Source: a virus. Taken from it: a stretch of DNA of 29,421 nt. Shown piece after piece: positions 1-29,421 of the stretch. The position numbers and the translations under genes are program-made. The stretch lies in IMG/VR virus record IMGVR_UViG_3300025645_000327, positions 1 through 29,421 of that record; one strand, 5' to 3'. Position 1 is the first letter of the stretch. Every line of letters starts with the position of its first letter. Below the pieces are notes generated by a model. It was not told the DNA's origin, searched no databases, and was given only the letters and a program-made list of their open reading frames with translations.

Positions 1-4
1 TAAA

Positions 5-184
5 ATGACACAATATGAAGCAATAGGACTCTGTGAGGGTTTTATCGAATGCGATGACGAAAATAGAATAATTGAAGCTTGGCAATATCTAATCGATACT
101 GGCTTAGCTTGGTCTCTTCAAGGAAGCTTTGGCAGATTTGCAAGAGAATTAATTGATCAAGGAATTTGTTCTGAAACCAATTAA
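5..184 (+). CDS. small conserved phage protein, 59 aa
   Basis: Starts ATG at 5 and stops TAA at 182-184. The middle of the protein reads EAWQYLIDTGLAWSLQGSFG, which I recognise as the core of a small protein family common in environmental and marine phages; its function is unknown to me. It has no signal peptide and no membrane segment. The upstream region is outside the window, so the Shine-Dalgarno cannot be judged and a start further upstream cannot be excluded. It is the last gene before a strongly structured 197-nt gap. Confidence 0.75.
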   Translation: MTQYEAIGLCEGFIECDDENRIIEAWQYLIDTGLAWSLQGSFGRFARELIDQGICSETN

Positions 185-381
185 TCCACGAAACACGGTC
201 CACGATAAACGGTCCGTGTCTAGGCTCACGAGTTGAAAGAGCCTACTGACGAGCAACTCAAAACGGTGTGAGGACACCACCCTTAGAAAGAAAACGGTTT
301 GATCTTTGGATCGCAGTATCCTTTTTGATACTGAGTCAAACAATGTCTTTCAGTGTCCGACGTTTAACAAAGGAGAGCAAA
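185..381 (+). ncRNA. structured leader RNA with candidate H-type pseudoknot
   Basis: No gene is supported here, but several strong helices can be read by eye. ACACGG (193-198) pairs with CCGTGT (214-219). TAGGCTC (221-227) pairs with GAGCCTA (239-245), and within its loop GAGTTG (230-235) can pair with CAACTC (254-259), which makes an H-type pseudoknot. GGTGT (265-269) pairs with ACACC (274-278). GTTTGA (297-302) and TCAAAC (336-341) enclose a hairpin of CAGTATC (314-320), loop CTTTTT, GATACTG (327-333). The 382 gene follows with AGGAG at 371-375. It may be a 5' UTR regulator of the early operon or an independent small RNA; no promoter or terminator is clear. Confidence 0.5.
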
Positions 382-588
382 ATGACTAACAATATATTAC
401 AAGTACAAAATAAAGTCGTTTACGGAAAAGACCTCGTTTATCCTGTCTGTGACAAAGCAAAAAAGTTCGCTGATCTGTTATCTGTAAAAACATTTAATGA
501 TCATCACATTTGTAAAATCTTAGACTTAGGATTTAAATTTGAGTTAGTGATCGACTCAAAATTTCAAAGAGTATTAAATAGGGGGTAA
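382..588 (+). CDS. hypothetical early protein, 68 aa
   Basis: The ATG at 382 is chosen because AGGAG at 371-375 sits at normal spacing; the frame is open upstream to 268, but that stretch is the structured leader. The protein is small and mixed, with two His in TFNDHHICKILDLGFKFELV, and has no domain I recognise. It ends 2 nt before the next ATG and is the first gene after the structured leader, so it probably heads an early operon and could be regulated by that leader. Confidence 0.75.
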   Translation: MTNNILQVQNKVVYGKDLVYPVCDKAKKFADLLSVKTFNDHHICKILDLGFKFELVIDSKFQRVLNRG

Positions 589-590
589 CA

Positions 591-821
591 ATGGCAGATC
601 ATATAACCAATCTAACCGACATTTATAATCGTTGGTTAGACCAAGACGAAAATAAAAACGTTGATAAGGGTTCAGCAGATGATGTTTTATTATTTGATGA
701 GTCCTTGACGACAGACCAAAAAAACTTTTTAGAGCGTTTTTGTGATTTGTGGGAAACTGCACAAGATCACGAATACGAATTAAAACTTAACAGAGCATAT
801 AAAGAAGAAAGGAGGTTCTAA
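591..821 (+). CDS. hypothetical acidic early protein, 76 aa
   Basis: Starts ATG at 591 behind AGGGGG at 580-585, inside the end of the previous gene. The protein is acidic, with a run of D and E around residues 14-40, then a basic C-terminus (KEERRF). I recognise no domain. Its stop TAA overlaps the next ATG by one base (TAATG), so translation of the two genes is probably coupled. Small acidic early phage proteins can act as host-takeover or DNA-mimic factors, but nothing specific supports that here. Confidence 0.75.
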   Translation: MADHITNLTDIYNRWLDQDENKNVDKGSADDVLLFDESLTTDQKNFLERFCDLWETAQDHEYELKLNRAYKEERRF

Positions 822-1279
822 TGGAAATTAGAATTATCGACAAAAAGCAAAAGTTGTTACCTAATAAATTAGGTACACATTCTGGAAGCGTGACTAATTG
901 GTCGCGTTCTCGCTCATGGTTTAAGTATGACGCTTTAACCATAGGCAACGGAGCAACGATTTACAGTTGGTCCGATCGACATGGTGGGACTTTGGTCGAC
1001 ATCATCAAAAGGAATGGCAAACAGTTCATTGTTGTTCAAGAAGACCACGCTGAGCGCACGGACGATAACGGAATGTCCGAAAGCCAGACTTATAAATTCT
1101 CAGCTAATCCAGAGGGCACAAAACATTATGCTCAAGTATTGGATATTGAGACTGAGGACGGACAGAGAGGTTTTATTTTAGAGCCTCGCTATCTCAACCC
1201 TCACACTAACCGTTTTAGTAAAGACGGTCGTCGTATTACTCTGGGTCATCGATCCAAGTTTCACGATTATTCATTTTAA
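821..1279 (+). CDS. hypothetical early protein, 152 aa
   Basis: Starts ATG at 821 behind a strong AGGAGG at 811-816. The centre (about residues 45-115) alternates hydrophobic and charged residues in a beta-rich pattern (TIYSWSDRHGGTLVDIIKRN, then KQFIVVQEDH). The C-terminal 30 residues are rich in Arg, His and Tyr and may bind nucleic acid. I recognise no family. It is the last gene before a 578-nt non-coding region that begins with a long hairpin. Confidence 0.75.
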   Translation: MEIRIIDKKQKLLPNKLGTHSGSVTNWSRSRSWFKYDALTIGNGATIYSWSDRHGGTLVDIIKRNGKQFIVVQEDHAERTDDNGMSESQTYKFSANPEGTKHYAQVLDIETEDGQRGFILEPRYLNPHTNRFSKDGRRITLGHRSKFHDYSF

Positions 1280-1324
1280 TATACATTTTCTAAGACTCCG
1301 ATTTGGGGTCTTGGACAATGTATA
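1280..1324. other. long imperfect hairpin after early gene block
   Basis: TATACATT (1280-1287) pairs with AATGTATA (1317-1324). After a 4-nt internal loop on each side, AAGACTCC (1292-1299) pairs with GGGGTCTT (1305-1312) with one G-U. It starts directly after the stop codon at 1279. There is no T-run downstream, so it is not a standard intrinsic terminator. It could be a processing or stability element at the mRNA 3' end. Confidence 0.45.
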
Positions 1325-1505
1325 AACTAAGCACGATTGAGATTGAATTTGATCCCTCAATCAATAGACGTGTCTATGGTCCCTTTCGTTGTAGTCGATT
1401 TTTTGAGAGTTTTTTACGACTTTAAATAAAAACAAAATTCTCACTTTTTCTGGTTGAAAAAAAAATAAAACTAACAATAAAGAGTATAAGAGATTAAAAA
1501 AAAAC
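1325..1505. other. gene-free AT-rich stretch with further inverted repeats
   Basis: No supported gene; the minus-strand frame across it is a shadow lacking any ribosome binding site. Seen here: GATTGAG (1335-1341) with CTCAATC (1356-1362), ATAGAC (1364-1369) with GTCTAT (1372-1377), and AGTCG (1393-1397) with CGACT (1417-1421) enclosing T-runs. From about 1420 to 1505 it is almost pure A/T with long A-runs, as often found upstream of strong promoters (UP-element-like). Confidence 0.4.
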
Positions 1506-1535
1506 TTGAATTTTTTTACGATGTCTCGATATAGT
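1506..1535 (+). promoter_or_regulatory. candidate sigma70-type promoter
   Basis: TTGAAT (1506-1511), an 18-bp spacer, then TATAGT (1530-1535), preceded by A-tracts. Predicted initiation near 1542-1543 falls just before the 13-bp closing helix of the candidate RNA that starts at 1548. The -35 is only a partial match, so confidence is moderate. Confidence 0.35.
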
Positions 1536-1787
1536 AAATAAGAAATATAGAAGGACCTGAAACCAAACAAATTGCAATTTGTTTGGAGGCACTCTGACTG
1601 AATAACGATTTTAAAACAGAGTCGTAAGGTATAGGGCTCAAGAAGTATGGCCAAATGGCTGAGGTCTTGAGAAGAAAGTGCGAGTAAGGAGAGATAAACT
1701 ATCTGTTCCGTCCGAAAGTTGTGGGTAACAGTTCAAATCCCACGAGTACCCTCAGGTCCTTCTACGTTTCAAACAAAGGAGGCTATA

Positions 1788-1817
1788 ATGCTAATTATAG
1801 TTCTAGACCCATGGTAG
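1788..1817 (+). CDS. candidate 9-aa leader ORF
   Basis: ATG at 1788 follows a consensus AAAGGAGG (1775-1782) at good spacing and encodes MLIIVLDPW before a TAG at 1815-1817. The stop codon lies inside the 5' arm of the terminator hairpin at 1814-1835, and the start codon lies in an inverted repeat (CTATAAT 1783-1789 with ATTATAG 1794-1800). Such an arrangement suits an attenuator leader peptide for the operon starting at 1858. No run of one amino acid reveals a signal. Translation is not demonstrated. Confidence 0.35.
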   Translation: MLIIVLDPW

Positions 1818-1835
1818 CCCTTAGGGGCTACTTTT
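1814..1835 (+). terminator. intrinsic terminator-like hairpin
   Basis: GTAGCCC (1814-1820), loop TTAG, GGGCTAC (1825-1831), then TTTT. The stem is GC-rich for this genome. The T-run is short, so it may be a leaky terminator or attenuator between the candidate RNA and the gene at 1858. Confidence 0.6.
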
Positions 1836-1857
1836 CATTAAAATAAAAGGAGAGCAA

Positions 1858-2178
1858 ATGACTAAACAAGACATACATGAACTCGTATGGAATTATCTTT
1901 TTGATAAGGCATACGATGAAGACAAGCTATTTGAAGAGATTGAGTATCTTCTCAAATCTTTTGATCAATGGTGTGGTTATACTTCTCAAGAAATTTGGGA
2001 ATATTGGAATGATAATAAAAAAAGATATGAATTCGGAGACGAGTTTATTCCTTTTTTGATCAATCACATTACGCTTGATAATAGAACTTATGATGTTGAC
2101 GGTATTAAAATTACACCGACACTCAAAAAACAATTATTTGTTTTTAAAAATAAACTAGAAGAAAAGGAGAGCAAATGA
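1858..2178 (+). CDS. hypothetical early protein, 106 aa
   Basis: Starts ATG at 1858 behind AAGGAG, the same leader word (AAAAGGAGAGCAAATG) used again at 2175. The protein is acidic and aromatic-rich in its first 70 residues, including WNYLFDKAYDEDKLFEEIEY, and ends in a short charged tail. I recognise no domain. It overlaps the next gene by ATGA, so translation is likely coupled. It is the first gene after the terminator-like hairpin and may be controlled by read-through. Confidence 0.75.
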   Translation: MTKQDIHELVWNYLFDKAYDEDKLFEEIEYLLKSFDQWCGYTSQEIWEYWNDNKKRYEFGDEFIPFLINHITLDNRTYDVDGIKITPTLKKQLFVFKNKLEEKESK

Positions 2179-2363
2179 CTAAAGAAAAACAAGACCTACT
2201 TGTTAAACGCAATTCAGTCGACTCAAAAAGATTTCACCCTTACTGTGCTAGGGCTGAAACTTTTGCTTTATTAACAAGAAAACTAACCTTAAATGAAGAT
2301 GAATTAAATTGGATTGGACTTTTAGGTTATAATATTATAATAATAGATAAGGAGGCAAAATGA
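2175..2363 (+). CDS. hypothetical early protein, 62 aa
   Basis: The ATG overlaps the previous stop (ATGA), and AAAGGAGAGC immediately upstream lies within the previous coding sequence. The N-terminal third is basic (VKRNSVDSKRFHP); the C-terminal third is hydrophobic with four consecutive Ile (YNIIIIDKE). I recognise no family. The ATGA overlap with the next gene supports it as a real member of the early operon. Confidence 0.7.
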   Translation: MTKEKQDLLVKRNSVDSKRFHPYCARAETFALLTRKLTLNEDELNWIGLLGYNIIIIDKEAK

Positions 2364-2599
2364 CATCAGGCGTACAAGAAAAAAGAAGAATGATTGTCGG
2401 TCGTAATCTTAAATACAAGACCAACGATCCACGAGTCACGCTCCAAAGAATACGAGAGCAACAAGGATATTTACTTTTAGATTTCACTCATACAAAGTAT
2501 TTGGGTAAAGAAACGCTAAGAGTGAAGATAGACGGAATGGATAGACGTTTTTATGAACGATATCTATCAGAAAGAAAACTAAATCAGAAAGGAGAATAA
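2360..2599 (+). CDS. hypothetical basic early protein, 79 aa
   Basis: The ATG overlaps the previous stop (ATGA) and has AAGGAGG upstream at 2350-2356. The protein is strongly basic and Arg-rich throughout, with an N-terminal EKRRMIVGRNLKYK, so it may bind nucleic acid; no domain is recognised. Its coding region holds one copy of the GC-rich dispersed word (2423-2434). It ends directly against the next ATG. Confidence 0.7.
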   Translation: MTSGVQEKRRMIVGRNLKYKTNDPRVTLQRIREQQGYLLLDFTHTKYLGKETLRVKIDGMDRRFYERYLSERKLNQKGE

Positions 2600-2917
2600 A
2601 TGACGTGGACCATACATCAAGGCTATTTGGGAGACCCTAAAGGTCTTCCCATAGCTGACACATTAATCTTTGTAAAGCACAAAGAAAGAAGTTACGAGGC
2701 AATCGCTTTATATAGTGGAGAACATCGTAACGTTTATAAGAAAGATAAGGATAAGCTTTTCGATTATTTATCGAGTCCAAAATCTTGGAGTAAAAAACAA
2801 GTTGAAAATTTTCTAAGTCCTGACGATAATTTTATGGACAGAATTTTCAATAAAAGCACAAGAACTTTAGAGATTAAAAAGTTTCTAGAGTCACAATTAG
2901 AAAAGGAGAAAGAATGA
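2600..2917 (+). CDS. hypothetical early protein, 105 aa
   Basis: Starts ATG at 2600 with AAAGGAG at 2589-2595 at the end of the preceding gene. Residues 1-45 look beta-rich; residues 48-105 are Lys-rich and helical (KKDKDKLFDYLSSPKSWSKK). No domain is recognised. The ATGA overlap with the next gene shows operon membership. Confidence 0.7.
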   Translation: MTWTIHQGYLGDPKGLPIADTLIFVKHKERSYEAIALYSGEHRNVYKKDKDKLFDYLSSPKSWSKKQVENFLSPDDNFMDRIFNKSTRTLEIKKFLESQLEKEKE

Positions 2918-3129
2918 ACGATCAATTAAAAACAGTGGGCATGGTATCAGCTATGTTTGGTATTATGTCTGGAAACGACAAAGAAACTAAAGTTAAACAT
3001 CAAAAAAGATTTTTTGAAACAGTCAATGGAATAAGTTTTCCTGACGATTGGGATAGTTTACCTTTAGAAGAAAAAGAACGTAGGTTAGACGAGGTGCAAA
3101 AGTTAGCGCTAGAAAAGGAGAAAGAATGA
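2914..3129 (+). CDS. hypothetical early protein, 71 aa
   Basis: Starts ATG at 2914 (ATGA overlap) behind AAAGGAG. A short apolar, Gly/Met-rich segment at residues 8-20 (VGMVSAMFGIMSG) is followed by a charged helical region ending in EKEKE. The hydrophobic stretch is too short for a confident membrane helix. Function unknown. The two successive genes ending in EKE reflect their shared A-rich Shine-Dalgarno region (AAAAGGAGAAAGAATG), so these C-termini are probably shaped by the need for a ribosome binding site. Confidence 0.7.
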   Translation: MNDQLKTVGMVSAMFGIMSGNDKETKVKHQKRFFETVNGISFPDDWDSLPLEEKERRLDEVQKLALEKEKE

Positions 3130-3302
3130 AATATAAGTTTGATCATATAATCGATATACTTCTTCATAGAGACGGTTGGTTAAGAGTGCCATGGTGGATA
3201 CCACAAGACCAAGAAAGAGAACAAGAAAGGAGCAATAACTATGAAACACGAACACGCGTTCAACAATACAATCAATCACGGTCATATCGAAGGACCGTTT
3301 GA
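3126..3302 (+). CDS. hypothetical small basic protein, 58 aa, overlapping next gene
   Basis: The ATG at 3126 overlaps the previous stop (ATGA) and has the same strong AAAAGGAGAAAG leader as its neighbour, so initiation is very plausible. The frame ends TGA at 3300-3302, running 62 nt out of frame into the gene starting at 3241. The N-terminal half has KFDHIIDILLHRDGWLRVPW; the C-terminal half is Arg- and Gln-rich and is read from the overlapped region. I recognise no family. The long overlap is unusual even for a compact phage. Confidence 0.55.
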   Translation: MKYKFDHIIDILLHRDGWLRVPWWIPQDQEREQERSNNYETRTRVQQYNQSRSYRRTV

Positions 3303-3489
3303 TTTTCATCTAGTACAAGTAAACAAACAAGAGGTTTACGTTTACGATCACGGAAATTATTTGTTTAAAACAAAAATTCCTCGTGTTGATCCTAAATACG
3401 TCAATGATGTGAAAGAACTCAAAAACGCAAGAATAAAAGAGATCGTTCGCATAGCAAAAAACAAAGTTAGCGATGTCTATTTATATTAG
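3241..3489 (+). CDS. hypothetical early protein, 82 aa
   Basis: Starts ATG at 3241 behind AAAGGAG at 3227-3233, a somewhat long spacing. His-rich N-terminus (KHEHAFNNTINHGHIEG), a beta-rich centre with YVYDHGNYLFKTKIP, and a basic helical C-terminus. I recognise no domain; the His cluster could bind metal, which is only a guess. It overlaps the 58-aa gene upstream by 62 nt and the next gene by 17 nt. Confidence 0.65.
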   Translation: MKHEHAFNNTINHGHIEGPFDFHLVQVNKQEVYVYDHGNYLFKTKIPRVDPKYVNDVKELKNARIKEIVRIAKNKVSDVYLY

Positions 3490-3673
3490 AGGCTTTGTTG
3501 ATTATCCGTTGAGCCAATACTCTAATGAAGAGCTATTGGCTCGACTCAATAAAATAAAGAACATTATTAAAAATTCAGCACATTGTGATTTAGATGTAAA
3601 ATTAAAATTAATAATGGAACAAGAAATAAAAGAAAGGAAAGCATATGACTGTAAGAATAATAAGTTGGACTGA
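3473..3673 (+). CDS. hypothetical early protein, 66 aa
   Basis: The frame opens with ATG at 3473 inside the end of the previous gene; the Shine-Dalgarno is weak (AAAG at 3462-3465), so start and reality are less certain than for its neighbours. The protein is helical, with SNEELLARLNKIKNIIKNSA followed by a Lys/Glu-rich stretch. Its 3' end overlaps the HNH-like gene by 29 nt, and the AGAAAGGAAAG that serves that gene lies within it. Function unknown. Confidence 0.6.
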   Translation: MSIYIRGFVDYPLSQYSNEELLARLNKIKNIIKNSAHCDLDVKLKLIMEQEIKERKAYDCKNNKLD

Positions 3674-4220
3674 AGCTAAAAAACAAAAGCTTACAAGATA
3701 TTACAATGGATCACCTTGTAAGTGGGGACATATTGCTCAACGAGCCACGAGCAACCGTCAATGCACTCGGTGTAGACAAGACGCAGATAGTATTAGAAGA
3801 AAATCAAAAGAATGGAAAGAAAATATTTGGAATTTATTGGGAGTTAGATTAAGGAGCATGAGAAGGCAAGATAGAAAAAAATTTAACTTTAAAATACAAA
3901 TAACAAGAGAGGATTTATTAGAAATTTATAATCGAACATACGACAAGAAAAAAGATCAACACATTTGTGAGGTTATTGGAACTGTTTTAACAACAGTTTC
4001 TGGACCTACTGTTATTTCTTTTGATCGTATTGATAGTACAAAACCACATACAAAAGAAAATTTGATCTGTGTAAGTTGGGAAGCAAACTCAATTAAAATG
4101 GATCACGGATCAGATAAACTTTTTAAGGTGGCAGAATGGGTTAAAAAACAGGAGAAAAAATATGGCTTGCAAAGTAACCGAAGTATCAGCGATAGACCGA
4201 CACGCAAAAAGAAAACGTGA
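3645..4220 (+). CDS. HNH-like endonuclease with N-terminal zinc finger, 191 aa
   Basis: Starts ATG at 3645 behind AAGGAAAG. Residues 25-43 hold a probable zinc site (C25, H29, C40, C43; PCKWGH then RQCTRC) of the sort seen in phage homing-type nucleases. Residues 121-151 carry an HNH/His-Me-finger-like core: ISFDRID, then KENLICVSWEANSIK, matching the usual S-x-DRID...N...VS...N-x-K pattern, although the first catalytic His is not obvious. A basic middle (residues 50-80) probably contacts DNA. It is probably a free-standing homing or nicking endonuclease; no intron is evident next to it. The 65-aa gene overlaps its 3' end by 59 nt. Confidence 0.8.
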   Translation: MTVRIISWTEAKKQKLTRYYNGSPCKWGHIAQRATSNRQCTRCRQDADSIRRKSKEWKENIWNLLGVRLRSMRRQDRKKFNFKIQITREDLLEIYNRTYDKKKDQHICEVIGTVLTTVSGPTVISFDRIDSTKPHTKENLICVSWEANSIKMDHGSDKLFKVAEWVKKQEKKYGLQSNRSISDRPTRKKKT

Positions 4221-4359
4221 GATTTTATCATTGTTAGAAAAATATATCAAAGTACGAAATCAATCTAAACTTGATATAGTAAACAAGAAGTTTGAATATG
4301 AAATAGAGAAACTTCGAAACGAATTAACTAACATCAATAAGTTACTTGATGTCATCTAA
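4162..4359 (+). CDS. hypothetical coiled-coil early protein, 65 aa
   Basis: The ATG at 4162 has AGGAG at 4151-4155. After an N-terminal MACKVTEVSAIDRHAKRKR the rest is helical with heptad-like spacing of Leu, Ile and Val (residues 20-62), suggesting a short coiled coil and dimerisation. No family is recognised. It is the last gene before the terminator at 4364-4390 and overlaps the nuclease gene by 59 nt in another frame. Confidence 0.65.
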   Translation: MACKVTEVSAIDRHAKRKREILSLLEKYIKVRNQSKLDIVNKKFEYEIEKLRNELTNINKLLDVI

Positions 4360-4363
4360 TTCA

Positions 4364-4390
4364 TAATGAGGGGGAAACACCCCCTCATTA
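4364..4390 (+). terminator. strong hairpin, probable end of early operon
   Basis: TAATGAGGGGG (4364-4374), loop AAACA, CCCCCTCATTA (4380-4390): a perfect 11-bp stem just after the stop codon at 4357-4359. The T-run is poor (AATCATTTT follows), but the stem is by far the most stable nearby and sits at an operon boundary. Confidence 0.65.
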
Positions 4391-4457
4391 AATCATTTTA
4401 AATTAAGCTTAAATATTATATAAATAAATAATTCATTTTATGAAAGGAAGAATTAAT

Positions 4458-4622
4458 ATGACTAAAACAATAAAAAAAGAAGATCAAAAATGGGTGTCTC
4501 AAATAATCTCTAAAGATACACAAAAGCTATTAGAAAGAATTTGTAAAGATACAATGCGAACAAAACCCACTCAATTACATTTAATTGTCAAAGAATATTA
4601 CGAAAAATTAGAAAAAGTTTAG
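4458..4622 (+). CDS. probable ribbon-helix-helix DNA-binding protein, 54 aa
   Basis: The ATG at 4458 is preferred over the in-frame ATG at 4440 because AAAGGAAG (4442-4449) fits it. The length and pattern suit an Arc/CopG-like ribbon-helix-helix fold: a short strand (WVSQIISKDT), helix A (QKLLERICKDT), a turn with TKPT, then helix B (QLHLIVKEYYEKLEK). Such proteins dimerise and repress transcription, often their own. It follows the terminator at 4364-4390, so it has its own upstream AT-rich region. A perfect inverted repeat lies directly after its stop. The fold is inferred from pattern only. Confidence 0.6.
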   Translation: MTKTIKKEDQKWVSQIISKDTQKLLERICKDTMRTKPTQLHLIVKEYYEKLEKV

Positions 4623-4623
4623 T

Positions 4624-4643
4624 ATAATTTATGGATAAATTAT
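4624..4643. promoter_or_regulatory. perfect inverted repeat, candidate operator
   Basis: ATAATTTAT (4624-4632), central GG, ATAAATTAT (4635-4643). It begins 2 nt after the stop of the probable RHH gene and precedes the gene at 4658. A 20-bp A/T palindrome this exact next to an RHH gene suggests an operator; being all A/T it is a poor terminator despite the T-run at 4649-4654. Confidence 0.35.
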
Positions 4644-4657
4644 GATATTTTTTAAGA

Positions 4658-4864
4658 ATGTTGGAGATATTAAAAGATAATCCACACTTCTTTCAGAAGA
4701 CTGTCTATAAAGTCGAATACGTTGACGTACCTGACGAAGAGGAAAATATTGTTCAAAAGGTATTGGTAGAGTTTACTGACGGTTCAGAGAAGCTTTATGA
4801 TTTTAGTTTTTGGAAAAAAGTAGTTGAAAAAGGTAAAGAAATTTTAGAGAGAAGAAGAACTTAA
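4658..4864 (+). CDS. hypothetical acidic protein, 68 aa
   Basis: Starts ATG at 4658; no clear Shine-Dalgarno (TTTTTTAAGA upstream), so initiation may be weak. The protein has a beta-rich acidic middle (YKVEYVDVPDEEENIVQKVL, then EFTDGSEKLYDFSFW) and a basic helical tail. No domain is recognised. Its stop overlaps the stop of the minus-strand 41-aa gene by 4 nt, a tail-to-tail junction with no room for a terminator. Confidence 0.6.
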   Translation: MLEILKDNPHFFQKTVYKVEYVDVPDEEENIVQKVLVEFTDGSEKLYDFSFWKKVVEKGKEILERRRT

Positions 4865-4986
4865 ATAGTTCTTGCTCTCTCTTCTGTTTGACTGTCTTCT
4901 GGTTTATATTCCTTATATGCAGTCATTTGGGCTATTACATCCTGTAAGTAGGCTATAACTAGCTTGTTTTCTTGTTCTTCGGTCAT
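4861..4986 (-). CDS. hypothetical small protein, 41 aa
   Basis: ATG at 4986 (reverse strand) is preceded by AAAAGGAGATTTA, a strong Shine-Dalgarno at ideal spacing, and the frame runs to TAA at 4861-4863. The protein starts MTEEQENKLVIAYLQDVIAQ and is acidic and helical, with no domain recognised. Short length alone would argue against it, but the ribosome binding site is among the best in the window. It is a single-gene reverse-strand island between plus-strand genes. Confidence 0.6.
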   Translation of the reverse strand: MTEEQENKLVIAYLQDVIAQMTAYKEYKPEDSQTEERARTI

Positions 4987-5066
4987 TAAATCTCCTTTTT
5001 TTTAGCGTGAAAGATCATCATATCAAACTTGGTGTATAAAAAGCCACACATTTATTTTTGATTTTA

Positions 5067-5083
5067 TCAAATAAATGATTTGA
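5067..5083. promoter_or_regulatory. inverted repeat in strand-switch gap
   Basis: TCAAAT (5067-5072), five bases, ATTTGA (5078-5083), within the 118-nt gap between the divergent genes at 4986 and 5105. It could be a regulator site for either gene. In AT-rich DNA a repeat this short may be chance. Confidence 0.2.
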
Positions 5084-5104
5084 CTTTTATGATAGCATTG
5101 TTCC

Positions 5105-5320
5105 ATGCTTAAATTTTTCTTAATTGGTTGGGCCTGTGTCTACTCTAGCACTGAAACAAGTTGTGTTAGAATGGGCTCTGAGGTTATTCATCTTTCTTTA
5201 GAAAGTTGTCAACAACATTATAATCTTATTTTAGAAGAGCTATCAAAAGTCGAAGACGTAGAAATGAAATTAACTTGTGTTAGCTCAGGTGTTTTAGAAG
5301 ACTATCTTTTAAAGTTTTAA
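5105..5320 (+). CDS. small Cys-containing probable exported protein, 71 aa
   Basis: Starts ATG at 5105. The first 15 residues (MLKFFLIGWACVYSS) resemble a short signal or membrane segment, with a Cys at residue 11. Further Cys at 20, 35 and 58 could form disulfides outside the cytoplasm. Small proteins with this hydrophobic start and four spaced Cys occur in other marine phages, function unknown to me. There is no good Shine-Dalgarno, which lowers confidence. Its 3' end overlaps the minus-strand nuclease gene tail-to-tail by 12 nt. Confidence 0.55.
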   Translation: MLKFFLIGWACVYSSTETSCVRMGSEVIHLSLESCQQHYNLILEELSKVEDVEMKLTCVSSGVLEDYLLKF

Positions 5321-5650
5321 CCACTTTGATAATTTAGAACGAGTTGGGTGAATTTTAAATTCATCACGGTCCACGATCATTAACACGACATCATATTTTT
5401 TTTGCTCACTTGAGGGAGTTCTGTAAATTCGGTCTCCCTCTTCTCTATAGTTTGTTTTTTTAGTTCTTCTAGAAATTGTTTTTACATCAATGCGAAAAGT
5501 TTCATTATCTGGAGAGATCGCAATTAAATCAATCATACCTTGAGGCGCTACGTTTTTAAAAACTAAAAATCCTAATTGTAAAAGTTTATTAACTGCTGAA
5601 TATTCGGAGACAGTTCCTGATATATGTTTTTTGTTTAGGAACTCTTTCAC
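5309..5650 (-). CDS. PD-(D/E)XK family nuclease, 113 aa
   Basis: I start it at GTG 5650 because this overlaps the stop of the upstream gene as GTGA, a coupling junction; a longer TTG-initiated form from 5704 is possible. The core shows the fold's catalytic order: an E in GTVSEYSAVNKLLQ, an aspartate in GMIDLIAIS, then D-x-K in FRIDVKTISRR, with strands and helices in the expected places. Such short proteins act as Holliday-junction resolvase-like, repair or recombination nucleases. The minus-strand neighbours are small proteins, a methyltransferase and a SNF2-type helicase. The coding region contains an exact copy of CACGGTCCACGA (5365-5376). Confidence 0.75.
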   Translation of the reverse strand: MKEFLNKKHISGTVSEYSAVNKLLQLGFLVFKNVAPQGMIDLIAISPDNETFRIDVKTISRRTKKTNYREEGDRIYRTPSSEQKKYDVVLMIVDRDEFKIHPTRSKLSKWLKL

Positions 5651-5895
5651 AGTAGATCTATTTTTTTGACCCAAGGTTTCGGAATAACTTGGACACGCCC
5701 ACAATCAGAGTCTCCTTTACGACCTTTATCAGCAGATATGATGATGTATTCTTTCGTGTTCTTAACCACATAGCCAAGGCTAAAGACCGTAGGGGGCGAG
5801 ATTTTTTTAGCGTCTTCCAAGTCATGCCACCCACTTTCCATTTCGTAAGCGTCTATCCACTCAATTTCAACTTTTTTTTCTAAGACGTTTTTCAC
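5647..5895 (-). CDS. hypothetical phage protein, 82 aa
   Basis: Reads from GTG at 5895 to TGA at 5647-5649. The layout (WIDAYEMESGWHDLEDAKK, then VFSLGYVVKNTKEYIIISAD, then VQVIPKPWVKKI) matches a type of small protein I have seen in many phages: a Trp-rich helix followed by a beta sheet and an IPK motif; its role is unknown. The start is uncertain: there is no clear Shine-Dalgarno, and the GTG lies in a hairpin formed by AGACGT and ACGTCT (about 5883-5898). Confidence 0.65.
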   Translation of the reverse strand: MKNVLEKKVEIEWIDAYEMESGWHDLEDAKKISPPTVFSLGYVVKNTKEYIIISADKGRKGDSDCGRVQVIPKPWVKKIDLL

Positions 5896-5909
5896 GTCTA
5901 AATTTTATA

Positions 5910-6542
5910 TTATTTAAAATAGTTTTCAGGCGTTATTTTTATTAATTTTTCCATTTGTTTTTTATCATCACTTTTACAAGCAATTCCATAGGCTTCTTTA
6001 CCATAAACAATTGAAAATTCTGATACTTTGTCCACCAATCCCTTATGAGTGGCTTGATTGACCGACTCCATATACATGTCATCAAAGAGCATAACTCCGT
6101 CATCTTTCAACTTTGACCACCAATTTTCTATATCATCTAGCACTGCGTCATACTCATGAGCACCGTCTACGATAATGGTATCGAAAAATTTATCTTCAAA
6201 ACTGTTTATAGTTTCAAGACTATCTGACCTACTTTTAATTAATTTTAAAAAACCCTCATCAATAAAAGACTGCAAATTTTTCTCTGTAAAGTCGTAAAAT
6301 GTACCGTCTTTACCTACTAATTCTTTTAACGTAGCATGTTCTGACGATCCTTGAAAAGTATCTATACAATAAACCGATATGTCTTTTCGATTAGTATTAA
6401 CGATATTAGAGCACATATAGTGAGTTGATCTCCCATAAAAACAACCGATCTCTAAAATTTTTCCGTTTTGAGGACAATAATCTACTGCTTTATCGTATTG
6501 TTCATGTCCATTAAACCACCCTGGTATTTCATAATATTTCAT
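5910..6542 (-). CDS. class I SAM-dependent methyltransferase, 210 aa
   Basis: ATG at 6542 directly follows the previous stop codon. Motif I is GKILEIGCFYGRSTHYM (about residues 27-43), the acidic ribose-binding position is in VYCIDTFQGSS, and the motif IV region is DTIIVDGAHEYDAVLDDI, followed by DDGVMLFDD. This matches Methyltransf_24-like enzymes, which methylate sugars or small molecules and also occur in phages next to glycosyltransferases. The substrate is not evident; there is no DNA-methylase NPPY-type motif, so DNA methylation is not indicated. The next downstream gene on this strand, at 5895, is separated by 14 nt. Confidence 0.85.
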   Translation of the reverse strand: MKYYEIPGWFNGHEQYDKAVDYCPQNGKILEIGCFYGRSTHYMCSNIVNTNRKDISVYCIDTFQGSSEHATLKELVGKDGTFYDFTEKNLQSFIDEGFLKLIKSRSDSLETINSFEDKFFDTIIVDGAHEYDAVLDDIENWWSKLKDDGVMLFDDMYMESVNQATHKGLVDKVSEFSIVYGKEAYGIACKSDDKKQMEKLIKITPENYFK

Positions 6543-6734
6543 TTAAAACCCCACATAATATTTATGATTTTTATTAATTAAAAATTCTACAGATTTAATT
6601 CTGCTCTCTGTCATTTTCAAATTTTTATCATTCCAATTGTCGATATCATTTCTCCATTTTTTCAATTGTCTTTGATAAAGACTTAATAATTTTTGATGAT
6701 ACTTATCTATTGGAAAAACTTTTTTATTTCTCAT
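6543..6734 (-). CDS. hypothetical basic protein, 63 aa
   Basis: ATG at 6734 overlaps the upstream stop (ATGA), and its own stop abuts the methyltransferase ATG. It is basic and helical (KYHQKLLSLYQRQLKKWRND), with many Lys, Trp and Asn, and no recognised domain. The Shine-Dalgarno is weak (AAAAGA), so it probably depends on coupling. Confidence 0.6.
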   Translation of the reverse strand: MRNKKVFPIDKYHQKLLSLYQRQLKKWRNDIDNWNDKNLKMTESRIKSVEFLINKNHKYYVGF

Positions 6735-6916
6735 TCTTTTAATTTACCTGTTATAGACTCAGCTAACTGTAAAGCAGTCTCGTGAACAATATTGGCCATA
6801 GCCCATTTTTCATACTTGTCTAAACTTTCTTGCATTTTAATTAGTTCATTAAAGCATTCACATGCTTCTTTTAATTTCCTGTGATCTATTTTTTCACGAT
6901 CAGGACTTAATATCAT
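6731..6916 (-). CDS. hypothetical protein, 61 aa
   Basis: ATG at 6916 is chosen over the GTG 9 nt upstream because AAGGAG is well spaced from it and it overlaps the helicase stop as ATGA. The protein is helical, with HRKLKEACECFNELIKMQES and a possible coiled-coil pattern to the end. No family is recognised. Confidence 0.65.
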   Translation of the reverse strand: MILSPDREKIDHRKLKEACECFNELIKMQESLDKYEKWAMANIVHETALQLAESITGKLKE

Positions 6917-8373
6917 ATTAACCACTCCTTAAATTGTTCGCCCATTATTTCAGTAGCGATGTTAATTTTAGAACGAAGACTTTTAATAATATTCTCATCT
7001 ACCGTTCCTTCACAGATAAGATCAACATAAGTAACTTTCTTTTCTGTTCCAATCCTATGATTTCTAGCTTCAGCTTGTTCTCGTATTTCAAGATCATAGT
7101 CGTTAGAATAAAATATCATAGTTTGAGCTATATTCAAGGTAAGACCATATCCCCCTGTTCTTGGGTGCCCTACCAAAAATCTCATGTGATGATTAGGGTC
7201 CTTAAATCTTTCCAAAATTTTAGGTCTTTCTGTCGAAGGTGTTTCACCATAAAAACCTTCAGCAGAACCTTTTCCATATTTTTTGTCTAAGGCTTCAATA
7301 ACTGTTCTAATATTGTGTCTATAAGAGCACCAAATAATTACTTTTCCGTCTACTTCTTCAATAGTGTCTAACAATTCTTTTACTCGGTTTTCTGAAAAGT
7401 CAATTAGCTTTCCGTCATCAGTTGTCATATATCCACAGGCTATTTGATGTAATCTTTTTAACTGAGCGATCAAGGTGGCAGTCGTTAATTGTTCACCGTC
7501 AATTTCAGCCAAAGCTAATTTCTTCATCATGACATAAGCTTTCAATTGGTTCTCGGTCATCGGTACACGTCTCTTTAAATATATTTTATCAGGTAAATCT
7601 AACGCTTCGTCTTTCGTGACTCGATAAGAAAAATTTCTAATCTTATTAGTAAGTTCATCTAAACGTTTGTACCCAGTTACCTTGTTAAAACTTCTTCCAC
7701 CAAAACTCATTTTCATTTGATCACAGTATCTAGCTTTAAAAGTATAAATAGAACTAAAACCCAAAAGATCCTCGTTTAAAAAAGCACATTGAGAATACAA
7801 GTCTTCGGGTGATTTAGTGATAGGAGAGCCTGTTAAGATAACTCGATAACGTGAATAAGAACCTATCTTAATACATCTTTTTGTTCTCTTTGCTGATCCA
7901 TTTTTGATAATAGTAGACTCATCGACACACATTAAAGTTTTATCGGTGTAAGAAAATTTTTCAGCGATCATACTTCCGTTTTTAGTAATGATAGCGTCAA
8001 TGTTCATAACTAAAACTTTTAACTTATTATCCGTTGCAAATAATTTTGATTTAATTTCACTTTGTTCTTTTTTTGTTTTGGCCCCTTCCCAAACATGAAC
8101 ATCGTATTCAATGTGATCAGCTAAATGTTTTCCTAATTCTTCTCGCCAATTATATTTAATTCCGTTGGGACAAATAACTAAAAGATTACTTATTTTTCCA
8201 TTGTCATATAAAATAGAAACACCGTCTATTAAAACCTTTGTTTTACCACAACCCATTTCCATAAATAAAGCATACTCAGGAACATCTTTATCAAAAGAAT
8301 TCATCATTCCTGCAAGACCAATCAATTGATGTTCCATAGGCTTTGTTTTAAACTTGTATTTTTCTAACAACAT
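6913..8373 (-). CDS. SNF2-type superfamily 2 helicase/ATPase, 486 aa
   Basis: ATG at 8373 is preferred; the frame is open 45 nt further, but that overlaps the divergent gene. Motifs in order: Q-like MEHQLIGL, Walker A MEMGCGKT, motif Ib region NIDAII, motif II CVDEST (DEXH position), motif III LTGSP, then helicase-C motifs: VIIWCSYRHN, GGYGLTLNIAQ (motif V) and QAEARNHRIG (motif VI), ending EGTVDENI as in SNF2 proteins. These phage enzymes are ATP-driven DNA translocases thought to work in replication or recombination. The gene is divergent from the replication operon across only 35 nt and leads the minus-strand operon. Confidence 0.9.
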   Translation of the reverse strand: MLLEKYKFKTKPMEHQLIGLAGMMNSFDKDVPEYALFMEMGCGKTKVLIDGVSILYDNGKISNLLVICPNGIKYNWREELGKHLADHIEYDVHVWEGAKTKKEQSEIKSKLFATDNKLKVLVMNIDAIITKNGSMIAEKFSYTDKTLMCVDESTIIKNGSAKRTKRCIKIGSYSRYRVILTGSPITKSPEDLYSQCAFLNEDLLGFSSIYTFKARYCDQMKMSFGGRSFNKVTGYKRLDELTNKIRNFSYRVTKDEALDLPDKIYLKRRVPMTENQLKAYVMMKKLALAEIDGEQLTTATLIAQLKRLHQIACGYMTTDDGKLIDFSENRVKELLDTIEEVDGKVIIWCSYRHNIRTVIEALDKKYGKGSAEGFYGETPSTERPKILERFKDPNHHMRFLVGHPRTGGYGLTLNIAQTMIFYSNDYDLEIREQAEARNHRIGTEKKVTYVDLICEGTVDENIIKSLRSKINIATEIMGEQFKEWLI

Positions 8374-8408
8374 ATATAAAATTTTATTCTTATAAGAGAA
8401 TATAATAA
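8374..8408. promoter_or_regulatory. 35-nt divergent intergenic region
   Basis: All but pure A/T. It holds a 12-bp perfect palindrome, ATAAAATTTTAT (8376-8387), and a consensus-like TATAAT at 8401-8406 just before the plus-strand ATG. The gap is too short for two complete promoters, so at least one promoter must lie inside a gene. An AT-rich unwinding site is possible but not shown. Confidence 0.3.
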
Positions 8409-8756
8409 ATGAATTCAAAAAGTAAAGTGTACATTATACAAAATGTAATGAGAAAATATCCTGACGGTACTTATCGAGGATTGGATTATTCTCAAGCAGA
8501 AAGATTTGGAGAAGTTGTTTTTTTGTTTGACGGAAACAAACAGGTAGTAATGTCTCCACAACCTACCATAAGAAAACTTAAAACCGTTCTAAAAGACTTT
8601 AGTGACAACGATTATTTACTTTTAGTTGGAGATCCCGCACTGATAGGGTTGACAACTTCGGTATTAGTCACTATATCTAATGGTAGATATAATATGTTAA
8701 AATACGATAGAATAGAAAAAGATTATTTTCCTATTCGTGTTGACATTTATAACTAA
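8409..8756 (+). CDS. conserved phage hypothetical protein, 115 aa
   Basis: Starts ATG at 8409. The pattern KVYIIQNVMRK, then QAERFGEVVFLF, then DNDYLLLVGDPALIGL and ending MLKYDRIEKDYFPI matches a family common in phages near replication genes, in which an acidic DYLLL-GDP-A-IG core is the signature. Function unknown to me. No Shine-Dalgarno precedes the start, which may be read on a very short leader. It is the first gene of the plus-strand replication operon. Confidence 0.8.
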   Translation: MNSKSKVYIIQNVMRKYPDGTYRGLDYSQAERFGEVVFLFDGNKQVVMSPQPTIRKLKTVLKDFSDNDYLLLVGDPALIGLTTSVLVTISNGRYNMLKYDRIEKDYFPIRVDIYN

Positions 8757-8776
8757 GAATAAAAAGGAGAAAAGAT

Positions 8777-9319
8777 ATGGCTATTAATTTAAGACGTGAA
8801 CAGTCCGACTTTCAAGTAACGGAAGTCGATCCTATTTCTAAAGCTTCTCAAGACTACTTGAAAGCAGAAAAAGAAATAGAAGACCTTGAGGCTTTAATGA
8901 AAGTTAAAAAGGAAGTTCTTCGTAAAGCAAATGAAAATTTAGTTCAGTTGTTCGAAGAGCGTGGTGTTACTTCTATTAAAATGAAAGACGGAAGTAACGT
9001 AGAAATAAAACCGTTTTACACAGGTTCTATTTCAAAAGAAAAACAAGAAGAAGCTTTTGAATGGTTGCGTGATAACGGATATGAAGACTTGATTAAAAAT
9101 CAAGTCATAGTAAAATTTGGAAGAGCTGAAGATGAAAAAGCAAAAGAACTTTTTTCTGATCTAGCTAACCAAGGGTTGGACACTGACAGAAATGTTAAGG
9201 TCGAACCGTCTACTCTTCGAGGTTTCATTCGTGAAATGATCGAAGGTGGAAAAAACCTTCCTATAGATACTTTTGGAGTATTTGTAGGACATAAAGTCAA
9301 TATCAAGAAAGGTAAATAA
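8777..9319 (+). CDS. replication-cluster protein with N-terminal coiled coil, 180 aa
   Basis: Strong AAAAAGGAGAAAAG precedes the ATG. Residues 25-60 are helical and charged (KAEKEIEDLEALMKVKKEVL), consistent with a coiled coil; residues 62-85 have GVTSIKMKDGSNVEIKPFY, a beta hairpin; residues 90-180 are mixed. Its position directly before the SSB-like gene suggests a replication or recombination accessory role. Similar proteins in other phages are annotated as hypothetical as far as I recall; a Gam-like DNA-end protein is possible, not established. Confidence 0.75.
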   Translation: MAINLRREQSDFQVTEVDPISKASQDYLKAEKEIEDLEALMKVKKEVLRKANENLVQLFEERGVTSIKMKDGSNVEIKPFYTGSISKEKQEEAFEWLRDNGYEDLIKNQVIVKFGRAEDEKAKELFSDLANQGLDTDRNVKVEPSTLRGFIREMIEGGKNLPIDTFGVFVGHKVNIKKGK

Positions 9320-10162
9320 ATGACAGAGACAGTGAAAAAACAAGTAGTGAAAGAGAATAAGGGTAGCGAAGTAGCGACTATCAGTAGTCTATTAAAGGCA
9401 GGTCCCTCTCTCTCAAAAAGAGAAGCTGAAGATTATCAAATTCCTTACTTTAATATTTTAAGTAAGGGTGCACCTCAGCTTGAAGAAGATGACGGTAAGT
9501 ATATCCAAGGCGCAAAATTAGGACAGATTTTTAATACTGTTACTAATAAAGTCTACGCCTCCATAAACGTTTTACCAGTTTACTATCGTAGAAGATTTGT
9601 AGAATGGGCTGAACGTGGAGAAGGGTCTGGTGCTCCAGTAAATATCTATACACCAGAACAATTTCAAAAATTCCAAATGGAAGGAAAAGTTGTTCGTGGA
9701 GACGATAACAAAGAACGCTTTGTAGGAAAACCAGATACCTATATTGAGAATACTGCTGAACATTATGTAATCGTACTCGAAGACGGTGGTGCTTGGAGTA
9801 AAGCGATTATTAAAATGAAATCAACACAGTTAAAAAAATCAAGGACATGGAATTCATTAATGTCCAATCAGAGACGTGTTGAAGGTGATGAAATTTACCA
9901 ACCAAAAGACTTTGCTCGTGCATATACGCTATCCACGGTCAAAGAAAAGAACTCAAAGGGTTCTTGGCATGGTTGGGTCGTTACTGAGAATGAATGGATT
10001 GATGAACTTGGGCTTAAAAATGTTCAAGCAATAGTTGAAGACGCTATTCAATTTGAGAAATCTATTCACAGTGGTGACATAGAAATCACTCCGACACAGG
10101 ATGATGACAAAGTTTCCCCACAGGGGAATGCCTCGCAGAATGGTGACGACATACCGTTCTGA
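9320..10162 (+). CDS. phage single-stranded DNA-binding-like protein, 280 aa
   Basis: The ATG abuts the preceding stop. The C-terminus is acidic and ends NGDDIPF, the same tip as bacterial SSB proteins use to recruit partners. The body (residues 38-230) is beta-rich with aromatic and basic residues (VLPVYYRRRFVEWAERGEG; YVIVLEDGGAWSKAIIKMKS), consistent with an OB-fold-like or phage ssDNA-binding domain. It is followed by a structured leader and then the primase. The assignment rests on the tip, composition and position rather than a clear domain match. Confidence 0.65.
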   Translation: MTETVKKQVVKENKGSEVATISSLLKAGPSLSKREAEDYQIPYFNILSKGAPQLEEDDGKYIQGAKLGQIFNTVTNKVYASINVLPVYYRRRFVEWAERGEGSGAPVNIYTPEQFQKFQMEGKVVRGDDNKERFVGKPDTYIENTAEHYVIVLEDGGAWSKAIIKMKSTQLKKSRTWNSLMSNQRRVEGDEIYQPKDFARAYTLSTVKEKNSKGSWHGWVVTENEWIDELGLKNVQAIVEDAIQFEKSIHSGDIEITPTQDDDKVSPQGNASQNGDDIPF

Positions 10163-10302
10163 TTAATAGCCCGCGTAAAGTTAAGAGTGGTCTTATCCTC
10201 CGATTCCCACTCTTAATCGGTTGGGGTGTGGTTTTTTCGAGCCTCCTTTCGGACCATGCCCCAATCTAATTAAAGGAGAGGCTATTAATTTGAGAGGTTA
10301 AT
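10163..10302 (+). promoter_or_regulatory. structured leader of primase gene; loop can pair with SD-like site
   Basis: Hairpin A: TTAAGAGTGG (10181-10190) with CCACTCTTAA (10207-10216), 10 bp. Hairpin B: TTGGGGTGTGGT (10221-10232) with ACCATGCCCCAA (10253-10264), 12 bp with two G-U. The loop of B contains CTCCTTT (10243-10249), fully complementary to AAAGGAG at 10272-10278, and AGCCTC (10240-10245) can instead pair with GAGGCT (10278-10283). This could be a pseudoknot controlling ribosome access to the primase mRNA. The primase ATG at 10303 has its own nearer GAGAGG at 10292-10297. The T-run at 10232-10237 after hairpin A is not directly adjacent, so A is a weak terminator candidate. Confidence 0.5.
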
Positions 10303-11859
10303 ATGGATTTAGAATTAGTAAAAAAGTTTAAAGAAGTCTTTACAGGTCTTGAGAGGGCTCATGGTGTCTTTTATAAAAAGAACGAGCCACAAGAAGGATT
10401 AAAAGTAGAGGCTAAAATGACCACGGTCCACGAGCCACCGACCTTGGAAAAATTTGAACAACACTTAAAAGGAGAATATCCTGCTATGGGTATTGTTCCT
10501 ATTAACGACGAAGATAAATGTAAATTTGGTGTTATTGATATTGATGTTTATCCTCTTGATCACAAAGCTTTACTGAAAATAGTAAAACAAAAAAAGTTTC
10601 CCTTAATCATGTGTCTATCAAAAAGTGGTGGAGCACATTTATATTTATTTACAAAAACGTATGTCACAGCAAAAGATATACAAACTAAATTAAGTGAAAT
10701 GGCAACAGCTTTGGGCTATCCAAAAGCTGAAGTCTTTCCAAAACAAATTGAACTGTATCAAAGAGAGGGAGAAGAAAAAAGAGATACAGGCAGTTGGATT
10801 AATTTGCCTTACCATGGAAGAAGTCGATATGGACTAGATCAAAATGGTAATGCGTTAAGTTTAGAAGAATTTCTTTCTCACTACGATAGTCTCGTTGTTG
10901 GTGCTCTCAAATCGATTAAAACCGATTTCAAGAACGAGGTTATTAAAGACGGACCTCCATGCCTACAAATACTAACTGAACAGGGTGTTTCTGACGGATC
11001 ACGTAATAACGCTCTGTTCAATGTAGGCGTTTACTATCGTAAAGCTGATCCTGATAATTACAAGGAATTAGTCGAAGAATATAACAGAAATTACATTGAG
11101 CCTCCATTAAAGTCTGATGAAGTTTTGATAGTGATAAAACAAGTAAGTCAAAGCGATAACAATGGTGCACCGAAATATATGTATCGTTGTTCTCAACCTC
11201 CCATTGAGTCTTTATGTAATAAAAGACTTTGTAAAAAAAGAAAATTTGGTATTGGCAGTGAGGGTGATAGAGATCATCCAGTTTATTCTGATTTAAAAGT
11301 ATATAAGTCGGATCCACCTAGATATTTTTTAAATGTAGACGACAGAAGAATAGAGATAGCTAACACAGAGGATTTAATGACTCATAAAAAAATTATTCAA
11401 GCCTGTTTAGAACAGCTTAATAAAGGTATTATGAACATGAGTTCAGCAGAATGGAATCAAACATATAGTGATTTATTTGAATCTATTTCCATTGATCATC
11501 CACCTGAGGAAGTTACAAAGAAGGGTGAGTTTAAAGAATTGTTAGAAGAGTTTTGTTTACATCAAGGAGAGGCTCTAACAATAGCAGATATATTTTTAGG
11601 TAAATCTTACACTGAAGAAGGATTTACTTATTTTGCTCTCAAAGACTTAATGGATCATTTAAAAAGAAATGATTTTAAAGAGTCAAGACCTTGGGTAACA
11701 ATGAGATTAAAAGAAGAATATAATGCTGACGATACTATTAGGAGTGTTAAAAACACAAGAATGAGACTATGGAAAATAAAGCAATTAAACATAGAAGATG
11801 TGGAGCTAGATGTTCCTGATATGAAAAAAGAAGTTAAAGAAGAGGAGATACCATTTTGA
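10303..11859 (+). CDS. archaeo-eukaryotic-type (AEP) DNA primase, 518 aa
   Basis: ATG at 10303 with GAGAGG at 10292-10297. The catalytic D-x-D is D79/D81 (FGVIDIDVY), and H112 lies in SKSGGAHLYLF, the S-G-H motif of the AEP superfamily; a basic SRYGLDQNG region follows. Around residues 290-320 a Cys-rich segment (CSQPPIESLCNKRLCKKRKF) resembles primase C-terminal (PriCT-like) domains. The protein ends KEVKEEEIPF, an SSB-like acidic tip that is unusual on a primase. It replaces DnaG in this phage and probably makes primers for the family A polymerase. The stop is overlapped by the next gene's TTG. Confidence 0.85.
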   Translation: MDLELVKKFKEVFTGLERAHGVFYKKNEPQEGLKVEAKMTTVHEPPTLEKFEQHLKGEYPAMGIVPINDEDKCKFGVIDIDVYPLDHKALLKIVKQKKFPLIMCLSKSGGAHLYLFTKTYVTAKDIQTKLSEMATALGYPKAEVFPKQIELYQREGEEKRDTGSWINLPYHGRSRYGLDQNGNALSLEEFLSHYDSLVVGALKSIKTDFKNEVIKDGPPCLQILTEQGVSDGSRNNALFNVGVYYRKADPDNYKELVEEYNRNYIEPPLKSDEVLIVIKQVSQSDNNGAPKYMYRCSQPPIESLCNKRLCKKRKFGIGSEGDRDHPVYSDLKVYKSDPPRYFLNVDDRRIEIANTEDLMTHKKIIQACLEQLNKGIMNMSSAEWNQTYSDLFESISIDHPPEEVTKKGEFKELLEEFCLHQGEALTIADIFLGKSYTEEGFTYFALKDLMDHLKRNDFKESRPWVTMRLKEEYNADDTIRSVKNTRMRLWKIKQLNIEDVELDVPDMKKEVKEEEIPF

Positions 11860-12950
11860 AAAAACTAACTTCACAAGTACAAACTGATTACATCACAGAT
11901 GAAATTAGTAGAATGTTTGATTATCAATTTGACGGTCAAACAGAATTTACATTACCTGAGTTTCAAAAACCTACACAAGATTTCAATATTGGATTGATTG
12001 TAGGGGCCTCAGGAAGTGGTAAGTCAAGTTTATTGAAACAATTTGGAGAAGAGGAAAATATACTTTGGGAAGAGGATAAGGCAGTTTGTTCTCACTTTGA
12101 AAAACCTGAGGAAGCTCAAGACAGACTATCCTCCGTTGGATTTAATTCTATTCCTTCTTGGATGAGACCTTATCACGTTTTAAGTACAGGAGAAAGATTT
12201 CGATCTGACTTAGCTAGAAGAATAAAAGACAATGCAGTCATTGATGAGTTTACTAGCGTGGTAGATCGTAATGTAGCGAAGTCTTGTTCGAATGCTTTGC
12301 AAAAGTTTATTAGAAATAAAGATATTAAAAATGTTGTCTTTGCGTCATGTCACTATGATATTATTGACTGGTTACAACCTGACTGGGTGTTTGATACAAA
12401 CTCTAGTAAGGTGGTATCACGGGGGTCTCTTAGGCGACCCAAGATTGTTTTGGAAGTCGTTCCTTGTTCCCACAAAATTTGGTCATACTTCGCTGAGCAT
12501 CACTATCTCACAGGAAACATCAGTACAGCTACACGATGTTGGATCGCAACATGGAACGGAACTCCAGTCGGATTTTCATCAGTTATCTTTTTTCCCTCAG
12601 GAACAATCAAAGAAAAAGCGTGGAGGGAACACAGGACAGTGATACTTCCTGATTTTCAAGGTTTAGGGTTAGGCGTTCGTTTGTCCGAGGCAGTCGCAAA
12701 ACAATTCACGGTCCTCGGTCATCGTTTCTTTTCTAAAACAGCACATCCTCGTTTTGGTGAGTATCGAGAAGCACATCCTGAAAAGTGGAGACCAACGACT
12801 CATAATAAACAAAATCGAAAAGATGATTACGAAAAAGAACTGAAAAGAATAGCGACAGGGAAAAAGACTTCCAATTTTGGTGGCTATAGTCAAGAATTAA
12901 GAGAAAAACATAAAGAAAGGGTTTGTTACGCACATGAGTTTATTGGATAA
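11856..12950 (+). CDS. ABC-type ATPase fused to GNAT-fold domain, 364 aa
   Basis: Starts with TTG at 11856 (TTGA overlap) behind AGAGGAG. N-terminal ABC ATPase: Walker A GASGSGKS (residues 50-57), signature LSTGERFRSDLARRI, Walker B NAVIDEFTSVVD with its catalytic-type Glu, and an H-loop His in ASCHYD. There is no transmembrane segment, so it is not a transporter. From about residue 195 the C-terminal half looks GNAT-like: TRCWIATWNGTPVGFSSVIF, then the acyl-CoA-loop-like QGLGLG. GNAT-fold proteins in phages include Mu Mom, which modifies DNA adenine, so a DNA-modification or protein-acylation role is possible. Position between primase and helicase ties it to DNA metabolism. Confidence 0.8.
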   Translation: MKKLTSQVQTDYITDEISRMFDYQFDGQTEFTLPEFQKPTQDFNIGLIVGASGSGKSSLLKQFGEEENILWEEDKAVCSHFEKPEEAQDRLSSVGFNSIPSWMRPYHVLSTGERFRSDLARRIKDNAVIDEFTSVVDRNVAKSCSNALQKFIRNKDIKNVVFASCHYDIIDWLQPDWVFDTNSSKVVSRGSLRRPKIVLEVVPCSHKIWSYFAEHHYLTGNISTATRCWIATWNGTPVGFSSVIFFPSGTIKEKAWREHRTVILPDFQGLGLGVRLSEAVAKQFTVLGHRFFSKTAHPRFGEYREAHPEKWRPTTHNKQNRKDDYEKELKRIATGKKTSNFGGYSQELREKHKERVCYAHEFIG

Positions 12951-14538
12951 GAAAACTCCTACAGTTGTTATTGGTCCTCCAGGGACAGGGAAAACAACTT
13001 TTATACTTGAAAAAATAGAAGAGTATTTGGCTAATGATGTCGGTATTGATGAAATAGCTTTCTTTTCTTTTTCTAATAAAGCAGTTGATGAGGCTAAACA
13101 AAGAGCTTCTCAAAAATTTAAAATACCACTAAGTCAGCTAGAAAATTTTAGCACATTACACTCTTTCGCATTAAGACAAATGGGTCTTACGAGAGAGCAC
13201 ATATTGAGCAATAATGATTGGAGAAACATATCAAATGAACTTAGGATTAATATTAACGTTAATAATGATGATGACATATTTTTCAACAACTATGACGACA
13301 AATATGTTGATCTTATAGAAAAGGCAAAAAGAAGAGACATACCTTTACGTGATTGTTGGGCTATGTTTGCGAAAGATATTATTTGGCATAAATTAGAATA
13401 CATAGATAAAGGTCTCAGAGATTATAAAGATTTTGGGTATGAACAGTTTACAAGTGGTAGTGACGGATATCTTGTAAAAGATCAAGGACCAAAAGTAGAT
13501 TTTACAGATTTAATAACAAACTTTGTTAAAGGTAGTTTTTATAAACATTTTAAAGTTGTTTTCTTTGATGAGTCTCAAGATATGTCTACGATACAGTGGA
13601 AAATGGCAGAAAAAATATGGAAAAACTCAGAAAAAAGTTATCTCGCCATGGATCCTAATCAAGCTATTTATACTTGGGCAGACGCAGATGTATCAAAAGC
13701 AATACAAATCAAAGATGAAGCTAAGAATATTGTTGTGTTAGATCAATCAAAAAGAGTTCCAAGAAAAGTTTGGGAAATTGTTAATCGTGTTGAGGAACAA
13801 ATAGTAGGATATGATGACATCAAGTGGTCCCCAGCTAATCGAGACGGATCTGTCGAGTTCATTAGAGGCATGTATCATTTAAACATGGACGAGGGCTCTT
13901 GGTTGATAATGGGCAGAACAAGAACCATTCGTGATGACATGGAAGAAGTCATGAGAAAGAAAAATATTTTTTTTAGAGTTAAATTAAAAGACAATAAATA
14001 TAGATATTCTATTGGAAGTAAGGAAAGAAATGCTATTCTTACTTGGAAAGATTTGATGAGAAATGAAAATAATCAAGTGCCTATAAGATTGATAGAAAAT
14101 TTATATAAATGTTTAGGAAAAGAGTATGTGGTTCGTGGTAATAAAAAACTTATTACAGAACAAAAAAAAGCTTTTCCTGATAAGAAATTATCTTTTAAAG
14201 ATTTGAAAGATGACTTCGGACTAACGGTTGACTTTGGTACGCCTTGGGTAGTTGTAATGACAACAATTAACACAGAAACAAAAGCGTACTTAGAAAACTT
14301 AGAGACAAGAGGTGAAGACTTAGCCTTAGAACCAAGAGTAACTTTATCTACTATACATCAACAAAAAGGTGGTGAAGCAGATAATGTTATTGTTTCTTTA
14401 GATATAGGAAAAATGGCATACGAAGAATATCGTACTAATCCTATTAGCGAGCATAGACTGTTTTATGTTGCTTTTTCTAGAGCTAAAGAAAATTTATTTA
14501 TAATAACGCCACAATCGCGGGAGGCATATAGAATATGA
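12934..14538 (+). CDS. UvrD/Rep-like superfamily 1 helicase, 534 aa
   Basis: ATG at 12934, overlapping the previous gene by 17 nt. Motifs in order: Walker A GPPGTGKTT (residues 14-22), motif Ia FFSFSNKAVDEAK, motif II VVFFDESQDMS, motif III LAMDPNQAIYTWADAD, motif IV region DQSKRVPRKVWE, motif V TLSTIHQQKGGEADNVIV and motif VI RLFYVAFSRAKENL. This is the SF1A set of a 3'-5' DNA helicase. It is shorter than E. coli UvrD (about 720 aa), as usual in phages. It is probably the replicative or recombination helicase, since no DnaB-type gene is visible. ATGA overlap with the polymerase. Confidence 0.92.
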   Translation: MSLLDKKTPTVVIGPPGTGKTTFILEKIEEYLANDVGIDEIAFFSFSNKAVDEAKQRASQKFKIPLSQLENFSTLHSFALRQMGLTREHILSNNDWRNISNELRININVNNDDDIFFNNYDDKYVDLIEKAKRRDIPLRDCWAMFAKDIIWHKLEYIDKGLRDYKDFGYEQFTSGSDGYLVKDQGPKVDFTDLITNFVKGSFYKHFKVVFFDESQDMSTIQWKMAEKIWKNSEKSYLAMDPNQAIYTWADADVSKAIQIKDEAKNIVVLDQSKRVPRKVWEIVNRVEEQIVGYDDIKWSPANRDGSVEFIRGMYHLNMDEGSWLIMGRTRTIRDDMEEVMRKKNIFFRVKLKDNKYRYSIGSKERNAILTWKDLMRNENNQVPIRLIENLYKCLGKEYVVRGNKKLITEQKKAFPDKKLSFKDLKDDFGLTVDFGTPWVVVMTTINTETKAYLENLETRGEDLALEPRVTLSTIHQQKGGEADNVIVSLDIGKMAYEEYRTNPISEHRLFYVAFSRAKENLFIITPQSREAYRI

Positions 14539-16415
14539 GTAAACAAATTGGAATGTTTAAACCAAAATCAGAGTGGGTTCCACCTATGGATTTTCCTAAC
14601 ATTAAAGACGCAGATAAAATAGCAATAGATCTAGAAACAAAAGATCCTAATCTTATGCAGAAAGGCCCAGGTTGGGCTACTAATGACGGAGAAATTATTG
14701 GTGTTGCTATCGCTGTGGACGGTTGGAAGGGATACTATCCTATTCGACATGAAACAGGTTTTAACCACGATCCACGAGTCGTGTTTGATTGGCTTAATGA
14801 AGCTCTTTCAGGAGACGGAGAAAAAATAGCTCACAACGCTACTTATGACTTTGGTTGGTTAGAAGCTGAAGGAGTCAAATGGAATGGTCGTATCATTGAC
14901 ACAATGATTGCTGCTCCTTTAATTAATGAAAACAAATTTAGTTATTCTTTAAATGCAGTATCAAAAGAATATTTAGCTGAAAGTAAAAACGAATTTCTTT
15001 TAAATGAAACAGCAGCACAATGGGGTGTTAATCCTAAAAGCGAAATGTTTAAAATACCTTCTCAATATGTAGGAGAGTATGCTGAACAAGACGCAGTGCT
15101 GTCTTTAAAACTTTGGGATAGATTAAAACCTGAAATAGTTCAACAAGACTTGCAAACAGTTTTTGATTTAGAAACTGACCTCATACCTATTCTTATGAAG
15201 ATGAGAAAAAAAGGTGTGAGAGTGGATTTAGAACAATTAAAGAAAGCTGAAAAGACATTTGTTAAAAAAGAAAATGAATTAATGAAATTCATCTTTGAAA
15301 AGACAGGGCTCAAATGTGATATATGGGCTGCTCGTTCCATTGCTACCATTTTTGATCAGTGTAAGATTGATTATCCTAAAACAGAAAAAGGTAATCCTAG
15401 TTTTACAAAAAGCTTTTTAGAGTTTCATCCTCATCCTATTCCGAAGGCAATTGTTCAGGCCAGAAACTTCAACAAGGCACGGACCACGTTCCTTCATACA
15501 ATAGAAAAATATCAGCATAACGGAAGAATTCATGCGAACATTAATCAGCTACGAACAGAAAATGGTGGTACGCTGACAGGTCGTTTTAGTTATTCTAACC
15601 CTAACCTTCAACAAATTCCTGCTAAAGATGACGCTGAATCGGATATTAAAATCGGTTCCTTAGTTAGAGGATTGTTCTTACCTGAAGAAGGAGAGAGGTG
15701 GGGTTCTTTTGACTACTCTCAACAAGAGCCACGACTCGTGAGCCACTATGCAAACATCGTGAAGCTAGAGGGTGCTGAAAAAATCGTTAAAGCTTACAAT
15801 GAAGACAAAGAAACAGATTTTCATACAATCATGGCTGAAATAGGAAATATACCTCGTAAGAGCGCTAAAACCATAAATTTAGGGCTATTTTATGGCATGG
15901 GTGTGGGAAAGCTATCTGATCAATTAGGCATTGATCCTGAAGAAGGTAAATCTTTAATCAAACAATATAATGAAAGAGTTCCTTTTGTTAGACAATTAGC
16001 TGACGCAGTATCTGACCATGCTAATAAAAGAGGAGCTGTTAAAACTTTCTTAGGTCGAAGATGTCGTTTTGAATTATGGGAGCCAAAAGCATTTGGTTCT
16101 TACAAAGCGTATCCTTTGGATAGAGCTAAAGAAGAGTATGGTGAATATACTCCTTTGAAAAGATCAGGGACGTATAAAGCTTTAAATAGGTTGATACAAG
16201 GATCAGCGGCTGATCAAACAAAAAAAGCCATGATTGATTTAGATAAAGAAGGTATCAATCCTATGATTCAAATTCACGATGAACTAGCCATTAGTCTTAA
16301 TGGTGATCCTGAAGTGGAGAAAAAAGTCATTGATATTATGGAAAACACGATTGAAATGAGTGTTCCTTCCAAGGTCGATGTAGCAATAGGAAACAATTGG
16401 GGAGAAGCAAAATGA
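14535..16415 (+). CDS. polA: family A DNA polymerase with 3'-5' exonuclease, 626 aa
   Basis: The proofreading domain is intact: Exo I D32 and E34 (AIDLETKD), Exo II KIAHNATYDFGWL, Exo III YAEQDAVLSLKLWD. Polymerase motif A has D393 (FDYSQQEPR), the O-helix has R441, K445, L449 and Y453 (PRKSAKTINLGLFYG), and motif C has H581-D582-E583. There is no 5'-3' exonuclease domain. Aligning the O-helix to E. coli Pol I puts Leu449 at Phe762; marine viral PolA proteins with Leu there have been proposed in the literature to belong to slower or temperate phages. ATGA overlaps tie it to the helicase before and the zinc-ribbon protein after. Confidence 0.95.
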   Translation: MSKQIGMFKPKSEWVPPMDFPNIKDADKIAIDLETKDPNLMQKGPGWATNDGEIIGVAIAVDGWKGYYPIRHETGFNHDPRVVFDWLNEALSGDGEKIAHNATYDFGWLEAEGVKWNGRIIDTMIAAPLINENKFSYSLNAVSKEYLAESKNEFLLNETAAQWGVNPKSEMFKIPSQYVGEYAEQDAVLSLKLWDRLKPEIVQQDLQTVFDLETDLIPILMKMRKKGVRVDLEQLKKAEKTFVKKENELMKFIFEKTGLKCDIWAARSIATIFDQCKIDYPKTEKGNPSFTKSFLEFHPHPIPKAIVQARNFNKARTTFLHTIEKYQHNGRIHANINQLRTENGGTLTGRFSYSNPNLQQIPAKDDAESDIKIGSLVRGLFLPEEGERWGSFDYSQQEPRLVSHYANIVKLEGAEKIVKAYNEDKETDFHTIMAEIGNIPRKSAKTINLGLFYGMGVGKLSDQLGIDPEEGKSLIKQYNERVPFVRQLADAVSDHANKRGAVKTFLGRRCRFELWEPKAFGSYKAYPLDRAKEEYGEYTPLKRSGTYKALNRLIQGSAADQTKKAMIDLDKEGINPMIQIHDELAISLNGDPEVEKKVIDIMENTIEMSVPSKVDVAIGNNWGEAK

Positions 16416-16600
16416 ACTGTTGGCATTGTAATACACAATTAATATGGGGTGGAGATCATGATTTAGAGGATGAAGCAGAAGAATATATCATGGTGACAAA
16501 TTTAACCTGTCCTAATTGTGATAGTTATGTGGAAGTTTTTCTTCCTGAACAAAAAAGTTTTAAAGTTATAAAAGGAGAAAAAAATGAGAATAACCTATAA
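16412..16600 (+). CDS. small zinc-ribbon protein, 62 aa
   Basis: The ATG at 16412 is chosen over an in-frame upstream codon because it forms an ATGA overlap with the polymerase stop and has GGGGAG before it. Two CxxC pairs, CWHC near the N-terminus and CPNC near residue 40, frame an acidic WGGDHDLEDEAEEY stretch. I recognise this small zinc-ribbon as common in marine phages beside replication genes; its role is unknown, possibly nucleic-acid or protein binding. Confidence 0.8.
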   Translation: MNCWHCNTQLIWGGDHDLEDEAEEYIMVTNLTCPNCDSYVEVFLPEQKSFKVIKGEKNENNL

Positions 16601-16814
16601 TAATGGTGAACTAAACTTATCTTTAACTAATGAAGAAGTGGATCATATTGCTGATAACAAAGGTAGAAGTATACCAATGGATATTAGTTGGCTGAAGGTT
16701 TTACATGAAGATATTTCAAAATGCGTTTTAGCTCATTGGTCTGCTGTTGAAGTATGGGATGCATTAGAGGCACATCAGAAAACTGTAAAAAGCATAAGTA
16801 AAAAAGAAGAATAA
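16584..16814 (+). CDS. hypothetical protein, 76 aa
   Basis: The ATG at 16584 follows AAAAGGAG and overlaps the end of the zinc-ribbon gene by 17 nt. The protein starts beta-rich (ITYNNGELNLSLTNEEVD) and becomes helical and Trp-containing (HWSAVEVWDALEAHQK), with no Cys-rich motif or membrane segment. No family is recognised. It closes the replication run before a small hairpin and the last plus-strand gene. Confidence 0.7.
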   Translation: MRITYNNGELNLSLTNEEVDHIADNKGRSIPMDISWLKVLHEDISKCVLAHWSAVEVWDALEAHQKTVKSISKKEE

Positions 16815-16823
16815 GTATTATAT

Positions 16824-16847
16824 TCTCCTCTAAATAAACCAAGGAGA
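16824..16847 (+). promoter_or_regulatory. hairpin that hides the next ribosome binding site
   Basis: TCTCCT (16824-16829) is complementary to AGGAGA (16842-16847), the Shine-Dalgarno of the gene at 16853, with a 12-nt loop. Folding would block ribosome entry. A six-base match to a Shine-Dalgarno may be chance. Confidence 0.35.
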
Positions 16848-16852
16848 TAATA

Positions 16853-17029
16853 ATGTTTAACCTAACTAATAAAGCCAAAAATCATTTCTTAAACTTCTTT
16901 AAGCAAGAAGATAAAGATCAATCAATCAAAGACTTCTGTCAAGCAGAATATAAAAAAGATTGGTATGCAGCCTATAGATCTTTTAAAGAAGAAGGTCAGT
17001 TCCCTAATTTTATTAGAAGAACTCTTTAA
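16853..17029 (+). CDS. hypothetical basic protein, 58 aa
   Basis: ATG at 16853 with AAGGAG at 16841-16846 at good spacing. The protein begins MFNLTNKAKNHFLNFFKQ, is Lys- and Phe-rich, and contains KKDWYAAYRSFKEEGQFPNF, a pattern I do not recognise. It is the last plus-strand gene; its stop overlaps the lysozyme stop by 4 nt, with no terminator between the convergent operons. Confidence 0.65.
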   Translation: MFNLTNKAKNHFLNFFKQEDKDQSIKDFCQAEYKKDWYAAYRSFKEEGQFPNFIRRTL

Positions 17030-17475
17030 GTATTAGCTACTATTTCAGCTAGATGTTCACATCTGTTGGTGGTTTGCTTATGCCACCTAGAATCTTTCAT
17101 TTCATCCGAAGCTTCTTTCCACTTCTTGTTTCTCATGTTTTTCCACATCTTGGAGAAATTTCGGACACCTTGAGTTCCTAGTTGAAAAACCATTTCCACA
17201 ATAACGTGTTCTATATGAACAGGTAAATCGTGACCAATACATTCCTCAATTAGAGCATCAGCTCCCGCTGCTGCTCTGTTTAAATCTAAATCAAATAGTT
17301 CATCTATTTCTTCTCTAGAAATTTTTTTTCCTTCAGGAAATCTTTCTCTTTCATGTGGTTTAATAAGGTGGCCTATGCCAATCGTGGCTTTTCCTAAACT
17401 GTCCAAATATACGTGATCAACAATTCCTTCCGCAGAAGTAACTCTAGCTCTTAACTCATCTGTAATTTCAATCAT
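17026..17475 (-). CDS. T4-type lysozyme (GH24 endolysin), 149 aa
   Basis: ATG at 17475 is preferred over a TTG 18 nt upstream because it overlaps the stop of the preceding 29-aa gene (ATGA) and has AGGTG before it. The catalytic region reads SAEGIVDHVYLDSLGKATIG followed by IGH, giving the E-8aa-D-5aa-T arrangement of T4 lysozyme, with the usual TIGIGHL. Length fits the family (T4: 164 aa). It cleaves peptidoglycan at lysis. There is no signal peptide, so it needs a holin, which I cannot identify with confidence; the 29-aa protein is one candidate. Confidence 0.92.
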   Translation of the reverse strand: MIEITDELRARVTSAEGIVDHVYLDSLGKATIGIGHLIKPHERERFPEGKKISREEIDELFDLDLNRAAAGADALIEECIGHDLPVHIEHVIVEMVFQLGTQGVRNFSKMWKNMRNKKWKEASDEMKDSRWHKQTTNRCEHLAEIVANT

Positions 17476-17561
17476 GATGCACCTATACCCCAATGTTCTT
17501 CATGGGGATCTTTTTCTACCTTTCTTTTAAATATATTTATAATAAATTGAATTAATTTCAT
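17472..17561 (-). CDS. 29-aa protein upstream of lysozyme, candidate lysis accessory
   Basis: ATG at 17561 directly abuts the previous stop, and TGA at 17472-17474 overlaps the lysozyme ATG. The first 10 residues are hydrophobic (KLIQFIINIF) followed by KRK, then a charged region DPHEEHWGIGAS. The hydrophobic part is too short for a certain membrane helix but fits an amphipathic or membrane-touching peptide. Its exact fit between two gene junctions supports it being real. The Shine-Dalgarno is weak. Link to lysis is inferred from position only. Confidence 0.45.
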   Translation of the reverse strand: MKLIQFIINIFKRKVEKDPHEEHWGIGAS

Positions 17562-18524
17562 TTATTTAAGTTTATACCCTAAACCACTATATTTGTCTAC
17601 ACTTCCACCATCTTTAAATGCAAAACTTAATCCACCTTCTACTCCTTGATCACCAATACCAATATTATAATTTACAGGAGTATTATTAAACATAAACTGA
17701 TCTTTGTATCCAATACTATTTGGATTAAAAGGATCAAATTGAATTTTATCTAAATTATATTTTTGAGCTAAATTTTGTAGATTTTGTAATTGACCTATTA
17801 AATTTATTCCTACGTTATCTGCTCTTGCATTAGCTAAATTATATTGATTACTCACGTTAGGTTTTGCCTTAAAAGGAAGATTATCTAAGTTAACAGTTCT
17901 TTCAGGTAAAAAAGGAAACTCTTCGTCAAATTGTTCATTTGACATTTCAGTTGGAAGAAAAATACTATCTAAAGATTGTGTATTAATTTTTTGATCATTA
18001 AAAGTAGGGCCTACAAAAGCCCCTCCTATTGCATCTGCTTCACTTGAAAAAGGATCAGGTTTTGGAACAACAAACTGACTTTCACCTCTTAAAGCGTTTG
18101 GAATACCTTGAGTGACAAAATCTTTTCCTTTGTCATACAATCCTTTTAATAAAGATATTAAAGGAGTTCCCTTTTCAGCGAAACCTTTAGCAATACTTCC
18201 AAGACCATAACCAATATCACTTCCAATTTCTCTAAAGGTGGGACCGTATTGATTAGCTAATCTTTCTCTCTCAGCAGTAAGACTACGAGGAGCATCTGAA
18301 GTCATTTGCAACAATGTTCCCCCAGTATTAGGAACTTGTTTTGTAAACTTATTTTTAAAATCAGTTGTTCTTTGTTCTTGAAAAGCTCTTCTCGCTAATC
18401 TATCTGCACTCACATCTTGGCGACCATCAAAAAATGCATCACGAGTCATTTCTCTAACTCTTGGAGAAGTGCCTCTATTAAAAGCCACCATGCTTTTTTG
18501 CAAATCTTTAAAAGATTTAGCCAT
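17562..18524 (-). CDS. late virion-associated protein, 320 aa
   Basis: ATG at 18524 overlaps the upstream stop by one base (TAATG). The N-terminal 120 residues are basic and Arg-rich (REMTRDAFFDGRQDVSADRL), the centre is Gly-rich and low complexity, and the C-terminus ends FKDGGSVDKYSGLGYKLK, a GG-V-D-K-Y motif of a kind frequent at or near the ends of marine phage structural proteins. I cannot assign a structural role; minor virion or internal protein is most likely from the operon. Confidence 0.65.
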   Translation of the reverse strand: MAKSFKDLQKSMVAFNRGTSPRVREMTRDAFFDGRQDVSADRLARRAFQEQRTTDFKNKFTKQVPNTGGTLLQMTSDAPRSLTAERERLANQYGPTFREIGSDIGYGLGSIAKGFAEKGTPLISLLKGLYDKGKDFVTQGIPNALRGESQFVVPKPDPFSSEADAIGGAFVGPTFNDQKINTQSLDSIFLPTEMSNEQFDEEFPFLPERTVNLDNLPFKAKPNVSNQYNLANARADNVGINLIGQLQNLQNLAQKYNLDKIQFDPFNPNSIGYKDQFMFNNTPVNYNIGIGDQGVEGGLSFAFKDGGSVDKYSGLGYKLK

Positions 18525-21109
18525 TATGCTACCACCTGTGGTTTTTTAAACTTTTTAGATTCATAGAGATCCACGATACCACCTTCTGCTGCATTAAACA
18601 AAGGTAATCCTACTGACTCTAAACTGCTCATTGTTTGTGAGTTGGTTGATCCACCAATTCCTTCACTTATGGAAGCTAAATTTAATTGAGGCACGGACAA
18701 AGGTTCAATGATATCAGATCCTGTGTCTCCTCTACTAACTTGAGGTTCCGAAAAGGTGACTGTACCTCCACCTTTTGGAATATCATTAGGAATAACCTCC
18801 TTAGTATTATCTTCTATATCGTTAAGTTCATCTAAGAATATGTTTGAATCTCCTTGAAGGTTGTCAACATCTATAAGAAGTTGATCTAATTGATCAGGCT
18901 TACTTGGGTCTTTTTCAAATAACTGAATATTATCTAAAATATTTTCAATATTTTCTTTAGCTTTTTCTATATTTTCAATATCAAAACTAGGATCTAATCC
19001 TACTAATTCTGTGTTAATAGCAGAATCTTTTCCTCTTTGTTCTAATTCTTCTAAAGTAGCTCTAAAAAATTGCACCAATGAAGCTTTTCTTCTTATAGCA
19101 GGAAGAGTTGAATCAAATCCTTCAATAGCATATCTTAGTGTATCAGGACTTGTTAAAAAATTAGAAAAACTTCTAACACCTACTAAAGATCCCACAACTC
19201 CTATAGGGCCTCCAAAAACAAATTTTAAAGCTTTTGCAAGTGGATGATTTAACATAACATTAAATCCTCCTTGACCACCAATAGCAATACTTCTTCTTAG
19301 AAAGGATCCTGTGCTAGGTATAAATATGTTTTGTTGTCTTGATAACATATCAATCACATCAGTAACGTAACCAGAAGGTAATTGTTGAGATTTTGGTAAA
19401 CCTTCATTCATTATATTTACTAATTGATTAAAAGCCTTACCTTTTACTTTTCCTCCTGCACCATCTAATCCTAATTTTTTAATTAAAACACCTGTGTCTA
19501 AAATTGCTTCTGAAGTTCCATCTTTTGTTTTTGTGGCTGAAGTAAAAGCATCATCAAACCAATTTCTTGCTAATTGACCTGCTAATTTTCTATCACCACC
19601 AGTTATTTTCATAAAATCATCAACTGCTGAAGGAGACATTCTTCTAAGTAAAGGACCAATTAATTCGTCAATATATTTTTTTGACTCTCCCTTAAATTTA
19701 CCACTCAAAGCAGTAAAAATATCATCAACACTTTCAATTTGTCCAGCTACTACTCTTTCAAAAGGTTCTCTAGCCGTTGTATATATTTTTCTAAAATCTA
19801 CAATTTGTGTTATGTAATTTTTAATAATGGCTTGATCTTCTTTTGAAAACTTAGCTAAAAAATCATCAGCGTTAGCGTTATCTAACAGGTTTCTCATTTC
19901 ATCAAATGATGAACCTAATTGTTTTTTGGTAGTTCCTGGTTTACCTTTAGCAGATTTTACAGAGTTTTCTAATTGCTCCATTATAGTTTTCCAACCTGTG
20001 TAATTTATTCTAGCGTTTTCAGGATAAAGGCTTACAAATCTTTTAGCAAAATTATAAAATTCATTATAACCTGGATCCGTTGTTTTGGATACACTCTTGC
20101 CATATTGTTTTTCAAAATCATCAATGTACTTTGTTAAAAAATTTCTCATACCATTAACAGGTATGACTTTTCCTTTGTTAGGAACTAATTTTTCTGCTTT
20201 AACTATTTCATCACTAATTCTTCCCATAGTTTTTTTAAAGACACCATAAGCTTGTGCTGACTTTTCAAAAATATTTCTTGCAAGAGTATCGTCATCTAAT
20301 CCTTTACCTAATTTATTAGAAAAATCTCCTAATAATTGAAATAGTTTTTCGGTTCTTTGAGGTGTCACACCTTTTAATTTTGATCCTAAAAGAGGTATTT
20401 GAGCAAAAGCGGTTCTAGCAACATTTATAAATTTACCTGTCAAGCTTTTAGTATCCAAATCTCCTATAGTAAAAGCTAGTTTGTCTCCTAAATATTCTCT
20501 TGATTTTTGAAAAGCTTCTTTAAGATTTTTATCTTTTAAAACTCCACTAGATAAAGCTACTCTAAAAGATTGAATAGCTGTTTCAGCCATAGGACCTATA
20601 GATGCCCAAGTTAAGTTTCTTTTAATATCATTAGGTAGCTTGTCTAATTGTTCCCAAAGACTCATTTCTTCCCCTGTAGATTGACTTTGTATTATATCAA
20701 ACGCTTGAGCGCCTGCTGTAGCTCCCAAAGCATCATATAAAATTAGTGTTAATACTTTACCTGGAACGCTAGGAACATAAGGAAGAGCTCTTAATGTAAA
20801 AGCTTTGGTTCCTGCAGCTAAACCTGAAATACCACCCACAGCTTCAAATGTTTCTCTGTTTAATCCATACTTTTCTATTCCTTTTCTTTGAGAAAAAATT
20901 TGTTTTATCTCTTTTGCACTGAAAAAAGGTTCATCTCTTTCTGTTGCTTTTATGATGCTCTCTGTAGGACTTTGAACAAAAGAATCTAGCAATAATGAGA
21001 ATACATTAGGGGTTTCTTCGGTTTTAAATTGTTGTAACTCTTCTATTCTTTCTTCTTTTTTCTTTTGAAGATCGTCTATCTCTTCTAAAAAAATATTTTT
21101 TTCAGCCAT
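18524..21109 (-). CDS. large late protein, candidate internal virion/ejection protein, 861 aa
   Basis: ATG at 21109 lies one base after the upstream stop; a longer TTG-initiated form is possible but has no support. Layout: charged helical N-terminus (residues 1-35, EEIDDLQKKKEERIEEL), an apolar stretch (about 85-150, including GGISGLAAGTKAFTLRALPY), a long helical body and a Gly-rich apolar region (about 625-660), then an acidic section ending AAEGGIVDLYESKKFKK. Size, helical content and late position suit an internal or ejection protein, but I see no enzymatic motif. Confidence 0.6.
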   Translation of the reverse strand: MAEKNIFLEEIDDLQKKKEERIEELQQFKTEETPNVFSLLLDSFVQSPTESIIKATERDEPFFSAKEIKQIFSQRKGIEKYGLNRETFEAVGGISGLAAGTKAFTLRALPYVPSVPGKVLTLILYDALGATAGAQAFDIIQSQSTGEEMSLWEQLDKLPNDIKRNLTWASIGPMAETAIQSFRVALSSGVLKDKNLKEAFQKSREYLGDKLAFTIGDLDTKSLTGKFINVARTAFAQIPLLGSKLKGVTPQRTEKLFQLLGDFSNKLGKGLDDDTLARNIFEKSAQAYGVFKKTMGRISDEIVKAEKLVPNKGKVIPVNGMRNFLTKYIDDFEKQYGKSVSKTTDPGYNEFYNFAKRFVSLYPENARINYTGWKTIMEQLENSVKSAKGKPGTTKKQLGSSFDEMRNLLDNANADDFLAKFSKEDQAIIKNYITQIVDFRKIYTTAREPFERVVAGQIESVDDIFTALSGKFKGESKKYIDELIGPLLRRMSPSAVDDFMKITGGDRKLAGQLARNWFDDAFTSATKTKDGTSEAILDTGVLIKKLGLDGAGGKVKGKAFNQLVNIMNEGLPKSQQLPSGYVTDVIDMLSRQQNIFIPSTGSFLRRSIAIGGQGGFNVMLNHPLAKALKFVFGGPIGVVGSLVGVRSFSNFLTSPDTLRYAIEGFDSTLPAIRRKASLVQFFRATLEELEQRGKDSAINTELVGLDPSFDIENIEKAKENIENILDNIQLFEKDPSKPDQLDQLLIDVDNLQGDSNIFLDELNDIEDNTKEVIPNDIPKGGGTVTFSEPQVSRGDTGSDIIEPLSVPQLNLASISEGIGGSTNSQTMSSLESVGLPLFNAAEGGIVDLYESKKFKKPQVVA

Positions 21110-21110
21110 A

Positions 21111-23900
21111 TTATTGTCCTGACTGTTGTTGAAGTTTTTCAAATAAAGATTGTAATATTCGTGATTCAGCTTCAGGTCTTTCTTCTATTGCCTCTAAAGC
21201 TTCTTTTACTAGATCATTATCCTCGGTCAAATCAAACCGTGATAAAATCTGATTTAATTTTGAACCGTAATCAATTTTATCTCTTCCTATGGCTTCTCTC
21301 ATATAATTAGCTGAATTTCTAACATTTTTTAATAAGCCCTTTAAAGTGTCTGTAGCAACAGTAGCATCACTAAGTCCTGATATTCTTAAATTACTTTTTT
21401 CATCCAAAATTCTATTTAAAGCTGGAATACGAGCAGAGTCTAAATCTTTTGTAAAATCAATTAATTTTTGAGGAATTTGATTTTCTAAAGTAGCAAGTCT
21501 TTGTATGTCAGGATCAGAAAGATATTGAGTGATGCTATCAGGAATAGGACTTTTTTTATTTAATGCCGCAAATATTTGATTGATAGGCAAAATAGTTCTT
21601 TGCCCTAATTGCATAAAATCACCAACAAGGCCTGCTAATTTATTATTACCCTCAATTAAAGATATTGCTTCTTGAAACAAGTCTTCCAATTCATTACTTA
21701 AAACAATTCTTTTTTGATAATCATTAATTGTACTTTGATCTTGTATTAATTCCATAGATCCTTTTCCTAATGTATCTTCTTTAGAAACTCCATACTCTCC
21801 TGTTTCAATTCCCTCCATTAGTTCCTCGTAAGGTGTGTAACTAGAGGCAAGTAATTTATTATCAGAGGTTTCTCCACTTTGAGTGCTTCCTGTAGATCTT
21901 TTTACAACTTCTCCACCTTCTTTCAGACCTGAACCGTCTCCCTGAGATTTTGTTTGTGGCACGATGTTTTCAATATTTATAGTTTGCCCTCCTTTAACGT
22001 TTATAACTTCAAAATTGTTAGCTATTAAATTAGCAATTTTTATTTGATCTTTGTCTCCATCAAGAACTGTAGTGACATCTGTTTTAGGGTCTCTCAAATA
22101 AACAGGGTTTTGCATACCTTTTGATTGTTCAAAAATAACTTTTAATTGATTCTCTAGTCCCATTTTAGCTAAACCAAACTCTCTTTCACTCATTGAATTT
22201 TTTCTTGCCAATAATGATTTGTAAGCTTGAAGTGCTATTGCTTTATCTTGATCTTTAACAGCCTTTGTTATTGCAAAGAAATTTGCAGCGCCTTCTCGTA
22301 AAAGAGTATTAGGATCTTCACCTGCCGCTAATCGTAAACCTAGATCAACTCCTGTTGTAGCTAAAGCTTGTCTACCTTCTGCTTTAGAATCACCCATAAT
22401 TCCTCTTAATAAATCAATTTCACTTTGAAGAGTCGTTGCATCCATTTTTACTGGAGTTATGTATTGTTTCATAAAATCAGACATTAAAGTGTTAGATGCG
22501 TCCATAAAATCAGTAGTAGGATTAGAAGAGCTTATTGAAAAAGGTACAGGAGAACTATTTAAATTAGGAATTGTTGTTGGCATCTCCTGATTTCCATAAT
22601 CAAAAGGTGCATCGACAATTAACCCTGTGTTAGCTCTTACAATTCCCATGTTCTGTGGATTAGCTAATTGATCAGAAGCCATTGGCATAGGTCCTTGAGC
22701 CATCATTTGTTGTCCTTGTTGAGTTTGAGCAATACCTTGTTGTTCTTTCATTTCAAAAACAGGTTGCACTAAAGCTAGAACAGATAAAGGTGTTTCAGTA
22801 GCATCTTTTTCACCAACAACGCTTGCTAGTTCTTGAACTCTTCCTTCCATAGGAACTTCGTCACCACGAACTTCATTCATTAATTGAACATACTGTTCAG
22901 GAGAAACTTTAGCGATACCCTCTTGAGACGGATCACGGTCCGTGGTCATCGGTTCTTCTTGATCTAATCCATCAGCAATGCCAACAGCATCAGAGTTCAT
23001 TTCACCACCCTCAGCTTGTTCTCGTATATCTACTTGAGGTTTACCCTCTTTATCAAAATAATATTTAAATTTTGGATTAAGTGGTCTTGTGGGTTTTGGT
23101 CTATCGCTTGTAAATACATCAGCTATAAATGGAGCAATAGAACCTCCTCCTCTATTTATAAAATTTAAAATTTTATCTAAGGTAGAAGGATCATCCATTG
23201 GTGCTCTTTTTGGACCAGCAAAACCATAAGAATCAGGATTTAAATCCTCTGGATACTTAAATACAGGAAATCCTGGATTACTATTAGATTCAGTTTCACC
23301 TATTAGCGCAGGATTTAATTCTTTTTCTTTATTACCCATTGGTACTTCACGATTGTCAAAAATTTTATTACCCATTGGTACTTCACGATTGTCAAAAATA
23401 AGTCTCCCTTTAATAGTTTTTAAATAATCACCTTGTTGATCACTACCCATATTCATAAACGCATCAAAGTCAAAATCAGTAGAATTTGTTATCATTTCAA
23501 AAACAGTGTCTAATAACTGAGGATTGGTCATCGCATCATCAAGATTAATTTTATAATCTTTATTAGGTACTTCTCTATTTAAACTTTTATTACTAATGAC
23601 TCCTAACTTGTCTAAAATATCAAATTTTAAAAAAGGAGGAACGGAAGTAGAGCTTTTTTCTCCCATTTGAGGAGATCCCTCTTGTCTCATTACCATAGGG
23701 CTAGATTGAACTTGTTGTTGTTCAGTCATAAATTTTTTATATAGCTGACCTATAATCTGATCTCTATTAGGGTTTTGCATCAGTGATTGTAATTGTTCAG
23801 GAGACAAAGTCGTTTGTAAATATTGCATAAAAGCTTGTTCACCACCCATAGGACTTCCCTGTTGTCTAAACATAGGTCGTTGCATAACTTGATTCATCAT
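21111..23900 (-). CDS. large late virion protein with tandem repeat, 929 aa
   Basis: ATG at 23900 with GGAGG at 23910-23914 (reverse), sharing one base with the upstream stop (TAATG). The N-terminus is Met/Gln-rich (MMNQVMQRPMFRQQGSPMGG), and residues about 180-205 hold two exact copies of a 12-residue repeat (IFDNREVPMGNK) from a 36-bp tandem repeat; a third NREVP is about 85 residues earlier. GG motifs occur at AEGGEMNSD and LKEGGEVVKRS. The C-terminal 200 residues are helical. I would place it among internal virion or scaffold-like proteins; no catalytic domain seen. Confidence 0.6.
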   Translation of the reverse strand: MMNQVMQRPMFRQQGSPMGGEQAFMQYLQTTLSPEQLQSLMQNPNRDQIIGQLYKKFMTEQQQVQSSPMVMRQEGSPQMGEKSSTSVPPFLKFDILDKLGVISNKSLNREVPNKDYKINLDDAMTNPQLLDTVFEMITNSTDFDFDAFMNMGSDQQGDYLKTIKGRLIFDNREVPMGNKIFDNREVPMGNKEKELNPALIGETESNSNPGFPVFKYPEDLNPDSYGFAGPKRAPMDDPSTLDKILNFINRGGGSIAPFIADVFTSDRPKPTRPLNPKFKYYFDKEGKPQVDIREQAEGGEMNSDAVGIADGLDQEEPMTTDRDPSQEGIAKVSPEQYVQLMNEVRGDEVPMEGRVQELASVVGEKDATETPLSVLALVQPVFEMKEQQGIAQTQQGQQMMAQGPMPMASDQLANPQNMGIVRANTGLIVDAPFDYGNQEMPTTIPNLNSSPVPFSISSSNPTTDFMDASNTLMSDFMKQYITPVKMDATTLQSEIDLLRGIMGDSKAEGRQALATTGVDLGLRLAAGEDPNTLLREGAANFFAITKAVKDQDKAIALQAYKSLLARKNSMSEREFGLAKMGLENQLKVIFEQSKGMQNPVYLRDPKTDVTTVLDGDKDQIKIANLIANNFEVINVKGGQTINIENIVPQTKSQGDGSGLKEGGEVVKRSTGSTQSGETSDNKLLASSYTPYEELMEGIETGEYGVSKEDTLGKGSMELIQDQSTINDYQKRIVLSNELEDLFQEAISLIEGNNKLAGLVGDFMQLGQRTILPINQIFAALNKKSPIPDSITQYLSDPDIQRLATLENQIPQKLIDFTKDLDSARIPALNRILDEKSNLRISGLSDATVATDTLKGLLKNVRNSANYMREAIGRDKIDYGSKLNQILSRFDLTEDNDLVKEALEAIEERPEAESRILQSLFEKLQQQSGQ
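23328..23399. repeat. 36-bp tandem repeat, two exact copies
   Basis: 23328-23363 and 23364-23399 are identical 36-nt units in frame with the 929-aa gene, each coding for IFDNREVPMGNK in register. No spacer, so it is not a CRISPR. Exactness suggests a recent slippage event. Confidence 0.85.
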
Positions 23901-24949
23901 TAAAATAATCCTCCACTTCCTTGTAAACCACCTAAGGCACTAAGACCTGCGATACCATAACCTGCAATCTGTGCTAGAGGAGATCCTTGAGTGCTAGGTG
24001 CAGTCGATGTTTGAATTGTTTGTTGTGATGTTGGTGCTCCCTGATAAATATCAGATAAGAAACCTAATCGTTGATAAGGCTCATATAAATTTTGTACTTG
24101 ATTAGCTCTTAATGCGTCTAACTGAGCTTGACCTGGAGTAAATGTTCCTGTGGGATCTGTCGATCCAAACTGTTGTGTTAGTCCACCTAGTCCTAATAAG
24201 GTGTTAATATCTTGACCTGTCGATGCTTGACCAATTTGACCTAATCCTGCTTGTTGTCCTGCTATTGTTCCATATTGAGGAGCTAACGCTCCTAACCCTG
24301 CAGCTGAGCTTTGTTGTCTTGCTCCAAATTGTTGTTGTGCATTTAAAAAAGATTGAGCTTGAGCTTGAGCTAATGCTGAAGCACGATTACGTTCTAATTC
24401 TGCTCTTTGAATACCTTCTCTACCACCACCAAAAGCACCTGCATCAATCGCTTGAGCGGCCGCACCTTGCTCTGCAATATTATAAGCACGATTAATTTCA
24501 TCTTGAACTGATTGTTGATAGGGGTTCATAAAAGGTTGAAGCTGTTCCATAGTTGGAGCTTTACCAATATCTGTATAGGCACTTGCTGCTTGACCTAACG
24601 TTCCGAGGCCCGCGGCTTGTGATTGAAGAGCACTAGCTAAAAAAGGTTCAAAGGACCCTACACCTGCTTCTCCCACTTGAAGCGCTCTTTGTTGTTGAGG
24701 GGAAAGTCCAGCTATTTGTTGTCCAGGTAATCCTGCTCTGACAGGACGTTGAATTACATTGCCATCTTCGTCTTCTACAGGAAGACCTGTTATAGGATCA
24801 ATAACATTTTCTAAAATAGGGTTTCCTAAATCGTCATAGCGAAATCCACCAACAGGAGTTGAAGCTAAATTTTTTGCAGTGTCTAAAAGCCCTAGTTTCC
24901 TAGCTTCTACTTCAGCTGCTTCTCTTACAATTTGTTCTGTTGTTACCAT
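23900..24949 (-). CDS. Gln/Ala-rich late structural protein, 349 aa
   Basis: ATG at 24949 overlaps the upstream stop (TAATG). Composition is dominated by Gln, Ala, Gly and Leu. The signature MNPYQQSVQDEINRAYN and DAGAFGGGREGIQRAEL belongs to a structural protein type I have met repeatedly in marine podovirus-like genomes (NPYQQ...GAFGGSR). The first 70 residues hold an asparagine- and proline-containing segment (VIDPITGLPVEDEDGNVIQ). It is probably a helical internal or tail protein. The plus-strand frames across it are shadows of its Q/A codon repeats. Confidence 0.7.
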   Translation of the reverse strand: MVTTEQIVREAAEVEARKLGLLDTAKNLASTPVGGFRYDDLGNPILENVIDPITGLPVEDEDGNVIQRPVRAGLPGQQIAGLSPQQQRALQVGEAGVGSFEPFLASALQSQAAGLGTLGQAASAYTDIGKAPTMEQLQPFMNPYQQSVQDEINRAYNIAEQGAAAQAIDAGAFGGGREGIQRAELERNRASALAQAQAQSFLNAQQQFGARQQSSAAGLGALAPQYGTIAGQQAGLGQIGQASTGQDINTLLGLGGLTQQFGSTDPTGTFTPGQAQLDALRANQVQNLYEPYQRLGFLSDIYQGAPTSQQTIQTSTAPSTQGSPLAQIAGYGIAGLSALGGLQGSGGLF

Positions 24950-26172
24950 TATGCCATACCTATGCTTTGTTGTGATAAACTACCACCGTTTTCTAAACTT
25001 TTCATCATTTTATACATGTTTTTTGCTCCCACTTTTCGCGATCCACCACCCGCGTTTCGAACAGCTTGAGCAGTCATTACAAATTCACCATCACTTAACA
25101 TCGCAGGAATATCATCTGATGTTCCTGTCCCAGGACCTACAATTTCTCCAATACGTTTAGGATGTTCTTTTACTTTACCATCAGGGTGCTCTATTTGTTG
25201 ACCACTACCCTCTGCAAAACCTGTCACTTCACCACCTTTAGCAGAAAAATTCATAGGTATCATAAATTCATTTCCAATTTGATTGGCCATGTATTGATCT
25301 CTCATACCTTCAGGTAAATAATAACCATCAGGATTGTATCCTGTAATAGAACCAATTTGATATTGAGAGGGATTAGAAGCATATAAGTTTTCAGACGCTT
25401 CTTCTTCTTCAGGAGAATTAAAGTATTGATTATATAGATTCTCAGCCACAGGTGCTGCAGATGCAATTCCATAAGCTAATGGACCATATTGATACATAAA
25501 GCTAGATTCTTTTGGGATACCCAATGCAGTTATCATTTCATCTGAAATGGGATTTCCTGTTATCTGTCCTAAAGTTTTCATTTTTGAAAACTCAGGATTA
25601 ATTGCTCGTTCACTTGGATCAAACGATGCCATAAATTTATCTCCAACTTTACCAAAAAAACCTTTTTCAGGTGTTGGTGGTGAAGTATTTAAACCACTAA
25701 AAGCTTCCTCTATTGTATTAGGAGTCATATTACCTATATCAATATCTCTTTGAATTGCATTAGCAAATTTTTCATTTATAGGTATATTTGTTACTTGTGG
25801 TATTTCTCTTCCAAAAGAACCCTTCATGAATTTTTGACCCATGGTTCCCTCACCACCACTTAAAGCTCCTCGAATACCTGAAGTTGCAACTTGAAGAGCT
25901 AAACTTTTTGCTATATCAGCAGGTTTTTTTCCTGCTAATCCTTGAATACCTGCACCTAATGCTGCTTGACCAACTCTACTTGCTAAAAAAGATCCAAGTT
26001 TTCCTCCCACTAAGCTACCAATTCCTGGAGCTACAAAAGGTAAAACAAAGGGAGCAATAGGAGCTACAGCTTTAGCAACACCTGTGACAGTGTCTTTAAC
26101 ATTTTGAAAAAAGTCACCGACCAACGATCCGAGACCTAATTCATAAACTTGTGCGTACTCCTTTTCTTGCAT
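24949..26172 (-). CDS. late virion protein with conserved C-terminal SDGEFVM domain, 407 aa
   Basis: ATG at 26172 preceded by AAGGA. Residues 20-80 are hydrophobic and Gly-rich (VAPIAPFVLPFVAPGIGSLV), a likely membrane-active segment. The C-terminal 100 residues hold a recognisable domain seen in many phages: KGGEVTGFAEGS, then DIPAMLSDGEFVMTAQAVRN and ARNMYKMMK-like end (GAKNMYKMMKSLE). This domain is typical of internal or tail-associated proteins of marine phages. A DNA-ejection role fits the apolar segment but is an inference. Confidence 0.7.
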   Translation of the reverse strand: MQEKEYAQVYELGLGSLVGDFFQNVKDTVTGVAKAVAPIAPFVLPFVAPGIGSLVGGKLGSFLASRVGQAALGAGIQGLAGKKPADIAKSLALQVATSGIRGALSGGEGTMGQKFMKGSFGREIPQVTNIPINEKFANAIQRDIDIGNMTPNTIEEAFSGLNTSPPTPEKGFFGKVGDKFMASFDPSERAINPEFSKMKTLGQITGNPISDEMITALGIPKESSFMYQYGPLAYGIASAAPVAENLYNQYFNSPEEEEASENLYASNPSQYQIGSITGYNPDGYYLPEGMRDQYMANQIGNEFMIPMNFSAKGGEVTGFAEGSGQQIEHPDGKVKEHPKRIGEIVGPGTGTSDDIPAMLSDGEFVMTAQAVRNAGGGSRKVGAKNMYKMMKSLENGGSLSQQSIGMA

Positions 26173-26181
26173 TTTATTCCT

Positions 26182-26433
26182 TTACTCAGGTAGGGTGTGT
26201 GCCCCAGCAAACACATTAGGAGCTGTCACGTGAACATCTCTTCTAATATCTGCTTCTGTTGTTTCTGTTTCAGGATTGTCAATATCTGCCTGACATTCCT
26301 CGTGTGAATTATACTCTTGACCTGTTTTAGTATTCGTAACAGTCGTCTCTACTTTTGCACTATACACAGGAATTTTTTCGCCATTGATCACGTCATAACG
26401 CAAAATCTGTGGCTCATCTACAATCTTTGCCAT
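26182..26433 (-). CDS. conserved small phage protein, 83 aa
   Basis: ATG at 26433, weak Shine-Dalgarno (AGAG). The sequence IPVYSAKVETTVTNTKTGQE followed by ADIDNP and DIRRDVHVTAP matches a small beta-rich protein type common in the late operons of marine phages; its role is unknown. The many Thr and Val residues suggest an extended beta structure. Confidence 0.7.
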   Translation of the reverse strand: MAKIVDEPQILRYDVINGEKIPVYSAKVETTVTNTKTGQEYNSHEECQADIDNPETETTEADIRRDVHVTAPNVFAGAHTLPE

Positions 26434-26473
26434 ACTCTATTTTTATAGGTAGAAAGCTAGGAAATCAATAGGT

Positions 26474-26827
26474 TTATTGCTGTTGCTTGACTTCTAATAC
26501 AGATATATCAGAGGTGAGATCTGTTGAAGACGCTTGAATTTTTAAAGAGTCTCCACCCTCATACACAAAAGGTCCATTGAGTTGTTGAGTAGATCCATGA
26601 GCTACATCAATGTTGTTGATCTCTACGTCAGTAGATCCATTATTATGAGTAATTTTAGCATTAACAGTACCTGATCCTGAATCATTATGAAGAACTATCG
26701 TTTGAACTATAAAGGTTGAAACAGGTGTTGGAGGAGTTGCTGCCACATTTGCAACAGGAACTGTAAAAATTGTTATAACATCAGTGTTAGCTGCCTTTTG
26801 TGTAAACCTTTTAAATACGTCAGCCAT
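26474..26827 (-). CDS. beta-rich minor structural protein, 117 aa
   Basis: ATG at 26827 immediately follows the previous stop. Strand-rich layout: TFIVQTIVLHNDSGSGTVNA, then DVEINNIDVAHGSTQQLNG and YEGGDSLKIQASSTDL. Such an N...GS...GD-L beta-sandwich is typical of phage decoration, neck or tail-attachment proteins; I recall similar ones in cyanophage and marine phage late clusters. The exact virion site is not evident. Confidence 0.65.
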   Translation of the reverse strand: MADVFKRFTQKAANTDVITIFTVPVANVAATPPTPVSTFIVQTIVLHNDSGSGTVNAKITHNNGSTDVEINNIDVAHGSTQQLNGPFVYEGGDSLKIQASSTDLTSDISVLEVKQQQ

Positions 26828-26995
26828 CTATCTAAAAAACCACGCTCTTCTTGTGGACTCCTCTTGAGTGTCTTGTGTATATTGAGTGTTCAATTGTTGT
26901 ATCATTTCCTCTAATTGTCGAATTAGTTCAGCAGACTGTTGAGCATCATACTCAGGTCTAGGGTCAGGAAATCTTTGTAGTATTAATTTTGCCAT
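26828..26995 (-). CDS. small helical late protein, 55 aa
   Basis: ATG at 26995 shares one base with the upstream stop (TAATG), and TAG at 26828-26830 abuts the next ATG, so it fits the operon exactly. It is helical and Gln/Glu-rich (QQSAELIRQLEEMIQQLNTQ) and ends RRAWFFR. No domain is recognised. It could be a small virion or chaperone-like protein. Confidence 0.6.
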   Translation of the reverse strand: MAKLILQRFPDPRPEYDAQQSAELIRQLEEMIQQLNTQYTQDTQEESTRRAWFFR

Positions 26996-28821
26996 TATCT
27001 TCTACCATCGGGTTGTATATCAAAACGTTGTGTTCCTAATCTCCAAGCGGTACCTGTTGTATTAGAGACAACGTTGACTGTAAATTCTCTACCTCTTCCT
27101 CGTAAGCTTACAAACTCTGTAGTATCAGTAAAGGTTGCTGTCTTAATGACACTTGTCGTATTGTTTGGATAATATTTAAATTCTAAATTCATATTTAAAG
27201 TACCTTCTTGATTTTGAATATCAGGTATTAGTTTTTGGACAAAAAGAATATCATTACCGTCACCTATTTCTACAGATCCTGATTTCACGAAAGCTGTCAT
27301 GGCTTGACCGTCTGCGTTATTTCCTGTCTCATGTAAAAACATTTGAGTGGCACCGTCAGTTAGACCAGAGATAACTTCATTGTTGGCCGTGGTCGTTGGT
27401 AAGTAGTCCGAGGCTACAGGGTTATCATAAACTTCTCTATCAATCCAAGTTGTTCTATCTAGTGTTCCTGTCCACCAAGTTTGCTCTAAATAGTTATAAG
27501 CCACTACTGCATTAATTGTGTCAGATCCTGTTCTTGGATAAAACCATAACACTTCATTGAACTCACCGTTGTGACCTACGAAAGCATTTTCAGATCCTGT
27601 TATATTAATATTGTCAAAAACAAACTGTTCCACGGTACACGGTAATTTTTTAACTGTACCATCAAAAAGATAAAAAGAATCTTGCGACATCCAATAGGCA
27701 ACACCGTTCAAATCAAGTCCTGCGTGACTACCAATGATTCCACAGTTTTGACCTAATTGTCGTAAACCAAAAGTAAAAGGAGGACCAATAAACTGCATTG
27801 AGTGTAATGATGTATCTGTCCATACAAGTATTTGACCTCTTGATCGCTCTGCTGCCACGATCCGTGATCCGTCAGCAATTCTTAATGAGCCAGCAGTATT
27901 TTCTGCTGTAGGTTGATACGTGGTAATATCCTCTTGATCCGAAAATCTTATTAGTAAATCATCTTGCGAACCTATATTTCCAATTGTGTTTTCTGTTCCC
28001 ATAAAAAGTAAATGTCTATCAGGCGTTGAAACTAAACTTATTCTTGATGCGGTTGGTGCACCTGATATAGCAGCAGCTCTTGTGCTTACACCTGTTGATG
28101 TGTCCCACCTAAAGGCACCACCATTTAAAACTGTTGCAATTAAATCTTCTCCAAAATTGTCCAAGGACCACTGACGAGCTTCTAAGGTTACGTTCGAAAC
28201 TGTTGAAGGTTCTCCCCAAGCTCCATCGCCCCAACCATCTGTGCCCCAACCAAAAGCTGAAGTAGATATTTCAGGTCCAATTGATATCTGATATTTAGCA
28301 TTGCCTGATCCACCACCACTTGCTGTTGATCCTGAAGCAGCAGCGGTTGTTGTTACAACATAGGCATTGTTATTAGCTACTGATGTAACTTCAAATTCTT
28401 TATTCATATCCAAGCCATCAATAGCTGAGAAAGAATCAAAAGTAACAAAGTCACCTTTCGCTGCTCCATGCGCAGTGTCAGTCACAACCACTGAAGTTGT
28501 TGCGTTTGTAGTAAAAGGATTGGTTAAAGCCTGTGTTTCTCTTATAGGAGTAATGTCATAAGCCAGACCCTCCTCTATAACGTAAAGCTTTCTATCAGTG
28601 CCAATAGCGTTGTATCGTGTGCCATCTAAGGCTACCCAAGCATGTTGATCACGAGCCACACCCACCAAAGTCGTGGAGATAAACTTCTCCCATCCTTTAA
28701 TTTTCTGTGGCAATCCTTGAAAAAAACGTACGTTATCACCATCTGTCCACTTGCCTTCGCCTGTGTAGTCGGTGACTTCTTTATTGATACCTGGTGCTGG
28801 TCTAAAATTTACTAATGGCAT
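26995..28821 (-). CDS. large beta-rich tail/neck structural protein, 608 aa
   Basis: ATG at 28821; no strong Shine-Dalgarno. The N-terminus reads FRPAPGINKEVTDYTGEGKW then DNVRFFQGLPQKIKGW, followed by GTDRKLYVIEEGLAYDITPI: a pattern I recognise as a phage structural protein frequent in marine podoviruses, in which a beta-propeller-like body follows this start. Many Gly-Trp-Asp turns and short strands continue to the end. It is probably a tail or stopper component; the precise virion location is unproven. Confidence 0.75.
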   Translation of the reverse strand: MPLVNFRPAPGINKEVTDYTGEGKWTDGDNVRFFQGLPQKIKGWEKFISTTLVGVARDQHAWVALDGTRYNAIGTDRKLYVIEEGLAYDITPIRETQALTNPFTTNATTSVVVTDTAHGAAKGDFVTFDSFSAIDGLDMNKEFEVTSVANNNAYVVTTTAAASGSTASGGGSGNAKYQISIGPEISTSAFGWGTDGWGDGAWGEPSTVSNVTLEARQWSLDNFGEDLIATVLNGGAFRWDTSTGVSTRAAAISGAPTASRISLVSTPDRHLLFMGTENTIGNIGSQDDLLIRFSDQEDITTYQPTAENTAGSLRIADGSRIVAAERSRGQILVWTDTSLHSMQFIGPPFTFGLRQLGQNCGIIGSHAGLDLNGVAYWMSQDSFYLFDGTVKKLPCTVEQFVFDNINITGSENAFVGHNGEFNEVLWFYPRTGSDTINAVVAYNYLEQTWWTGTLDRTTWIDREVYDNPVASDYLPTTTANNEVISGLTDGATQMFLHETGNNADGQAMTAFVKSGSVEIGDGNDILFVQKLIPDIQNQEGTLNMNLEFKYYPNNTTSVIKTATFTDTTEFVSLRGRGREFTVNVVSNTTGTAWRLGTQRFDIQPDGRR

Positions 28822-28839
28822 GACGCCAATATATATAAA

Positions 28840-29421
28840 TTACTCTTTTTTAGCAACTAAAGACCCAACATGACCTTTAAATGCTCTATTACCAAAGTGA
28901 GTTAAAGGCATAGCTAAGTCAGCCCAAATCTGTCCACCACACTCCTGCCATAGACGAGAGAAGTAGTAATCTTCGGATAGATATCTTATTTGTGGTTGAC
29001 CTTCTTTGGTTTTAGTGTTGTAAGGTCCAACAGCAAATAAATCATAACAATTATCAGACTTATAAGATCCACCATTAACAATTTGATCAGACTCATATTT
29101 TCTTTCAGGAAACTTTTTCATCATAGTTCTAAATACTTTTCTTTTCACAAGCATCATACCTGTGGCTGCTTCTTGCACAGGAAAAAAACCTCCCTCACCT
29201 TTTAAATTTAAAGGGTCATCAAAGTTTACATTATACCCTAAGGCTCTAGCCTCTATTTCATCAGGTTGCGCATCGGGGTATTCTTTTAAAATGTCTTTAA
29301 TTTTTTCAAGATATAAATGTTTTCTGGGATAAATTCCACAAGCTATATCTTTATCTACACAAAGTAATCGCTCGATATTTTTCCAAGTAAAACCTATATC
29401 AGCATCTATAAATAAAAGATG
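28840..29421 (-). CDS. glycosyltransferase-like phage protein, 5' partial (194 codons seen)
   Basis: The frame is open to the right edge of the window, so the N-terminus is missing. The visible part begins LLFIDADIGFTWKN, a D-x-D nucleotide-sugar site as in family 2-like glycosyltransferases, followed by CGIYPRKH. Later come YLSEDYYFSRLWQECGGQIW and THFGNRAFKG, matching a phage family I recognise. An in-frame GTG at 29178 is not the start. With the methyltransferase at 5910 the phage has two enzymes that could act on sugars, on separate operons. Confidence 0.8.
   Translation of the reverse strand, partial: HLLFIDADIGFTWKNIERLLCVDKDIACGIYPRKHLYLEKIKDILKEYPDAQPDEIEARALGYNVNFDDPLNLKGEGGFFPVQEAATGMMLVKRKVFRTMMKKFPERKYESDQIVNGGSYKSDNCYDLFAVGPYNTKTKEGQPQIRYLSEDYYFSRLWQECGGQIWADLAMPLTHFGNRAFKGHVGSLVAKKE

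Follow-up and report, generated by a model that had tools for sequence, protein, structure and literature searches.

A folded RNA is confirmed in a marine phage genome, at positions 1543-1836 of the window (the whole 29,421-nt stretch of viral DNA that was analysed). The RNA very probably represents a far-diverged new branch related to manA RNA (RF01745), and this branch is widespread in marine phages and missed by the Rfam cut-off. In the best explanation, which we hold with about even confidence, the window would encode an autonomous phage transcript of ~290 nt carrying this far-diverged manA relative.

Covariation supports a multi-helix fold

The region 1543-1836 was compared with its dinucleotide shuffles. 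The fold z-score was -5.5 and none of the 200 shuffles folded as well. The 13-bp closing helix recognized in the preliminary description (P0; 1548-1560 with 1752-1764, plus strand, as are all elements of the RNA given below) is confirmed: it has no mismatches, is present in the minimum-free-energy fold of the window and covaries. Compensatory changes are found in this helix among 18 relatives, with two-sided changes at 9 of the 13 pairs and 98% of cells paired. Its 5′ strand takes forms such as UAGAAGGACCUGA, UAGGAGAACUUAA, UGGUAGAACCUA, AAGAAAGACCUAA and CAAGAGAACUUAA in the relatives, each accompanied by the exact complement.

P0 and the enclosed helices P1, P2, P3, P4, P4b and P7 are maintained across the 18 relatives, which are marine viral contigs. 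In these close relatives 96.3% of cells are paired (84.8% when shuffled), both sides are changed at 28 pairs (17.4 shuffled), two-sided compensatory cells number 124 (shuffle mean 39.5) and the covariation score is 0.406 (0.187 shuffled), counts that are inflated by the kinship of the sequences. When the partners were moved by 1-3 columns in a slide control, pairing dropped to 33-51%. Across 31 diverse members, 97.3% of the cells of P2, P3, P4b and P7 are paired. The structure is hardly in doubt, given the outcome of this slide control and the variety of pair types, which reaches five at a single position. At least six further helices had been proposed inside P0; six are kept, whereas several of the inner helices drawn when the window is folded alone are unsupported and differ from the conserved ones. 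The ACUCUG/CAGAGU helix, for example, gave way to P2 and P3, which covary.

The P1 hairpin (1563-1586) shows two-sided changes at 6 of 10 pairs and corresponds to the first hairpin of Rfam manA. It is followed by the 5′ strand of P2 (1588-1594), the long-range helix of manA, whose 3′ strand lies at 1744-1750; covariation is seen at all five tested pairs among the 31 diverse members. The conserved UGACUGAAUAA (1595-1605), near-invariant in A2 and the same as the manA consensus, leads into the covarying P3 hairpin (1606-1624; 1606-1612 with 1618-1624), directly after which stands the conserved UAAGGU (1625-1630). P4 (1637-1643 with 1665-1671) encloses P4b (1649-1652 with 1657-1660), and this domain (1637-1671) covaries as well. 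The variable region 1672-1720 (P5/P6), having no reliable alignment, was excluded. The 3′ hairpin P7 (1721-1743) has 100% of its cells paired and carries the compensatory changes looked for in GTGGG/CCCAC, its second pair occurring as five pair types among the 31 diverse members.

The tRNA-like pieces are hairpins of this RNA

Two inner pieces had earlier been read as a tRNA-Ser/Leu-like D-arm and a T-arm, and the RNA as tRNA-derived, a tRNA decoy or an attP carrying a tRNA 3′ end. The local likeness to a Ser/Leu D-arm and the UUCAAAU of the T-loop do occur in the window, but this likeness to tRNA or tmRNA is superficial and limited to these letters, with neither covariation nor a gene call behind it. 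ARAGORN calls neither a tRNA nor a tmRNA anywhere in the window. The D-arm is P4b, a 4-bp hairpin GGNC-AAAU-GN'CU with an AAAU loop. In a pattern search with both N free, N/N' forms a standard pair in 88 of 89 distinct sequences (GC 34, AU 32, UA 16, CG 3, GU 3 and one GG). The occurrence of all four Watson-Crick forms indicates an AAAU-loop hairpin and is unexplainable by a D-arm. The T-arm is P7, and its UUCAAAU loop is restricted to the close kin of the window; other members have, for example, GAUAAAAUAAU or ACGCAAGUAAU. The family consensus of this hairpin, GGGU(A/G)...AAUCCC, matches the Rfam manA model.

The tRNA-derived and decoy readings are thus countered by the covariation of P4b, the unconserved T-loop, the silence of ARAGORN and the manA homology described below. 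The covariation of P2 and P7 argues against attP, and the P4b-region pattern gave only two chance matches in 257 Gb of bacterial genomes, both in sequence devoid of the element. An attP is very unlikely because the variation obeys base-pairing rules and the element is absent from these bacterial genomes; the tRNA and attP readings as a group are given hardly any credence. Kinship to tmRNA was considered, since two related manA-like contigs carry tmRNAs, and rejected, as the genes sit elsewhere in those contigs, the one of L110 being permuted (positions noted in these contigs: L110, 1452-1629 and 3101-3415 (-); L019, 2997-3287 (-)).

A sister branch of manA below the Rfam cut-off

When the RNA region of the window was scanned at standard Rfam cut-offs, no family reached its own threshold. 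At a relaxed threshold, the manA model RF01745 aligned over its full length to 1572-1753 with 26.4 bits (E 6.8e-5), short of the gathering cut-off of 55.2 bits. Besides the window, 16 others aligned to the whole model (1-192), with E-values from 4e-7 to 0.02 and scores of 24-41 bits for the relatives. None of the subclass members scanned with Rfam cut-offs reaches the manA threshold; only the bridging L110 (59.5 bits) and the canonical L005 (174 bits) exceed it. Pattern scans of viral contigs revealed two populations: on the one hand the canonical manA RNAs of cyanophages, on the other a large set that shares GUAUGGNCAAAUGN'CUGAGG with the window. A covariance model (R1) prepared from 31 members of the window-type set gave 68 bits for L110, 40 for L030 and 37 for L072. 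Other canonical manA copies scored about 18-27 bits with R1, near the background as gauged by two false matches (L254, 17 bits; L255, 25 bits). The full-length manA matches below the cut-off, together with the bridging L110, point to a divergent sister branch that falls outside the family when judged by the criterion of Rfam itself.

The order of elements is that of manA: P1, long-range P2, UGACUGAAUAA, P3, UAAGGU, a variable middle and the 3′ hairpin GGGUA...AAUCCC. The distribution in marine phages is also the same. The manA blocks UGACUGAAUAA, UAAGGU and GUGGGUA...AAUCCCAC all align with the window, and core motifs are common to the window branch, canonical cyanophage manA (e.g. L005, L030) and L110. 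P1, P2, P3 and the 3′ hairpin of manA are present in the branch with the support of covariation, P2 requiring a register shift relative to the Rfam alignment. In contrast, the middle domain of the window branch is made up of P4/P4b with the AAAU loop, and the window's lineage has a closing helix P0, absent from the Rfam model, and a 9-codon ORF and terminator of its own. The covariance and Rfam searches proposed in the preliminary description therefore yielded the expected covariation in marine viral relatives, but the RNA does not stay unassigned, being a manA relative below the cut-off, and a "new class of structured phage RNA" is too strong a term for it.

Blastn queries with the RNA and with several types of the family had no match among 50,697 phage records, and the branch is absent from the cultured phages searched. 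The R1 match in Pelagibacter phage HTVC027P (17 bits), which lacks UGACUGAAUAA, is noise. In earlier work manA was described from marine phages and metagenomes as a 5′UTR-associated riboswitch candidate (PMC2864571), and Rfam release 14.3 brought a correction of its alignment (PMC7779021). In cyanophage S-CREM1 it lies near wcaG and abiF, its regulatory role being unverified (PMC9964418).

A conserved 3′ module with a 9-codon ORF

Directly 3′ of the RNA lie a Shine-Dalgarno (SD) sequence AAGGAGG (1776-1782), a hairpin over the start codon (CUAUAAU/AUUAUAG, 1783-1800), a 9-codon ORF encoding MLIIVLDPW with stop TAG (1788-1817) and an intrinsic terminator (1813-1836; hairpin 1813-1832 plus T-run, -14.2 kcal/mol) whose stem contains the stop codon. 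The RNA had been taken to end in a terminator hairpin, and this agrees with the terminator-like element found. All 17 mini-ORF relatives have an SD-like site before the AUG, and in all 17 the start-codon hairpin is re-formed with compensatory changes. The mini-ORF pattern matched 20 stretches in the whole viral collection, 19 of them directly 3′ of this RNA; the 20th (L249) is a chance match whose frame contains a stop. L152 was also discarded as a chance match. The peptides include MLIIVLDPW, MIIIVLDPW, MLVIVLDPW, MVIIVLDPW, MIVIVIDDW, MLIIVFDDW and MLIIVLDYW. The length variants of L015 (10 aa) and L237 (8 aa), to which the frame pattern did not lead, have gained or lost entire codons. In sequences found nearly all through the RNA and not the frame, differences at codon positions 1/2/3 number 132/27/204, the variation in codons 3-6 being partly dictated by the pairing of the start-codon hairpin. 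These results show that the 3′ module (SD site, start-codon hairpin, 9-codon ORF and terminator) is conserved in the window's lineage. We lean towards translation of the ORF, which would proceed at a low, hairpin-gated level, the peptide being an accessory of this lineage.

Genomic context and proposed transcription of the RNA

A promoter-like TTGAAT-18-TATAGT precedes the RNA at 1506-1535 (plus strand). As a single-sequence match in the window it is no better than chance (1 found, 1.0 expected; shuffle p about 0.2). What stands from the earlier proposal of a promoter at this site is its place and spacing: TTGAAT, an 18-nt spacer of varying sequence and TAT(A/T)(G/A)T recur in the majority of the 18 relatives, their distance to the RNA being unchanged. 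In three contigs (L015, L237, L252) an inverted repeat, CGAG-AUUGG-CUCG or CGGG-AUUGG-CCCG, lies between the -35 and -10 upstream of the RNA; it shows a compensatory change and is perhaps an operator.

In L132, L134 and L142, where the unit is intact, the terminator is followed by a gene of opposite orientation, and in L134 and L142 opposite-strand genes are present on both flanks. The unit looks autonomous because of these opposed genes. With the kept promoter position and the terminator, they indicate that the RNA is probably autonomous in the window's lineage, as the proposal of an independent transcript had it. The window, L168, L240 and L251 have a same-strand gene after the terminator, an arrangement that counts against a free RNA. 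Such genes would fit a transcription attenuator, and so would the terminator stem of the mini-ORF relatives, which includes the stop codon: a ribosome translating the 9 codons would mask this stop and thereby permit read-through into early genes. Attenuation would bring no gain in L132, L134 and L142, where the unit persists though the next gene is opposed, and we consider it improbable.

All 28 viral records with a match contain exactly one copy of the RNA; 27 of them (up to 59 kb) scored strongly and one, of 113 kb, only marginally. The single copy, in contrast to a riboswitch distributed across many operons, counts for a free RNA. In 28 of 52 distinct loci of the branch an ORF with an SD site (mini-ORF counted) begins no more than 60 nt past the RNA, as for a 5′UTR element, though the genomes are compact; in 8 of the 52 the RNA is separated from the next gene by a strong promoter. 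The adjacent genes are mutually unrelated (DUF932, Sak4-like, gp2.5-like SSB, DnaA C-terminal, TSCPD), and no shared function was found among the downstream genes of the branch loci. At some other loci of the branch the RNA is embedded in non-coding arrays, which frequently follow an SSB gene. The nearby SD-ORFs are thus leader-like, whereas the promoter position, opposed genes, single copy, intervening promoters and arrays are free-RNA-like.

Arrays of several hundred nucleotides surround the RNA in L123, L129, L131, L151, L161, L170, L173, L176, L201 and L222. Often following the SSB gene, they seem to hold more closed structured RNAs joined by AAGUUUC, with helices such as CUGUGUAGG...CCUACACAG, UUCCCC...GGGGAA and GGCAAGG...CCUUGCC. 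Those of the arrays that were scanned gave no tRNAs and no Rfam family besides manA.

The chief rival is a riboswitch-like cis-regulator, in which the core would sense a molecule and thereby control how the adjoining downstream ORF, which encodes the 9-codon peptide in the window's lineage, is translated. Switching would occur between a closed P0, leaving the SD free, and a state in which the SD is covered either by the 3′ strand of P0 or by the hairpin at the start codon. The tight spacing between RNA end and SD/AUG at the 28 loci, the conserved start-codon hairpin and the status of published manA RNAs, annotated as cis-regulatory 5′UTR elements and riboswitch candidates (PMC2864571), all favour it. 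Pairing of the P0 3′ strand with the SD region is possible in 17 of 17 mini-ORF members (-6.6 to -9.6 kcal/mol), but the closed P0 is stronger by about 7-13 kcal/mol. Cis-regulation also accords poorly with downstream genes that share nothing, a single copy per genome, and separate promoters or convergent genes after the RNA at many loci. We regard it as a real possibility, at somewhat less than even chance.

A free-standing, trans-acting phage RNA is favoured over a cis-regulator. Besides the genomic context, the best explanation draws on covariation, manA matches in both directions with a bridging member, and the conserved promoter position and terminator. The RNA would be transcribed alone from 1506-1535 and stop at 1836; the multi-helix core, with its near-invariant single-stranded UGACUGAAUAA and UAAGGU, would offer a putative site to which a factor of host or phage binds, and may act as a free RNA. 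A wider scheme, in which the manA superfamily would consist mostly of free-standing phage RNAs, the window's lineage being dual-function with a gated 9-residue peptide and others lying in structured-RNA arrays, is offered tentatively and is rather unlikely as a whole.

Other features of the window and related contigs

A hammerhead ribozyme-like sequence is present at 184-262 (plus strand) with an intact core (CGAAAC, GUC cleavage site, CUGACGAG); against Rfam Hammerhead_II it scores 23.1 bits (E 0.068), below the cut-off of 37. Further copies matching a strict hammerhead pattern occur in related contigs (L209, L225 (two), L239 and L244 (two)). The DNA polymerase A encoded at 14535-16415 (plus strand) is 48-49% identical to those of Pelagibacter phages HTVC023P and HTVC027P, a close match among named phages, and this closeness suggests a SAR11-type host.

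Implications for manA RNA

The manA RNA has been a strong riboswitch candidate since 2010, and a settled function for it was not found in the open-licence literature, where our search returned no paper on this branch, the mini-ORF or a tested function of manA. The Rfam manA cut-off conceals an RNA that is widespread in marine phages. With a large sister group that occurs once per genome, carries a terminator of its own and in some cases has no gene that it could control, the question of cis or trans action becomes directly testable.
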